A DNA stretch of 64,000 bases from Bosea vaviloviae (GTDB lineage Bacteria > Pseudomonadota > Alphaproteobacteria > Rhizobiales > Beijerinckiaceae), in NCBI RefSeq assembly GCF_001741865.1, contig NZ_CP017147.1:5819001-5883000 (forward strand), given 5' to 3'. Of the stretch, positions 1 to 64,000 are shown in pieces. The position numbers were made by a program, and so were the translations under genes. How positions within the stretch are numbered: the stretch's first letter is position 1; each line of letters begins with the position of its first letter. The notes beneath the pieces were generated by a model. The model did no database searches. It saw only the letters and a list, made by a program, of their open reading frames with translations, and was not told the origin of the DNA.

Positions 1-32
1 CCTTCGTGGAGCGCAGGTCGAACTGAGTGGGC

Positions 33-677
33 TCAACCCACCTTGCCATAGCCCGCGAACTTCGCGCTCACCCGCGCCATCTCCGCTTCGTCGAGGATCA
101 CCGGCTCCAGTCCCGCCGCCAGGATGTCGAGATACTGCCCGGCGAGGTTCTCGACCTCCGCCACGATCTGATGCGCGCCCGCAAGCGACCCGCCCAGCGC
201 GATGACGCCGTGATTGGCGAGAAGGACCGCCTTACGACCCTCCAGAGCCCTGACCGCGTTCTCCGCCAGTTCCGGTGTACCGAAGGTGGCGTAAGGCGCG
301 CAGCGGACATCGACGCCGCCGCAGAGCGCGATCATGTAGTGAAAGGCCGGGATGCCGCGCCGCGTGCAGGAGAGCGCGGTGGCGCGCGGCGAATGCGTGT
401 GCACGATCGCCTGAGCATCGCGCCGCGCCTTGTAGATCTCGACATGGAATGGCCACTCCGAGGAGGGCTTGCGCGCACCGCCGAGCACCGCCCCCTCGAG
501 CGAAAGATGGATCAGGTCTTCGGGCGTCGTCTGGGCATAGGGCAGGCCCGATGGCGTGATCAGCAGGCCATCGCCGAAGCGCGCCGAGACATTGCCGGAT
601 TTCGACGGGCAGAAGCCGGCCTTGTCGATCGCCTGAGCGACCGCGACGATCTCCGCGCGCAAACCTGCCTCATTCAT
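33..677 (-). CDS. Class II aldolase/adducin family protein
   Basis: A 214-residue class II (zinc) aldolase of the fuculose-1-phosphate aldolase type. Visible zinc histidines are H93 and H95 in VHTHS and H156 in ANHG; the catalytic acid is E74 in SSEWPFH. The start overlaps the end of mtnA by 4 bases (ATGA), so the two are translationally coupled. Beside mtnA and mtnP it probably acts on 5-methylthioribulose-1-phosphate. In the classical salvage route this position is held by the MtnB dehydratase, which has the same fold; in the DHAP shunt of Rhodospirillum rubrum an aldolase of this family cleaves the substrate to DHAP and methylthioacetaldehyde. No mtnC, mtnD or mtnK is seen nearby, which favours the shunt, but sequence alone does not separate the two. 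Confidence 0.85.
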
Positions 678-1780
678 GCTGCGGCTCCGCGCGCGAGATC
701 CGGAAAGAGAGCGGCCAGCCCTTCGGCTGTAGCCGGCGCGACGCCGCGCTCGGTGATCAGCGCCGTCACGAGCCGGGCCGGCGTGACGTCGAAGGTGGGA
801 TTCACCGCCGGACTGCCGGGCGCAACGACGCGGAACGACGCGACATCGCCATCTTCATTCAGGCCCGAAAGATGCGTGACCTCGCGCGCTGCGCGCTCCT
901 CGATCGGAATGCTGAAGCCATCGCTCAGGCTCCAGTCGATCGTCGGCGAGGGCAGCGCGACATAGAAGGGCACGCTATTGTCATGCGCGGCGAGCGCCTT
1001 GAGATAGGTGCCGATCTTGTTGGCGACATCGCCGGTCGCGGTGGTGCGGTCGGTGCCGACGATGACCATGTCGACCTGTCCGCGCTGCATCAGATGCCCG
1101 CCGGCATTGTCGACGATCACGCTGTGAGGCACACCATGGGCGCCGAGTTCATAGGCCGTCAACGCCGCGCCCTGGTTGCGCGGACGCGTCTCGTCGACCC
1201 AGACATGGACGGGCAGGCCGGCATCATGAGCGCGGTAGATCGGCGCCAGCGCCGTGCCCCAATCGACGGTGGCGAGCCAGCCGGCATTGCAATGGGTCAG
1301 GATGTTGATCCGTTCGCCGACAGGCTTGCGCGACGCGATCTCGCGGATCAGCGGCAGACCATGGTCGCCGATCGCCCGGCAGAGCGCGACATCCTCGTCG
1401 CAGAGCAGGGCAGCCTCGGTGTACGCTGCCTGGGCACGCACCCTGGGCTTCAGGCCGACGAGCCGGACGCGCATGCGGTTCAAGGCCCAGTGCAGGTTGA
1501 CGGCGGTCGGTCGCGTCGCGCCCAGCAGCGCCAGCACAGCGTCCAATGCGGCATCGGACGGATCGCTCCGCATCGCCAGCGCCACGCCATAGGCTGCCGT
1601 CGCACCGATCAGTGGCGCGCCGCGCACGATCATCGTCGCGATCGCGTCGGCCGCCTGCTCGACGGAGCCCAGCGTCACGGTCTCGAAGCGGAAGGGCAGC
1701 CTGGTCTGGTCGATGACGCAGACACGCCAGCCGTCCTGCGCGAGCCAGATCGTGCGGTAGGGCTGACCGTGGATCTTCAT
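674..1780 (-). CDS. mtnA: S-methyl-5-thioribose-1-phosphate isomerase
   Basis: A 368-residue MtnA that converts 5-methylthioribose-1-phosphate to 5-methylthioribulose-1-phosphate in cytosolic methylthioadenosine salvage. The eIF2B-like family signature RGAPLIG lies at 53-59 and TRPRNQG at 198-204. The expected catalytic pair is present: C164 in THCNAG and D244 in GTDRTT. Full length for the family. It is coupled by a 4-base overlap to the downstream aldolase and sits in the same orientation as apt and mtnP, separated from apt by a 118-base gap that holds a long palindromic repeat. Confidence 0.95.
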
Positions 1781-1800
1781 GACGCAACCTGCCCTATCCC

Positions 1801-1880
1801 GTCATTGCGAGCGTAGCGAAGCAATCCAGAGCGGCAGAGCGCCACGTCCCCCTGGATTGCTTCGCTACGCTCGCAATGAC
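1801..1880. repeat. Palindromic intergenic repeat (28-base arms)
   Basis: Arms at 1801-1828 and 1853-1880 are perfect reverse complements over 28 bases around a 24-base loop. A near copy lies at 23161-23245. It separates mtnA from apt and could fold as a stable hairpin in the transcript. Confidence 0.9.
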
Positions 1881-1898
1881 GAATGATGGTTATCACCG

Positions 1899-2426
1899 TC
1901 AATGTCCGGAGAAGGAGACCAGCGTGCGCACCGGCACGCCGAGCCGCCTGACCTTGTCGGCGCCACCCAGATCCGGGAGATCGACGATGAAGCAGGCGGC
2001 CACGACCTCGGCGCCCAGGCTGGAGAGCAGGCTGACCGCCCCCTCCGCCGTGCCCCCGGTCGCGATCAGATCGTCGACCAGCAGCACGCGTTCGCCGCGC
2101 TTGACCGCGTCCTTGTGCACCTCGATTTCGTCGGTGCCGTATTCGAGCTGATAGGTCACGCTGACCGTCTCATGCGGCAGCTTGCCCTTCTTGCGCACGG
2201 GGATGAAGCCGGCGGAAAGCTGGTGCGCGACCGCGCCGCCGAGAATGAAGCCCCGCGCCTCGATGCCCGCGATCTTGGCGATCTTCAGCCCGGCGAAAGG
2301 CTGCACGAGCTCGTCCACGGCGCGGCGAAAGGCGCGCGCATCGCCCAGGAGGGTGGTGATGTCGCGGAAGATGATGCCGGGCTTGGGATAGTCCGGAATC
2401 GCGCGGATCGTATCGGCGAGGTTCAT
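1899..2426 (-). CDS. apt: Adenine phosphoribosyltransferase
   Basis: A 175-residue APT that makes AMP from adenine and PRPP. The PRPP loop [14 protein letters not shown] lies at residues 114-127 and the N-terminus [17 protein letters not shown] is typical of the family. An upstream in-frame start at 2495 would add 23 residues with no family counterpart, so the ATG at 2426 is chosen. The neighbour mtnP releases adenine from methylthioadenosine, so the two genes plausibly act in sequence to recover the purine. Confidence 0.95.
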
Positions 2427-2500
2427 GAAAGACCGTCTCGAACGGAATGGCAGCGCCGTCTTGGTCGGGCCTCGGAGGCCCGACGTCAAGAGCACGCCGC

Positions 2501-3379
2501 TCAGCCAGCCTTCAGTACACGCCCGGCAACCGCATCGAGCTTCGCCAGCAAGGCCGGGTCGCGATAGTCCGGCGCGGTGATGATGGCGTGTTCGAGCGCA
2601 TTGTGCGAGCCGGCCGGACAGGGCTCGCGCTCAGCCGGAAAGTCCAGCGCCAGCCGCGCCACCAGCCGGCGCGCCTTCTCGGCATTGCCATGCAGCACCG
2701 CAATCACCGAGGCGACGTCGACGATCGAATGCTCGGGATGCCAGCAATCGAAATCCGTGACCATCGCCACGGTCGCATAGGTGATCTCGGCCTCGCGGGC
2801 GAGCTTGGCCTCGGGCATCGCGGTCATGCCGATCAGATCATAGCCGAGGCCCTTATAGGTCAGGGATTCGGCATAGGTCGAGAATTGCGGACCTTCCATC
2901 GTCACCAGCGTGCCGCCGCGCACGAAGGCGAGATCCTCAGCCGTGGCGGCCTCGGCGATACGCGCCTGCAGCGCCGGGCCGACCGGATGCGCGAAGGAGA
3001 CATGGGCGACGCAGCCCTTGCCGAAGAAGGAGCTGTCGCGCCGCGACGTGCGGTCGACGAACTGGTCGACCAGGACGAACAGGCCGGGATAAAGCTCCGA
3101 CTTGTAGGAGCCGCAGGCCGAGAGCGAGACGAGGTCAGTGACGCCGGCGCGCTTCAGCACGTCGATATTGGCGCGGTAGTTGATCTCTGAGGGCGGGATC
3201 GCGTGGCCGCGGCCATGGCGCGGCAGGAAGACGATCTTGGTTTTGCCGATGCGGCCGATCCGCAGGGCGTCGGAAGGCTCGCCCCAGGGGCTTTCAATGC
3301 GCTCCTCGCGCAGATCGGTCAGGCCCGGCAGATCGTAGATGCCCGATCCGCCGATGATTCCCAGAACGGCTTCGTTCAT
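2501..3379 (-). CDS. mtnP: S-methyl-5'-thioadenosine phosphorylase
   Basis: A 292-residue purine nucleoside phosphorylase of the MtnP class, splitting methylthioadenosine with phosphate into adenine and 5-methylthioribose-1-phosphate. Visible family motifs are [12 protein letters not shown] near the N-terminus, [19 protein letters not shown] and TDFDCWH. It is the first gene of the minus-strand salvage group mtnP-apt-mtnA-aldolase. Because the phosphorylase yields the sugar phosphate directly, an MtnN/MtnK pair is not needed. Confidence 0.95.
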
Positions 3380-3497
3380 GCGTAATTCCTCGATGTCAGA
3401 CAGGACGGCCCCAATATGCAGGACAGATCAGCTTTGTATGACGGTTGTGGCCACAACCGGGCAGCCGACGCGATCAGCCTCAACGGCATCGACTTGT

Positions 3498-3532
3498 CCC
3501 GAAAACCGGTCCCCACTTTTCGGGCCGATGCT
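3498..3532. repeat. Dispersed repeat, family A (CCGAAAA...ACTTTTCGGGCC)
   Basis: One copy of a dispersed imperfect palindrome with core CCGAAAACCGG and ACTTTTCGGGCCGATGCT. Related copies lie at 8471, 30496, 34349, 41497 and 51342. It sits between mtnP and the bc1 operon. Confidence 0.8.
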
Positions 3533-3542
3533 CCAGAATGCA

Positions 3543-3566
3543 AAAGGCCCCGTCGCCGGGGCCTTT
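3543..3566 (-). terminator. Rho-independent terminator of the bc1 operon
   Basis: On the minus strand a 7-base GC stem (GGCCCCG / CGGGGCC) with a 4-base loop is followed by TTTTGC. It starts about 20 bases after the petC stop codon. Confidence 0.85.
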
Positions 3567-3585
3567 CCTGATTGTCGCAGACCGC

Positions 3586-4467
3586 TCAGTGAAGCGGCGA
3601 ACCGTCGGGCATGCGCGCCCAGACCTTCTTCTTGGTGTAGTAGAGCAGACCGCCGAAGATCAGCAGGAAGACCATCACCTGCAAGCCGATGCGCTTGCGC
3701 GCCTCCATATGCGGCTCGGCCATCCAGACCATGAAGGCCGCGACATCCTTGGAATACTGCTCCGCAGTTTCCGGAACCGGCGACTTGCCGTCCGGGCCCT
3801 TGGGATATTCAACCTGCCCGTCGGACAGCGGCTTGGGCATCGCGACCAGATGGCCGGGCATGTACTCGTTGTAGAATTGGCCAGGCTGCAGCGGCGGGAA
3901 GCCCTGCGGTGCATCCTTGTAGCCGGTCAGCAGGGCATGGATGTAGTCGGGCCCCTGCTCCTGATACTGGGAGAAGATGTCGATGACGAAACGTGGGAAG
4001 CCGCGCTCATAGGTGCGCGCCTTGGCCAGCACCGACATGTCGGGCGGATAGGCGCCGCCATTCGCCGCGCGCGCCGCCTGCTCGTTGGGGAACGGCGATG
4101 GGAAGCGGTCGGCGGGGCGGCCGGGACGATCGAACATCTCGCCCTGTTCGTTGGGGCCGTCCTTGATCTGGTAGGTCGCGGCAAGCGCAGCGACCTGGCC
4201 CTTCGAGAACTCGGGACCGCCCGGCTCGGCCAGGTTTCTGAAGGCGATCAGGCTGGCGCCGTGACAGGCCGCGCAGACCTCCTTGTAGATCTTGAAGCCG
4301 CGCTGGAGCTGGGCGCGGTCGAAGGTGCCGACCGGACCCGAAAAGCTCCACTTCATCGCCGGCGGCTCGACGCGGCCTTCGGCGGCCTGGCCGGACGGCG
4401 CGGCAAGCGAAAGCGCGAGGCCTGCGGCAAGCCCGCTCAGCGACAGGCGAAACGAATTCATGCTCAT
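3586..4467 (-). CDS. petC: Cytochrome c1 of the bc1 complex
   Basis: A 293-residue cytochrome c1 that takes electrons from the Rieske protein and passes them to a soluble or membrane c-type cytochrome. A signal peptide covers about residues 1-29, followed by the haem c site CAACH (C65, C68, H69). The likely axial methionine is in AMPKPLSDG, and a C-terminal membrane anchor (RIGLQVMVFLLIFGGLLYY) ends in a positive tail. In Bradyrhizobium the c1 and b subunits come from one fused gene (fbcH); here c1 is a separate gene 6 bases after petB. Last gene of petA-petB-petC and followed by a terminator. Confidence 0.95.
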   Translation of the reverse strand: MSMNSFRLSLSGLAAGLALSLAAPSGQAAEGRVEPPAMKWSFSGPVGTFDRAQLQRGFKIYKEVCAACHGASLIAFRNLAEPGGPEFSKGQVAALAATYQIKDGPNEQGEMFDRPGRPADRFPSPFPNEQAARAANGGAYPPDMSVLAKARTYERGFPRFVIDIFSQYQEQGPDYIHALLTGYKDAPQGFPPLQPGQFYNEYMPGHLVAMPKPLSDGQVEYPKGPDGKSPVPETAEQYSKDVAAFMVWMAEPHMEARKRIGLQVMVFLLIFGGLLYYTKKKVWARMPDGSPLH

Positions 4468-4473
4468 TGTCCG

Positions 4474-5757
4474 TCAGCCCTTGGCATGCGGTTCGGCAGC
4501 GGTGGCGCCTGCCAGCGCCGCGCCCGATCCGCCCTTCAGCGAACCCAGCACGGAGTCGGCGATCGAATTCGGCAGCGCTTGGGGCCGCTCGAACAGGCCG
4601 ATCAGGAACAGGGCGACGAAAAAGCCGAAATAGAGGACCGTGAAGATCTGCGAGGCGATGACGTAGCCGCCCTCGGCCGGCATCGCGCCGAGATAGCCCA
4701 GACCGATGCAGACAGCCACGAAGGCCCAGAAGAGCTGGCGCGCGATCGGCCGATAGGACATCGAGCGAACCTTGGAGGTATCGATCCAGGGCAGGAAGGC
4801 CAGGACCACGATGGCGCCGCCCATGGCCATCACGCCGCCGAGCTTGTCGGGAATGGCGCGCAGGATCGCGTAGAAGGGCAGGAAGTACCACTCCGGCACG
4901 ATGTGCTGCGGCGTCACCGAGGGGTTGGCCGGGATGTAGTTGTCGGCATGGCCCATGAAGTTGGGCGTATAGAACACGAAGTAGGAGAACACGAAGATGA
5001 AGCAGACCATCCCGAAGATGTCTTTGATCGTCGCATAGGGCGTGAAGGGCACGGTGTCCTTGGCGACGTTCTTGACCTCGACGCCGGTCGGGTTGTTCTG
5101 GCCGACCTCGTGCAGCGCCCAGATGTGCAGGATCACCACGCCGAAGATCATGAACGGCAGCAGGAAATGCAGCGAGAAGAAGCGGTTCAGCGTGGGATTG
5201 TCGACGGAATAGCCGCCCCACAGGAAGGTCACGATCGTCTCGCCGATCACCGGCAGCGCCGAGAACAGGTTGGTGATGACGGTCGCGCCCCAGAACGACA
5301 TCTGGCCCCAGGGCAGGACGTAGCCCATGAAGGCGGTCGCCATCATCAGCAGGAAGATGACCACGCCGAGGATCCAGAGGATCTCGCGCGGCGCCTTGTA
5401 CGAGCCGTAATAGAGCCCGCGGAAGATGTGGACATAGACGGCGACAAAGAACATCGAGGCGCCGTTGGCGTGCAGGTAGCGCAGCAGCCAGCCGAAGTTC
5501 ACATCGCGCATGATGTGCTCGACGGAGTTGAAGGCCATGCTGGAATGCGGCGTGTAGTGCATCGCCAGGATGATGCCGGTGACGATCTGCGCCACCAGCA
5601 TGAACACGAGGATGCCGCCGAAGGTCCAGAAATAGTTCAGGTTGCGCGGCACCGGATAGGAGACGGCCGAATCATGCATGAGCCGCACGATCGGCAGGCG
5701 CACGTCGAGCCAGCGTTCGATGCCGGTCTTCGGAACGTAGGAGCTGTGTCCACTCAT
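4474..5757 (-). CDS. petB: Cytochrome b of the bc1 complex
   Basis: A 427-residue integral membrane cytochrome b carrying the two b haems and both quinone sites. The Qo-site motif [13 protein letters not shown] is intact, as are the haem-ligand helices around [14 protein letters not shown] and [19 protein letters not shown]. About eight membrane helices are visible. It lies between petA and petC in the same direction with short gaps, so the three subunits are almost certainly cotranscribed. Confidence 0.96.
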
Positions 5758-5813
5758 GACGAATGCCTCGGGGCTGTCTCGTATTCGAGGTAAGGCGACA
5801 GGCTGCGCATGCG

Positions 5814-6365
5814 TCAGCCGATCTTGATCTTGGTGTCGGCCGTGAACGCATAGGGCGGCAGCCCCAGGTTCAGCGGCGCGGGACCGCGCCGGATGCGGCC
5901 CGAGGAATCGTAGTGCGAGCCGTGGCAGGGGCAGACCCAGCCGTCATAGTCGCCCTTCGGCTCGCCCGAGGCGGTGCCCGAGGGAATGCAGCCCAGATGG
6001 GTGCACTTGCCGTAGACGACGAGATATTTCTCGTGGCCCGGCTTGGTGCGCGCCTGGTCGGTCTGCGGGTCGCGGAGCGTAGCGATATCGACGGCGAGCG
6101 CCTCGTCGATTTCCTTCTTGGTGCGGTTGCGGATGAAGATGATCTGGCCGCGCCACGTCACCTTGATGCCCTGCCCTTCGGCCACGGGCGCCAGATCGAC
6201 GTCGATCGGCGCGCCGGCAGCGATCGTCTGCGCGTCGGGGGCGAGCTGGCTCACCAGCGGCACAACAACGGCGCCCAAGCCGACTACGCCGGCCGCGCCG
6301 GTCGCCAGAATGAGGAAGTCGCGGCGAGTGGTTTCGGTCGATGTCGTATCGGTCGCGTGCGCCAC
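5814..6365 (-). CDS. petA: Ubiquinol-cytochrome c reductase Rieske iron-sulfur subunit
   Basis: A 183-residue Rieske protein. The GTG at 6365 is preferred: it is preceded by AGAGGAT, and the longer open frame adds only low-complexity sequence. A Tat-type anchor ([20 protein letters not shown]) holds it in the membrane, and the [2Fe-2S] ligands lie in CTHLGC and CPCHGS. First gene of the bc1 operon; its promoter should lie in the 188-base gap to 6553. Confidence 0.95.
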
Positions 6366-6553
6366 GATCCAATCCTCTGCACTTCGTTCGAGCTGGAACA
6401 GCTCAAAATAGCCTGAAGCCCGTCTTAGGGGCGCGACGCCGCTGCCGCAATGCGGCCACACGTCACTACGGCGCTCTTTGGCATGCAGATTGGACGAAGT
6501 CTACTGTTCGCGAAGCGCGTGCGGCGCATGCGCGCAGTCCCTTCCGCGAGACC

Positions 6554-8419
6554 TCAGGCCGGCGTCGTTTCGGGGTCGGCGGCGGCCAGGAATCCACCCG
6601 ATTGCCGCGACCAGAGTCGGGCATAGAGCCCGCCCCGCGCCACCAGCTCGGCATGGCTGCCGGAATCGACGATCCGGCCCTGATCGAGCACGATCAGACG
6701 GTCGAGCGCGGCGATGGTGGAGAGCCGATGCGCGATCGCGATCACCGTCTTGCCCTGCATCAGGCTGGTCAATTGCTCCTGGATCGTCGCCTCGACCTCC
6801 GAATCGAGCGCCGAGGTCGCCTCGTCCAGGATCAGGATCGGCGCATCCTTGAGCAGCACGCGGGCGATCGCGATGCGCTGACGCTGGCCGCCCGAAAGCT
6901 TGACGCCGCGCTCGCCGACGCGCGATTCAAAGCCCTGGCGGCCGTCCTGATCGCTGAGGCCCTGCACGAAGTCATGGGCCGAGGCGCGCTCGGCCGCAGC
7001 AGTGATCTCGCCTTCCGTCGCCCCGATGCGGCCATAGGCGATGTTGTCGCCGATCGAGCGATGCAGCAGCGAATTGTCCTGCGTCACCATGCCGATCTGC
7101 GCGCGCAGACTGTCCTGGGTCACCAGCGCGATATCCTGGCCGTCGATCAGGACGCGTCCGCCGGCGACCGGATAGAGCCTGAGCAGCAGGTTCACCAGCG
7201 TCGATTTCCCGGCGCCGGAGGGACCCACGAGACCGATGCGTTCGCCCGGCTTGATGTCGAGCGTCAGATCTTCGAAGAGCCCGGCCTGACGGCCATAATT
7301 GAAGCGCACATGATCGAAGCGGATACCGCCCTTGTCGACGACGAGCGGCACGGCGTCGGGCGCGTCGGTCAAATCGTGGGGTTTGGCGATCGTTTCCATG
7401 CTTTCCTGCACGGAGCCGATATTCTCGAAGACGCCGCGCACGAGATGGATCAGCCAGCCCGACATCTGCACCAGCCGCAGCACGAGGCCGATCGCAGCGG
7501 CAACCGCGCCCGGCGTCATCTCGCCATGGCTCCAGAGCCAGAGGCTCAGACCGGCCGTCACCACGACGAGCAAGCTGTTCATCGTCTGCAGGATGACGCT
7601 GACGCCGGTGATCAGGCGCGAGAGATGCAGGAAGGAGGCGTTCCAGCGCGTCAGCGAATCGCGCACCGACGAGCGCTCGGCATCGGCGCGCGCGAACAGC
7701 TTGACGGTGAGGATATTGGTGTAGGCGTCGACGATGCGCCCCGTCGTCGAGGAGCGGCCAAGCGAATTGGCCTCCGAACGCTTCTTCGCGCGCGGCACGA
7801 AATAGATCAGCAGCGCAACATAGGCTCCGAGCCAGGCGACCACCGGCAAGGCGAGCCAGAGGCTGGTCTTGCCAAAGAAGCCGAGAGCCACCGCGACGAA
7901 GATCAACGCGTACCAAAGGTCGTCGATGACTTCGATCGTCGCGCCGCGGATCGACTGCCCGGCCTGGATGACGCGCGCCGAAAGGCGCCCGGCGAAATCG
8001 TTCTGGAAATAGGAGAGCGCGTGACCAAGCGTATAGACATGGTTGCGCCAGCGGATCTGGTTGGTGATCTGCGGCACCACGACCTGGTCGACGATGGCGT
8101 GATTGGCGAAATAGACGATTGGCCGGACGACGACGAGCAGGAAGGCAGCACCAGTCAGAAGCCAGCCATGGTCGCTCCAGATCGTCTGCGGCGACTGCGT
8201 TGCCAGGAGATCGACGAACCAGCCGACCATCAGATACATCATCGCCTCGATGCCGCTGAAGGCGAGCCCCGTCAGCATGATCAGGGCCATCCAGCCCTTC
8301 ACGCCCTTGATGTGGTGCCACATGAAGGGCCACACGCCGCGCGGCGGCGTCTCGCGCTCGTCGAAAGGCGCGAACACATCGATACGGGTTTCGAGATAGC
8401 GGAACAGAGCGGCAAACAT
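6554..8419 (-). CDS. ABC exporter, fused membrane and ATPase domains
   Basis: A 621-residue half-size ABC exporter with six predicted helices in the first 340 residues followed by an ATPase domain. Walker A is GPSGAGKSTL, the signature is LSGGQRQRIAIA and Walker B is ILILDEATSALD; D- and H-loops (IAHRLSTI) are intact. The ATG at 8419 (MFAALFRYLE) is chosen because the longer frame runs back into an intergenic repeat. It should work as a homodimer or with an unlinked partner. The substrate cannot be told from sequence; MsbA-like lipid or drug exporters are the nearest class. Confidence 0.9.
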   Translation of the reverse strand: MFAALFRYLETRIDVFAPFDERETPPRGVWPFMWHHIKGVKGWMALIMLTGLAFSGIEAMMYLMVGWFVDLLATQSPQTIWSDHGWLLTGAAFLLVVVRPIVYFANHAIVDQVVVPQITNQIRWRNHVYTLGHALSYFQNDFAGRLSARVIQAGQSIRGATIEVIDDLWYALIFVAVALGFFGKTSLWLALPVVAWLGAYVALLIYFVPRAKKRSEANSLGRSSTTGRIVDAYTNILTVKLFARADAERSSVRDSLTRWNASFLHLSRLITGVSVILQTMNSLLVVVTAGLSLWLWSHGEMTPGAVAAAIGLVLRLVQMSGWLIHLVRGVFENIGSVQESMETIAKPHDLTDAPDAVPLVVDKGGIRFDHVRFNYGRQAGLFEDLTLDIKPGERIGLVGPSGAGKSTLVNLLLRLYPVAGGRVLIDGQDIALVTQDSLRAQIGMVTQDNSLLHRSIGDNIAYGRIGATEGEITAAAERASAHDFVQGLSDQDGRQGFESRVGERGVKLSGGQRQRIAIARVLLKDAPILILDEATSALDSEVEATIQEQLTSLMQGKTVIAIAHRLSTIAALDRLIVLDQGRIVDSGSHAELVARGGLYARLWSRQSGGFLAAADPETTPA

Positions 8420-8470
8420 AATCGTCTGATTAATCCCGTATATCTTTGAAATTAAGGCATAAACTGTTCT

Positions 8471-8513
8471 AGAGCATCGGCCCGAAAAGTGGGAACCGGT
8501 TTTCGGGAAAAGC
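8471..8513. repeat. Dispersed repeat, family A
   Basis: Copy with core AGAGCATCGGCCCGAAAAG and AACCGGTTTTCGGGAAAAG, in opposite orientation to the copy at 3498. It lies in the leader of the ABC exporter gene. Confidence 0.85.
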
Positions 8514-8573
8514 CAATGCAAGATCAGAGCGCGACAGCATCAGGCCGACGACGATATTCGGTCTGATACCGTA

Positions 8574-8604
8574 GAAAAACACCCGCCCCGAGCATCCCGG
8601 GGCG
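8574..8604 (-). terminator. Rho-independent terminator after the FlbD-like gene
   Basis: Stem CGCCCCG/CGGGGCG (8584-8590 with 8598-8604), followed on the minus strand by GTGTTTTTC. It lies about 105 bases past the stop codon of the small HTH gene. Confidence 0.7.
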
Positions 8605-8709
8605 AGACGATCGATTATGGGCTGAAGCGAGCGGCCAATCACGTCAGGAGCCGTCACTCGACGCCCGCGCGCCACGATTCGCAATGTGTTGTTCGGCAAA
8701 AAGCCCGCT

Positions 8710-8934
8710 CTATTGTGACGCCTGCCCGGCCTCGGGCACGTCATACCCCTCGGACGCATAGGCGCTGAGCCTGTTGCGCAGGGTTCGTATCGATATGCAG
8801 AGCATGTTGGCCGCATGCGTGCGGTTGCCGCCGGTTTCCCGCAGCGTGGCCAGAATCAGCTCACGTTCAACATCGGCAACCGGACGCCCGACGAGATGGT
8901 CCGTGGCGCGCGGATCGGGGTTGAAATCGTGCAT
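8710..8934 (-). CDS. Stand-alone Fis-type HTH protein, FlbD C-terminal-like
   Basis: A 74-residue protein that consists almost only of a Fis-family helix-turn-helix. The stretch LVGRPVADVERELILATL followed by GGNRTHAANMLCISIRTLRN closely resembles the DNA-binding tail of FlbD, the NtrC-type flagellar regulator of Caulobacter. The receiver and AAA+ domains of FlbD are absent, so it cannot activate sigma-54 by itself; it may repress, compete at ftr-like sites or bend DNA. It stands alone with its own terminator. Flagellar and CtrA genes lie 47 kb away in the same window. Confidence 0.85.
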   Translation of the reverse strand: MHDFNPDPRATDHLVGRPVADVERELILATLRETGGNRTHAANMLCISIRTLRNRLSAYASEGYDVPEAGQASQ

Positions 8935-9129
8935 CGCATTGTCCTTCGAGAGCCCCCAGCTCCAACTCCGGAAAGCCGGAGGAGGCCGAGAAAACGGTTA
9001 ATGCTTGGTTAAACCAAGGGGCGCACGGCCCTGGGCCGGGCTTTGCGCCAGGAGCCCGGGGCCCACGCCAAGCGCATCTCCTTTGCGAATCGCCCTGCGC
9101 CTGCTTGACGCCAATCAGGCGGCCAGCCC

Positions 9130-9672
9130 ATGACGGCAGCTATGTTGCGCCTCGCCCTTTACCAGCCCGACATCCCGCAAAATGCCGGCACGATGATCCG
9201 GCTTTGCGCCTGTCTCGGCGTCACCGTCGACATCGTCGAGCCCGCGGCCTTCGACGTCTCCGATCGGCATTTCCGGCGCTCGGGCATGGATTATCTCGAA
9301 CGAGCCGCGATCGCGCGCCATGATTCCTTCGCCGCCTTCGACGCCTGGCGGCGCGCGGCCGGCCACCGCCTGATCCTGGCCGAGACCGACGGCGCGACCG
9401 CACACACCATCTTCGCCTTCAAGCCGGGCGACATCGTCATGGTCGGGCGGGAATCCGCCGGCGTCCTGCCGGAGGTCTATGCGGCGGCCGAGGCGAGCGT
9501 GCATGTGCCGATGCGCTCCGGCTTGCGCTCGCTCAACGTCGCGGTTGCAGCCGCCATCGTTCTGGGCGAAGCCTTGCGCCAAGTCGGCGGGTATCCCGAG
9601 GTTTTACTTGAAGAGCGTGGGGAACCCTCTCCCACCAATCGCGGGCATGCCCGAGATTGGCCGCTAAAGTGA
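9130..9672 (+). CDS. trmL: tRNA (cytidine/uridine-34 2'-O)-methyltransferase
   Basis: A 180-residue SPOUT methyltransferase of the TrmL type, which methylates the wobble ribose of certain leucine tRNAs. Family motifs visible are NAGTMIRLCACLG, the AdoMet-loop region MVGRESAGVLP and RSLNVAVAAAIVLGEALR, which forms the trefoil knot. An internal start at 9142 (MLRLALYQPD) is equally plausible. The last 25 or so residues are translated from a palindromic repeat that extends past the stop codon and are unlikely to be part of the conserved fold. Confidence 0.92.
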   Translation: MTAAMLRLALYQPDIPQNAGTMIRLCACLGVTVDIVEPAAFDVSDRHFRRSGMDYLERAAIARHDSFAAFDAWRRAAGHRLILAETDGATAHTIFAFKPGDIVMVGRESAGVLPEVYAAAEASVHVPMRSGLRSLNVAVAAAIVLGEALRQVGGYPEVLLEERGEPSPTNRGHARDWPLK

Positions 9673-9718
9673 CCCAAGTCGGAAACATCCGACTTGGGAG
9701 GGAGAGGGCTCCCCGCGC
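9615..9718. repeat. Three-stem palindromic element overlapping the trmL end
   Basis: Outer arms 9615-9633 and 9700-9718 match in 17 of 19 positions. Inside are two further hairpins: 9635-9660 (CCAATC...GATTGG around CGGGCATGCCCG) and 9673-9698 (CCCAAGTCGG/CCGACTTGGG). The left arm and first hairpin are in the trmL reading frame. Confidence 0.85.
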
Positions 9719-9753
9719 CTCTTTGATGAAATCCTGCGACGACGGTGACGAGC

Positions 9754-10677
9754 ATGACCGAATACGAGGCTGAAACCCTGGCGGAATCGATCGCGCTGGC
9801 AGAGGCGATGAAGCCGCGCGCGGCCACCTGGTTCACCAGCCTGCGCGACCGCATCTGCACCGCGTTCGAAGCCCTAGAGGACGAGGCGACCGGCCCCTTC
9901 CCGGCCGAGGCTTCTGCCCCCGGGCGGTTCGTGCGCACGCCCTGGCAGCGCAAGAACCATGACGGCGCCGAGGGCGGCGGCGGCGTGATGTCGGTGATGC
10001 AGGGCAGGGTCTTTGAGAAGGTCGGCGTCCATGTCTCGACCGTCTATGGCACCTTCCAACCTGAATTCGCCGGCCAAATCCCGGGCGCCTCCGAGGATCC
10101 GCGCTTCCATGCGACGGGCATCTCGCTGATCGCCCACCCCTGGAATCCGCATGCGCCAACCGTGCACATGAACACACGCTTCGTGGTGACGACGAAACCC
10201 TGGTTCGGCGGCGGCGCGGACCTCACCCCGGTCCTGGTCCGGCGGCGCTCGCAGGACGACCCGGATGCGATCGCCTTCCACGCCGCGATGCGCGACCCTT
10301 GCGAGCGCTTCGCGCCCATCGCCGACTATCCTCGCTTCAAGCAATGGTGCGACGAGTATTTCTTCCTGAAGCATCGCAACGAGCCGCGCGGCATCGGCGG
10401 CATCTTCTACGACTATGTCTGGTCGGGCGAACCGGAGGGCGATTTCGCCTTCACGCAAGCGGTCGGCGAAGCTTTTCTCGGCGCCTATCCCGCCATCCTG
10501 CGCGCCAATATGACCACGCCCTGGACGGAGGAGGACCGCCACGAGCAGCAGGTCCGGCGCGGCCGCTATGTCGAGTTCAACCTGCTCTATGACCGCGGCA
10601 CGATCTTCGGCCTGAAGACCGGCGGCAATGTCGACTCGATCCTCTCATCGCTGCCGCCCACCGTCCGCTGGCCGTGA
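9754..10677 (+). CDS. hemF: Oxygen-dependent coproporphyrinogen III oxidase
   Basis: A 307-residue HemF that oxidatively decarboxylates coproporphyrinogen III to protoporphyrinogen IX in cytosolic haem synthesis. Strong family blocks are visible: [42 protein letters not shown] and [20 protein letters not shown] at 9745 would add three residues; neither start has a strong Shine-Dalgarno sequence. It runs convergently into cca with only 6 bases between the stops. Confidence 0.96.
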
Positions 10678-10683
10678 GGTGAG

Positions 10684-11937
10684 CTAGTCGACCAGGGCCG
10701 AGATCGCGCGGTGAACGAAAGCCGCCTGCTCCATCTGCTCGGCCGGACAGCCTGCATCGATCCAGGCGCTCCGCGCCGCCTCCAGAACGCGCCCGACCTT
10801 CGGCCCGGCCGGGACGCCACGCGCCAGCACGTCGCGGCCGCTCGGCAGGAAAGGCGGCGTCCGACCGAGACCGGCGATCAGCGCCCGCGCTTCGATCTGC
10901 CGTGGCTTGCCAGCACTCGCCGTGAGAAGGACGAGCCCTGCTGCCACTGCATCAGGCCCGATCCGCTGGCTCAACTGACGCAAGATTGCGATCGTCGGCG
11001 AAACGACACGCCCCGATAACGCCTCAAGCGCAGCCGCGATGCGCTCGATCCTGTCGAACTCCTCATTCGAGAGGCGCAACCGCTCGCGTAGCCGAAGCGC
11101 GTCCTCGCCGACAGCGACAGCCAGGGCGGCGAGCCGGAAGGCAGGGTAGAGCTGCGCATCCCGTCCCGTCCCCGCATCCCCGCCCGCAGTCGCCGCAAAA
11201 CGCGACAGATATGACACGCCGCCGATGAGCGGCATCAGCAGCCCCGCTCCGGCCATCGCTGTGACGGCGTCAACCGCGCCGGGCGCGACCAGCAGCTTCA
11301 ACAACTCAGCCCGCACGCGCTCCCGCGACAGGCCCTGCAGCCCGGCCCGCCCCGAGATGCAGGCGGCGAGCCCCAACGGATCGGGGCCCCCATGTCCATA
11401 GCGGGCATGAAAGCGGAAGAAGCGCAGGATGCGCAGATAATCCTCGCGGATGCGCTCGGCCGGATCACCGATGAAACGGATGCGCCGCGCCGCGAGATCG
11501 ATCAGCCCATCCCCGTAGTCGTGAAGGCCGCCATGCCGATCGAGGCCCAGCGCGTTGATGGTGAAATCGCGCCGCAGCGCATCCTCGGCAAAGTCGCGCC
11601 CGAAAGCGACCTTGGCGCGGCGTCCATCGGTCTCGACATCGCGCCTGAGCGTCGTCACCTCGAAGCTCGCCCCGTCGCGGACGAGCGTCACCGTGCCATG
11701 CTCGATGCCGGTCGGAACCGCCTTATATCCTGCCGCTCGCCCAAGCCGGATCGTCTCTTGCGGCGGCGCCGTGGTGGCGAGATCGACATCGCCGACAGGC
11801 TCGTCGAGCAGGAGATTCCTGACGGCCCCGCCGATGATGCGGGTCTCCTCACCCTTCAGGTTCAGCGCCGCGAGCACGGCGGCAACAGCGGGGCGCGCCA
11901 GGAAGGCCGCGATCCGCCTTGTCGCCGCATCATTCAT
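10684..11937 (-). CDS. cca: CCA tRNA nucleotidyltransferase / poly(A) polymerase family
   Basis: A 417-residue class II nucleotidyltransferase. The head domain shows RIIGGAVRNLLL and the catalytic DVDLATTA, followed by the motif RRDFTINALGLD, the RRIRFIGDPAERIREDYLRILRFFRF block and a helical tail. It adds or repairs the CCA end of tRNA; a poly(A) polymerase role cannot be excluded by sequence. It is the last gene of a minus-strand operon and overlaps the DUF6111 gene by 4 bases. Confidence 0.92.
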   Translation of the reverse strand: MNDAATRRIAAFLARPAVAAVLAALNLKGEETRIIGGAVRNLLLDEPVGDVDLATTAPPQETIRLGRAAGYKAVPTGIEHGTVTLVRDGASFEVTTLRRDVETDGRRAKVAFGRDFAEDALRRDFTINALGLDRHGGLHDYGDGLIDLAARRIRFIGDPAERIREDYLRILRFFRFHARYGHGGPDPLGLAACISGRAGLQGLSRERVRAELLKLLVAPGAVDAVTAMAGAGLLMPLIGGVSYLSRFAATAGGDAGTGRDAQLYPAFRLAALAVAVGEDALRLRERLRLSNEEFDRIERIAAALEALSGRVVSPTIAILRQLSQRIGPDAVAAGLVLLTASAGKPRQIEARALIAGLGRTPPFLPSGRDVLARGVPAGPKVGRVLEAARSAWIDAGCPAEQMEQAAFVHRAISALVD

Positions 11938-12191
11938 TTGAACCGTCCCGGTACAAGCTGGCCGTTTTCCATATGCGGCGGCTCATAGGCGCCCCGGTTG
12001 CGCGGCGCGATCCATCCGGCGACGAAGAAGAAGGCGATGCCCAGAGCAAGTCCCAGGACGGAAAGCCGGAACAGATGCGGGCTCCAATGCTCGACATCGA
12101 GCGGATTGCGCCGCCTGATCACGAGATAAGCCGCAAAGGCACAAAAAGGCAGGACGAAGAGCAGGAACTCCTCGATCAGCGAACGCAGCAT
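11934..12191 (-). CDS. DUF6111 family small membrane protein
   Basis: An 85-residue protein with two membrane helices (LIEEFLLFVLPFCAFAAYLV and LFRLSVLGLALGIAFFFVAG) and a short proline-rich end. It matches the DUF6111 pattern common in Hyphomicrobiales, always next to cca and a nudix gene. Function unknown. It overlaps cca by 4 bases and follows the nudix gene by 21 bases, so it is cotranscribed. Confidence 0.8.
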   Translation of the reverse strand: MLRSLIEEFLLFVLPFCAFAAYLVIRRRNPLDVEHWSPHLFRLSVLGLALGIAFFFVAGWIAPRNRGAYEPPHMENGQLVPGRFK

Positions 12192-12212
12192 CGGCGTTTC
12201 TTCCCAGTCAGG

Positions 12213-12857
12213 TCAGCCGGCGAGCCGTTCGTAAAGGTTGCGGATCATGCCAGCGGTTGCACCCCAGATATAGTGATCGCCGAACGGCATCGCATAGTAG
12301 GTGCGATAGCGACCTTCCCACAGGCGTCCCTCACGATGGTGATTGGCCGGGTCGAGCAGAAAAGCGAGCGGCGTCTCGAAGGCTTCATCGACCTCATACC
12401 GGTTGATCGTCAGTGAAAAGGGCGGCTCGATCAGCGCGACCACCGGCACGATGCGATAGCCGGTGCCAGTCAGATAGGCGTCGAGAAAGCCGAGCGTCCG
12501 CACCTGCTGGCGCGGCAGGCCGATCTCCTCTTCCGCCTCGCGCAGCGCCGTGACCACCGGCGAGCCATCGACGGCATCGACCCGCCCACCGGGAAAGGCG
12601 ATTTGCGCGGAATGGCTGCGCAACGCCGCCGCGCGCTGTGTCAGCAGCACGGTCGGCCCTTCCGGGCGAGCCACGATACCGATCAGCACCGCCGCCTGTA
12701 TCGCGGTCGCCTCGTCGGGCATGCCAAACGGCTCGGACTGCATATCATGGTCGCCGCGCAAGCGGCTGATCAGGTCGCCCAGCGCAGGCGGCTCGTGACG
12801 CAGCCGTTCGCGCGCCAGCGCCGCGAACGCATCCGCTGTCAGGTTCAACGCCGTCAT
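12213..12857 (-). CDS. CoA pyrophosphatase, NUDIX family
   Basis: A 214-residue NUDIX hydrolase. The Nudix box reads GGRVDAVDGSPVVTALREAE then EEIGL, with the expected glutamates; the preceding LLTQRAAALRSHSAQIAFPG matches the NuCoA signature found in CoA pyrophosphatases. It likely hydrolyses CoA or acyl-CoA to 3',5'-ADP and phosphopantetheine. It overlaps the DUF1285 gene by 4 bases. Confidence 0.88.
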   Translation of the reverse strand: MTALNLTADAFAALARERLRHEPPALGDLISRLRGDHDMQSEPFGMPDEATAIQAAVLIGIVARPEGPTVLLTQRAAALRSHSAQIAFPGGRVDAVDGSPVVTALREAEEEIGLPRQQVRTLGFLDAYLTGTGYRIVPVVALIEPPFSLTINRYEVDEAFETPLAFLLDPANHHREGRLWEGRYRTYYAMPFGDHYIWGATAGMIRNLYERLAG

Positions 12858-13444
12858 TCCGCCTCGCCGTCCTCGATCTCGCTGGCCGGCACCGCTGGGT
12901 AGAACGCACCGCCCGCAGCCACGCCGAACATCGGCATGCCGTCGACCTCACGCACCTCGCCGAGGGCGAGCAGGTCATAAGTCACGGCCCGCGTCACCCG
13001 CGCCCAGAGATCGCGCCTGACGTGGATATAGGGTTTGAGCCCGCCCTTGGCCGCACGCTCAAAGCGAATCGCATGGCCGGGCCCCGCGCTCACGACATCG
13101 TCAACTTGCGTCCGGAAGGCCAGCGAGCGGCCCTCCCCCTCGCCGGCCACCGCCATCTCGACGGCCTGGAAAGGCGCGTCCTCGACCGTGATCCCGACCT
13201 TCTCGACCGGGGTCACGAGAACGTAATCGCCATCATCCCTGCGCAGAACGGAGGAGAAAAGCTTGACCAGCGCCGGCCTCCCAATCGGCGTTCCCAGATA
13301 GAACCAGGTGCCGTCGGCAGCGATACGCATGTCGATATCGCCGCAGAAAGGCGGATTCCAGCGCTCGACCGGCGGCAGCCCCCGGCCCTTGCCATCGCGC
13401 AGCGAGGTCAGCAGCCGGTCCATCGCGGAAACGGATTCTGTCAT
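12854..13444 (-). CDS. DUF1285 domain-containing protein
   Basis: A 196-residue cytosolic protein of the DUF1285 family. Family blocks visible are PPVERWNPPFCGDIDMRI, GTWFYLGTPIGRPALVKLF and YVLVTPVEKVGITVEDAPF. The ATG at 13444 is chosen; a longer open frame to 13921 reads back over the divergent moxR promoter. First gene of the operon DUF1285-nudix-DUF6111-cca, divergent from moxR. No enzymatic role is established. Confidence 0.88.
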   Translation of the reverse strand: MTESVSAMDRLLTSLRDGKGRGLPPVERWNPPFCGDIDMRIAADGTWFYLGTPIGRPALVKLFSSVLRRDDGDYVLVTPVEKVGITVEDAPFQAVEMAVAGEGEGRSLAFRTQVDDVVSAGPGHAIRFERAAKGGLKPYIHVRRDLWARVTRAVTYDLLALGEVREVDGMPMFGVAAGGAFYPAVPASEIEDGEAE

Positions 13445-13679
13445 CGAAAACCCCGACTGCGCCGCATGCGGCATATTGGTTGCATCGCGTTCTTTGCCTT
13501 GAACTCCACATAATCGTGAAGCGGAGTTTATGTGCACCGCGCCATCGGGCCCCTTGAGCCGGCATGGCGACCCGTCCACACTCAACGGCTCAAGGCCTTG
13601 TGGGTTCGGGACGAGCCGGAAGCGAAGACGCCGGGACCAGAAGACGCAAGCTGCGACGACAAGGGTGAAGGAGATCGAC

Positions 13680-14702
<1,023 letters not shown>

Positions 14703-14716
14703 GAGGCGACACGACA

Positions 14717-15631
14717 ATGCTGCGCATGCGCGTTCTCGGGACCTCCGAACGCCAACCGGCCCGGCCGGTTCTCACCGCCTCGCTCGATCTCGCCGCGCGT
14801 CTGCCCCGGCTGATCCTGGAGGCGCGACGGGTCTCGGCCAGCGTGCACGGCATCCATGGGCGCAGGCGCGCCGGCCCCGGTGAGACCTTCTGGCAGTATC
14901 GCCCGCTGGTCACCGGCGAAGCCGCCTCGCGCATCGACTGGCGCCGCTCGGCCCGTGACGGCCATCTCTTCGTGCGCGAACGCGAATGGGAAGCCTCGCA
15001 TGCGATCTGGCTCTGGATCGATCGCTCGGCCTCGATGGGTTTTGCCTCCTCTCTCGCTTTGGCCTCGAAGGTCGACCGCGCGCTCATCGCCGGCTTCGCC
15101 CTGGCGGAGACGCTGGTCGAGGGCGGCGAGCGCGTCGGCCATCTCGGCCTGACGCGTGCCCTCGCCTCGCGCCGCATCGTCGAGACGCTGGCGCAAGCGA
15201 TCCTGGTCGACGCCAAGGGCACCGAGGCCGACCTGCCGCCGGACGCGCCGCTGCCGCGCCTGGCCGATGCGATCATCATCACCGACGGTCTCTCTCCGGC
15301 CGCCTCGCTGGCCAAGCGCATCGCCACGATGGCGTCATCAGGCGCGCGCGGCCATGTCCTGCTGATCGCCGACCCGATCGAGGAGACCTTCCCCTTCACC
15401 GGCCAGGCGGAACTCTTCGACCTCGAGGACGGTTTGTCGCTCAGGGTTGGCGATGCCGGCTCCTGGGGCGAGGAATACCGGCAGCGGCTGGAAGCGCATC
15501 GCGACGCGATCAAGGAAGCCTGTCGCAAGGTGGGCTGGACACTGACGCTGCACCGCACCGACCGGCCGGCGAGCGAGGGCGTGCTGCGCATCGCCAGCCT
15601 GATCGCCGCGTCGCGCGGCCCCGGACGCTAG
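14717..15631 (+). CDS. DUF58 domain-containing protein
   Basis: A 304-residue DUF58 protein. The family signature lies at [20 protein letters not shown] and the following block [24 protein letters not shown] leads into a VWA-like fold. A second ATG four residues in (14726) is possible. It starts 14 bases after moxR and is part of the same operon. Such proteins are presumed cytosolic partners of MoxR; the exact role is unknown. Confidence 0.9.
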
Positions 15632-15649
15632 GGAGGACGGACGAGACCC

Positions 15650-18469
15650 ATGCTCGCTTCCCTGCCGATCGCCTTCTCCGCCCCGCTGGCACTGGCAGCA
15701 CTGGCTTTGCTGCCGGCGCTGTGGCTGATCCTGCGCGTGACGCCGCCGCGCCCGAGACGCATCGACTTTCCGCCGCTCAAGATCATGGCGGACCTCATCG
15801 CCAAGCGGGAAATGCCCGCCCATACGCCTTGGTGGCTGCTGGCCTTGCGCATGGCTGTCGCCGCGCTCGCGATCCTCGCCGTCGCCGGCCCGGTCTGGAA
15901 CCCGCCGCGCGAGGCCGGTCCAATGCGCGGCCCGATGCTGCTGCTGATCGACAATGGTTTCGGCGCAGCGACCGACTGGCCCGAGCGGCAGGCGATCTCT
16001 GAATCCCGCCTCGCCGCCGCCACCCGCGAAGGCCGCCCCGTCGCCATCGTCGGCCTTGCCGAGGCGCCCAGTGAAATCACCCTGTCTGAGCCGCGCGCCG
16101 CGCTCGACCGGTTGCGCGCCTTGGCGCTGCAGCCGCATGCGCCCGACCGCTCCGCCCATCTCCAGCGTATCGAGGCCTTCCTGCGCAGCGCGCCCGAGGC
16201 CGAGACCGTCTGGGTCAGCGACGGCCTTTCGATCGCCGATGACGGCCCCTTCCTCGCGCGACTGAAGCAGGAGGCCGATGCTCGCCGGCTCTCGATCCAT
16301 GCCGGCTCGCCCGGCCAGCTCGCTCTGACATCGCCCGAGAACCTCGCTGGCGCGCTTGCCGTGAAGGTGCTGCGCCCCACCAGCGCCGCCACGGCCACCG
16401 GCCATGTCCGCGCGCTCGATCTCAAGGGACTCCCGCTCGGCGATGCGCCCTTCATCTTCAACGGCTCGGAGCTGCAGACAACGGCACGCCTGACCTTGCC
16501 GATCGAGGTCCGCAACGCCGTATCCCGGCTCGAGATCGTCGGCGAGCGCAGCGCGGCGGCCGTGGCGCTGCTCGACGACCGTGCCAAGCGCCGGCGCGTC
16601 GGCATCGTCTCCGGCACCACCACCGACACGGCCCAGCCGCTGCTTTCACCGACCTATTACGTCTCGCGCGCACTCTCGCCTTTCGCCGAGATCCGCGAGC
16701 CGCGCCCGGGCTCGACCGACCCGATCGGCGAGTTGTTGGCACAGAACCTCTCCGTTCTGGTGCTCGCCGATATCGGCGCACTGGACGGCGACACCGTCGG
16801 CAAGATCAACAGCTTCATCCAGCGCGGCGGCGTATTGCTGCGCTTCGCCGGAGCGCGGCTGGCGGCGGCGGCCGATGACCTCACACCCGTGCGCCTGCGC
16901 CGCGGCGGCCGCACGCTCGGCGGCGGCCTCTCCTGGGAGACTCCGCGCAAGCTCGCCCCCTTCACCCGCGAGAGCCCCTTCTTCGGCATCGCCATCAATG
17001 ACGATGTCCGCGTCTCCAGACAGATCCTGGCCGAGCCCGAAGCCGACCTCGCCAGGAAGACCTGGGCTGCGCTGGAGGACGGCACGCCGGTCGTCACCGG
17101 CGAACGCCGTGGCGATGGCATGATCGCGATGATGCATGTCACCGCCGACACGACATGGTCGAACCTGCCGCTCTCGGGGCTGTTCGTCGACATGCTGCGC
17201 AAGGTCGTCAGCCTTGCCGGAACCGGGCCGAGCGAGGCTCAAGGAGAGGATGCGCGCGTGGACACGCTATCGCCGACCCGCGTGCTCGATGGACACGGCG
17301 CCTTCCGCAGCCCGCCCGCAACCGCCCAGCCGGTGGCCCGGACCTTCGCCGGGCGAGCGACCCTGGCACATCCGCCAGGCATCTACGGCCCTGCCGACGG
17401 CTCGCTCGCAGTGAACGCTCTGAACCCGGCCGACAGCCTGAGGGCGATCGATCTGGCGGCGCTCGGCGCGCCGATCCTGCCGGTCGACAAGCCGGTCGCG
17501 TTCGACATCCGCCCGCAATTGCTGGTGCTGGCGCTGCTGTGCCTGATCGCCGACACGCTGGCGACGCTCTGGCTCGGCGGCCGGCTGAACATTGCTCGTC
17601 GCGCCAACCGCGCCGCGCCAGCCGCAATCCTGCTGGCGCTCGTGCTCGTCGGCGCCACGACGCCCGAGATGGCCCGCGCTCAAGCCGTGCCGGCAGCCCC
17701 GGCGGATGACCGCCCGCCGATTCCCCGCGAGCTTTTCGCAGCCGGCGCCGTGACGCGGCTGGCTTATGTCGTCACCGGCGACAAGACCGTCGACGACATG
17801 TCGAAGGCCGGCCTTGCCGGTCTCAACATCGTGCTCGGCGCACGCACCGCGCTCGAACCCGGCGAGGCCGTCGGAGTCAATGCCGACCGCGACGAACTCG
17901 CCTTCTTCCCGGTACTGTACTGGCCGATCGTGGCCGGCCGCCCGATCCCCGCGCCCGAGACCCTGCGCAAGCTCGAAGCCTATATGAAGGGCGGCGGGCT
18001 CGTGATCTTCGACACCCGCGACGCGATGAGCGCGCGCCCTGGCGGCGGCACCACGCCCGAGGGCGAGCAATTGCGCCGCATGCTGCAGACGCTCGACATC
18101 CCCGAGCTCGAGCCGCTGCCGCGCGACCATGTCCTGACCAAGACCTTCTACATCCTCGACGGCTTCGTCGGCCGCTACGACACCGGCACGACCTGGGTCG
18201 AGATCCTTCCCCCCGCCGGCGAGGACGGCCGCCGCCCTGCGCGCGCCGGCGACAATGTCTCGCCGATCGTCATCACCTCGAACGACCTCGCCTCCGCCTG
18301 GGCCGTCGGCCGGCGCGGCGAGGCCTTGGTGCCGCTGTCGGGCTCCGATCCGCGCCAGCGCGAAATGGCGCTCAGGGCTGGCGTCAACCTCGTGATGTAT
18401 GCGCTCACCGGCAACTACAAGGCCGACCAGGTCCATGTCCCGGCCCTGCTCGAGCGTCTGGGACAATAG
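15650..18469 (+). CDS. BatA-like membrane protein with C-terminal DUF4159
   Basis: A 939-residue protein. The first 90 residues form the BatA-type double helix (LALAALALLPALWLILRVTP and WLLALRMAVAALAILAVAG). A degenerate VWA-like region starts with PMLLLIDNGFGAATDWPERQ, where the usual DxSxS metal site is lost. A middle helix (LLVLALLCLIADTLATLWLG) precedes a second hydrophobic stretch near residue 670. A DUF4159 domain follows from about residue 690, with the block YMKGGGLVIFDTRDAMSARP. It sits between DUF58 and a GATase-like gene with gaps of 18 and 3 bases. Probably a membrane part of a MoxR-driven complex. Confidence 0.88.
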   Translation: MLASLPIAFSAPLALAALALLPALWLILRVTPPRPRRIDFPPLKIMADLIAKREMPAHTPWWLLALRMAVAALAILAVAGPVWNPPREAGPMRGPMLLLIDNGFGAATDWPERQAISESRLAAATREGRPVAIVGLAEAPSEITLSEPRAALDRLRALALQPHAPDRSAHLQRIEAFLRSAPEAETVWVSDGLSIADDGPFLARLKQEADARRLSIHAGSPGQLALTSPENLAGALAVKVLRPTSAATATGHVRALDLKGLPLGDAPFIFNGSELQTTARLTLPIEVRNAVSRLEIVGERSAAAVALLDDRAKRRRVGIVSGTTTDTAQPLLSPTYYVSRALSPFAEIREPRPGSTDPIGELLAQNLSVLVLADIGALDGDTVGKINSFIQRGGVLLRFAGARLAAAADDLTPVRLRRGGRTLGGGLSWETPRKLAPFTRESPFFGIAINDDVRVSRQILAEPEADLARKTWAALEDGTPVVTGERRGDGMIAMMHVTADTTWSNLPLSGLFVDMLRKVVSLAGTGPSEAQGEDARVDTLSPTRVLDGHGAFRSPPATAQPVARTFAGRATLAHPPGIYGPADGSLAVNALNPADSLRAIDLAALGAPILPVDKPVAFDIRPQLLVLALLCLIADTLATLWLGGRLNIARRANRAAPAAILLALVLVGATTPEMARAQAVPAAPADDRPPIPRELFAAGAVTRLAYVVTGDKTVDDMSKAGLAGLNIVLGARTALEPGEAVGVNADRDELAFFPVLYWPIVAGRPIPAPETLRKLEAYMKGGGLVIFDTRDAMSARPGGGTTPEGEQLRRMLQTLDIPELEPLPRDHVLTKTFYILDGFVGRYDTGTTWVEILPPAGEDGRRPARAGDNVSPIVITSNDLASAWAVGRRGEALVPLSGSDPRQREMALRAGVNLVMYALTGNYKADQVHVPALLERLGQ

Positions 18470-18472
18470 GTC

Positions 18473-20572
18473 ATGTGGAGCCTCTCCTTCGCGCCGCTGG
18501 TGCCGCTGCCGCTGCTGATAGGCCTGAGCCTGCTGGCTGCGCTCGCGGCTGGCGCGGCGATCGTGCTGGCGGGGCGCAGCGCCATCCTGCGCGCCTTTGC
18601 GCTCGTCGTGCTGATGCTGACGCTCGCCGATCCCTCGCTCGTCTTCGAGGATCGCGAGCCGGTCAAGGACGTCGTCTCGGTGGTGGTCGACCGCTCCGGC
18701 TCGAACCGGCTGGCCGACCGTGCGGCGCAGACGCAAGCCGCCCAGGCCGAGGTTGAGCGCCAGCTGCGCGGGCTGAACAATGTTGAACCCCGCATCGTCG
18801 AGGTTCGCGATGCGCAAGGTTCGGGCGACGGCACCCGCCTGTTCGAGGCGCTGGCGGCCAGCCTCGCCGACGTGCCCTCCGAGCGCGTCGCCGGCGCGAT
18901 CATGATCACCGACGGCCTCGCCCATGACGCCCCGGCCAATGCCGAGGCGCTCGGCCTGCGCGCCCCGCTACATGTACTGACCACGGGGCGCAACGCCGAG
19001 ATCGACCGCCGCATCGTGCTGGTCGATTCGCCGCGCTTCGGCATCGTCGGCAAGGACCAGAACGTCCGCCTGCGCGTTGTCGAGAGAGGCGGACCGGGCC
19101 GGGCCGGGCTGACCATCCGCCGTGACGGCGAGATCATCGCGCGCCGAGAGGTCACCGCCGGCGAGATCGTGCAGGTGCCGATCCGGATCGATCGCGGCGG
19201 CCCCAACGTCGTCGAGATCGAAGCCGACCCGCTCGCAAACGAGCTCACGCTTGCCAACAACCGCGCCGTGATCACCATCGAAGGCGTGCGCGACAAGCTG
19301 CGCGTGCTCCTGGTCTCGGGCGAGCCGCATCCGGGCGAGCGCACCTGGCGCAATCTGCTGAAGGCCGACGCCAATATCGACCTCGTGCATTTCACCATCC
19401 TGCGCCCGCCGGAGAAGCAGGACGGCACGCCGATCAACGAGCTTTCGCTGATCGCCTTCCCGACGCGCGAGCTGTTCCAGGTCAAGATCAAGGAATTCGA
19501 CCTGATCATCTTCGACCGCTACGCCAACCAGTCGATCCTGCCGCTGATCTATTTCGACAACATCGTCCGCTATGTCCGCGAAGGTGGCGCCTTGCTGATC
19601 GCGGCCGGGCCGGAATATGCCGGCTCGCAAAGCCTGTCGCGCACGCCCTTGGGCCAGATCTTGCCTGCCGTGCCGGATGGTTCCGTGATCGACGAGGCCT
19701 ATCGCGCCCGCGTCAGCGAACCCGGCAAGCGCCACCCCGTCACCCGCGAGCTACCGGGTTCGGAGGTCGAGCCGCCGCGCTGGGGCGAATGGCTGCGCAT
19801 GGTCGGCGCCCGCGCCCGCACCGGTTCGGCCGTGATGACCGGCCCGGGCGAGCGGCCCTTGCTGATGCTGGCGCGCGAGCAGAAGGGCCGCGTCGCGCTC
19901 TTCCTCTCCGACCATGCCTGGCTCTGGGCGCGCGGCTTTCGCGATGGCGGCCCCTATCTCGATCTGCTGCGCCGGCTCAGCCACTGGCTCATGAAGGAGC
20001 CCGAGCTGGAAGAGGAAGCGCTGCGCGCCTCGGCCCGCGGCGGCGTCATCGAGGTCGAGCGGCAGACGCTGGGCGACACGCCCTCCCCTGTGACCATCAC
20101 CGGACCGGACGGGCAATCGCGCTCCGTGCCGCTCGAGGCCGGCCGGCCCGGCCTCTTCACCGCGCGCATCCCGACCAGCGAATTCGGCCTGCACCGCGTC
20201 GCGGCCGACAACCTCACCGCCTTCGCCAGCGTCGGCCCCGAGAATCCGCGCGAATTGATGGAGGTGGTCAGCAACCCCGCCCAGCTCCAGGCCTTGGCCG
20301 AAGCCACCGGCGGCTCCTCACGGCGGATCGGCCAGGAGATCGGCTCGAACGTGACCATTCCGCGCATCGTGCCGGTGCGGTCCGGATCGCAATTCGCCGG
20401 CTCGGACTGGATCGGCCTGCGCATCAGCGATTCCGGCATCGTGCGCGGCGTCCAGGTCTCGCCGCTCTTCATCGGCCTGATCGGTCTGGCGCTGCTGTTT
20501 GGCGCGCTCGTCGCCGGTTGGCTGGGCGAAAGCGGCAGACGGTTCAACCGGAGGCCGGATACGACGGCTTAA
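18473..20572 (+). CDS. Membrane protein with glutamine amidotransferase-like domain
   Basis: A 699-residue protein with two N-terminal helices, a large extracytoplasmic or cytoplasmic middle and one C-terminal helix (GLIGLALLFGALVAGWLGES). Residues about 60-180 are VWA-like (VVDRSGSNRLADR, MITDGLAHDAP). The stretch from LRVLLVSGEPHPGERTWRN to ALLIAAGPEYAGSQSL has the class I glutamine amidotransferase fold but no visible Cys-His-Glu triad, so it is probably non-catalytic. Last gene of the moxR operon, 3 bases after the DUF4159 gene. Confidence 0.85.
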   Translation: MWSLSFAPLVPLPLLIGLSLLAALAAGAAIVLAGRSAILRAFALVVLMLTLADPSLVFEDREPVKDVVSVVVDRSGSNRLADRAAQTQAAQAEVERQLRGLNNVEPRIVEVRDAQGSGDGTRLFEALAASLADVPSERVAGAIMITDGLAHDAPANAEALGLRAPLHVLTTGRNAEIDRRIVLVDSPRFGIVGKDQNVRLRVVERGGPGRAGLTIRRDGEIIARREVTAGEIVQVPIRIDRGGPNVVEIEADPLANELTLANNRAVITIEGVRDKLRVLLVSGEPHPGERTWRNLLKADANIDLVHFTILRPPEKQDGTPINELSLIAFPTRELFQVKIKEFDLIIFDRYANQSILPLIYFDNIVRYVREGGALLIAAGPEYAGSQSLSRTPLGQILPAVPDGSVIDEAYRARVSEPGKRHPVTRELPGSEVEPPRWGEWLRMVGARARTGSAVMTGPGERPLLMLAREQKGRVALFLSDHAWLWARGFRDGGPYLDLLRRLSHWLMKEPELEEEALRASARGGVIEVERQTLGDTPSPVTITGPDGQSRSVPLEAGRPGLFTARIPTSEFGLHRVAADNLTAFASVGPENPRELMEVVSNPAQLQALAEATGGSSRRIGQEIGSNVTIPRIVPVRSGSQFAGSDWIGLRISDSGIVRGVQVSPLFIGLIGLALLFGALVAGWLGESGRRFNRRPDTTA

Positions 20573-20586
20573 CCGCGCTCCACCGC

Positions 20587-20680
20587 CGTCATGCTCGCCC
20601 TTGTGGCGAGCATCCACGTCTTGAACACCGCCTTCGACGAAGGAAGACATGGATGGCCGGCACAAGGCCGGCCATGACGA
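20587..20680. repeat. Nested palindromic intergenic element
   Basis: Outer arms GTCATG/CATGAC enclose two hairpins: 20591-20613 with a 9-base stem (ATGCTCGCC/GGCGAGCAT) and 20653-20675 with an 8-base stem (ATGGCCGG/CCGGCCAT). It lies between the convergent ends of the moxR operon and the GNAT gene and may act as a bidirectional transcript end. Confidence 0.8.
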
Positions 20681-20686
20681 GGAGGG

Positions 20687-21196
20687 TCACACGCTCTGGC
20701 GATAAGCCATGACAGCGCCCTTGCGCTGCGCCAGCACGCCCTCGACCAGTTCGAGCGCGAGGAACCGCGCCGGGTCCGCAGGCCCCGGCAGGACGAGCTG
20801 GCCCGGCGGGATCGGCCTGAAGCCGAAGCGGGCATAATAGGGCGCGTCCCCCACCAGCATGATCAGGTCGGACCCTGCAGCCCGCGCCGCCTCGATCGAG
20901 CGGTTCATCAAGGCCGCCCCGATGCCGCGTCCCTCAAAAGCGGGATCGACCGTCAGTGGCCCCAGCATCAGCGCGGTGCTGCCGCCCGCAGAAACCGGCG
21001 TCACCCTGATCGAGCCGACCAGAAACGTGCCGACATGGGCGGCGAAGGTCAGGTTTGCATCGGGCGGCACGCCCTCGCGCAGCCGAAAGGCCGTGCGCGC
21101 GAAACGGCCCGGCCCGAAGGCGCGCTCATGCAAACGCTCGATCGCGGCGGCATCGGCGGGAAGCTCATGGCGAATGGTCAAAGGCAAGGACGTCAT
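20687..21196 (-). CDS. GNAT family N-acetyltransferase
   Basis: A 169-residue GNAT enzyme. The acetyl-CoA loop is GPLTVDPAFEGRGIGAALM and the family tyrosine block is LVGDAPYYARFGFRP, close to YhbS-type predicted acetyltransferases. The ATG at 21196 is preferred over a TTG three codons upstream. The substrate is unknown. It stands alone, with an empty 197-base gap to the NUDIX gene. Confidence 0.9.
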   Translation of the reverse strand: MTSLPLTIRHELPADAAAIERLHERAFGPGRFARTAFRLREGVPPDANLTFAAHVGTFLVGSIRVTPVSAGGSTALMLGPLTVDPAFEGRGIGAALMNRSIEAARAAGSDLIMLVGDAPYYARFGFRPIPPGQLVLPGPADPARFLALELVEGVLAQRKGAVMAYRQSV

Positions 21197-21393
21197 GACG
21201 GGCAAACCTGCGGGCGGGCAGAAACCTGCAATAGGGCGGCGAGGACATGGCCGCGCATCGGCGGCATGCCTCGAGGGCGCGTTCAGCGCGCCGGTCGTCG
21301 CAGGGTGGAAAGGCGTTGCCCGTTCGTCATGGCGGCGGGCTGTAGCAGAGTGGCGGGCAGGCGTCCATCACGCTGCCCAGGATAAGCGCGGCC

Positions 21394-21906
21394 TTACCAG
21401 ACGGCCGGGGCTCTTGCGCCAGCCGCGATCTCATCCAGCCGCCGCCGCGTCGCCGGCGTTGTGCCCTCCGGTAGCGCATCGAGCGGAAAGAAGCCGGCTT
21501 CGGCGATCTCGCGATCGGGCCGCTTGACACCATCGACCGCAAACTCCCGGACCACATAGACCGCGACATGATCGCGCCGCGAGAGGGGCCGGTTGAACAG
21601 GACGCCATGGAGCACGACCGGCCCGGTGACACGAATCGAGGCCTCCTCGCGCAGCTCCTTAGCCAGTGCTTCTTCAAGCGTCTCGCCAACCTCGACGCCC
21701 CCACCCGGCAGGTGCCAGCCGGGGGTGTAGGTATGGCGCACCAGAAAGACGCGGCCCTCGCCGTCCAGTACGGCCGCGCGCACGCCCAGCGTCATGCCGC
21801 GCACAAGACGGAAATACAGATGCGCAACCCGGAACAACGCGCGTTGCGCGCGATTCGGACCAGAATCCGACTTCAAAGCAGCGGGATGGTCGCCATCCAC
21901 GGTCAT
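21394..21906 (-). CDS. NUDIX domain-containing hydrolase
   Basis: A 170-residue NUDIX protein. The box is complete: GGGVEVGETLEEALAKELRE then EASI, preceded by LVRHTYTPGWHLPGG. An N-terminal helical stretch of about 40 residues (RVAHLYFRLVRGMTLG) is typical of a Hyphomicrobiales subgroup. The substrate is not predictable. It is separate from the CoA pyrophosphatase gene at 12.2 kb and differs from it in the box and flanks. Confidence 0.88.
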   Translation of the reverse strand: MTVDGDHPAALKSDSGPNRAQRALFRVAHLYFRLVRGMTLGVRAAVLDGEGRVFLVRHTYTPGWHLPGGGVEVGETLEEALAKELREEASIRVTGPVVLHGVLFNRPLSRRDHVAVYVVREFAVDGVKRPDREIAEAGFFPLDALPEGTTPATRRRLDEIAAGARAPAVW

Positions 21907-22043
21907 GGACTCGTCAAATCCAAACGAAATCTAAATTGTCTATGCAAATAACGCATGGCAGAGGCCCAATTCAGGTTCCGTTACGTCACAAACGCGCCGC
22001 AAATGAGGTAGAGAAGACGACATCACCGCTGGGGATTTTCGTC

Positions 22044-22160
22044 ATGCTACTCTCTTTCATCATCGCTCGTCTGCGCGCCAAGCCGGCCTATGTCTGGAAG
22101 CCCGCCGTCACCCTGACCGATTCGTTCATCGTCTCCGAACTGACTGGCACCGCCAACTGA
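22044..22160 (+). CDS. Possible small protein, 38 residues
   Basis: A 38-codon frame from ATG to TGA in an otherwise empty 338-base gap. The product begins MLLSFIIARLRAKPAYVW, a short hydrophobic start with basic residues, then a neutral tail ending ELTGTAN. No strong Shine-Dalgarno sequence is seen; GGGGAT lies 8-13 bases upstream. Codon use looks like the neighbours (GCC, CTG, ACC). I do not recognise it; it could be chance. Confidence 0.35.
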   Translation: MLLSFIIARLRAKPAYVWKPAVTLTDSFIVSELTGTAN

Positions 22161-22244
22161 GCCGACCAGCGCGAGGCTTGCGTCGCTATCGACGCATCTT
22201 TCGCGCTTGACGGCTGGTGGGCGGCAAGGGCAAGCGCTTAGGCT

Positions 22245-23138
22245 GTGTTCAAGCTCGCGCATCTGTCCGACCCGCATCTCGGCCCTCTCGCCGGTTTTTC
22301 GCTGCACCAGCTCCTGGGCAAGCGCGCGACGGGCTATGTCAATTGGCGGCGCAAACGGCGCCATGCCCATGACATGAACGTCCTGGCGCTGATCGTCGCC
22401 GATATCCGCGCGCAAGCGCCCGACCATGTCGCCTGCACCGGCGATGTCGCGCATATCGGCCTGCCCAACGAATTCAAGACGGCTGTCACCTTTCTCGACA
22501 CGCTCGGCCCGCGCGATGCCGTCAGCTTCGTGCCGGGCAATCACGACGCCTATGCCCCCTCATCGCTGAAGCCGCTCGCCAGCCATCTCGGCCCATGGTG
22601 CGCCGATGATGTCGGCGCGGCCGGCTATCCCTGGTATCGTCGGCGTGGCCCGGTCGCGCTGATCGGCCTCAACAGCGGCATTCCGACCCTGCCGCTGATG
22701 GCGACAGGGCGCCTCGGCCAGGCGCAGATCGCCAAGGCCGAGATCCTGCTGAACCGCGCTCGCAATGAGGGGCTGATCCGCGTCGTCCTGATCCACCACC
22801 CGCCCTATGTCGGCGGCGCGCGGCGCGCGCGCGAACTCGTCGATGCCGAGGCTTTCGAGGCGATGCTCGCGCGCAGCGGCGCCGATCTGATCCTGCACGG
22901 CCACAACCACACATTCTCACTGGCCTGGCGGCCGGGACTGGGCCGCGACGTGCCCATCGTCGGCGTGCCCTCAGCCTCGATCGGTCCGCTCGGCCATGGC
23001 GAAATGGCGACCTGGCATCTGTTCAAGATCGAGGGCGACGCAAGCGCCCCCCAGATCAGCGTCGAGCAGCGCGGCTTCGAGCCCGACGGCACGGTCATGC
23101 TGCGCCAGGAAATCGCGCTGCACGCCAAGCCGGTGTGA
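22245..23138 (+). CDS. Metallophosphoesterase
   Basis: A 297-residue calcineurin-like phosphoesterase with all five metal motifs: LSDPHLG near the N-terminus, TGDVAH, VPGNHDAY, LIHHPPY and HGHNHTFS. The GTG at 22245 starts directly before the first strand (FKLAHLSDPH) and no better start is seen. Proteins of this class include cyclic nucleotide phosphodiesterases and UDP-diacylglucosamine hydrolase-like enzymes; the substrate here is open. A palindromic repeat follows 22 bases after its stop. Confidence 0.9.
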   Translation: MFKLAHLSDPHLGPLAGFSLHQLLGKRATGYVNWRRKRRHAHDMNVLALIVADIRAQAPDHVACTGDVAHIGLPNEFKTAVTFLDTLGPRDAVSFVPGNHDAYAPSSLKPLASHLGPWCADDVGAAGYPWYRRRGPVALIGLNSGIPTLPLMATGRLGQAQIAKAEILLNRARNEGLIRVVLIHHPPYVGGARRARELVDAEAFEAMLARSGADLILHGHNHTFSLAWRPGLGRDVPIVGVPSASIGPLGHGEMATWHLFKIEGDASAPQISVEQRGFEPDGTVMLRQEIALHAKPV

Positions 23139-23160
23139 GCGGTACCGCATTACCCTCGTC

Positions 23161-23245
23161 GTCATTGCGAGGAGCGCGGCGACGAAGCAATCCAGAGCAG
23201 CAGCGCTCGACGTCCCCTGGATTGCTTCGCTGCGCTCGCAATGAC
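23161..23245. repeat. Palindromic intergenic repeat, second copy
   Basis: Near copy of the element at 1801-1880. The arms begin GTCATTGCGA and end TCGCAATGAC and are less perfect than in the first copy because the left arm reads GAGGAGCGCGGCGACGAAGC. Confidence 0.88.
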
Positions 23246-23355
23246 GGCTTTCCGCCAGCGCTGCATCAGATGCAACGCCCGCCATCAACCTCCGCGAGCA
23301 CCGGAAGCGCAGAACGTCGCGTCAGGCGGCCGCGATGGCGGATTGGCAGGCCCTC

Positions 23356-24102
23356 TCAGATGCAGCGCCCGCCATCCACGGCCAGAACCGTACCCGTCAC
23401 CATCTCGGCATCGTCCGAGCAGAGATAGAGCGCCGCATTGGCCATGTCCTGGGGTGTCGAGAGCCGGCCCCAGGGAATGGTTGCCTTGAACTGTGCGCGC
23501 TTCTCCGGCGTGTCCTCGCCCATGAAGGTCGCCAGCAACGGCGTCTCACCGGCGACGGGCGCGATCGCGTTGACGCGGATGCGGTCGGGCGCAAGCTCCA
23601 CCGCCATCGATTTCGAGAGCAGGTTCACCGCCCCCTTTGAGCCGTTGTACCAGGTCAGGCCCGGGCGCGGCCGAATACCGGCGGTCGAGCCGATATTCAG
23701 GATCACGCCGCCGCCATGCTCGCGGAAATGCGGCACGGTCGCGCGCGCCATGAGGTAAATCGACTTCACATTCACCGCGAAGACGCGATCGAACTCCTCC
23801 TCGGAGACATCCAGCATCGGCTGATTGCGGTGGCTGATGCCGGCATTGTTGATGACGATGTCGAGCCGGCCGAACTTCGCCAGCACGCGCTCCACCGCCT
23901 TGTCGACGCTCTTGCCCTTGCCGACATCGCAGCCGACGGCGAAGGCCTTACGGCCGATCGCCTTGGCCGCCTCCTTGGCCTTGTCGGCATTGATGTCGAG
24001 CACAGCCACCCGCGCGCCCTCACGCGCGAAAGTCTCGGCAATGCCGAGCCCGAACCCCTGTGCCGCGCCGGTGATCAGCGCCGTCTTGCCCTTCAATCTC
24101 AT
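23356..24102 (-). CDS. SDR family oxidoreductase
   Basis: A 248-residue classical short-chain dehydrogenase. The cofactor motif is TGAAQGFGLG, followed by D at LDINADKA, which suggests NAD(H) preference; the NNAG motif is present, and the catalytic set is S in GSTAG with YNGSK. The C-terminus ends VLAVDGGRCI, as in FabG-like members. The substrate is unknown. It is the last chromosomal gene before the mobile island at 24.3 kb. Confidence 0.9.
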   Translation of the reverse strand: MRLKGKTALITGAAQGFGLGIAETFAREGARVAVLDINADKAKEAAKAIGRKAFAVGCDVGKGKSVDKAVERVLAKFGRLDIVINNAGISHRNQPMLDVSEEEFDRVFAVNVKSIYLMARATVPHFREHGGGVILNIGSTAGIRPRPGLTWYNGSKGAVNLLSKSMAVELAPDRIRVNAIAPVAGETPLLATFMGEDTPEKRAQFKATIPWGRLSTPQDMANAALYLCSDDAEMVTGTVLAVDGGRCI

Positions 24103-24275
24103 CGTGCTTCCTCAGCTTTCCCAGGGTCCGTTTTTCTCGGGGTCCGCGACATTGGTGAGATTTGCCCCCGGCAACAAATGCGTTTTCGCGATTGGGCGGA
24201 GACGGAAATTGTATGGCGGGTACTTTCTTTCCATCATGGTCGCCCTTGTTTTGGCGATCATCCAGCGGCCGGCGA

Positions 24276-24307
24276 GGCTTTCCCTTCTCCCCTCGCGGGA
24301 GAAGCAA
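24276..24307. repeat. Chromosomal repeat flanking the mobile island, left copy
   Basis: A 32-base stretch with inner palindrome CTTCTCCC...GGGAGAAG. Its reverse complement occurs at 27988-28019 with 30 of 32 positions matching. Confidence 0.85.
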
Positions 24308-24399
24308 GGAGGCAGCGCGAAGCGCTGACGGATGAGGGGGCGCTGTGAGTTTTCCGCCTGGCCGAACACGACGCTAACCGGGCAGGGCACGGCGCCCCC

Positions 24400-25519
<1,120 letters not shown>

Positions 25520-25547
25520 CCAACAACACAGCCGCTCATCCGGCCCT

Positions 25548-25551
25548 CCGG
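25548..25551. repeat. Target site duplication CCGG, left copy
   Basis: CCGG just outside the left end of the IS481 element; it recurs at 26816-26819 just outside the right end. Confidence 0.65.
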
Positions 25552-26815
25552 TGTCCAGCGGATAGGTTGGTTACAATTTAGCCTGGGTAGATTGGTGACA
25601 GTTTCTGGCCTTGGTGGTCGATGAGGCCGATGGGTTGTTTGTAGAACCAGACGCACCAGCCGTGCTCTGTCGCTTCGAGGGCTACGGGCTCACCTTTGAG
25701 GGCGGAGCAGATCTGTACGAGGCGGCCCTCGATCTTGATCTCGCCGTTGCTACGCACCCTGCGGATGGTTCGATCGGACGGGTAGTCGGGTTGGGGAAGT
25801 TTGTCGGGCATGGACCGGGGCGAAGGATTGTAGAAGCTGGCGGGGGGCTTCTGGCCAAGGGCCTGATGGGGCCGTTCGTGGTTGTAGTCGCGTCGGAAGG
25901 CTTCCAGGCGCTGAGCCTGGGCGGCGCGGTTGAGTGAAGCGGGCCGCATGGCTTCCAGCAGGGTGAGATGGAAGCGTTCGAGGCGGCCATTTTCCTGAGG
26001 AGAACCGGGCCGGGTGCGCTCGGGCTGGATGCCCAGCTTGATCCACCAGGCCGACAGGGCGCTGAGCCCGGAGGCGCTGGTGGAGGCGAAGGGCGGGCCG
26101 TTGTCGGAACGGATGACCTCGGGCAGGCCATAGACCTGGAAGGCGCGTTGCATGACCGGCTTGGCCTGGGCGGTGTGGACGCCGTCGCCCGCCGAGACCG
26201 CCAGGACGAAGCGGCTGTAGCTGTCGGCCAGGGTCAGCGGCTCGCAGCGCTCGCCGTCGCCCAGGGTGACCCAACCCTTGTGGTCCACAGCCCAGACGTG
26301 GTTCGGCCGCTCGGGTGTGGTCAGCGCGCCCAGCCGGGGCGGGGGACGGCGTCGGAGGCGGCGGCCCGATATCAGGCCCTGGCGCTTGAGGATCTCGTGC
26401 GCCGTCGAATGCGATGGCCAGGACAAGTCCGGATGCAGCTGCTCAAGCTTAGCCACGATCTTGCGCGGACCCCAGCTCGGCCGCGCCCGTCGCAGGTCCA
26501 GGATCTTCTCCACCAACGGCGCAGGCGTCGCCAGCCCGTGCGCAAGCGGCGCCGATGACCGGTTCGCAAGCCCCGACGCGCCCTCAGCCTCATAGCGCGC
26601 CCGCCACTTGTACCCAGCTTTGCGACTGATCCCGTAAACCTCGCAAAGCTCGGTCATCGACACGTCGCCCGCCAGCCAGTCGGCTATGAAACGCACCCGT
26701 TCGTCCATGGCACAGCTCTCTCGCCACGGCATGGTCCAGCCCTCCCAACTATCCAGGGAAAAACTGTCACCCTTCTATCCGGGCTCGTCTGTCACCAATC
26801 TATCCAGGCAGGACA
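25552..26815 (-). mobile_element. IS481-family insertion sequence
   Basis: A 1264-base element with imperfect terminal inverted repeats of about 55 bases, both starting TGTCC. Both ends carry GATTGGTGACAG near their inner part, and the left repeat runs into the end of the transposase gene. A 4-base duplication CCGG flanks it. Ends and gene are intact, so the insertion looks recent. Confidence 0.85.
25578..26732 (-). CDS. IS481-family transposase
   Basis: A 384-residue transposase, the usual IS481 length. The N-terminal helix-turn-helix region reads MTELCEVYGISRKAGYKW. The DDE core is visible: D in WAVDHKG, D in VIRSDNGPPF and E in QENGRLERFHLTLLEAM, followed by YNHERPHQALGQKPP, which is typical of the family. 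It fills the element between the two terminal repeats and shows no frameshift or stop. Confidence 0.95.
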   Translation of the reverse strand: MPWRESCAMDERVRFIADWLAGDVSMTELCEVYGISRKAGYKWRARYEAEGASGLANRSSAPLAHGLATPAPLVEKILDLRRARPSWGPRKIVAKLEQLHPDLSWPSHSTAHEILKRQGLISGRRLRRRPPPRLGALTTPERPNHVWAVDHKGWVTLGDGERCEPLTLADSYSRFVLAVSAGDGVHTAQAKPVMQRAFQVYGLPEVIRSDNGPPFASTSASGLSALSAWWIKLGIQPERTRPGSPQENGRLERFHLTLLEAMRPASLNRAAQAQRLEAFRRDYNHERPHQALGQKPPASFYNPSPRSMPDKLPQPDYPSDRTIRRVRSNGEIKIEGRLVQICSALKGEPVALEATEHGWCVWFYKQPIGLIDHQGQKLSPIYPG

Positions 26816-26819
26816 CCGG
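26816..26819. repeat. Target site duplication CCGG, right copy
   Basis: Partner of the CCGG at 25548-25551; together they mark the IS481 insertion point. Confidence 0.65.
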
Positions 26820-26865
26820 GCCACCTTGCAACAAGGATCTGTGCTGAACTGCTGGTGTTCCGTGA

Positions 26866-27030
26866 GGAATGCCCTGCTCCAGGTGGCCGCCTGGAGCAGG
26901 GCGGTCGTCGGACGGATCGACGCCACCCGAGCCGCGAGGCTGTGGAGAAGCAGGATCGCCGTCGGCTCTTCATCGAACCCGGATTGGTTGCCGGAACCTC
27001 GTGTTCGTTTGCAAGGCAGGGTCGACGAAG
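26866..27030 (+). ncRNA. Candidate IS110 bridge RNA region, second element
   Basis: The non-coding leader opens with a perfect 13-base stem (26871-26883 with 26890-26902, core CCCTGCTCCAGG) and a 6-base loop, followed by about 125 bases without a convincing gene. Position and shape fit the bridge RNA known for IS110 elements. Not proven. Confidence 0.42.
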
Positions 27031-27984
27031 ATGGAACAGCATAGCACAGGCGGGACGATTTGCGCCGGCATCGATGTCAGCAAGGCCTGGCTCGACATTG
27101 CTCTGACACCTGGGCAGGAGGCTTGGCGTGAAGCCAATACGGCGGAAGGCCACGCCAGGTTGGCGCAAAAGCTGAAGGCCGTCGGCGTCGAGAAGGTCGG
27201 CCTCGAAGCCACGGGCGGCTACGAGCTTGCGGTGACCGAGGCCTTACGGGCGGAAGGCTTGCCGGTGATCGTGTTCCAGCCGCGCCAGGTGAAGGCCTAT
27301 GGAGCCTTCAAGCTCCAACGCGCCAAGAGCGATGGCATCGATGCGCGGCTCATCGCCCAATGCACGCAGGCGCAAGACACGCTGCGTGACGCCCCCTCCC
27401 CAGATCTGCTCGCGCTGGCCGAACATCTCACCCGGATCGAGCAGATCGAAGAGGATCTCGCCCGAGCCCGGATCCGGCGCGAGCGCTTCCGCGACGAACG
27501 TCTCCTCGCCCAGCTCGCCGACGAGATCGCCCGGTTGAAGCGGCTCAAGGCGGCCGAACTTGCCCGGCTCGGCCAAGCCGTCGCCGACCGGGCCGAACTG
27601 GCGCACCGGATGAAGCTGCTGCTCTCCATTCCAGGGCTGGGGAACAGAACCGCGCTCGCCCTTGTCATCCGCATGCCCGAGCTTGGCCGGCTCTCGCGCA
27701 CGCAAGCTGCAGCCCTCGTCGGCGTCGCCCCCTTCGTCCATGAATCGGGCCGCTACAAGGGCCAGCGCCGCACCGGCGGCGGCCGCGCCCGGCTGCGAAC
27801 CAGCCTCTTCGCCGCAGCCCAGGCCGCAGCTCTGCGCTGGAACCCAGCCCTCGTCGCGCTCTATCGCCGCCTCGCCGAACGCGGCAGGCCTCACGCCCTT
27901 GCCATCGTCGCATGCGTCCGAAAGCTCGTCATCTTCGCTAATGCCGTCATCGCAAAAGACAGGCCCTGGAAAACCCCCGCATGA
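27031..27984 (+). CDS. IS110-family transposase, second type
   Basis: A 317-residue DEDD recombinase. Acidic residues lie in CAGIDVSKAWLDIAL, VGLEATGGYE and KSDGIDARLIAQ; the C-terminal half has LLLSIPGLGNRTALALVIR and APFVHESGRYKG, with a candidate catalytic serine after E. The start at 27031 (MEQHSTGGTICAGIDVSKAW) sits after the structured leader. Only broad similarity to the transposase at 24.6 kb, so these are two lineages and not a duplicated pair. Confidence 0.93.
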   Translation: MEQHSTGGTICAGIDVSKAWLDIALTPGQEAWREANTAEGHARLAQKLKAVGVEKVGLEATGGYELAVTEALRAEGLPVIVFQPRQVKAYGAFKLQRAKSDGIDARLIAQCTQAQDTLRDAPSPDLLALAEHLTRIEQIEEDLARARIRRERFRDERLLAQLADEIARLKRLKAAELARLGQAVADRAELAHRMKLLLSIPGLGNRTALALVIRMPELGRLSRTQAAALVGVAPFVHESGRYKGQRRTGGGRARLRTSLFAAAQAAALRWNPALVALYRRLAERGRPHALAIVACVRKLVIFANAVIAKDRPWKTPA

Positions 27985-27987
27985 TAG

Positions 27988-28019
27988 TTGCTTCTCCCGC
28001 AAGGGGAGAAGGGGAAGCC
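27988..28019. repeat. Chromosomal repeat flanking the mobile island, right copy
   Basis: Inverted copy (30 of 32) of the repeat at 24276-24307, with inner palindrome CTTCTCCC...GGGGAGAAG. It starts 3 bases after the IS110 stop codon. Confidence 0.85.
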
Positions 28020-28082
28020 GGCGTTGCGGTTTGCGTGCTATCCGAGTCTGGAGAGGCTTCCCCACGCCTCATTCGGAGAACC

Positions 28083-29894
<1,812 letters not shown>

Positions 29895-30035
29895 GGGGTG
29901 TCCGTGAGGGGAATGCAGGCGGGATAGACCGGCGCGGCGGCTCTGTCACGCGCCGTGCTGCGATGAGTTCGATCTTGGTGCGGCGCACAACCGCTATTAT
30001 CGTGAGCGCAGGCCCCCCTGTCGAACGAGCGCCCC

Positions 30036-30395
30036 TTGGCCAAACCGAAGCGACTGCGAGATGAACGCCCGGCCCGCATGGGCGACAATGGCGGCCCACC
30101 GCTCGATGAGCCGCCGCCACACGAGCCGGAATGGGGCAAGGGCGAGATCAACCGCTATTTCGAATGGCGCACGGCCCATCGCCGGGCCTGGCGCAAGCCC
30201 CCGGCGATCGCGCTGCGCCGCGAGGAGCGCGCCGAGGCCCTGGGCCTGACCTATGAGGAATATACGCTCGAACTGCTGGAGCGCGGCCGCCATCCCCAGC
30301 CGGAGGATGTGGCCGGCATCAAGGCCAAGCGCGCCGAGAGACGCCGCTCCGGAGGCGTCGTCGGCCAGTCGCTGAAGGGGATGCGCTTGAAATAG
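30036..30395 (+). CDS. Hypothetical protein with MGDNGGPPLDE motif
   Basis: A 119-residue basic, hydrophilic protein. The TTG at 30036 opens the frame; the ATG at 30078 (MGDNGGPPLDEPPP) is an alternative and the motif MGDNGGPPL is frequent in Hyphomicrobiales hypothetical proteins. The rest is rich in R, E and K (RREERAEALGLTYEEYTLE) and ends with a basic tail. No signal or membrane segment. Function unknown. It is followed directly by a cluster of hairpin repeats. Confidence 0.7.
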   Translation: MAKPKRLRDERPARMGDNGGPPLDEPPPHEPEWGKGEINRYFEWRTAHRRAWRKPPAIALRREERAEALGLTYEEYTLELLERGRHPQPEDVAGIKAKRAERRRSGGVVGQSLKGMRLK

Positions 30396-30545
30396 AGCAT
30401 TTTCGAGCGAAGTGGACTCCGGTTCGCGTGAAGAAAATGCAAAAAATCAAGGAGCTGGAGTCTTTCCGCGGTTCGAAGAAACGCGGAAAGACTCCAGAGC
30501 ATCGGCCCGAAAACTGGGAACCGGCTTTTCGCAGGAGCAATGCTC
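30391..30545. repeat. Cluster of three palindromic repeats
   Basis: Three elements in a row: AGAGCATTTTCGAGCGAAG with its partner GTGAAGAAAATGC (30393-30440), a perfect 14-base stem GGAGTCTTTCCGCG/CGCGGAAAGACTCC (about 30457-30495), and a family A copy with core AGAGCATCGGCCCGAAAA ending GAGCAATGCTCT (30496-30545). They separate convergent genes. Confidence 0.82.
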
Positions 30546-30552
30546 TAAGTTT

Positions 30553-31599
30553 TTAGGCGCCGAGCTTTCGCCGCATGAAGCGTGTCGCCGGCTTCTCGAA
30601 GGCGCGGTGGACCAGCAGCGCCGCAACGATTGCGCCAGACAGAGCCAAGATGATGAAGAGGAGCGGCGATCCGATACCTAGGCGCTGGAACAGCTCACGC
30701 AGGCCCCGAATGACGAAGGGGTGCACCAGATAAAGCGCATAGGAAGCGTCGCCGACCAGCGCCAGCCAGCGAACCGGCGTTGAGGGCGCCTCCCGCCGCT
30801 TGCCGCATGCCGCCGCCAGCACCAGCAGGGCGGCAGCCGAGCCTCGCCATGCGAGAGCCGCCCAGGGCGCATCGCTGCCCGGCACCTGGGCCGCGACCAG
30901 GAGCAGCGCCACGCCAAGCGCCGCGACCACGACACGGGAGGCGAGCCCTAGTCGAAAGCCCCGCCGCCACAGCAGGGCGATCCCCATCCCGGCCACGAAT
31001 TCGAGCACGATCGGCTGGCCCCAGAAGCGCAGCGGCACCGCAAGCGGCCCGGCCAGGGTCTCGCCCGCGACCAAGCCCGCCAGGGCCAAGATGATGGCTG
31101 GAAGCGTCCAGGCGCGCGGCAGCAGCAGCCCCAGGGTGAAGAGCGCGTAGAACAGCATCTCGTAGTTCAGCGTCCAGCCCAGCGAATAGACCGGTTGGAC
31201 AAGCCCTATCGTCGAAACCGTGGGCCAGAACAGATAGGAGCCGGCGATCTGCGCCAGATCTGGCGCGCCCGAATTCAGGGCGCCCGGCAGGACCAGTCCG
31301 ACGAGCAGGAACAGCGTCGTCGCAGCCCAGTAGAGCGGCACGATGCGCGCGAGCCGGCGCTGCAGGAAGAGCCTCGCACCATCCGCACGGCCGAAGAGAT
31401 CGGCGGAGGCATGCACCATGATGAAGCCGGAAACGACGAAGAAGATGTCGACGCCCGCCATCCATGGCAGCAGCAGCGAAGGTGAGAAGCTTGCCCCGCT
31501 CCGAGCGGCCAGCGCAATCGCGTCATACTGGACATGGTGCACGGCGACCATGAAGGCCGCAGCCGCGCGCAGGGCCTGGATGCCGTAGAGCTGGAACAA
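30553..31599 (-). CDS. Acyltransferase family 3 membrane protein
   Basis: A 348-residue protein with about ten membrane helices. The active-site block is IQALRAAAAFMVAVHHVQYD, with the family histidine pair, and WMAGVDIFFVVSGFIM follows as in ExoZ and OafA-like acyltransferases. The only start in frame after the glk stop is the TTG at 31599. Such enzymes move acetyl or succinyl groups onto sugars of polysaccharides or lipids. Same direction as glk with a 36-base gap. The acceptor is unknown; the opgH gene 5 kb upstream makes a periplasmic glucan one possibility. Confidence 0.88.
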   Translation of the reverse strand: MFQLYGIQALRAAAAFMVAVHHVQYDAIALAARSGASFSPSLLLPWMAGVDIFFVVSGFIMVHASADLFGRADGARLFLQRRLARIVPLYWAATTLFLLVGLVLPGALNSGAPDLAQIAGSYLFWPTVSTIGLVQPVYSLGWTLNYEMLFYALFTLGLLLPRAWTLPAIILALAGLVAGETLAGPLAVPLRFWGQPIVLEFVAGMGIALLWRRGFRLGLASRVVVAALGVALLLVAAQVPGSDAPWAALAWRGSAAALLVLAAACGKRREAPSTPVRWLALVGDASYALYLVHPFVIRGLRELFQRLGIGSPLLFIILALSGAIVAALLVHRAFEKPATRFMRRKLGA

Positions 31600-31635
31600 A
31601 CCGGAAAAAGCCTCAGACGTGCGAAACCGACGCGC

Positions 31636-32637
31636 TCACGCAAACCATAGCCGCGCAGGGTCGTCCAGCCCGAACCGCGCCGGCGCAGCCGCAATGGCGG
31701 CCAGCCCCTGCTCGGCGGCATCATGTGTCGTGATCACATGCAAAGCGAAGCGCTTCGCCAGATCCTCCATCGGCGGCTTGCCATGGAACACGGCCTGGAT
31801 CGTCGCCGGGTCGGCGAGCGGCAGGAGCCGCGGCACGATGCCGCCCGCGATATAGACGCCCCCCGTCGCCTTGAAGGCGAGCGCGAGATCACCTGCGACC
31901 CGCGCCAGCAATCGCCAGAAGCAGATCACCGCCATCAGCGCGGCGGGGTCGCCGTCGAGCGCCAGCGTCGTCACGTCGGCGGCGCTGACATCGGCCTCCA
32001 GCATGCCCGATTGCTTCGCCACCGCGCGGTGGAAACGCACCAGCCCGTCGCCGCTGAGCAGCCCCTCGACCGTGACGCGCGGCTGCTCGGCGGCAAGCGC
32101 CGGCCAGATCTTGTACTCGGTCGGGTCTTCCGGGCCGATGCCGATATGACCGGCCTCGGTCGGCACCAGGACGCCGCGCTCGCCCCGCATCAGGAGCGCG
32201 GCGGCGCCGAAGCCAGTGCCAGGCCCGAGCACGAGGCGAAGCCCTTCGGGCTCCGGCTGGCCCGGAACCAGCGTCGTCAAATCCGCCTCGCGCAACACGG
32301 AGAGCGAAGCCGCCAGCGCCTCGAAATCATTGACCAGCAGGCCTTGTTCGAGCCCGAGCGCCTTGGCGAGCTGCGGTCCGTCGAAATGCCAATTGGCATT
32401 GGTGAGCTGCGCCTCGCGCCCGTCCAAAGGACCCGCCACGGCAAGGATGGCGCTGCGCGGCCGCTGCGTGAGCGTCGACAGCACAGCCTCCAGCGCCGCC
32501 TCCGGCGTCGGGTGGCCGCCGGTGCTGATCCGCGCCAGGGGCTCATGCGGCGCCCCTGCCCGAGATACGAGCGAAAGCCGGCAATTCGTGCCGCCGATAT
32601 CGGCGACCAGAACCGGATGGACGAAAGGCGAGGTCAC
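31636..32637 (-). CDS. glk: Glucokinase
   Basis: A 333-residue bacterial glucokinase (hexokinase fold). The phosphate motif VLVADIGGTNCRLSLV is at the N-terminus, NANWHFDG matches the sugar loop, LLVNDFEALAASL carries the catalytic aspartate, and LGPGTGFGAAAL and PTEAGHIGIGP complete the family pattern. It overlaps the hydroxypyruvate isomerase-like gene by 4 bases, so both are made from one transcript. Confidence 0.93.
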   Translation of the reverse strand: MTSPFVHPVLVADIGGTNCRLSLVSRAGAPHEPLARISTGGHPTPEAALEAVLSTLTQRPRSAILAVAGPLDGREAQLTNANWHFDGPQLAKALGLEQGLLVNDFEALAASLSVLREADLTTLVPGQPEPEGLRLVLGPGTGFGAAALLMRGERGVLVPTEAGHIGIGPEDPTEYKIWPALAAEQPRVTVEGLLSGDGLVRFHRAVAKQSGMLEADVSAADVTTLALDGDPAALMAVICFWRLLARVAGDLALAFKATGGVYIAGGIVPRLLPLADPATIQAVFHGKPPMEDLAKRFALHVITTHDAAEQGLAAIAAAPARFGLDDPARLWFA

Positions 32638-33413
32638 GCCGGCTTCCTGAAATCGGAGAACCAGCCGAGCCCTTCGAGCGTGCCGGCCGCCGGCCGGTAC
32701 TCGCAGCCGACGAAGCCCTCATAGCCGAGCCCGTCCAGCTCCGCGAAGAGGCGCGGATAGTCCGGCCCCGAAGCGTCGGGCTCGTGGCGGCCATTGGCAC
32801 GCGCGATCTGGACATGGCCGACGAGCGGGTAGAGCGCCTTCAACTTGCCCGAGACGTCGCCATGGATCAGCTCGCAATGATACATGTCGAACTGCAGCCT
32901 GACATTCAGGCGGCCGGATTCGCGGACGTAAGCCGCTGCCTGATCAAAATCGTTGAGGAAATAGCTGGGCATATCCTTGCCGTTGATCGGCTCCAGCAGC
33001 AGGTCGATGTCGTGCTCGGCCAGCCTGTCGGCGGCGTAGGCGAGCGATGCTCGATAGGCTTTCTGCGCAGCGGGATCCTGCGGGTCGGCATGGCCCGCCA
33101 TCATGTGCAGGCGCTTGACGCCGGTCTCATGCACATAAGCCAGGGCGGTCTCGATCCCTGCCTTGAACTCGTCCTCGCGGCCGGGGATCGCCGCCATGCC
33201 GCGCTCTCCCTTGGCCCAATCGCCCGGCGGCAGGTTGAACAGCGCCTGCTCGACCCCGGCGCCGGCGAGCGCGAGTCCGACCTTCTCGGCCGCGTGCTCA
33301 TAGGGAAACAGGAACTCAACCGCCTCGAAACCGGCATCGGCCGCAGCCTTGAAGCGGTCGAGAAAATCCCATTCGGTGAACATCATCGAGAGATTGGCGG
33401 CAAAACGCGGCAT
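32634..33413 (-). CDS. Hydroxypyruvate / 2-oxo-tetronate isomerase family protein
   Basis: A 259-residue TIM-barrel protein of the Hyi/OtnI family. Family blocks: RFAANLSMMFTEWDFLDRF at the start, FNLPPGDWAKGERG, DLLLEPINGKDMPSYFL with the metal-binding glutamate, and LQFDMYHCELIHGD with the aspartate and histidine. It interconverts hydroxypyruvate and tartronate semialdehyde, or 2-oxo-tetronate isomers. No glyoxylate carboligase or tartronate semialdehyde reductase is beside it; instead it is coupled to glk. Confidence 0.88.
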   Translation of the reverse strand: MPRFAANLSMMFTEWDFLDRFKAAADAGFEAVEFLFPYEHAAEKVGLALAGAGVEQALFNLPPGDWAKGERGMAAIPGREDEFKAGIETALAYVHETGVKRLHMMAGHADPQDPAAQKAYRASLAYAADRLAEHDIDLLLEPINGKDMPSYFLNDFDQAAAYVRESGRLNVRLQFDMYHCELIHGDVSGKLKALYPLVGHVQIARANGRHEPDASGPDYPRLFAELDGLGYEGFVGCEYRPAAGTLEGLGWFSDFRKPA

Positions 33414-33510
33414 GTCGGTCTCTTCAGTCGGAATGAAGCGGTAGGCTAACCCGATCGGGCGACCACGTCATCGGTAACGTTCGCAGGGGCAGGACGTTCC
33501 GGCTGCGATG

Positions 33511-34263
33511 TCATCCGCTGCCCAGCAAACGCGGCAACGATGAGGCGAGCAGCGCCACCCCCGACAATGTCAGCAAAGCGAGCACGATCCGGCGAAAGGC
33601 GGCCTCGCTGATACCGATATAGAGACGGCCGCCGATCAGCGAGGGGATCAGCATGGCCGGCGCGACGACGGCGAAGAAAGGCAGCATCGCGCGCGTGACA
33701 TTCCCGGCCACGACATAGCTCAGCATGGTGACGGCGAGCGTCGCCAGATTGAAGTTCTGGATGATCGAGCGCTGCGCGTCCTTGTCCATGCGGCGCAAGG
33801 TGCACCACAGCGTCGGGATCACGCCTGTAAAGCCGCCGAACCCACCCATGATGCCGCCGGTGAGGCCGACAACGCCATCGGCCAGACGCCCGCCGGCACG
33901 GATCGCCGGGAGACGCGGCGCGAACAGCATGATCGGGCACCAGATCGCCAGCAGGCAGCCGAGCGCGGCCTTGAACAGCGTCGCATCGAGGAGCGGCAAC
34001 AACGCGACGCCGAGCGGAATACCGGCGAAGCCGCCGAGCAGAAAGGGCCAGAGCCGCGCCAGATCAAAGCCGCGCCGCAGGGAGAAAGCGGAGATGATCT
34101 GCCCCGTCAGCGCGCCGAACACCGCCATCACGGCCGCCAGCCTCGGCTCGAGCGTCCAGGCCCAGAAGGACATGGCGACGAGCCCGAAGGCGAAGCCCGA
34201 GAGACCCTGCACGAAGCCGGCAACCGCCGCGCCGAGCGCGAGGCTCAGGATGGTCGTGTCCAT
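33511..34263 (-). CDS. TSUP family transporter (TauE/SafE)
   Basis: A 250-residue membrane protein with eight predicted helices. The start block LGAAVAGFVQGLSGFAFGLV and the mid-protein LTGGIMGGFGGFTGVIPTLW are the two half-repeats typical of the sulfite exporter TauE/SafE family. The ATG at 34263 is chosen over an upstream one at 34293. The transported anion is not predictable; sulfite, sulfoacetate and similar organic acids are known in the family. It lies 97 bases upstream of the hyi-glk pair. Confidence 0.88.
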   Translation of the reverse strand: MDTTILSLALGAAVAGFVQGLSGFAFGLVAMSFWAWTLEPRLAAVMAVFGALTGQIISAFSLRRGFDLARLWPFLLGGFAGIPLGVALLPLLDATLFKAALGCLLAIWCPIMLFAPRLPAIRAGGRLADGVVGLTGGIMGGFGGFTGVIPTLWCTLRRMDKDAQRSIIQNFNLATLAVTMLSYVVAGNVTRAMLPFFAVVAPAMLIPSLIGGRLYIGISEAAFRRIVLALLTLSGVALLASSLPRLLGSG

Positions 34264-34285
34264 GGATGAGCCCCTAGAGCCGGAT

Positions 34286-34402
34286 GATTTCAAATCGGGT
34301 CACAAAGTGAACCGATTTGAAATCTGAATCCGTCTCTCACCCAAGAGTTAGAGCAGGATCGATCGCGAAAAACCGATTCCCACTTTTTCGCATCCTGCTC
34401 TA
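34286..34402. repeat. Two palindromic repeats upstream of the TSUP gene
   Basis: The first has arms GATTTCAAATCGG/CCGATTTGAAATC (about 34286-34324). The second is a family A relative, AGAGCAGGATCGATCGCG ... CGCATCCTGCTCT (about 34349-34402). No gene in this gap. Confidence 0.82.
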
Positions 34403-34437
34403 GCCCGCCATCCGATGCCTTCTATGCTGCGAGATGG

Positions 34438-35424
34438 CTATTTCTTCTCCGGCTTTGCCGGCGGGTTCGGGTCCTTCGAGAAATTGCGGAAGACCATGTC
34501 GGGCGAGGAGGTGTTGTGGCGCGAATGCGTGGTGCGGCCCATCCAGATATCGGTCGCCTTGCCGCCCGTGAACGGCATCAGCGGCTCCTCGCGCCAGCCC
34601 TTGGCGCCGGGCTCGCGCACCGCGATGCGGGCGACATCATTGTTGAACTCGGTGACATACATCGAGCGCAGCGCCACGAAACCCTTGCCGCCGGTCACCG
34701 GCTTGTCGAGCACCGCGTCCAGCACCATGCGGTTCTCATCGACGCTGTCGAGCTTCAAGCTGCCCGACGAGCCGTCCTTGAAGCTCAGCTTGAAGGTGGT
34801 CGTCTTGGGATCGAACTCGATCTCCTTGATGTTCACGACCGGGCGGCCATCGGTCTCGATCGGCCCGAACAGGAAGGACGAGCCATAGGCTGAAGACGCA
34901 AGCTGCTGCGGCGGCATCGGCCTGGCGCGCCAATAGCCATCCTGCGGATAGACCACGAGCAATTCATGCGAGCGATCCTTGCCGAGCTTCCAGAGCTGGA
35001 CGAGATGCAGGCCCTTTTCGACCCTGTCGCCGACCCGGAAGGTGGTGTCGGCCGGCCGCCAGAAGGTCGGGAAGGTATAGCCGACGAGCCAATAGTCGAT
35101 GCTCTCGTAGAAGGTGACACGCTGGGGCGGCACTGGGGCTGCGAAGGAGGGATCGCCCTTCATCTCGCAATCGGTCCAGTCCGCATCCCAGTTATCCCGC
35201 AAGAGACCTGCGTTATAGGCGGGATGCGCCGCCTCGATCTGGAAGCGCCGCACCTCGGGCGAGATCGCCTTGATGGTGACATTGTCCTTCTCGGCGCAAA
35301 GCACCGGCTCGGACTCGTTCTTGACCTCGACGGCGACATCGCCGGCAGCAAGAGCCGGACAAGCAGCGCAAGCCAAGGCGAGCGGCAGGATCACGGAGCG
35401 CAGGCGGGAGAGAGAGGTCATCAT
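34438..35424 (-). CDS. Secreted hypothetical protein
   Basis: A 328-residue protein with a signal peptide (LRSVILPLALACAACPALAA) and a mature part rich in beta-forming sequence, including paired aromatic motifs YESIDYWLVGYTFPTFWRP. Two adjacent ATGs at 35424 and 35421 are possible starts. It is the last gene of opgH-fkbM-this, 5 bases after fkbM. I do not recognise the family; periplasmic location and company suggest a role in envelope sugar metabolism. No catalytic motif seen. Confidence 0.8.
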   Translation of the reverse strand: MMTSLSRLRSVILPLALACAACPALAAGDVAVEVKNESEPVLCAEKDNVTIKAISPEVRRFQIEAAHPAYNAGLLRDNWDADWTDCEMKGDPSFAAPVPPQRVTFYESIDYWLVGYTFPTFWRPADTTFRVGDRVEKGLHLVQLWKLGKDRSHELLVVYPQDGYWRARPMPPQQLASSAYGSSFLFGPIETDGRPVVNIKEIEFDPKTTTFKLSFKDGSSGSLKLDSVDENRMVLDAVLDKPVTGGKGFVALRSMYVTEFNNDVARIAVREPGAKGWREEPLMPFTGGKATDIWMGRTTHSRHNTSSPDMVFRNFSKDPNPPAKPEKK

Positions 35425-35429
35425 CGATA

Positions 35430-36188
35430 TCAACTCGTCAGCATGGCGTAGACATCGCCGGAATTGGCGGAATGAGGCAGGTCGCGCAGGAAGCCGCCAA
35501 TCGCCTCCGCGCTCGCTGGCTCGGCGAGTTCGAAGCTCTGGCTTTCGCCGAGCGCGACATTGAAACGATAAGGTCCAAGCGTATCCAGCAGTGCGAGGCA
35601 AGCCTCCGCGACGTCGCGCTGGATCGTCGTGAACTCGAAGGAGATCACCGGTACGGCCTTGGTCAGGCCTGCCAGCACATGCGCCTCGAAGCCCTCGACA
35701 TCGATCTTGATCAGCGCCGGCAGGCCATGGCGCCAGATCAGCTTGTCGAGCGTCGTGCAGGGGACCACGATCTCATGGTCCCAGACCTGCCCCTCCCAGC
35801 CACCGGCCCCTTGCGCCGCGCCGACGAAAGCCGGCGAGGCTGTCGAGACCGTTGGATTGGCGCTGTTGATCTGCAGCGTCACCACCCCTTCATTATCGCC
35901 GCAGGCGGCCTCGATCAACGTCACCAGCGGGTCGCGGCCATGGATCAGGCGGATCGCGCGCGCCGGTCCCGGCTGCGGCTCCAGCGCCACGACACGCGCG
36001 CCCAGCCGGCGAAACGAGGAGACCCGGTCCCCGACATGCGCGCCGATATCGAAGGCGAGATCGCCTGGTTTGAGGAAGCGCGCATAAAGCGCGTCCATCG
36101 CGGCATTGCGCACAGGATCACCGTGATAGACCCGCAAGGAGCGCGAAACCGCCTTGGCCATGCCCTTGGGATAGGCAGCTGCGCTCAT
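35430..36188 (-). CDS. FkbM family methyltransferase
   Basis: A 252-residue AdoMet-dependent methyltransferase. Motif I is FDIGAHVGDRVSSFRRLG, the acidic loop is VVALEPQPGPARAI, and the FkbM block LIKIDVEGFEAHVLAGL is intact. FkbM enzymes O-methylate sugars or lipids. Start overlaps opgH by 4 bases (ATGA), a strong sign of a shared pathway; methylation of a periplasmic glucan is a reasonable inference, not shown. Confidence 0.9.
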   Translation of the reverse strand: MSAAAYPKGMAKAVSRSLRVYHGDPVRNAAMDALYARFLKPGDLAFDIGAHVGDRVSSFRRLGARVVALEPQPGPARAIRLIHGRDPLVTLIEAACGDNEGVVTLQINSANPTVSTASPAFVGAAQGAGGWEGQVWDHEIVVPCTTLDKLIWRHGLPALIKIDVEGFEAHVLAGLTKAVPVISFEFTTIQRDVAEACLALLDTLGPYRFNVALGESQSFELAEPASAEAIGGFLRDLPHSANSGDVYAMLTS

Positions 36189-38035
36189 CGCGACGCCTCA
36201 TTCGCGATCGCCGGACGATTCGCGATCGCCAAGAGCTCAACCGGCGGGTCGAAATCCTCGGGGATCCCGCAAAGCCCGCTCTGCGCGAACCATCTTCCTA
36301 GTGCGGGCAAGGCCGTCAGCATGGCGAAGGGGATCGCCAGCACATAGCCCGCGGTCAGCGGCAGCGACCAGAGCAACACGGTCGGCGAGAGCAGCATCAG
36401 CGCGCCGAAGATGTAGAGGCCAAACAGCAGATGCGGCCACAGGCCGGCGAAGGCCGTGGCGAAGGACAAGGCATGCGCATCGCGCGATTGGCCGTTCCAG
36501 CCGATCCTGGCGCGCCCGAAGGCGAGCCCGACCATGAACAGCGTCGTCCGGAAGGTCGAGACCGCGCCTTGCAGGAAGGCGAAGATGATCTCGATCAGCG
36601 CCGAGGCGATGAAGCGCCCGGTGCCGCCATAGCGCCGGGTGCCGCCCCTGGTCAGCAGGATGTCGATGAAGCCTGCGAGCTTCGGCGAGAGATACATCGC
36701 GAAAAACAGCACATAGAGGGAGGCGGCCAGGCCCGAGGGATAGCCCGCAATGCCGGCATCCTCGATGGCCTTCACCGGCAGGAGCGCGATCATCAGCGTC
36801 CAGGCCGGTAACCCCAGGAACATCAGGATCGCCCAGACCAGCTGGAAGCGGCTCATCGGCTTCAAGCCGGGCAGGTCGAGCAATTTGAGATATTGCAGAT
36901 TGCCGAGGCACCAGCGCAGGTCGCGCTTGGCGAATTCGAGCATGGTCGGCGGGTTTTCCTCCCAGCTTCCCATCTCCTGCGGCAAGACGCGAACCTCGTA
37001 GCCGGCGCGGCGCATCAGCGTCGCCTCGACCTGATCATGGCTCATCACCGCCCCACTGAGCGGCCCTTCGCCGGGCAGGACCGGCAGATGGCATTCATCG
37101 CGGAAGGGAGCGATCCGCACCATGGCGTTATGGCCCCAGAACGGACCGCAATCGCCGACCCACCAGGCCGAGCCCATGGTGTAAGGCCGCATGCCCTGGC
37201 GCATGCCGAACTGGAAGATGCGGGCGAAGGCAGACCGGCTCGGCATGCCCACGACCAGGCTTTGCAGGATGCCGAGCTTCGGATGCGCCTGCATCATCCG
37301 CGCCAGCTTCACGATCGCATCGCCGGACATGACGCTGTCGGCGTCGAGCGGCAGCATGACCTCGTAGCGATCACCCCAGCGCTCGCAGAAATCCCTGACA
37401 TTGCCGGCCTTGAAGCCGGCATTGTCGGTGCGGCGGCGATAGGTGAGGCGCGAGGTCGCGCCGATCTCGTTCGCCCATTGCGCCGCAAGCCGGTCTTCCG
37501 CCGCCGCGACAGCGGCATCGCTCGTATCCGACAGAACGAAATAATCGAACCAGGGGCCTTCGCCCGTCGCCTCGACGCTGTCCTTGACCACGCGCAGCCG
37601 GCGGAAGGCGCGTTCGGGATCCTCGTTGCGCAAGGTCATCAGGATGGCGGTGCGGATCGCGATTGGCGTCGCGGCCTCGCCGTCAGCGGCGAAGGGCGCG
37701 ACCTGGTCGAGCCCGTCATCGGCGCCGTGCAGCAGCCAGAGGCCGATCAGCGCGTTCCAGAAACCGAGCACCGTCCAGGGCGCGCCGAACAGGAAGGCAA
37801 TGAGGATGACCACATCCGTCACCGTCCAGCCGCCGGCCCCGAGCACACGCCCGAGCCCCAGCAGCAATGCGCCGAGCGTGACGAGGTTCAGCGCCAGCAC
37901 GAGCCAGCGCCGTGCGCTCAGCGTCGCTGTCGCCTGCACGCCCGCCGGCGTCAGGCCCCGCAGGCTTTCGACCTCTTGCGCCGCCGACTGGAACGTGGTC
38001 GGAGCGGGACGCTGGTTCATGGCGGTCTCTGTCAT
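36185..38035 (-). CDS. opgH: Glucans biosynthesis glucosyltransferase MdoH/OpgH
   Basis: A 616-residue membrane glycosyltransferase of family 2 that builds the beta-1,2 glucan backbone of osmoregulated periplasmic glucans from UDP-glucose. GT-A residues are seen in DYFVLSDTSD, LPLDADSVMSGD, SHDQVEATLMRRAGY and the RW motif KRDLRWCLGN. Helices flank the domain at both ends. The ATG at 38035 is chosen. No opgG or opgD gene is adjacent; instead fkbM and a secreted protein follow. Confidence 0.92.
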   Translation of the reverse strand: MTETAMNQRPAPTTFQSAAQEVESLRGLTPAGVQATATLSARRWLVLALNLVTLGALLLGLGRVLGAGGWTVTDVVILIAFLFGAPWTVLGFWNALIGLWLLHGADDGLDQVAPFAADGEAATPIAIRTAILMTLRNEDPERAFRRLRVVKDSVEATGEGPWFDYFVLSDTSDAAVAAAEDRLAAQWANEIGATSRLTYRRRTDNAGFKAGNVRDFCERWGDRYEVMLPLDADSVMSGDAIVKLARMMQAHPKLGILQSLVVGMPSRSAFARIFQFGMRQGMRPYTMGSAWWVGDCGPFWGHNAMVRIAPFRDECHLPVLPGEGPLSGAVMSHDQVEATLMRRAGYEVRVLPQEMGSWEENPPTMLEFAKRDLRWCLGNLQYLKLLDLPGLKPMSRFQLVWAILMFLGLPAWTLMIALLPVKAIEDAGIAGYPSGLAASLYVLFFAMYLSPKLAGFIDILLTRGGTRRYGGTGRFIASALIEIIFAFLQGAVSTFRTTLFMVGLAFGRARIGWNGQSRDAHALSFATAFAGLWPHLLFGLYIFGALMLLSPTVLLWSLPLTAGYVLAIPFAMLTALPALGRWFAQSGLCGIPEDFDPPVELLAIANRPAIANEASR

Positions 38036-38109
38036 GATATCAGTCGAAAGGCCTGCAGTCGGTAAAGGCTTGCGGTAAAGGCTTGGTCGGGAACAGGGAT
38101 CGGCTCGAT

Positions 38110-39117
38110 ATGGCGAAGGAGCTAAAGCCGGCAACCGTAGCGAGCGCAAGCGCGAAGGCGACCGCTCTCTGGTATATTTCGCCGCGTGAATGCGCCCTGA
38201 ACGCCAGCGCTTTTCCCGAGGCCGGCCCGCAAGATTGTCGCATCCGTATGCTCTGGAGCGGCATCAGTCGCGGCACGGAGCGTCTTGTCCTCGAGGGCCG
38301 TGTGCCGGCCTGCGAATATGAGCGCATGCGTGCCCCCTTCCAGGATGGGGAATTCCCCTTTCCGGTGAAGTACGGCTACTGCGCAGTGGGCCAGGTGGAT
38401 GCAGGCCCGCCCCGCATGCAAGGCAAGACCGTCTTCTGCCTGCATCCGCATCAGGACCATTTCACCGCGCCCAGCGACCGACTGACGATCGTGCCCGAGA
38501 ATGTGCCGGCGCGCCGGGCCGTGCTGACGGCCAATATGGAAACCGCGCTCAACGCACATTGGGATGCGGGCTCCGGCCCCGGTGACAGGATCGTCGTGGT
38601 CGGCGGCGGCGTACTCGGCCTCCTCGTCGCATGGCTGGCGGCCCGGCTGCCGGGCGCACAGGTGACGCTGGTCGATATCGATGCCGGCCGCGCCGCGCTT
38701 GCCGCCACCCTCGGCTTCGGCTTTGCGCTTCCAGCGGATGCGCCTGTCGACGCCGATCTCGTCTTTCATGCCAGCGGCTCGGGCGCGGGGCTGGCGACTG
38801 CGATCAATGCCGCCGGCTTCGAGGCCCGCATCGTCGAATTGAGCTGGTATGGCGAGGGCGCCGTCCCCGTTTCGCTGGGCGGCGCATTTCATTCCAAACG
38901 CCTGCAATTGATCTCGTCGCAGGTCGGACAGGTCGCGCCTTCGCGCCGTCCCCGCTGGAGTTATGCGCGCCGCAGCCAGGCTGCGATAGCGCTTCTCGCT
39001 GACGATCGCTTGGATGCGCTGATCACGCAGGAGATCGCTTTCGCGGATGCCCCGGCGCTGCTTCCAGGCGTCCTTGCCTCGGATTGGCCGGGGCTGACTG
39101 CCGTACTGCGCTATTGA
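38110..39117 (+). CDS. Zinc-free MDR dehydrogenase-like protein
   Basis: A 335-residue medium-chain dehydrogenase/reductase family protein. The nucleotide site VVVGGGVLGLLVAWLAARLPG followed by D in TLVDIDAG suggests NAD. The usual catalytic zinc cysteine is replaced in MLWSGISRGTERLVL, and no structural zinc Cys cluster is seen, so it is a zinc-independent member similar to BchC or other cluster-bound MDRs. The ATG at 38110 is preferred. It is followed by a PTPS-like, a glycosyltransferase and a methyltransferase gene, all in one direction. Confidence 0.85.
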   Translation: MAKELKPATVASASAKATALWYISPRECALNASAFPEAGPQDCRIRMLWSGISRGTERLVLEGRVPACEYERMRAPFQDGEFPFPVKYGYCAVGQVDAGPPRMQGKTVFCLHPHQDHFTAPSDRLTIVPENVPARRAVLTANMETALNAHWDAGSGPGDRIVVVGGGVLGLLVAWLAARLPGAQVTLVDIDAGRAALAATLGFGFALPADAPVDADLVFHASGSGAGLATAINAAGFEARIVELSWYGEGAVPVSLGGAFHSKRLQLISSQVGQVAPSRRPRWSYARRSQAAIALLADDRLDALITQEIAFADAPALLPGVLASDWPGLTAVLRY

Positions 39118-39188
39118 CCTGACGCTACGGCTTTGGCCAAGACAGGCCCGTCATCCGGTCTAGTCGCCGGCCTGCAGGAGCCGCACCC

Positions 39189-39590
39189 ATGTTTTCCGTC
39201 GAAGTCCGCGACCGCATCATGATCGGCCATTCGCTGCCCGATCCGTTCTTCGGCCCGGCCCGAAACATGCACGGCGCGACCTTCATCGTGGATGTCGCCT
39301 TCTTCCGCGAGAGACTGACGCGGCACAATGTCGTCGTCGACATCGGAGCCGCGCTCGAAGTGCTGAACAGGACGCTGAAGCCGCTGAACTACCAGAACCT
39401 CGACGCGCTGCCGCAATTCGCAGGCGTGCTGACCACGACCGAATTCCTCTGCAAGCACATCTTCGACGCGATGGCGCAGGCAGCCGCATCCGGCGCGCTC
39501 GGCGAGGACGGCGCCGGTCTTTCCCGCATCAAGGTGACGCTGCACGAGACCGATCTGGCGCGAGCGAGCTATGAGGGCATGCTCGCGTGA
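39189..39590 (+). CDS. PTPS/QueD-like protein with altered active site
   Basis: A 133-residue T-fold protein of the 6-pyruvoyltetrahydropterin synthase / QueD family. Zinc histidines remain in MIGHSL and MHGAT, but the HGH signature is HGA. The usual cysteine four residues before it is alanine (ARNMHGA), and the DH pair before the LN block reads LKPLNYQNL. Glutamate in LHETDLA is kept. So the common cysteine, histidine and aspartate of the synthases are missing, and a normal pterin synthase activity is doubtful. Downstream GTG overlap (4 bases) couples it to the glycosyltransferase. Confidence 0.82.
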   Translation: MFSVEVRDRIMIGHSLPDPFFGPARNMHGATFIVDVAFFRERLTRHNVVVDIGAALEVLNRTLKPLNYQNLDALPQFAGVLTTTEFLCKHIFDAMAQAAASGALGEDGAGLSRIKVTLHETDLARASYEGMLA

Positions 39591-40636
39591 GCGGCATCGT
39601 CCTCGCCGTCCCCGGCGACATCGACCTGCCGACCGGCGGCTATGGCTATGATCGCCGGCTGCTCGCCGAATGGCGCGAAATGGGCATCGCAGCGCGCCAC
39701 CTCGCTCTCCCCTCCTCCTTTCCGGACCCGACGCCTGGCGACCTCGCCGAGACCGGGCGGTTGATCCTGTCGCAGCCCTTCGATGTTGCCCTGCTGATAG
39801 ACGGCCTGGCCTATGGCGCCTTCCCCGAAAGCATCGCGGCGGGCCTCGCCGGCCGCGTCGTCGCGCTCGTCCATCACCCGCTCGGGCTGGAGACCGGGCT
39901 CAGTCCGGAGCGGGCGCGCGCGCTGCTGGCGCGCGAAGCGGCCGCCTTGCGTCACGCCAGCGCCGTCATAGCAACCAGCCCGACAACGAAACGCATCCTG
40001 GTCGCGGATTTCGGCCTCGCCGAGGACAGGATCACTGTCGCGCTCCCCGGCGTCGATCGCGCGTCCCGCGCGCGCGGCAGCTCCGGCGGCAGCCCGCTTG
40101 CCCTGCTCGCCGTCGGCTCGCTCGTCCCGCGCAAGGGCTACGACGTGCTCATCTCCGCCCTGGCCAGCCTCAAGGACCGGAACTGGCGGCTGACGATCAT
40201 CGGCGCGTCGGACCGCGCCCCCGATACGACCCGCGCACTCCAAGCCCAGATCGAAGCGGCCGGACTTGAGGGGCAAATCTTGCTGGCCGGAGCCGTGAGC
40301 GAAAATATCCTGGCCGAGGCCTATGATAAAGCTGACCTTTTCGTCATGCCGTCCCTGTTCGAGGGCTACGGCATGGTGCTGACCGAGGCGCTGGCGCGCG
40401 CGCTGCCGATCCTGTGCACGACAGGCGGGGCAGCCGCCGAGACCGCGCCGAATGCTGCCGCGCTCAAGGTTCCGCCCGGCGATATCGCTGCCTTCGCTGA
40501 GATGCTAGGCAAGCTCATCGACGACCGCGCGCTTCGCGAAGGCATGGCGAATGCGGCCTGGGCCGCGGCGGGTGATTTGCCGCGCTGGCGCGACACCGCG
40601 ACGATCGTCGCGCAAACCTGCCGGAAGGTGATGTGA
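39587..40636 (+). CDS. Glycosyltransferase family 4
   Basis: A 349-residue GT-B glycosyltransferase. The C-terminal donor domain shows LLAVGSLVPRKGYDVLISAL and the EX7E-type block MPSLFEGYGMVLTEALA. It begins with a GTG at 39587 that overlaps the PTPS-like stop. N-terminal part has IPGDIDLPTGGYGYDRRLL-like acceptor loop. No signal or membrane segment, so a cytosolic enzyme that would glycosylate a soluble product. The acceptor may be the product of its neighbours; this is inference. Confidence 0.9.
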   Translation: MSGIVLAVPGDIDLPTGGYGYDRRLLAEWREMGIAARHLALPSSFPDPTPGDLAETGRLILSQPFDVALLIDGLAYGAFPESIAAGLAGRVVALVHHPLGLETGLSPERARALLAREAAALRHASAVIATSPTTKRILVADFGLAEDRITVALPGVDRASRARGSSGGSPLALLAVGSLVPRKGYDVLISALASLKDRNWRLTIIGASDRAPDTTRALQAQIEAAGLEGQILLAGAVSENILAEAYDKADLFVMPSLFEGYGMVLTEALARALPILCTTGGAAAETAPNAAALKVPPGDIAAFAEMLGKLIDDRALREGMANAAWAAAGDLPRWRDTATIVAQTCRKVM

Positions 40637-41478
40637 TGGGCGGTTTCTCCCCCGAATGGCTGGCGTTGCGCGAGCCCGCCGACCATGCGGCGCGCAATCC
40701 GGAGCTGCTCGCGGCCGTCGGCGCGTATTTTACGCCCAAGACCTCGATTTCGATCGTCGATCTCGGCTGCGGCGCCGGCTCCAATCTGCGCGGCGCCTTC
40801 TCCGCCTTGCCCGGGCGTCAACACTGGACGCTGGTGGATTTCGACCAGCGTCTGCTCGACGCCGCGCGTGAAACGCTCCGCCTCTGGGCCGATGAGGCGC
40901 GCGAACAAGGCGAGGAGCTCGTCCTCGCCAAGGACGGCAAGTCGATCACGGTCGATTTCCGCCAGGCCGACCTGATGAAGGACCTGGAATGGGTTCTCGG
41001 CTGGCAGCCCGATCTCGTCACCGCCGCCGCCCTGTTCGACTTGACCTCGAAACGCTGGATCGAGCGCTTCGTCGCCGCGCTCGCGAGCCAGCGCCTGCCG
41101 CTCTACACCGTGCTGACCTATGACGGGCGCGAGAAATGGCAGCCGCCCCACGAGGCCGACGCCAGGATGCTCGCCGCCTTCACGCATCACCAGCACTCCG
41201 ACAAGGGTTTCGGCCCGGCGGCCGGCCCTGACGCCACGGAGATCATGGCGGAAGCCTTTCGCAAATCGGGCTTCGCGGTCTCAACCGGCGACAGCGCCTG
41301 GACCATCGATGTGGGGCAGCGCGACCTTGCCAAGGCCCTGACGCGAGGCATCGCCGATGCCGTTCTGGAGACCGGCCATGTCGAGGCCGACGCGGTCGCG
41401 GACTGGCTCGGCGCCCGCGCGACGGAGGCGGCTTCCGGCCTGATCGGGCACTACGATCTCTGGGCGCGGCCCGTCTGA
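40636..41478 (+). CDS. Class I SAM-dependent methyltransferase
   Basis: A 280-residue methyltransferase. Motif I is IVDLGCGAGSNLRGAFSAL and the acidic loop is TLVDFDQRLLDAAR; later motifs DLVTAAALFDLTSKRW and YTVLTYDGREKW fit. The ATG at 40636 overlaps the stop of the glycosyltransferase (TGATG); a GTG one codon earlier is also possible. Last gene of the four-gene plus-strand set, which ends at a dispersed repeat. The substrate is unknown. Confidence 0.88.
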   Translation: MGGFSPEWLALREPADHAARNPELLAAVGAYFTPKTSISIVDLGCGAGSNLRGAFSALPGRQHWTLVDFDQRLLDAARETLRLWADEAREQGEELVLAKDGKSITVDFRQADLMKDLEWVLGWQPDLVTAAALFDLTSKRWIERFVAALASQRLPLYTVLTYDGREKWQPPHEADARMLAAFTHHQHSDKGFGPAAGPDATEIMAEAFRKSGFAVSTGDSAWTIDVGQRDLAKALTRGIADAVLETGHVEADAVADWLGARATEAASGLIGHYDLWARPV

Positions 41479-41496
41479 AACCTGCTACGGCTTCTT

Positions 41497-41533
41497 CCGA
41501 AAACCGGATTCCACTTTTCGGGCCGATGGCTCT
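41497..41533. repeat. Dispersed repeat, family A
   Basis: Copy with CCGAAAACCGGATT and CACTTTTCGGGCCGATG, same orientation as that at 3498. It lies between the convergent methyltransferase and cytochrome b561 genes and overlaps the last codon of the latter. Confidence 0.8.
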
Positions 41534-42116
41534 ACCGCAACCCAGGCAGCATCCGGCGCAGGACCCCGTCCTTGCGGATCAGATGGTGGTAGAGCGCCGC
41601 CGCGATATGCGCACCGACGAGCAACGCCGTCAGGATGGCGAGTTTGCCATGGATGCTCAGCACCTGCTCCGCCAGCGGCTGGTTGGGCGCCGCCAGTCGC
41701 GGCAGGTCGAACAGGCCGAAGAGCGTCAGCGACGGATAGAGCGAGACGCCGGTCCAGCCGAGCAGCGGTACGATCAGCAGCAGCCCATAAAGCAGCCAGT
41801 GCACCAGATGCGAAGCCGCCTTCTGCCACCAGAGCAGACTGGGCTCGTCAGGCGGAGCGCCACGCAGCAGCCGGTAGGCAAGCCGCCCGGCAACGAGCCA
41901 GATCAGCAGGAAGCCGATCAGCTTATGCGCGCTGAACAGGGTATCGGTCAGCCCGTCCCAGATATCCAGCGTATTGCCGCGATAGGTCATGGCGAAACCG
42001 AGCGGCAGCATGACCAGCACGGCCGCGGCCGTAGCCCAATGGAAATGGCGCGCGGCTGCACTATATGTGGGCGGTGGCGCAGCCCTGGTCGCGAACGGGT
42101 CGTGATCTTGCGTCAT
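41532..42116 (-). CDS. Cytochrome b561 family protein
   Basis: A 194-residue four-helix di-haem cytochrome. Histidines suited to haem ligation lie in ARHFHWATAA, FSAHKLIGF, ASHLVHWLL and LSIHGKLAIL. The ATG at 42116 (MTQDHD) is preferred over a longer frame. Bacterial members move electrons from ubiquinol, often in oxidative stress (superoxide oxidase CybB type). It interrupts the plus-strand set between the methyltransferase and ribA; the 269 bases upstream of it hold no gene. Confidence 0.88.
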   Translation of the reverse strand: MTQDHDPFATRAAPPPTYSAAARHFHWATAAAVLVMLPLGFAMTYRGNTLDIWDGLTDTLFSAHKLIGFLLIWLVAGRLAYRLLRGAPPDEPSLLWWQKAASHLVHWLLYGLLLIVPLLGWTGVSLYPSLTLFGLFDLPRLAAPNQPLAEQVLSIHGKLAILTALLVGAHIAAALYHHLIRKDGVLRRMLPGLR

Positions 42117-42385
42117 GCAACTCTCCAGGCCGGGTCGATGCCTTCGCATTCATCTCATGTTCAACGTCGCAACCCTATACGCAACGTCATTGGCGACGTC
42201 ATGGCCAACGTCATGGGATTGGGTGGCTGCGGGGTCGGGCGAGGAGACAATTCCGGCGGCGGGAACCCCATCGCGGCCGGCACGTTTGGCGATACGGCCA
42301 TGCGGTCGCATCCATATCGACCTTTCGACCGTAGAAGCTACACTCCACTGCCGACCACCGGCGCAATCTGACGGATACAATCCCG

Positions 42386-43513
42386 ATGCCCAAGTCGCGT
42401 ACGCTCTTCGGACGCCCGCATGAGACGAGCCTGGTGGCCGTCGACCGCGCGATCTCGGAATTCCGCGCCGGCCGCCCCGTGCTGCTGCGCGCCGGCGAGC
42501 GCCTGGCCTTGGCCCTCTCCGCCGAACTTGCCGACGCCGTGCTGGTCCAGCGCCTCGACGAGCTTGCGAAGGGCCATGCCCATCTCGTCCTGAGCGCCGC
42601 GCGGCTACGCCGCCTGGGGGCGAAAGGCCGTAGTGAAACCGGCGTGCTCGCGATACCCCGGATCGATCTGAGCCGCATCGAGACGCTCGCCCTCAAGACC
42701 GACGGCAAGGTCGATGCGCCCGTCGCTCCCGCGTCCGATGTCGACAATGTCGCGCTCGAGCTCGCCCGGCTGGCGCTTGTGCTGCCGGCCGTCATCCTCG
42801 TGCCGGTCAGCGCCGAGGCCGTTTCGGGCGAGCCGTTGATCGAGGTTTCGATCGAGGCCGTGAACGCCTATCGCGCGGCGCAGGCTGCCTCGCTGACCAT
42901 CGTCGGCCGCGCGCCCGTGCCGCTGGAGGGCGCACCCGAAACCGAATTCGTCGTGTTCCGCGGTGGCGAAGGCCTGCGCGACCAGGTCGCGATCATCGTC
43001 GGCAAGCCCGACCTGTCCGAAGCGGTCCCTGTGCGGCTGCATTCGGCCTGCCTGACCGGCGACTTGTTCGGCTCGCTGAAATGCGATTGCGGCGACCAGC
43101 TCCGCGAAACCGTCCAGTGGATGGCGCAGAACGATGGCGGCATCCTGCTCTATCTCGACCAGGAGGGCCGTGGGAACGGCATCTCCAACAAGATGCGCGC
43201 CTACAAGCTGCAGAGCCAGGGCTGGGACACCTATGACGCCGACGAGGTCCTCGGCTTCGACCTCGACCAGCGCCATTACGATTTCGCGGCGACGATGCTG
43301 AAGCAGCTCGGCGTGACCCGGGTCACCGCCCTGACCAACAACCCGCTCAAGGTCGGCGCCATCAAGGCGGCGGGGCTTGTGGTCGCAGCGACCCAGCGTG
43401 TGCTCGGCCGCCCCAATATCCACAATGTTCGCTATCTCGCCTCCAAGCGCGATCGTGCCGGCCACATCATCGACATGGACGCGCTGATGGCGCGGGCCGC
43501 GCCGAAGGATTGA
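42386..43513 (+). CDS. ribA: GTP cyclohydrolase II with N-terminal RibB-like domain
   Basis: A 375-residue protein. The C-terminal half is RibA: zinc cysteines in SACLTGDLFGSLKCDCGD, the nucleophile-activating block YLDQEGRGNGISNKMRAY and the TNNPLKVGAIKAAG loop. It opens GTP to 2,5-diamino-6-ribosylamino-4-pyrimidinone phosphate, the first riboflavin step. The front half (about 170 residues) resembles RibB but lacks its acidic and histidine active-site motifs. Starts at 42386; 31 bases before the YfhO-like gene. Confidence 0.92.
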   Translation: MPKSRTLFGRPHETSLVAVDRAISEFRAGRPVLLRAGERLALALSAELADAVLVQRLDELAKGHAHLVLSAARLRRLGAKGRSETGVLAIPRIDLSRIETLALKTDGKVDAPVAPASDVDNVALELARLALVLPAVILVPVSAEAVSGEPLIEVSIEAVNAYRAAQAASLTIVGRAPVPLEGAPETEFVVFRGGEGLRDQVAIIVGKPDLSEAVPVRLHSACLTGDLFGSLKCDCGDQLRETVQWMAQNDGGILLYLDQEGRGNGISNKMRAYKLQSQGWDTYDADEVLGFDLDQRHYDFAATMLKQLGVTRVTALTNNPLKVGAIKAAGLVVAATQRVLGRPNIHNVRYLASKRDRAGHIIDMDALMARAAPKD

Positions 43514-43544
43514 TCGCGGGCGCAACTCCGGGCAGAGTCGACCG

Positions 43545-45911
43545 ATGTCCGAGCCCGCGCTCGACCACGCCTCGCTTCCTCGCGCACGCTGGCCGCTCGC
43601 CAGCGTGTTTTGCATCGTGGCGCTGGCCTGGTTCGCCTTGTCCTGGCCATGGCTCTCCGGCGCCGTCACGATACCCTGGGACGCCAAGGCGCATTTCCAT
43701 CCGCAGCTTCAGTTCCTGGCGAGCGCCTGGCACAAGGGGCTCTCGCCGTTCTGGACGCCCTATGTCTTTTCCGGCTCGCCGCAGGTCGCCGATCCGCAAT
43801 CGCTGATCTTCTCGCCCTCCTTCGCCCTGATCGCGGCGCTGAACCCGACGCCCGATTTCCGCTGGAGCGACGGCGCCGTGCTCGGCACGCTGCTGGCCGG
43901 CGCCTTCGCCATCATCCTGCTGTTCCGGGACCGCGACTGGCATCCGGCGGGCGCGGTCGTCGCCGCGCTCGCCTTTGCCTTCGGCGCCTCGGCAGCCTGG
44001 CGCATCCAGCATGTCGGGCAGGTGCTGAGCCTCGGCTATTTCGCGATCACGCTGCTGCTGGTCGCGCGCGCACTGGAACGCGGCTCAGCGCTTTACGGCT
44101 TCGCGGCGGGCGTCATGGCCGGCTTCATGGTGCTGGGGCGCGATCAGGTCGCGCTGATCGGCGTCTATGTGCTGGTCGGGCTCGTCGTCGCCGCGATCGC
44201 CATGGCGCGCCATCCCTGGCGGGCGCTGCGCGCGAGCCTGTGGCCGCTCATGGCCGGCGTCCTCGGCGCCGCCCTGGTCGCGACCGTACCGATCCTGCTC
44301 ACCGCCTTCTTCGCCCAGGAATCCAACCGACCCGAGATCGACCTGGTCGGAGCGGGCAAGGGCTCTCTGCATCCAGCCGCACTGCTCACCGCCCTTTTCG
44401 CCAATCTCTACGGCGCGGCCGGCCCGCTGGAGAATTTCTGGGGCGCGCCGAGCCCGGCCTTCGAGGCGCGCTTCGGGCCGCTCGATCTCTATCTCGCACG
44501 CAATATGAGCCAGCTCTATCTCGGCCTCCTGCCGATGCTGCTGATCCTCACCGTCGGGATCGTGCGCGGGGCGCTGCTGCGGCGCGAAATCATCGCGCTG
44601 AGTGCAGCCGCCGCGATCGTGCTGATCTATGCGCTCGGCCGTTACACGCCAGGCTTCCGCCTGCTGTTCGAACTGCCGGGTGTCGATTTCTACAGGCGCC
44701 CGGCCGATGCTCTGTTCATCCTCGGCGCGCTTCTCGCGCTGCTCGGCGGCTACCTCACTCATCTCGTCATGACCGACACTACGCCGCGCGCCCGGCCCTG
44801 GCACTATGCCATCGAGGCCGCGATCTTCCTTGGCGCGCTCGGCCTCGCGGTCTGGCTTGCCTGGACGGTCGGCCGGCTGCCCATTGCGGCCATGCCGCTG
44901 CTGATCGCGCTGCTCTGCGCCGTGCTCAGCCTGGGCGCGCTCGTCGCGGCGCGCGGCTTGAGCCTGCGTGGCTCGGGGCTGGCGGCGGCGATCGTGCTCG
45001 CAGCGACGCTGACCGTCGACCTCTCCGTCAATAACGGCCCCAGCGAATCGACCGCCCTGCCCTCGCAGAGCTATGAGGTGCTGCGCGCCGACAGCAAGAA
45101 CGAGACGATCGCCCTGCTCAAGCGCGAGACCGCCCGCACCGCCGCGCCCGATCGGCGCGACCGCATCGAACTCGCCGGCATCGGCTTCCACTGGCCCAAT
45201 GCCAGCCTCGTGCACGAACTCGACAACACGCTGGGCTACAATCCGCTCAGGCTTGGCCTCTACAGCAAGGCGACAGGGGCCGAGGACCACGTCGCCCTGC
45301 CCGAGCAGCGCCAATTCTCCCCGCTGATGCCGGGCTATCGCTCGCTGCTTGCCGACATGCTGGGCCTGCGCTTCATCGCGACCGGCGTGCCCGTCGAGCA
45401 GATCGACAAGCGCCTGAAGCCCGGCGACCTCACCCAGATCGCCCGCACCAAGGACGCCTATATCTATGAGAACCCGCGCGCGCTGCCGCGCGTGCTGCTC
45501 GTCACCCAGGCGCAGAAGGTCGATTTCGACGCGATCCTGGCAAGCGGGCAATGGCCGCAGGGCTTCGACCCGAAGACGACCGTGCTGCTCGACCGCACCC
45601 CGCCGCCGGTCCCGACCGGCCCGGCCCAGCCCGGCTCGGTCATCATCACCGATTACGGCACCACCGAGGTGTCGCTGAGGGTCGATGCGCCGCGCGGCGG
45701 CTTCGTCGTGCTCAACGATGTCTGGCATCATTGGTGGCAGATCGAGATCGACGGTAAGCCAGCCGAATTGCTGCGCGCCAATGTCCTGTTCCGCGCCGTC
45801 GCGGTGCCGCCCGGCCGTTCGACCCTGCGCTTCGTGTTCAGGCCGTTCGAAGGCCTGTTCGAGGATATCGGCAAGCGGCTCCGCGCGGAGCGGACAAAGC
45901 TACAAGGCTGA
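43545..45911 (+). CDS. YfhO-like membrane protein
   Basis: A 788-residue polytopic protein. About a dozen helices occupy residues 15-490 and a soluble beta-rich end follows. The helical part has the GT-C look (IPWDAKAHFHPQLQFLAS, FSGSPQVADPQSLIF), and the C-terminal part matches YfhO: GGFVVLNDVWHHWWQIEIDG followed by ANVLFRAVAVPPG. YfhO proteins in Firmicutes glycosylate teichoic acids; in this group they are uncharacterised. It ends 12 bases inside the convergent LysR gene. Confidence 0.85.
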   Translation: MSEPALDHASLPRARWPLASVFCIVALAWFALSWPWLSGAVTIPWDAKAHFHPQLQFLASAWHKGLSPFWTPYVFSGSPQVADPQSLIFSPSFALIAALNPTPDFRWSDGAVLGTLLAGAFAIILLFRDRDWHPAGAVVAALAFAFGASAAWRIQHVGQVLSLGYFAITLLLVARALERGSALYGFAAGVMAGFMVLGRDQVALIGVYVLVGLVVAAIAMARHPWRALRASLWPLMAGVLGAALVATVPILLTAFFAQESNRPEIDLVGAGKGSLHPAALLTALFANLYGAAGPLENFWGAPSPAFEARFGPLDLYLARNMSQLYLGLLPMLLILTVGIVRGALLRREIIALSAAAAIVLIYALGRYTPGFRLLFELPGVDFYRRPADALFILGALLALLGGYLTHLVMTDTTPRARPWHYAIEAAIFLGALGLAVWLAWTVGRLPIAAMPLLIALLCAVLSLGALVAARGLSLRGSGLAAAIVLAATLTVDLSVNNGPSESTALPSQSYEVLRADSKNETIALLKRETARTAAPDRRDRIELAGIGFHWPNASLVHELDNTLGYNPLRLGLYSKATGAEDHVALPEQRQFSPLMPGYRSLLADMLGLRFIATGVPVEQIDKRLKPGDLTQIARTKDAYIYENPRALPRVLLVTQAQKVDFDAILASGQWPQGFDPKTTVLLDRTPPPVPTGPAQPGSVIITDYGTTEVSLRVDAPRGGFVVLNDVWHHWWQIEIDGKPAELLRANVLFRAVAVPPGRSTLRFVFRPFEGLFEDIGKRLRAERTKLQG

Positions 45912-46829
45912 AGAGATGGGCGGCCCGGCCTCGCCGAGCATCCAGTCGCGTAAAGCGAGAATACGAGGGTCCTCGCTGCGGCTCTCCGGATAGATCAGAT
46001 GATAGGTGTAATCCTGTGTAACGCCGAGGCCGATGTCGAACAGCCTCACCAATCGGCCCTGGGCGAGGTCGCTGTCGATCATCGCCAGATCGGCAAGGCC
46101 GATACCGCCGCCATCGATGACCGCCTGGACGACATGGCTCGTATCGGAGAAGGCGACGCAGCGGCTGTCGTCGAAATCCTCGATGCCGGCGGCCGCCATC
46201 CATAGGCGCCAGTTCGGCCAGGCGATGCCTTCGCTCGTCCTATCCGCATGGAAGAGCGTGTGCTGGAGCAGATCTCGCGGTGTCTCCGGTCTGGGGCCGG
46301 CTTCGAGCAGCCTTGGACTGCAGATCGGCACGACGAGCGTATCGAACAGCCGCTCCGATCGCAGGCGCGGATAGGCCCCGGCGCCGAAACGGATCGCAAC
46401 ATCGACATCGTCAGTCTCGAAGTCCCGCACCTCATCCGTAATGTCGAAGGTCAGCTCGAGGCCCGGATTCGCGGTCCTGAAGCGCGAAAGTCGGGGCAAT
46501 AGCCAGTTCGTGGCAAAGCGCGCGCCCAGCGACAGGCGCAGATGCGCCGGTCCTCGCGCCAGTCTTCGGGCTCGGCCGGCGGCGCGCTGCAATATGTCGA
46601 GCGCGTCAGTCGCCGCCTCGAACAGCACAGCGCCGGCCGGGGTCAAGCGGATGCTGCGGCTGGTGCGATTGAACAGCACGAGGCCGAACTGATCCTCGAT
46701 CTCCTTGATCTGATAGCTGACCGCCGCCGGCGTCAGCCCGACCTCCTCGGCCGCGCGGGTGAAACTCAAATGCCGCCCCGCCGCCTCGAAGGTCCTGAGT
46801 GCTCGTGTTCCTGGCAGTGCGTGAGGCAT
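45900..46829 (-). CDS. LysR family transcriptional regulator, GcvA type
   Basis: A 309-residue LysR regulator. The HTH lies in FEAAGRHLSFTRAAEEVGLT followed by AAVSYQIKEIEDQFG, and the co-inducer domain has LELTFDITDEVRDF. It resembles GcvA and AmpR-like members. Divergent from the class IV aminotransferase gene with 146 bases between starts, the usual arrangement for LysR targets. Its 3' end overlaps that of the YfhO-like gene by 12 bases. Confidence 0.92.
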   Translation of the reverse strand: MPHALPGTRALRTFEAAGRHLSFTRAAEEVGLTPAAVSYQIKEIEDQFGLVLFNRTSRSIRLTPAGAVLFEAATDALDILQRAAGRARRLARGPAHLRLSLGARFATNWLLPRLSRFRTANPGLELTFDITDEVRDFETDDVDVAIRFGAGAYPRLRSERLFDTLVVPICSPRLLEAGPRPETPRDLLQHTLFHADRTSEGIAWPNWRLWMAAAGIEDFDDSRCVAFSDTSHVVQAVIDGGGIGLADLAMIDSDLAQGRLVRLFDIGLGVTQDYTYHLIYPESRSEDPRILALRDWMLGEAGPPISSAL

Positions 46830-46975
46830 CGATCTTCAAGCCAAATTTGATGATCTTTCTAGAATTACTCGTTTCTAAAGCTCCGTTCAACAAGCCATGT
46901 AAGCGCAGCTTGACGATCAGCCTTGCCGGGACAGGGCTCCCGCCATCTCCCAGCCCGGATCATCGGAGTGAAACA

Positions 46976-47791
46976 ATGTCGACCAGAGCAACCTCTTTCG
47001 TCGTTCAACGCAACGGCCAGGCAGCGACCGCCCAGGAGCTCGCCCCGCTCGCCTTTGCGGGTTACGCCCATTTCACCGCCGCCCAGATACGCGGGGGCCG
47101 GATCCGGGGCCTCGACCTGCATCTGGAGCGGCTGCATTTTGCCTCAGTGAAGCTGTTCGGCCGGGCCTTGCCCGAGGACCGAGTGCGATCCTATCTGCGC
47201 GCGGCATTGGAGGGCGGTCCGGACGATCTCTCTTTGACCGCCACGATCTACTCGCCTGTGGGTGAGTTCAGGGTGTCCGGAGCCGATGTCGAACCCCAGA
47301 TACTCGTCCGCACGGGACCGCCCGCCTCCGGCCCCATGGGACCTCTGGCTCTGGCAACCATCGAGCACGAGCGGATTCTTCCTGAGATCAAGCATGTCGG
47401 CGAGATCGCTAAGACCTATTACCTCCGCCAGGCCGTCGGACAGGGTTTCGACGACGCCGCTTTCATTGACGGTCAGGGTCGATTGAGCGAGGCAACGATC
47501 TGGAACCTGGCCTTCTGGGACGGCGCCACGGTGGTCTGGCCCAAGGCCAAAATGCTGGGCGGCGTCACCATGGGTATCCTCCGCCGGCAATTGGAGCGCC
47601 TCGGCATTGCCCAGCGCGTCCAGGCGATCACGCTCGCCGACCTGCCGGCGCTGGCCGGGGCCGTGGTCATGAACTCATGGACGCCAGGCGTGGCGGTCAG
47701 CCGGATCGACTCCATGCCCTTGCCCGAGGCGCCGTCCTTCCGGGATCTGCTGCACCGGGCCTATCAGGCGGAACCGCTCGCCTCACTATGA
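46976..47791 (+). CDS. Class IV PLP-dependent aminotransferase
   Basis: A 271-residue fold-IV PLP protein. The likely cofactor lysine is K139 in EIKHVGEIAKT, and the phosphate-binding region GRLSEATIWNLAFWDG and the block GVTMGILRRQLERLGI fit branched-chain or D-amino-acid aminotransferases and 4-amino-4-deoxychorismate lyase. The ATG at 46976 is preferred; the frame is open upstream but reads through the LysR promoter region. Probably controlled by the divergent LysR gene. Confidence 0.88.
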   Translation: MSTRATSFVVQRNGQAATAQELAPLAFAGYAHFTAAQIRGGRIRGLDLHLERLHFASVKLFGRALPEDRVRSYLRAALEGGPDDLSLTATIYSPVGEFRVSGADVEPQILVRTGPPASGPMGPLALATIEHERILPEIKHVGEIAKTYYLRQAVGQGFDDAAFIDGQGRLSEATIWNLAFWDGATVVWPKAKMLGGVTMGILRRQLERLGIAQRVQAITLADLPALAGAVVMNSWTPGVAVSRIDSMPLPEAPSFRDLLHRAYQAEPLASL

Positions 47792-47931
47792 CGATTGCGC
47801 TTCGCGTTCAGGCCTGCTCGAAGACGCGCTGGCTGTCTCGTCACAGGGACGAGCTGATACACCGTCTCCTGCCAGCTTCGGCCGCACTCTCGTGGCAAGA
47901 GGCGCGCCCCGGAAAGAACCGCTGCGAGAGA

Positions 47932-49467
47932 ATGATGACTTCGGCTCCCGTCCCGTCGCAAGGCGGCAGAAAGGCGACGCGCCGCGAATGGCTTGGCCTG
48001 CTCGCGATCGCCCTGCCCTGCATGATCTACTCGATGGATCTGACGGTGCTGAACCTCGCCGTGCCGACGCTGACACGCGAGCTGAAGCCCAGCGCGAGCC
48101 AACTCCTCCGGATCATCGATATTTACGGCTTCATGGTCGCGGGGTTCCTGATGACCATGGGCACACTCGGGGACCGAATCGGTCGGCGCCGGCTGCTGAC
48201 GCTCGGCGCGGCGTTCTTCGGCCTGGCATCGACCGTCGCCGCGTTCTCGAACAGCGTCGAGATGCTGATCACGATGCGCGCCGTTCTCGGCATCGCCGGT
48301 GCGACGCTCGCCCCCTCCACGCTCTCGCTCATCGCCGTGATGTTCGACGATGAGAAAGAGCGCACCTTCGCGATATCGATGTGGATCGCGAGCTTCTCCG
48401 CCGGGGCCATCATCGGCCCGGTCGTCGGCGGTTTGCTGATCGAGTATCTCTGGTGGGGCTCGGTGTTCCTCATCGCCGTGCCGCCGATGCTCCTGCTGCT
48501 GGTCATCGGCCCCATCCTGCTGCCGGAATACCGGGCGCCGAATGCTGGACGCATCGATCTCCTCAGCGCTCTGCTCTCGCTGGCCGCGGTGCTCGGGCTA
48601 ATCTACGGCATCAAGCACTGGGCTGAAGCTGGCTTCGGGCCGCTGGCCGCGGTGGCGATCCTGGCGGGGCTCAGCCTCGCCTTGGTCTTCCTGCGGCGGC
48701 AGGCGAAACTGGCCGACCCGATGGTCGACCTCGCCATGTTCCGCATCCCCGCCTTCAGGGCTGCGCTGGCGATCAACCTCGCCAGCATCCTGTTCATGTT
48801 CGGCAGCTTTATCTTCCTGGCGCAGTATTTCCAGCTCGTCGCCGGCCTGACGCCGCTGCAGGCCGGCTTCTGGTCGCTGCCCTCGGCCATCGCCTTCACG
48901 CTCGCCTCCTTCGTGACGCCCGCGCTCGCCGCCCGCAGCAAGCCCGCCACGTTGATGGCGAGCGGCCTGGCGGTCTCCGCGCTCGGCTTCATCTGGCTCG
49001 TCTTCGCGCCGGATCTCGTCCAGATCGTTGCGGCCTCGGTGGTCTTCTCGGTCGGCTTCACGCCGGTGATCACCCTGACGACCGGAATCGTCGTCGGGTC
49101 GGCGCCCCCGGAACGGACGGGCGCCGCCTCCGCCATGTCGGAGACCAGCGCGGAACTCGGCGGCGCGCTCGGCATCGCCGTGCTCGGCAGCCTTGGCGCG
49201 GCACTCTATCGCAGCCGCATGACGGATATCGTGGTGCCCGGCATCAGCGCGGACGCACTCGCCCCGGCGCGGGCGACGCTGGGCGGGGCGCTCGCGCTCG
49301 CGGCCAAACTCACCCCGGATCAAGCGGGGCCGATTCTGGCGCAGGCGAGCGCTGCCTTCATGGCGGGCTTCCACGCATCGGCCATCCTGTCGGTCGCTGG
49401 CATGCTGTTCTGCATCGCCGTCACGCTGACGGTGCTGCGAGACGCCCGCCCGGGCGAGCCGCATTAG
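47932..49467 (+). CDS. MFS transporter, DHA2 (14-helix) type
   Basis: A 511-residue multidrug efflux-type transporter. Fourteen helices are visible. The family signatures are MDLTVLNLAVPTLTRELKPS in helix 1, GTLGDRIGRRRLLTLGAAFF in loop 2-3 and VLGIAGATLAPSTLSLI in helix 5. A second ATG follows directly (47935). Resembles QacA or SmvA. It starts 140 bases after the aminotransferase. Substrates likely cationic drugs or dyes, a family-level inference. Confidence 0.9.
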   Translation: MMTSAPVPSQGGRKATRREWLGLLAIALPCMIYSMDLTVLNLAVPTLTRELKPSASQLLRIIDIYGFMVAGFLMTMGTLGDRIGRRRLLTLGAAFFGLASTVAAFSNSVEMLITMRAVLGIAGATLAPSTLSLIAVMFDDEKERTFAISMWIASFSAGAIIGPVVGGLLIEYLWWGSVFLIAVPPMLLLLVIGPILLPEYRAPNAGRIDLLSALLSLAAVLGLIYGIKHWAEAGFGPLAAVAILAGLSLALVFLRRQAKLADPMVDLAMFRIPAFRAALAINLASILFMFGSFIFLAQYFQLVAGLTPLQAGFWSLPSAIAFTLASFVTPALAARSKPATLMASGLAVSALGFIWLVFAPDLVQIVAASVVFSVGFTPVITLTTGIVVGSAPPERTGAASAMSETSAELGGALGIAVLGSLGAALYRSRMTDIVVPGISADALAPARATLGGALALAAKLTPDQAGPILAQASAAFMAGFHASAILSVAGMLFCIAVTLTVLRDARPGEPH

Positions 49468-49482
49468 AGGCAGGGGGCAGGT

Positions 49483-50346
49483 TCACCCCAGCGCGCCCAT
49501 CGCCGCCTTTGGCTGGATCGGCAACCCGGCGAGCACCTTGGCAAGCCCGGCCGGATTGACGACGCCACCGCTCATCGTCTCCTCGCGATGGATGCCGCCG
49601 GCGATGAACAGGCTGTCGAAGCCCATCATTCGCGCGCCGGCGAGGTCGGTGCGAACCGCATCGCCGATGACGAGCACCTTGGCGGGGTCAACCGTACGAC
49701 CGCCGCGCGCTGCACGGGCGGCCTCCAGCGCGAGGTCATAGGCCGGCCGGTGCGGCTTGCCGGCCCAGGCAACCTGGCCGCCGAGCTCCTCATAGATCGC
49801 AGCCAGCGCCCCGGCGCAGGGCAGGAGATCCTCCCCGACATGGACGACGAGATCGGGATTGCCGCAGATGAAGGGCACGCCGCGCGCGGCAAAGCGCGCG
49901 AGCTGCGGGCGGTACTGCTCCGGCGTCTCGGTACGGTAATCATTGAGCTCGGTGGCGACGACGAGATCGGCTTCCTCCTCCCCGACCAGGACGATGTCGG
50001 CGCCTTCGAAAATCGAGCGGTCGTCATGCCAGCCGATATGAAACACCTTATGGTGATGGCTCCCAGCGATCAGCGCCTTCGTCACGTCGCCGGAGGTCAC
50101 CAGCCGGTCCCAAGCCTGGCGCGGCACACGCTTCTTGTCGAGCACGCCGGCGACCTGTTGCGAGGGGCCCGGCGCGTTCGAGAGCAGCACCACCGCCCCG
50201 CCCGCCTCGCGGAAGCGGGTCAAGGCGTCGCAGGCCGGTTGCAGCGCCCAGACGCCGTCATGAACCACGCCCCAGACATCGCTGATCAGCACATCGTAGC
50301 GGGCAAGCAGCGCGCCCGCCTCGGTCAGAACCGGAACGCTCATCAC
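49483..50346 (-). CDS. HAD-IIA family hydrolase, TIGR01459 type
   Basis: A 287-residue HAD phosphatase. Motif I reads VLISDVWGVVHDGV, motif II LLSNAPG, and motif IV VIGDAVRTDLAGARMMGFDS. Typical of the TIGR01459 subgroup found in Alphaproteobacteria, whose substrate is unknown. Its start overlaps the upstream PfkB kinase stop by 4 bases (ATGA). Confidence 0.92.
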   Translation of the reverse strand: MMSVPVLTEAGALLARYDVLISDVWGVVHDGVWALQPACDALTRFREAGGAVVLLSNAPGPSQQVAGVLDKKRVPRQAWDRLVTSGDVTKALIAGSHHHKVFHIGWHDDRSIFEGADIVLVGEEEADLVVATELNDYRTETPEQYRPQLARFAARGVPFICGNPDLVVHVGEDLLPCAGALAAIYEELGGQVAWAGKPHRPAYDLALEAARAARGGRTVDPAKVLVIGDAVRTDLAGARMMGFDSLFIAGGIHREETMSGGVVNPAGLAKVLAGLPIQPKAAMGALG

Positions 50347-51299
50347 CGCCCAGCCCTTGCCTCGAGCGCCATCCGCGCCTCGACATCGGCGCGGCGGGGC
50401 AGCGGCGCGACCGCACCATAGCCCTGCGTCGAGAGCGCGGCGGCGACATTGGCGTAAACCCCGGCCGCGAAGGCGTCGCCGGTGCGGATATATTCCGACA
50501 GGAACGCACCGTCATAGCAGTCGCCCGCTCCGGTCGCATCGATGGCCTCGACCTTGATCGGCACCAGACGCTCGCGCCGGACAGGCGTCGCCACCAGCGA
50601 GCCCTCATGGCCGAGCGTCAATGCCACCACCCGCGCACCGAGGCCGAGATAGAAATCGACGATGGCGTCGGGAGAATTCAGGCCGGTGAGCTGGGTCGCA
50701 TCGTCCAGCCCCGGCAGCACGATGTCCGACATCGCGCAGGCGGCGTGGATGATCGCTCGCGCCCGCGTCAGCGGCCAGAGCTTGAGGCGCAGATTGGTGT
50801 CGTAGGCGGTCAGCACGCCGGCCTCGCGCGCGGTCGCGAAGGCTTCGAACACCGCATCGCAGGCGCTCGCCGAAATCGCCTGACTGATACCCGAGGCCTG
50901 GATGATGCGCGCGGAGCGGATCAGCTCGCGCGGCAGATCGCGCGGCCCGTAGAGGCTCGCGGCGGAGCCCGCCCGCAGATAGGAGAAGACATGGCCGCTC
51001 GGCCCATGATCGACAAAATAGAGCCCGGTCGGCGCACTTGGATGCGTCGAAACATGGCGATCATCGACGCTCTCGCGCTGCCACAGCCCACGCAGGGAGC
51101 GGCCGGCGCTGTCATCACCCAGCGCGCCCGCATAGGCGACCGAGGCGCCCTGGCGAGCCGCGGCGACGGCGCAGTTGGAGGTGTCACCGCCATGGCCGAA
51201 CTGGAAGGAGCCGGCATCGCCGCGCGTCGCGTTGAACTCGCCCAGCGGTTCGCCGATACAAAGCAGATCGATCTTGGGTTCGGTCACGGCAGAAACCAT
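50343..51299 (-). CDS. PfkB family sugar kinase, KdgK-like
   Basis: A 318-residue carbohydrate kinase. The first signature is GHGGDTSNCAVAAARQG and the second is DATGAGDCYDGAFLSEY with the catalytic aspartate. YDTNLRLKLW matches 2-keto-3-deoxygluconate kinases. The start at 51299 (MVSAVTEPKID) is preferred. It is coupled to a HAD phosphatase by a 4-base overlap. A kinase and phosphatase made together could set a sugar-phosphate pool; the sugar is not certain. Confidence 0.88.
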   Translation of the reverse strand: MVSAVTEPKIDLLCIGEPLGEFNATRGDAGSFQFGHGGDTSNCAVAAARQGASVAYAGALGDDSAGRSLRGLWQRESVDDRHVSTHPSAPTGLYFVDHGPSGHVFSYLRAGSAASLYGPRDLPRELIRSARIIQASGISQAISASACDAVFEAFATAREAGVLTAYDTNLRLKLWPLTRARAIIHAACAMSDIVLPGLDDATQLTGLNSPDAIVDFYLGLGARVVALTLGHEGSLVATPVRRERLVPIKVEAIDATGAGDCYDGAFLSEYIRTGDAFAAGVYANVAAALSTQGYGAVAPLPRRADVEARMALEARAGR

Positions 51300-51341
51300 C
51301 TCGGACAGGGGTCTCGCAGGGATGCGCAAGCGCGCTTTCCT

Positions 51342-51377
51342 AGAGCAGGATGCGGAAAAGTGGAAACGGGTTTTCGA
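51342..51377. repeat. Dispersed repeat, family A relative
   Basis: Copy with AGAGCAGGATGCGGAAAAG and ACGGGTTTTCG, in the leader of the PfkB gene. It is close to the second element at 34349. Confidence 0.78.
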
Positions 51378-51432
51378 AAGCAGGCCTTATCGAGCCAGGC
51401 CTTACGAAGCGACGCCGGGCCCGTCGCCTGAT

Positions 51433-52689
51433 CTATTCGGCGGCTTCCTGCTTCGCCCGCCTGGCCTTCAGGCGCCTAGTGACCTTCATGATGTCGCGCC
51501 GGAGCGTGGTCGTACCGCCGGCGGGCACAGCGACGGATGAGGCCGGCACCGCCGGTTTCGCGTCCTCGCGCTTCGGGACGCCTCGTTCGGTCCGCGCCTG
51601 CATCAGCGCGCCCTGCAAGGTCTGTATTTCGGCATGCAGCGTCTCCAAGCGCTGCTCACGCTCGCGCAAATGCCCGCGCATGGCCTCGTTTTCCTGCCTG
51701 AGCTTATGGTCGGCTCCGAGCCTCGTGGCTTTCAGCTCCTCGGCGACCTGCTCGGCCGCCAGGCGCGCCTGCATCTGCAAAGCGAGCGCCTCGGTCTCCT
51801 GCTTCAGCAAGCCCTGGATGCGGCGGGTCTCGACTGTGGCCGCAGCGCTCGCAGCATCCGCCGCCGCCAGCCCGGCTTCAGCTTGAGCCGCGCGCGCAGA
51901 CAGAGTGTCGGCGCGCAGCCTTTCGCTGTCGCGATCAATCGTCATCGCCGAGAGCGCGATCTTGGCCACAACGAGCCCCTGCTCGGCAGCCGCAAGACGG
52001 CCTGACAGGTCGGCAGACCGGCCTTCCAGCACCAGCATCTGCGTCCGATGCTCGAGCTGCGAGGCTTGCAGCACGTCGCTCTCTCCCCGCAGCGCGGCGA
52101 GCTCCGCATCACGCTCGCCCAGCAGTGCCTGAACCCGGCCCAAGGTCGCGCGCTCCTGGTCGAGCTCCGCGCCGCGCGCAGATAGATCGGCGCTCGTGCC
52201 GGTCAGCGCCATGCGCGCCTCAGTGAGGCTGCGCTCGAGGGCGGCGAGGTCCGCGATGCGCTTGTCCAGCAGCTTGCCCGTCTCCGCATGGCTCGCGGTC
52301 TCGACGGCGAGCCGGCCTTGCGTCTCAGCGAGCTTGCCGCGCGTCGCGGTCAGGTCCGCGTCGAGATCGGCAATCCGCGCCCTACCGGCGCGCAGATCAC
52401 GTTCGAGCTGACCGATCGTCATGTCGCGCCGGCCGATATCCTGCATTGCCGCCGCCTTGGCGGCAAAGCCACGCTCGGCCTGTTGCTCCAGCCCCCGCGC
52501 GCGCAAGGCGAGTTCCGCCCGCAAATGGTCGCGGTCAGCGGCGATCTCGGCAAGCGACAGGGGGAACGCCGCCTCGGCCCGCTTGCGCGCCAGCCTGTCG
52601 GCGCGGCGCGCCAAGGCCGGGACCGCCGCCAACGCCAACAGCGTCGCCGACAGAAAGCCGAGCATCACGAGCATGACGGCTTCGATCAA
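51433..52689 (-). CDS. Membrane-anchored coiled-coil protein
   Basis: A 418-residue protein with one N-terminal helix (MLVMLGFLSATLLALAAVPA) and a long coiled coil over about residues 45-360, rich in A, L, E and R heptads, then a basic tail (RRDIMKVTRRLKARRAKQE). The frame opens with TTG at 52689; the ATG at 52674 is an equally good start. I do not recognise the family. Structure resembles membrane-tethered scaffold proteins; it stands alone. Confidence 0.78.
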   Translation of the reverse strand: MIEAVMLVMLGFLSATLLALAAVPALARRADRLARKRAEAAFPLSLAEIAADRDHLRAELALRARGLEQQAERGFAAKAAAMQDIGRRDMTIGQLERDLRAGRARIADLDADLTATRGKLAETQGRLAVETASHAETGKLLDKRIADLAALERSLTEARMALTGTSADLSARGAELDQERATLGRVQALLGERDAELAALRGESDVLQASQLEHRTQMLVLEGRSADLSGRLAAAEQGLVVAKIALSAMTIDRDSERLRADTLSARAAQAEAGLAAADAASAAATVETRRIQGLLKQETEALALQMQARLAAEQVAEELKATRLGADHKLRQENEAMRGHLREREQRLETLHAEIQTLQGALMQARTERGVPKREDAKPAVPASSVAVPAGGTTTLRRDIMKVTRRLKARRAKQEAAE

Positions 52690-52788
52690 GACTTGCCGCT
52701 CCGCATCTGGACATGATCAGACACGTGAAACTGCCACGCCGGCCGCATCATGACCAGCGCTTCGGCAGAGCCCTCTCAGCAGACGCTC

Positions 52789-53388
52789 TCAGAAGGGGTT
52801 CCAGGTCGCCTGAGGCGTGAACTTCAGATAGCCGAGATTGACGCCCAGGCGCCAACCGATGCCGGTGCGGATCGGCACCAGCGTCACATTCTCGGCCGCC
52901 ATGGCGGTAAAGCCGAAGCCGCCGATGAAATAGGCCGAGCCGTCGACGCCGACGAAACGCTGGTAGAGCGCCTCGACCGCCGGCAGGTTATAGACCAGCA
53001 TCATCGTGCGGGCGCCCTCACCGCCGAAATCGAAGCCGACGGACGGCCCTTGCCAGAACACCTTGCGGTCGCCGGCATTGCGGGTGAACAGCGTACCCTC
53101 GCCATAACGCAGCCCGCCGACGAAGGCGCCGGAGGCCTCCTGGCCCAGCACATAGCCATTGGGCTCGCCCCAGCGCCGCACAGCCTCTTCGATCGTCAAG
53201 GCAAGGCCGCGCGAGACGTTTCCGAAGAATTGATGGCCGGAGCCGACGAGCTCGTTTTGCGAGAACGACCGGCTCTGGCTGTAGTTCTGCTGAGCGAGGG
53301 CGGGGGCGGACTGCATCGCCAAGCCGGCGCTCGCAAGCGCGAGCCCTCCAGCGACGAAGCTGCGGCGTGTCTTTATCATCGAGTTCAT
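52789..53388 (-). CDS. eipA: DUF1134 envelope protein, EipA family
   Basis: A 199-residue exported protein with a twin-arginine-like signal (TRRSFVAGGLALASAGLAMQ). Family blocks: SLTIEEAVRRWGEPNGYV-like stretch, GGLRYGEGTLFTRNAGDRKV, SVGFDFGGEGARTMMLVYN and GSAYFIGGFGFTAMAAENVT. EipA of Brucella abortus is a periplasmic beta-barrel-like protein needed for envelope integrity. A start at 53379 (MIKTRR) is possible. It is divergent from the YHS gene with a 269-base empty gap. Confidence 0.9.
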   Translation of the reverse strand: MNSMIKTRRSFVAGGLALASAGLAMQSAPALAQQNYSQSRSFSQNELVGSGHQFFGNVSRGLALTIEEAVRRWGEPNGYVLGQEASGAFVGGLRYGEGTLFTRNAGDRKVFWQGPSVGFDFGGEGARTMMLVYNLPAVEALYQRFVGVDGSAYFIGGFGFTAMAAENVTLVPIRTGIGWRLGVNLGYLKFTPQATWNPF

Positions 53389-53657
53389 CTCCGGGCTGGG
53401 CGCCAGTTCGTGAATTCAAACCGACCGGAAGACCGTGGAGCCAGCAGTGCAGTCCACTGCAGATCCGTGCCGATCCCCCTGTCGGAGGGGAGCTCTGAAC
53501 CACGCGGAAACGCGCGGTTTTCGAACGCGAAGCATGACACCGCGCAAATACGCACCATTTCGGTAACGGGTTTGATACCTTGCAAGTGTATCCAACCCGT
53601 GAAGATTCCGGCGCGCTACGGCTCACCGAAGAACTGACATCCAAAGGATTTGACGCG

Positions 53658-54260
53658 ATGAAGGCCGCAACATGGCAGCGCTGGATCTCGATTGCGGTCG
53701 GCGTGCTAGCGCTCGCCATCGCGATCCAGCCGGTCATGGCCACGCAGCCGCTCGCCTCCTCCGCGCCAAGCCTTTCCTCCGCGCAAAACCTTTCCTCCGC
53801 GCAAAACCTGGCCTCCTCGGATTCGGTCATGCCCGGCCTGCCCTCGGGCCTGCCCCAGCTGCCGCGCCTGGGCGAGATGATGCAGCGCGACACGCCCTCC
53901 GGCTTCGCGCTCCACGGCTATGACCCCGTCGCCTATCAGCTGCTGGGACGCGCGACGCCGGGTCGTCAGGACTACGAACTCAGCCATGGCGGCGCGGTCT
54001 GGCGCTTTGCCTCCGCCGCCAACCGTGCGGCGTTCCGCGACGCGCCTGACGTCTATGAGCCAGCCTTTGCCGGGTTTGACGCCACGGGCGTCGCCGATGG
54101 CCGGGCGGTCGAGAGCGATCCGCACCTGTTCGCCGTGATCGATTCGCGGCTCTACTTGTTCCGTACGGCCGAGAACCGCCGGCGCTTCATCAGCAACGCC
54201 GCGCTGTTCCAGCTCGCCGAAGCGCAGTGGAAGGATGTCTACGGGACCATCGCGCGCTGA
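53658..54260 (+). CDS. Exported YHS domain-containing protein
   Basis: A 200-residue protein. A signal peptide covers about residues 1-29 and a YHS-like domain follows from residue 85: FALHGYDPVAYQLLGRATPG, then GAVWRFASAANRAAFRDAP. Family members of this kind bind metals or haem-like ligands; no cysteine is present here. Residues 38-55 include two perfect 18-base repeats (LSSAQN twice). Its 3' end overlaps the convergent cysQ end by 22 bases. Confidence 0.87.
   Translation: MKAATWQRWISIAVGVLALAIAIQPVMATQPLASSAPSLSSAQNLSSAQNLASSDSVMPGLPSGLPQLPRLGEMMQRDTPSGFALHGYDPVAYQLLGRATPGRQDYELSHGGAVWRFASAANRAAFRDAPDVYEPAFAGFDATGVADGRAVESDPHLFAVIDSRLYLFRTAENRRRFISNAALFQLAEAQWKDVYGTIAR
53772..53807 (+). 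repeat. In-frame 18-base tandem repeat
   Basis: Two perfect units CTTTCCTCCGCGCAAAAC, each coding LSSAQN, between the signal peptide and the YHS domain. A partial third unit precedes and follows. Confidence 0.9.
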
Positions 54261-55090
54261 GCGTCCTCCGCCGCCGCGGCCGCGCGGCGTGCGAGCGCTT
54301 CACTGCTGGCCGCCACGAAGGGCGGGTTGCGAAACTGGCGCTCGCTCGCGCCATAGCGCGGCAAGTCCCCGTCCAGCATCAGCACGCTGCCGCCCGCGGC
54401 CTTCAGGATCGCGTCTCCGGCCGCAATGTCCCATTCCATCGTCTGGCCGGCGCGCACATGCAGATCGGCCTCGCCCGAGGCGATGAGCCCGAACTTGACC
54501 GCCGACGACATCGGCGTCGTGGCGCGCGATCCCATAGCCACCGCGACCTTGTCGCTGAGCTCGTCGCCATGGAAGCGGCTGACCAGGGTGACCGGCCCAT
54601 CGGGCGGAAGCGACCGGACATGGATGCGCTCGGGCTCACCCAGCGCCGCCCCATCCGATGCCAGACGCTGCGCGAAGGCGCCCTCGCCGGCGAACCAGAG
54701 CCGCCCGAGCTGCGGGGCTGCGATCGCGCCAGCGATCGGCCGGCCGTCGCGGATGATCGCGATCGCCACGCAATAGCTGTCGCCATTGGCCAGGAACTCG
54801 CGCGTGCCGTCCAGCGGATCGAGCAGGATGAAGATCGGAGCGGGCGCGACGGCGTCGGCGCTTTCCTCGCTGATCACCGGGAAGCCGGGCAGCAGGCGCG
54901 CAAGCGCGCCCTTGGCGGTATGATCGGCCGCGAGATCGGCCGAACAGACCGGCGACCCGTCGGCCTTGACCTTGACGTCGCGCGCCATGCGCATCGTCAG
55001 CAGTACCGCCGCGCTCAGGCGCGCGGCTTCCGCGAGCCGGCGCGCCAGATCGTTGCAGTCGCAAAGACGGGGGTCGTCCTGGCCGATCAT
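54239..55090 (-). CDS. cysQ: 3'(2'),5'-bisphosphate nucleotidase, inositol monophosphatase family
   Basis: A 283-residue metal-dependent phosphatase. Metal sites lie in VISEESADA and FILLDPLDGTREFLANG, with the distal aspartate in QTMEWDIAAGDAIL. CysQ removes the 3'-phosphate from PAP formed during sulfate assimilation. The ATG at 55090 (MIGQDDPRLCDCN) is preferred over a TTG at 55138. Other inositol-phosphatase-like substrates are possible. Confidence 0.87.
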   Translation of the reverse strand: MIGQDDPRLCDCNDLARRLAEAARLSAAVLLTMRMARDVKVKADGSPVCSADLAADHTAKGALARLLPGFPVISEESADAVAPAPIFILLDPLDGTREFLANGDSYCVAIAIIRDGRPIAGAIAAPQLGRLWFAGEGAFAQRLASDGAALGEPERIHVRSLPPDGPVTLVSRFHGDELSDKVAVAMGSRATTPMSSAVKFGLIASGEADLHVRAGQTMEWDIAAGDAILKAAGGSVLMLDGDLPRYGASERQFRNPPFVAASSEALARRAAAAAEDAQRAMVP

Positions 55091-55220
55091 CGTCCCGAGC
55101 GCCCCTTCGACAAGAAAATCAGGGTTAACCACATGCAAACCAAGATGGCACCATATCTTTGTATGAATGGCGCCGCTTTACACCGCGCGCTCCGCACCGT
55201 CGATCGCAGGACCCCAAGCC

Positions 55221-55862
55221 ATGACCGCCATCTCGCTCGAGCCGCTAGACCTAGCCGCGCTCCTCTGCAGCCGCGTCTGCCATGACGTGATCAGCCCGGT
55301 CGGCGCCATTGTCAACGCGCTGGAGGTTCTGGAGGAGGACGATCCCTCCATGCGTGATTTCGCGCTGGACCTGATCAAGAAGAGTGCCCGCAGCGCCTCG
55401 GCGCGCTTGCAATTCGCCCGCCTCGCCTTCGGAGCGGCCGGTTCCGCCGGCGCGATGATCGACCTCGGCGACGCCGGCAATGTCGCCAACGGCTTCCTCA
55501 ACGATGACAAGCTCTCGCTCGACTGGGAGGCGCCACGCGCCTTGCTGCCGAAGAACCAGGTCAAGCTGCTCCTCAATCTGCTCATTCTGGCGACCCATGC
55601 GGTGCCGCGCGGCGGCAAACTGGTCTCCCGCGCCACGATCGAGGGCGAGCAGGGCCGCTTCGTCATCACCGCCACGGGCTCGCATGCGCGCATTCCCAAC
55701 CATGTCGAGGATTTGATCGCGGGCCATTCCGAGACCGGCACGATCGACGCCCATGCCGTCCAGCCGCTCTACACCGGCATGGTCGCCCGCGCCGCCGGCA
55801 TGGCGATCAGTTTCGCCATCGAAGGCGACACGGTCAGCATCACCGCACAAAAGGCCGATTGA
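55221..55862 (+). CDS. chpT: Histidine phosphotransferase ChpT
   Basis: A 213-residue ChpT. The phospho-accepting H21 sits in CSRVCHDVISPVGAIVNAL, a DHp-like helix, and the rest is a degenerate HATPase fold without ATP motifs. It passes phosphate from the kinase CckA to CtrA and CpdR in the cell-cycle relay. The ATG at 55221 is preferred over an upstream start at 55167. It precedes cheA by about 100 bases, and ctrA lies 6 kb downstream on the other strand. Confidence 0.92.
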   Translation: MTAISLEPLDLAALLCSRVCHDVISPVGAIVNALEVLEEDDPSMRDFALDLIKKSARSASARLQFARLAFGAAGSAGAMIDLGDAGNVANGFLNDDKLSLDWEAPRALLPKNQVKLLLNLLILATHAVPRGGKLVSRATIEGEQGRFVITATGSHARIPNHVEDLIAGHSETGTIDAHAVQPLYTGMVARAAGMAISFAIEGDTVSITAQKAD

Positions 55863-55960
55863 GCGCCGAATCATTGCGCTGCGGGTTCGATCGAAACAGA
55901 TCATAAACCCTTCTCCTGCTTAGATCGCCCGGTATTGTTGCGTGGGTGATGGTCTTCGGC

Positions 55961-58582
55961 ATGGATGATCTGCTGCAAGAGTTCCTGAGCGAGACCGGCG
56001 AGAACATCGACACGGTCGATCGGGAACTCGTACGCTTCGAGCAGGAGCCGAACAACCGCGAGATCCTGCGGAACATCTTCCGCCTGGTGCATACGGTGAA
56101 AGGCACTTGCGGCTTCATCGGCCTGCCCCGGCTGGAAGCGCTGACCCATGCGGCCGAGTCGGTGATCGGCCAGTTCCGGGATGGGGCCACCGTCAGCGCG
56201 ATCGCCGTCACCGCCATTCTCGAAACCATCGACTGCATCAAGGAGATTCTCGCCGAGCTCGCCGAGAAGGGCCAGGAGCCCGTCGGCAATGACGAGGTGC
56301 TGATCACGGAATTATTGGCCCTGGCCGACCAGGCGAAAGCCGAATTGTCGCATCTGCCGCCGGAGAGCGGCGAACCAAGTGACCCCGTCGCCGCTTATCT
56401 CACCCGCCATGGCTCGCCTATGAGCGAGGACGAGCTCGATCTCGTCTTCCGTAGTGCGCCAGGGCCGGAGCGCGGCCCGAACGGACGCATCGAAGTGCCG
56501 GCTGCGGCGAAGACGGCGGACGAGCGCGCGCCGCGCGAGAGCCGCCCCGGCGGCTCCGCGACGCTGCGCGTCAATGTCGACACCATCGAGCATCTGATGA
56601 CGATGGTGTCGGAGCTCGTCTTGACCCGCAACCAGCTTCTGGAGATATCCCGCAAGCAGGAGGATGTCGGCCTCAAGGCACCGCTGCAGCGGCTCTCGCT
56701 GATCACGGCGGAGCTGCAGGACGGCGTCATGAAGACGCGCATGCAGCCGATCGGCAACGCCTGGTCGAAGTTGCCGCGCATCGTGCGCGATCTCGGCGCT
56801 GAACTTGGCAAGCGCATCGAACTGGTGATGGAGGGCACCGATACCGAGCTCGACCGCCAGATCCTCGACCTGATCAAGGATCCGCTCACCCATATGGTCC
56901 GCAACTGCGCCGACCATGCCATCGAAGCGCGGGAAGAGCGGCTCGCGGCGGGCAAGCCCGAGCACGGCACCATCCGTCTCGCCGCCTATCACGAGGGCGG
57001 CTCGGTGACGATCGCGATCTCCGATGACGGACGCGGCCTCGACATCGCGCGCATCCGGCGCAAGGCCCTGCAGCAAGGCCTCGCCCAGGAGGCCGAGATC
57101 GAGCGCATGAGCGACGCGCAGATCAGCCGCTTCATCTTCCACCCCGGCTTCTCGACGGCGGAAAGCGTGACGGCGGTCTCGGGCCGCGGCGTCGGCATGG
57201 ATGTCGTCAAGGTCAATGTCGACGCCATCGGCGGCATCATCGACGTCGCCAGCACGCCCGGCATCGGCACCACCATCACCATCAAGATCCCGCTGACGCT
57301 GGCGATCGTCTCCGCCCTCATCGTCGTGGCCGGCAAGCAGCGCTTCGCCATTCCGCAGATCGTGGTGCGCGAGCTCGTCCGGGTGAAGGCGGGCGCGGAC
57401 CATCGCGTCGAGCAGATCAACGGCGCGCCGGTGCTGCGCCTGCGCGACCGCCTGCTGCCGATCATCGCCCTGTCCGCCCTGATGGGGGCAGCCGGCGCGC
57501 AGACCGATGACGGCTTCATCGTGGTGACGCAGATCGGCGAGCGCCAGTTCGGGATCCTGGTCGACGGTGTCTTCCACACCGAGGAAATCGTCGTCAAACC
57601 GATGTCGACGAAACTGCGGCATATCCCGCTGTTCTCCGGGAACACGATCCTTGGCGATGGCGCCGTGGTGCTGATCGTCGATCCCAACGGCATCGCCCGA
57701 CTCGTCGGCGCGGCCGCGACCGTCGATGCGCTGCGTGTCGAGGCGCCGGCGCAAGCCCAGTCGCCCACCGCCGAGAAGACGACGATGCTGGTGTTCCGCG
57801 CCGGGCTCGAAGGCGTCAAGGCGGTGCCGCTCTCGCTGGTGACCCGGCTCGAGGAGGTCGATGCCGGCGAATTCCAGCATAGCGGCGGCCGTGTCCTCCT
57901 GCATTACCGCAACCGGCTGATGCCGATCATTCCGGTCGGCGAGGCCGCGATCCGCGCGGAGGGACTGCAGCCGCTCGTCATCATCTCCGAGGGAGAACTG
58001 ATCCTGGGGCTCGCGGTCGATGCGATCGTCGACATCGTCGATGAGGTGCTCGATGTCGAGATCGCCTCGATGATCGACCGCGGCGTGATCGGCTCGGCCA
58101 TCATTCGCGGCCGCGCCACCGACATCCTCGACCTCGCCCACTACCTGCCGAAGGACGACCCGGGCTGGCTGAGCGGCCGACGCTCAGACGCGCAGCCGAT
58201 CGATGCCGCACGGATCCTGCTGGTCGAACCCTCCGACTTCCTGCGCGAGATGCTGAGCCCCGTGTTGAAAGCCTCGGGACGGCAGATCGCCTTCGCCTCC
58301 GATTTCGAGACTGCGACGCGGCTGGCCGCGCACGAGGCGATGACCTGCGTGCTGATCGACCTCGACCGCACCCCGGACGCCGCCTACGCCTTCGCCGCGG
58401 CGCTGCGCGCCTCCGAAAGCGGCGGCCGCCTCCGGATTCTCGGCCTGACCTCGCTCGCCACCCCGGAATTGCACATGCGCGCGGCGCAGGTGCGGCTCGA
58501 CGAGGTCATCGCCAAATTCGATCGCCGCGCCTTGCTGAGCGAGCTGGCGGAACGCAAATCCGGCATGAGGCAGGCCGCATGA
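55961..58582 (+). CDS. cheA: Hybrid chemotaxis histidine kinase CheA
   Basis: An 873-residue kinase with Hpt (H44 in RLVHTVKGTCGF), dimerization (NVDTIEHLMTMVSELVLTRN), ATPase (DPLTHMVRNCADHAIE, DDGRGLDIA, GRGVGMDVVKVN) and CheW-like P5 domains. It then has a second CheW-like domain (TTMLVFRAGLEGVKAVPLSL) and a C-terminal receiver-like domain from about residue 750. That receiver keeps D in CVLIDLDRT and K in EVIAKFD, but its acidic pair is EP in ILLVEPSD. Starts at 55949 or 55946 are possible; 55961 begins the conserved MDDLLQEFLSET. Confidence 0.93.
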   Translation: MDDLLQEFLSETGENIDTVDRELVRFEQEPNNREILRNIFRLVHTVKGTCGFIGLPRLEALTHAAESVIGQFRDGATVSAIAVTAILETIDCIKEILAELAEKGQEPVGNDEVLITELLALADQAKAELSHLPPESGEPSDPVAAYLTRHGSPMSEDELDLVFRSAPGPERGPNGRIEVPAAAKTADERAPRESRPGGSATLRVNVDTIEHLMTMVSELVLTRNQLLEISRKQEDVGLKAPLQRLSLITAELQDGVMKTRMQPIGNAWSKLPRIVRDLGAELGKRIELVMEGTDTELDRQILDLIKDPLTHMVRNCADHAIEAREERLAAGKPEHGTIRLAAYHEGGSVTIAISDDGRGLDIARIRRKALQQGLAQEAEIERMSDAQISRFIFHPGFSTAESVTAVSGRGVGMDVVKVNVDAIGGIIDVASTPGIGTTITIKIPLTLAIVSALIVVAGKQRFAIPQIVVRELVRVKAGADHRVEQINGAPVLRLRDRLLPIIALSALMGAAGAQTDDGFIVVTQIGERQFGILVDGVFHTEEIVVKPMSTKLRHIPLFSGNTILGDGAVVLIVDPNGIARLVGAAATVDALRVEAPAQAQSPTAEKTTMLVFRAGLEGVKAVPLSLVTRLEEVDAGEFQHSGGRVLLHYRNRLMPIIPVGEAAIRAEGLQPLVIISEGELILGLAVDAIVDIVDEVLDVEIASMIDRGVIGSAIIRGRATDILDLAHYLPKDDPGWLSGRRSDAQPIDAARILLVEPSDFLREMLSPVLKASGRQIAFASDFETATRLAAHEAMTCVLIDLDRTPDAAYAFAAALRASESGGRLRILGLTSLATPELHMRAAQVRLDEVIAKFDRRALLSELAERKSGMRQAA

Positions 58583-59094
58583 GCAAGCACGACGCCAATG
58601 CACCCGCACCCGGCGCCGTCTCGGCGGCTGCGGCTTTCGGCGAATCGCTGGACTATGTCACTGTCACCGTCGGCGAGCAGCTGCTCGGGCTGCCGATCGG
58701 ACGCGTCCACGACGTCTTCATCGCCAACCAGATCACGACCGTCCCGCGCGCGCCCTCCGAGATCGTCGGTCTGCTGAACCTGCGCGGGCGTGTCGTCACC
58801 GCCATTTGCCTGCGCCAGCGTCTCGGCCACCCGGTCGCAGCCACCCCCCGCCATGACGAGGCCTGCGAACTCGTCGCGGTCGGCATCGACCTTGGCGGCG
58901 AGGCCTATGCGCTGATCGTCGATGCGGTCGGAGAGGTGATGCGCTTGGACCATTCGACCTTCGAACCTGTTCCCGTGCATCTCGATGCCAGTTGGGCCGC
59001 ACTTGCGGCCGGCGTGCATCGTCTCGACGAGCGCCTTCTCGTCGTCCTCGATGTCGATGCCGTCCTGAAGCTTGATTTGCCGGTGGCCGCCTGA
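58579..59094 (+). CDS. cheW: Chemotaxis coupling protein CheW
   Basis: A 171-residue CheW. The core is YVTVTVGEQLLGLPIGRVHD, then APSEIVGLLNLRGRVVTAIC and LIVDAVGEVMRL, which links receptors to CheA. An extra N-terminal stretch of about 25 residues is Ala- and Pro-rich. Start overlaps cheA by 4 bases (ATGA). Confidence 0.93.
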   Translation: MSKHDANAPAPGAVSAAAAFGESLDYVTVTVGEQLLGLPIGRVHDVFIANQITTVPRAPSEIVGLLNLRGRVVTAICLRQRLGHPVAATPRHDEACELVAVGIDLGGEAYALIVDAVGEVMRLDHSTFEPVPVHLDASWAALAAGVHRLDERLLVVLDVDAVLKLDLPVAA

Positions 59095-59125
59095 GGCGTC
59101 GCCCTACGATTTTTGGAGAAAAACC

Positions 59126-59491
59126 ATGAAGTATTGTCTTGTCGTCGATGACTCCGCCGTGATCCGCAAAGTCGCCCGCCGCATTCTGGAAGGCCTGCAG
59201 TTCCGCATCGCCGAGGCCGAGGATGGCGCGCGCGCCATCGACGCCTGCAAGGGCGAGATGCCGGACGCCGTCCTGCTCGACTGGAATATGCCGATCATGG
59301 ACGGCTACGATTTTCTGCGCACGCTACGGCAGATGCCGGGTGGCAAGCGGCCCAAGGTCGTGTTCTGCACCACCGAGAACGACATCGCCCATATTGCGCG
59401 GGCCATGCATGCCGGCGCCGACGAATACATCATGAAGCCCTTCGACAAGGAAATCGTCGCTTCGAAATTCCATCAGGTGGGCCTGCTGTGA
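59126..59491 (+). CDS. cheY: CheY-like response regulator
   Basis: A 121-residue single-domain receiver. The acidic pair is D8-D9, the phosphoacceptor is D52 in LLDWNMPIMDG, with T83 and K104 in place. The ATG at 59126 has GGAGAA ahead. It should be a CheA target; whether it binds the flagellar motor or acts in the CtrA relay is not decided by sequence. 31 bases after cheW. Confidence 0.93.
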   Translation: MKYCLVVDDSAVIRKVARRILEGLQFRIAEAEDGARAIDACKGEMPDAVLLDWNMPIMDGYDFLRTLRQMPGGKRPKVVFCTTENDIAHIARAMHAGADEYIMKPFDKEIVASKFHQVGLL

Positions 59492-59567
59492 GCCATAGCG
59501 CGGTGAGTTCCCTCGCCGCTGCCTGGTGCCGCTACGACCTGTGACAAGTCCGCCGGAGGCGCGACAC

Positions 59568-60680
59568 ATGACGAGCCTCTCACCAGGAAGCGCAGCGGCG
59601 CAGCGACCCAAGACGGTCGTGATCGCCGACGATTCCGTCGTCGTGCGCGGTCTCTTCGCGCGCTGGCTCGGCGAGAGCGGGCAGTTCCATGTCGTCGCGG
59701 TCGCTGGCGACGGCGAAACGGCGGTGGCCCATGCCGGGCGCTTCCATCCGGACGTGATGGTGCTCGACCTCAATATGCCCGGCCTCGGGGGAGCAGAGGC
59801 CCTGCCCCAGATCCTGAAGGAGAGTCCCCATACCGGCGTATTGCTCGCCACCACGTTGACCGAGCGCAACGCCCGCATCGCGCTGGAATGCATGACCAAA
59901 GGCGCGATGGATGTGCTCTCCAAGCCGGACAGCCGTGGCGGCATGACGCTGTCGCTCGATTTCCGTAGTGAATTCCTGCTCAAACTCAGCAACATCGCGC
60001 AGTCCCCGGCCCGCGCGGGAGCGCTGCCGCCGGAGATCGACCTCGATTTCACTCCGGCCGGGCCGGTGAACCTGCGCAATCTCGTCTCGGTGATGCCGCG
60101 CTATCTGATGATCGGCGCTTCCACCGGAGGCCCCCGCGCCGTCGCCAAGGTGCTCGCCGATATCGGCGATGCGCTGAATGACCTGACGACCCTGATCGTC
60201 CAGCACATGCCGCCGCTCTTCACCGCCTCCTTCGCTGAGCAGGTCAGCGCGCAGATCGGCATACCGGCGCGCGAACCCTATGACGGCGAGCGCCTCTCGC
60301 GTGGCACGATCTATGTCGCCCCCGGAGGCCGGCATCTCGGCATCGACCGCAAGCTCGGCCATCTCGTCGCCAGCATCAGCGACGCGCCACCGGTGCGCTT
60401 CTGCCGGCCCGCCGTGGATGTTCTCTTCACCGAGGGCGCCCGCCATCTCGGCTCCGCAGCGCTCGGCCTCGTGCTCACCGGCATGGGCAGCGACGGAACG
60501 GAAGGCGCCGGCGCGCTGCGACGGGCCGGCGCTGCCGTCATCGCCCAGGACGAATTGTCGAGCACGATCTGGGGCATGCCAGGCTCCGTGGTGCGGGCGC
60601 GGCATGCCAGCGCCGTGATCCCGCTCGACGGTATCGGCAGCGCGATCCGCGACCTGCTGCGTGGGGGCAAACCCTCATGA
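59568..60680 (+). CDS. cheB: Protein-glutamate methylesterase CheB
   Basis: A 370-residue CheB with a receiver (acidic pair D21-D22, D67 in VLDLNMPG) and a methylesterase domain. The catalytic triad is S185 in MIGASTGGP, H213 in VQHMPP and D309 in TGMGSDG. The ATG at 59568 has GGAGG upstream and is preferred over a frame start at 59526. It removes methyl groups from chemoreceptors. Coupled to cheR by a 4-base overlap. Confidence 0.94.
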   Translation: MTSLSPGSAAAQRPKTVVIADDSVVVRGLFARWLGESGQFHVVAVAGDGETAVAHAGRFHPDVMVLDLNMPGLGGAEALPQILKESPHTGVLLATTLTERNARIALECMTKGAMDVLSKPDSRGGMTLSLDFRSEFLLKLSNIAQSPARAGALPPEIDLDFTPAGPVNLRNLVSVMPRYLMIGASTGGPRAVAKVLADIGDALNDLTTLIVQHMPPLFTASFAEQVSAQIGIPAREPYDGERLSRGTIYVAPGGRHLGIDRKLGHLVASISDAPPVRFCRPAVDVLFTEGARHLGSAALGLVLTGMGSDGTEGAGALRRAGAAVIAQDELSSTIWGMPGSVVRARHASAVIPLDGIGSAIRDLLRGGKPS

Positions 60681-61567
60681 CCGAGGCGGATTTCGACTTC
60701 CTGCGCGCCCTGCTGCATCTGCGTTCCGGCCTCTCATTGAGTCAGGACAAGCGCTATCTCGCCGAAAGCCGCCTCGGCATGCTCTGCCGCCGCCGCAGCA
60801 TCGATGGGTTGAGCACGCTCGTGCAGGCGCTGCGCCCGGGTACCGATCTCTTGCTCGAGAACGCCGTCATCGAAGCGATGACGACCAACGAGACGCTGTT
60901 CTTTCGCGACCGGACACCGTTCGACCTGTTCCGTGACGTGATCCTGCCGGAAAAGCTCACCGCCAACGCGGCCAGCCGAACGCTGCGCATCTGGTGCGCG
61001 GCGGTCTCGACCGGCCAGGAGGCCTATTCGCTCGCCATGATCCTCGACGAGATGGCCACCCGGCTCGTTGGCTGGAAGGTCGAGATTCTCGGTACCGACA
61101 TCTCCTCGGAGGTGCTGGAGAAGGCGCGGGCCGGCATCTATAGCCAGTTCGAAGTGCAACGCGGCCTGCCGATCCAGATGCTGCTGCGGCATTTCCGGCA
61201 GGATGGCGACAAATGGCAGGTCTCCGAGCGCATCCGTGCCATGGTCGAGTTGAAACCCCATAATCTGCTGCTGCCGAACAGCCATTTCGGGCAGTTCGAC
61301 ATCATCTTCTGCCGCAACGTGCTGATCTATTTCGACGTACCGACCAAGGCCAAGGTCATGGCAGCGCTTGCCCAGCGCCTGACGGCGGACGGCGTCTTCG
61401 TGCTCGGCGCCGCCGAAACCGTCATCGGCATCACTACGACCATCGTGCCCGACAAGAGCCATCGCGGTCTTTATCGCGAAAGCCGCTCGAGCAATGGGCA
61501 AAGCGCCGGCCTCGGCCTGCCCTTCGACCGGGCGAGGACGCCAACGCTGCGCAGCGTCCGCGGTTGA
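60677..61567 (+). CDS. cheR: Chemotaxis methyltransferase CheR
   Basis: A 296-residue CheR. The AdoMet motif IWCAAVSTGQEAYSLAMIL, EILGTDISSEVLEKARAGIY and FDIIFCRNVLIYFD are typical. It methylates receptor glutamates. Last gene of chpT-cheA-cheW-cheY-cheB-cheR. The C-terminal 25 residues are low in family similarity. Confidence 0.94.
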   Translation: MTEADFDFLRALLHLRSGLSLSQDKRYLAESRLGMLCRRRSIDGLSTLVQALRPGTDLLLENAVIEAMTTNETLFFRDRTPFDLFRDVILPEKLTANAASRTLRIWCAAVSTGQEAYSLAMILDEMATRLVGWKVEILGTDISSEVLEKARAGIYSQFEVQRGLPIQMLLRHFRQDGDKWQVSERIRAMVELKPHNLLLPNSHFGQFDIIFCRNVLIYFDVPTKAKVMAALAQRLTADGVFVLGAAETVIGITTTIVPDKSHRGLYRESRSSNGQSAGLGLPFDRARTPTLRSVRG

Positions 61568-61634
61568 GGCCTCTCTCGTCGGAGAGTCGGGCCGCGCAGT
61601 CCCCAACTAAAACCAGGGGTTCGCCCAAACAAAA

Positions 61635-61654
61635 ACCCCGCCTCTCGGCGGGGT
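61635..61654 (-). terminator. Rho-independent terminator of ctrA
   Basis: Stem ACCCCGCC/GGCGGGGT with a 4-base loop; on the minus strand it is followed by TTTTGTTTGG. It lies about 100 bases after the ctrA stop, and convergent transcripts from cheR would meet it as well. Confidence 0.82.
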
Positions 61655-61751
61655 CCCCGTCGACCTGTCGTGTACATCCGACGATCAGGCCAAGGGCGTT
61701 TTGGCATCCGTTCATGACCGCCCGATGACGAGCGGAACGGGCCATCGCATC

Positions 61752-62453
61752 TCAGGCCGGGATGCGTTCCTCGACGTCCATCGGCTCGCGCAGCACATAG
61801 CCGCGGCCCCAGACGGTCTCGATGTAGTTCTTGCCATCCGACGCATTGGCGAGCTTCTTGCGCAGCTTGCAGATAAACACGTCGATGATCTTGAGTTCGG
61901 GCTCGTCCATACCGCCATAGAGATGGTTCAGGAACATCTCCTTGGTCAGCGTCGTGCCCTTGCGGAGCGAGAGCAGCTCCAGCATCTGGTATTCCTTGCC
62001 GGTGAGGTGGACGCGCGCGGCGTCGACTTCCACGGTCTTGGTGTCGAGATTGACCACGAGGTCGCCCGTCGTGATGACCGACTGGGCATGGCCCTTCGAG
62101 CGGCGCACGATCGCGTGAATCCGCGCGACGAGCTCGTCCTTGTGGAAGGGCTTGGTCAGATAGTCGTCGGCGCCGAAGCCGAGACCCTTCACCTTATCCT
62201 CGATGCCGGCGAGGCCGGACAGAATCAGGATGGGCGTCTTCACCTTGGCGACACGCAGAGAGCGTAGAACCTCGTATCCCGACATGTCGGGCAGGTTCAG
62301 GTCGAGCAGGATGATGTCGTAGTCGTAGAGCTTGCCGAGATCGACGCCTTCCTCACCCAGATCGGTGGTGTAGACGTTGAAGCTCTCCGATTTGAGCATC
62401 AGCTCGATGCTTTGAGCGGTTGCGCTATCGTCCTCGATCAGCAGAACCCGCAT
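61752..62453 (-). CDS. ctrA: Cell-cycle response regulator CtrA
   Basis: A 233-residue OmpR-type regulator that is the master cell-cycle and flagellar regulator in Alphaproteobacteria. The receiver has E7-D8-D9 and D51 in [12 protein letters not shown], and the DNA-binding half has [18 protein letters not shown] and [14 protein letters not shown]. The ATG at 62453 ([10 protein letters not shown]) is preferred. It receives phosphate via ChpT, which is encoded in the same block. The tail ends EERIPA, not the Caulobacter AA proteolysis signal. Confidence 0.97.
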
Positions 62454-62585
62454 GTCACGTCCCCAATTCCGCCCGCAGGCAAGCTGATCGTTCTTCTCAT
62501 CCGGGCCCCCGCGGCTCAGGACGATGACGTGCTTGCCCGATGAAACGCCACGCGACACGCTACGGAGAAATGGTTAACAAACCGT

Positions 62586-62590
62586 GATTC
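62586..62590. promoter_or_regulatory. GANTC (CcrM) site 1
   Basis: GATTC, 133 bases upstream of the ctrA start. Confidence 0.5.
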
Positions 62591-62638
62591 CCGAGCGCAA
62601 GCGCTTCTTGGGAGAAAGTGAACGATCCTTGTCGAGGT

Positions 62639-62643
62639 GAGTC
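62639..62643. promoter_or_regulatory. GANTC (CcrM) site 2
   Basis: GAGTC, 186 bases upstream of the ctrA start. Confidence 0.5.
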
Positions 62644-62795
62644 GAATTTGACACGGATCGTGGAGCCTTCACCCGCGAAATCGCCTTTCGCGGAGACCAG
62701 CGTCGTGGAACAGGGCTGAAAGGCCCTGCGAAACGCCGCAGCCTCGAAACACAGTGTTAATCACACAGGTAAATGAAAGGTTGACGGAAGCAGTT

Positions 62796-64000
62796 ATGAA
62801 CAACGCTTCGCGCGGCCCCGACCGACTTTCCAACCTCGCTGCCGCCATCGGCGGCCTCGACAGCGTCACGGTCTACGGCCGTGTCACAGCGGTCCGGGGA
62901 CTGCTCGTCGAAATTTCGGGGCCGATCGGCGCGATGAGCCTGGGCGGCCGCGTCCAGATCGAGATAGCGCCGGGCATCCGCGTGCCCTGCGAGGTCATCG
63001 GCTTCTCCGGAGAAAAGGCACTGGTGATGCCCTATGGCGGGCTCGACGGCGTGCGCCGCGGCTGCCCCGCCTATGTCGACAAGGCCCAGCCCGGCATCAG
63101 ACCGACCTCCGCCTGGCTCGGTCGCGTCGTCGACGCGCTCGGCCGCCCCGTCGATGGCGGCCCGCCCTTGCCCGAGGGCGAAACGCTCTGCACCTTCCGC
63201 AACGATCCGCCGCCCGCTCATTCCAGGCGTCGCGTCGGCAAGCCGCTCGATCTCGGCGTGCGCGCGCTCAACGCCTTCCTGACCTGCTGCCTCGGCCAGC
63301 GCATGGGCATCTTCGCCGGCTCGGGCGTCGGCAAGTCGGTGCTGCTCTCGATGCTGGCGCGCTACGCTCGGGCCGACGTCAACATCATCGGCCTCGTCGG
63401 CGAGCGCGGCCGCGAAGTGCAGGAGTTCCTGCAGGACGATCTCGGCCCCTCCGGTCTCGCGCGCTCGGTCGTGGTCGTCGCGACCTCGGACGAGCCCGCC
63501 CTGATGCGCAAGCAGGCGGCCATGACGACGCTGACGCTCGCCGAGTATTTCCGCGACCAGGGCAAGCAGGTGATGTGCCTGATGGATTCGGTCACGCGCT
63601 TCGCCATGGCGATGCGCGAGATCGGCCTCGCCGCGGGAGAACCGCCCACGACCAAGGGCTATACGCCGACCGTCTTCGCCGAACTGCCGCGCCTGCTCGA
63701 GCGCGCCGGGCCGGGCATCGGGGACGGCGCCATCACCGGCCTGTTCACCGTGCTCGTCGATGGCGGCGACCATGACGAGCCGGTGGCGGACGCGGTGCGC
63801 GGCATCCTCGACGGCCATATCGTGATGGAGCGCTCGATCGCCGAGCGCGGGCGCTATCCGGCGATCAACATCCTGAAATCGGTCTCGCGCACCATGCCAC
63901 GCTCCTGCGACCCGGCTTTCTATCCGGTGGTGCAGAAAGCGCGCGCGACGCTCGCGACCTATGCCGACATGGAGGAGCTGATTCGGCTCGGCGCCTATCG
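62796..64000 (+). CDS. fliI: Flagellar export ATPase FliI (partial, runs off the window)
   Basis: The first 401 residues of FliI. The P-loop is [15 protein letters not shown] at about 172-186 and Walker B is [28 protein letters not shown] and [17 protein letters not shown] fit the family. The frame is open to the last base, so about 40-60 residues of the usual 440-460 are missing. FliI powers export of flagellar subunits. Its start is divergent from ctrA, which makes it a likely CtrA target. Confidence 0.95.

Follow-up and report, generated by a model that had tools for sequence, protein, structure and literature searches.

Gene content of the locus

The window, by which we mean the whole 64,000-nucleotide stretch of Bosea vaviloviae DNA analysed here, carries a block of four plus-strand genes flanked by genes that recur near such blocks elsewhere:

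36185..38059, minus strand, OpgH/MdoH-type glucosyltransferase, transcribed away from the block; recurring neighbour outside the core
38110..39117, plus strand, MDR-type dehydrogenase, no zinc-ligand domain detected; distantly BchC-like
39189..39590, plus strand, PTPS-IV protein with T-fold; FGPAR, HGA replaces HGH
39587..40636, plus strand, GT4-family glycosyltransferase, overlapping the PTPS gene by 4 bases
40633..41478, plus strand, class I SAM-dependent methyltransferase, overlapping the GT4 gene by 1 or 4 bases
41532..42149, minus strand, cytochrome b561; recurrent neighbour, not core
42386..43513, plus strand, GTP cyclohydrolase II RibA, catalytic and zinc residues intact

The gene calls bear out the original description of four same-strand genes, of which the last three overlap: 71 bases separate the dehydrogenase and PTPS genes, the PTPS and GT4 genes share 4 bases, and the GT4 and methyltransferase genes share 4 bases if the latter starts at GTG or 1 base if it starts at the ATG at 40636. 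The GTP cyclohydrolase II gene reported 0.9 kb beyond the block is indeed there and intact. No Pfam family supports the label OpgG for 34438-35418 (minus strand).

The dehydrogenase falls below every Pfam cut-off (ADH_zinc_N, 27.1 of 31.8 bits), and the ADH N-terminal domain, which holds the zinc ligands, is absent from its Pfam matches; an identity as BchC was rejected at 46.1 bits where TIGR01202 needs 291. The glycosyltransferase scores 105.8 bits to Glycos_transf_1 (cut-off 26.4) and belongs by this to GT4, while its PDB matches are weak, the best being Tll1590 at 59 bits. The methyltransferase passes Methyltransf_25 at 28.1 bits (cut-off 27.0), with zero NCBIfam matches and zero PDB sequence matches at E 0.01. 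Outside the block, OpgH scores 920.6 bits to NF003963 (cut-off 884) and the b561 protein 94.9 bits to its Pfam family (cut-off 30.1).

The window RibA scores 155.7 bits to GTP_cyclohydro2 (cut-off 23.3) and 498 bits to NF006456 (cut-off 464). In E. coli numbering it keeps the zinc ligands Cys 54/65/67 as well as Tyr105, Asp126 and Arg128. Because this ribA is the sole strong intact GTP cyclohydrolase II gene in the genome, it probably serves riboflavin synthesis too and is not obviously dedicated to the block.

Conservation of the gene order

The order dehydrogenase-PTPS-GT4-methyltransferase was searched for in other genomes, and it recurs exactly in 39 of 47 loci outside Bosea, a set drawn from 25 families. 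These loci derive from 52 hits within the class, reduced to 51 by dropping the weak G086 (locus L084, no PTPS-IV profile hit); the Bosea genome and genus, G066, G239, G257 and G373 were also left out, and G028 was added. In 44/47 loci the dehydrogenase gene immediately precedes the PTPS-IV gene and shares its strand, and the strict order is found in 53 of the best 80 of at least 589 confirmed stretches. In two families of another class, all 11 loci read, of 13 strong hits, contain dehydrogenase, GT4 and methyltransferase. The block is plasmid-borne in Streptomyces, Microbacterium, Agrobacterium and Thiodictyon, with Actinomycetota among these hosts; in Streptomyces fungicidicus the four genes are followed by a creatininase-family gene and a GTP cyclohydrolase II gene. 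The four genes co-occur far outside the genus, so the set is not the genus-restricted one that would speak against the original prediction.

As controls we used 20 loci at weak, distant PTPS hits, of which 18 score 22.5-43.1 bits to the PTPS-IV profile and 2 give no hit; two of the 20 were cut at 14 kb. None of the 20 carries the methyltransferase, RibD_C, RibA, CDP-alcohol transferase, creatininase, b561 or OpgH, and among them one has a dehydrogenase match (20.6 bits) and one a GT4 match (46.9 bits). The gene set is neither Bosea-specific nor a product of chance.

The unit varies in places. The PTPS and methyltransferase genes directly adjoin, with GT4 missing between them, in 15 loci, and a Streptomyces anthocyanicus plasmid carries PTPS-IV without any partner. 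An apparent RibD_C-dehydrogenase fusion (a 761-aa open frame in G176) was rejected because the two parts occupy different frames. Distance correlation gives 0.77 for OpgH vs 0.66-0.75 for the core genes, and so does not separate the core from this bystander. No match to PTPS-IV was found in phages.

A PTPS-IV protein with replaced catalytic and zinc residues

The PTPS-like protein of the window scores 73.5 bits to Pfam PTPS (cut-off 22.4) and 29 bits to TIGR03367, which needs 89. All 134 relatives carry FGPA, as FGPAQ in 131, FGPAR in 2 (L058, L085) and FGPAX in 1; the Bosea protein itself reads FGPAR and is assigned to PTPS-IV by this variant of the FGPAQ signature. Among solved structures its closest relative is Streptomyces coelicolor SCO6650 (PDB 3D7J, 54% identity), whose fold is the same as that of the predicted PTPS-IV structure (pLDDT 95.7). 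Glu120, matching the pterin-anchoring Glu110 of QueD, is invariant in 55/55 aligned rows. By T-fold and anchoring Glu the protein falls within the PTPS superfamily, and pterin binding is predicted.

PTPS-I, or QueD, uses CxxxHGH with a catalytic Cys and three zinc His; here HGA stands in place of HGH in 134/134 relatives, and the catalytic Cys27 position is Phe and the zinc-ligating His33 position Ala in 55/55 rows. PTPS-II (biopterin) and PTPS-III (folate), whose motifs are given in PMC5041015 as CxxxxxHGH and ExxHGH, are contradicted by the same HGA change. Public records label the protein 6-carboxytetrahydropterin synthase, that is QueD, and its residues argue against this naming; a queuosine role was set aside on the same residues. 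With these two positions replaced throughout, the argument that PTPS proteins use dihydroneopterin triphosphate as substrate cannot simply be extended to this protein. Five genomes (G462, G567, G573, G583, G744) have a second, distant PTPS gene in addition to the PTPS-IV gene.

Among the papers listed by a limited full-text literature search, two treat the family, PMC5445326 and PMC5041015, and none is a functional study of it. In the AGeNNT work of 2017 (PMC5445326), the PTPS-IV subfamily is described, as here, by the FGPAQ signature and by neighbouring GTP cyclohydrolase II (PF00925) and RibD_C (PF01872); in the section concerned, the dehydrogenase, GT4, methyltransferase, creatininase and CDP-alcohol transferase go unnamed and PF00925 is labelled 'FolE2'.

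RibD_C, RibA and other recurrent neighbours

The strongest additional partner is a RibD C-terminal-type reductase, found near the block in 37/47 loci and 22/25 families; it is absent within 8 kb in 10/47, some of these truncated by contig ends. Full-length Pfam scans of four such partners (L064, L092, L101, L228) gave RibD_C and no deaminase. Two or more RibD_C genes occur in 49/51 genomes with PTPS-IV vs 62/336 without it (Fisher 1.8e-28, uncorrected for relatedness), the 49 including the Bosea genome, whose second RibD_C gene is short, DHFR-like and not of the module type. Neither the window nor any of the 14 Bosea-type loci examined holds a stand-alone RibD_C, and the best RibD_C-type match in the Bosea genome is the bifunctional RibD (35%).

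RibA lies within 8 kb of the block in 18/47 loci and 13/25 families, where chance was assumed to give 1.6% per locus, so the suggested check for a co-occurring GTP cyclohydrolase came out in favour of the association. In five loci (L147, L163, L185, L188, L224) RibA, dehydrogenase, PTPS and methyltransferase stand in line, with RibD_C next in each. The neighbouring RibA is the sole strong intact one in 9 of the 12 genomes tested, among the 18 with RibA nearby, so that its position may reflect riboflavin alone. The window copy is likewise the only strong intact one in its genome, and RibA is near the block in only 9/14 Bosea-type loci. The opposite-strand b561 gene, given as the ground for the original caution that ribA might be unrelated, does not interrupt the set, b561 being itself a recurrent neighbour (12/47 loci, 8/25 families).

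In the GTP cyclohydrolase SCO6655 of Streptomyces coelicolor the residue matching E. coli Tyr105 is reportedly Met, and its reaction is said to halt at the formylated product. The S. fungicidicus RibA likewise has Met there, whereas the Bosea RibA keeps Tyr, as do block-adjacent RibA proteins in 64/67 loci. A deformylase role for the creatininase-family protein where RibA loses Tyr105 fits S. fungicidicus alone; since 10/10 proteobacterial loci with both creatininase and RibA keep Tyr, the idea is not general. The early steps of archaeal riboflavin and F420 synthesis (ArfB, ArfC) resemble the block in the RibD_C-type reductase and in the creatininase-family protein that accompanies it in 9/47 loci. 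Both creatininase proteins scanned score best to MftE, with ArfB weak in one (31/180 bits) and absent in the other.

Ten further neighbour families comprise transporters, a sugar kinase, an acyltransferase, a TIM barrel, a response regulator and two families without a match.

Proposed pathway and alternative explanations

The enzyme families, the conserved order and the recurrent linkage to RibD_C and RibA are features of the sequences themselves; the product and chemistry of the module we infer. We give an even chance to the four genes forming the core of a biosynthetic unit, widespread and in part carried on plasmids, for a GTP-derived, glycosylated and methylated metabolite of pterin or pyrimidine type. 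The product proposed in the original prediction thus survives as the best reading, backed by a conserved unit and a recurrent RibA, with the PTPS substrate it drew on given up and RibA not obviously dedicated.

In such a pathway RibA would open GTP to 2,5-diamino-6-ribosylamino-4-pyrimidinone 5'-phosphate. The RibD_C-type reductase, where present, would reduce the ribosyl group to a ribityl side chain, and the 2-amino group would be retained after this step because the reductase lacks a deaminase domain; in Bosea the reduction may be missing or be performed by the bifunctional RibD. PTPS-IV would grip the 2-amino-4-oxo ring via Glu120 and carry out a ring closure or side-chain change, in either case not the PTPS/QueD reaction. 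The dehydrogenase could oxidise or reduce a side-chain alcohol, GT4 would attach a sugar and the methyltransferase a methyl group. RibA would probably be common to the module and riboflavin synthesis.

Counted against a GTP-derived product are the often distant RibA, the lack of a dedicated RibD_C in Bosea, the loci without GT4 between PTPS and methyltransferase, and the partnerless S. anthocyanicus PTPS-IV.

The block might instead make or decorate a lipid- or glycan-linked envelope molecule. GT4 would then have as partners a CDP-alcohol phosphatidyltransferase, an LPG_synthase_TM protein resembling a flippase and a transferase of sulfatase fold, and RibA and RibD_C would be mere neighbours. 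The CDP-alcohol transferase occurs in 16/47 loci (10/25 families) and in 11/11 loci of another class, LPG_synthase_TM accompanies it in Agrobacterium and Microbacterium, OpgH is present in 12/47 loci (9/25 families), and the PDB matches of GT4, though led by Tll1590, include lipid- and LPS-acting enzymes. However, every PTPS-IV row keeps the pterin-anchoring Glu, and the RibD_C linkage exceeds that of the membrane genes counted, so that we hold this explanation to be unlikely. A lipid-linked pterin would fit both it and a pterin product.

Synthesis of the cyanobacterial pterin glycosides begins with GTP cyclohydrolase I. Their biopterin glucosyltransferase, as described in PMC13259868, offers a functional analogy of a glycosyltransferase acting on a pterin, and the same source reports glycosylated pterins and a proposed 2'-O-methylmonapterin in bacteria. 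Together with the pterin binding of the PTPS fold, this would suit a module that adds sugar and methyl to pterins of the GTP cyclohydrolase I route, such as monapterin, RibA and RibD_C being there through regulation or history; yet no FolE, FolX or FolM occurs among the conserved neighbour families identified, and we consider this quite unlikely. Very unlikely, in our judgement, is a riboflavin-branch device in which the quartet acts late to give a modified flavin or lumazine. The families of RibA and RibD_C are of riboflavin type, but the identified conserved neighbour families include no RibB, RibE or RibH, and the retained Glu fits a ring with a 2-amino group, a feature that flavins do not have. 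A part in coenzyme F420 synthesis is recommended by an unpublished remark on archaeal PTPS-IV, as cited in PMC5041015, and by two genomes of a single genus (G248, G317) in which CofD and PTPS-IV are 6.2 kb apart. CofD is nevertheless present in just 10/51 PTPS-IV genomes and missing from the genome of the window; these counts led us to reject F420 as the general role, and we regard membership in that pathway as extremely improbable.

If the GTP-derived pterin or pyrimidine metabolite is made, the module would reveal what a T-fold protein does with an altered zinc site and catalytic triad. A more far-reaching version, which we hold to be doubtful, is that nature has a second way of making a pterin-type ring from GTP, one that bypasses GTP cyclohydrolase I: after ring opening by GTP cyclohydrolase II, a T-fold protein that lacks the PTPS zinc site and triad would close a new ring, yielding a methylated glycoside, perhaps lipid-linked via the CDP-alcohol transferase, in bacteria from 1.4-Mb genomes to Streptomyces. 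Since the gene set is conserved, one partner has been crystallised (3D7J) and there is an obvious candidate substrate, the orphan metabolite of the module is directly testable. PTPS-IV is retained in genomes of 1.4-1.6 Mb (G175, G256, G325), and keeping the module in genomes of this size suggests that its product is useful.

Conservation of the PTPS-IV block

The four genes and ribA lie, overlap and fall into families as originally predicted:

38110-41478 (+): dehydrogenase (DH), PTPS-IV, GT4 glycosyltransferase and methyltransferase (MT) genes
42386-43513 (+): ribA, GTP cyclohydrolase II

PTPS-IV is a T-fold protein with an FGPAQ-type signature (FGPAR here), and the PTPS Pfam model finds no second PTPS-family gene in the 6.7-Mb Bosea-like genome carrying the window (G000), whose closest named protein matches come from Bosea. 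We show here that the block is conserved: the DH-PTPS-GT4-MT order singled out in the original prediction is kept outside the genus, strictly in 39 of 47 loci. Within the genus, each of the 25 genomes examined (that of the window among them) has the PTPS-like gene; elsewhere in the order it occurs in 1 of 16 genomes, and the class sample gives matches in 52 of 387 genomes (51 once G086 is removed). The block is absent from 20 control loci around distant PTPS matches.

Neighbour families of PTPS-IV (number of loci or families with each; dashes, no count)
Neighbour	Extra-genus loci, within 8 kb of PTPS (n=47)	Their families, within 8 kb (n=25)	Best 80 of 589 confirmed stretches	Another class (n=11)
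DH	46	25	72	11
GT4	46	25	71	11
MT	41	23	76	11
RibD_C	37	22	46	10
RibA	18	13	35	4
CDP-alcohol transferase	16	10	-	11
b561	12	8	-	-
OpgH	12	9	-	-
Creatininase	9	6	-	5

Among the 80 named loci that are the best of 589 confirmed stretches, a choice biased toward Bosea kin (7 Bosea or Boseaceae records, several short contigs), the strict order occurs in 53; named matches listed include Hyphomicrobium, Ancylobacter, Xanthobacter, Paracoccus, Rhizobium, Martelella, Azospirillum, Xanthomonas sp. AmX2 and Pseudohaliea rubra. Strong PTPS-IV matches also occur in a different class of the same phylum, in 13 genomes of two families; the loci of 11 were read. Genomes of only 1.4-1.6 Mb retain the complete block together with RibD_C, RibA and a creatininase (L064, L067, L069).

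Matches also occur in 21 plasmid records, the weakest at just 31%. Four of the seven opened, from Streptomyces fungicidicus, Microbacterium, Agrobacterium and Thiodictyon, carry DH-PTPS-GT4-MT; a Rhodobacteraceae plasmid has the row DH-PTPS-MT-RibD_C, an Arthrobacter record has DH, PTPS and GT4 with no MT match, and a Streptomyces anthocyanicus plasmid (L227 14001-14426) has PTPS-IV without any partner gene, adjoining a MEKHLA-domain gene. On the Agrobacterium plasmid (L228 4205-7705), a sulfatase-annotated protein, an LPG_synthase_TM flippase-like protein and a CDP-alcohol transferase stand beside RibA, hinting at a membrane step.

The window has a further gene pair after OpgH; with OpgH it forms a trio that also adjoins the block in two further genera (L092, L093):

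34438-36188 (-): FkbM methyltransferase gene and a gene without Pfam match

RibD_C and RibA as possible partners

The commonest extra neighbour is a RibD C-terminal-type reductase (RibD_C) of ~270 aa, mostly after MT on the opposite strand and in line in other lineages. At least two RibD_C genes occur in 49 of 51 genomes with PTPS-IV versus 62 of 336 without, counts that take in all RibD_C genes, module type or other, uncorrected for relatedness. Against the proposed pathway, none of 14 Bosea-type loci has the gene beside the block; in G000 the best match to module RibD_C is the ordinary bifunctional RibD, and the other is a 210-aa frame.

The original prediction asked whether GTP cyclohydrolase II co-occurs: RibA recurs in 13 of 25 families but lies away from the block in 5 of 14 Bosea-type loci. 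This recurrence, together with an in-line RibA-DH-PTPS-MT-RibD_C row (L147, L163, L185, L188, L224; three Paracoccus, one Palleronia), speaks for a role in the module. In L163 (Paracoccus sp. PAMC 22219, 8357-9168) the MT match is split over two frames, a possible frameshift.

Every catalytic residue checked is kept in the window's RibA, whereas the RibBA of G000 (L194, G000:C1:5972250-5972687) has lost its zinc Cys, so that GTP cyclohydrolase II must come from a separate RibA; a third GTP cyclohydrolase II-like protein is divergent (61 bits). The zinc Cys is also lost in RibA-domain proteins of 11 of 12 relatives (L268-L279), which must then likewise rely on a separate RibA; a crude motif test classes most of these proteins as RibB-like. 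Twelve of the 18 genomes that have RibA close to the block were checked: nine contain no other strong intact copy and three do (G175, G363, G053). Since RibA mostly has no such second copy, position alone does not prove a module role, and RibA is probably common to the module and riboflavin synthesis. The Tyr105 position (E. coli numbering) is kept in 64 of 67 loci with RibA and is Met in S. fungicidicus.

Proposed chemistry and relation to known pathways

From the families, gene order and kept and changed residues observed, we infer every reaction. If RibA is followed by a deaminase-less RibD_C, the ring would keep its 2-amino group. This would agree with the kept Glu of the T-fold, a residue known to recognise such a 2-amino-4-oxo edge.

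PMC5445326 already ties FGPAQ proteins to PF00925 and PF01872; given this link and other literature, we regard the module as an orphan pathway whose members are known in part, and not as a categorically new system. A review of bacterial pterins (PMC13259868) has no match for 6-pyruvoyl or GTP cyclohydrolase II. An unpublished F420 role in archaea is mentioned in PMC5041015; as a general role, F420 is unsupported by the CofD counts (10 of 51 PTPS-IV genomes). In two genomes of one genus, CofD lies 6.2 kb from PTPS-IV (G248:C10:8785-9681, G317:C132:11365-12261).
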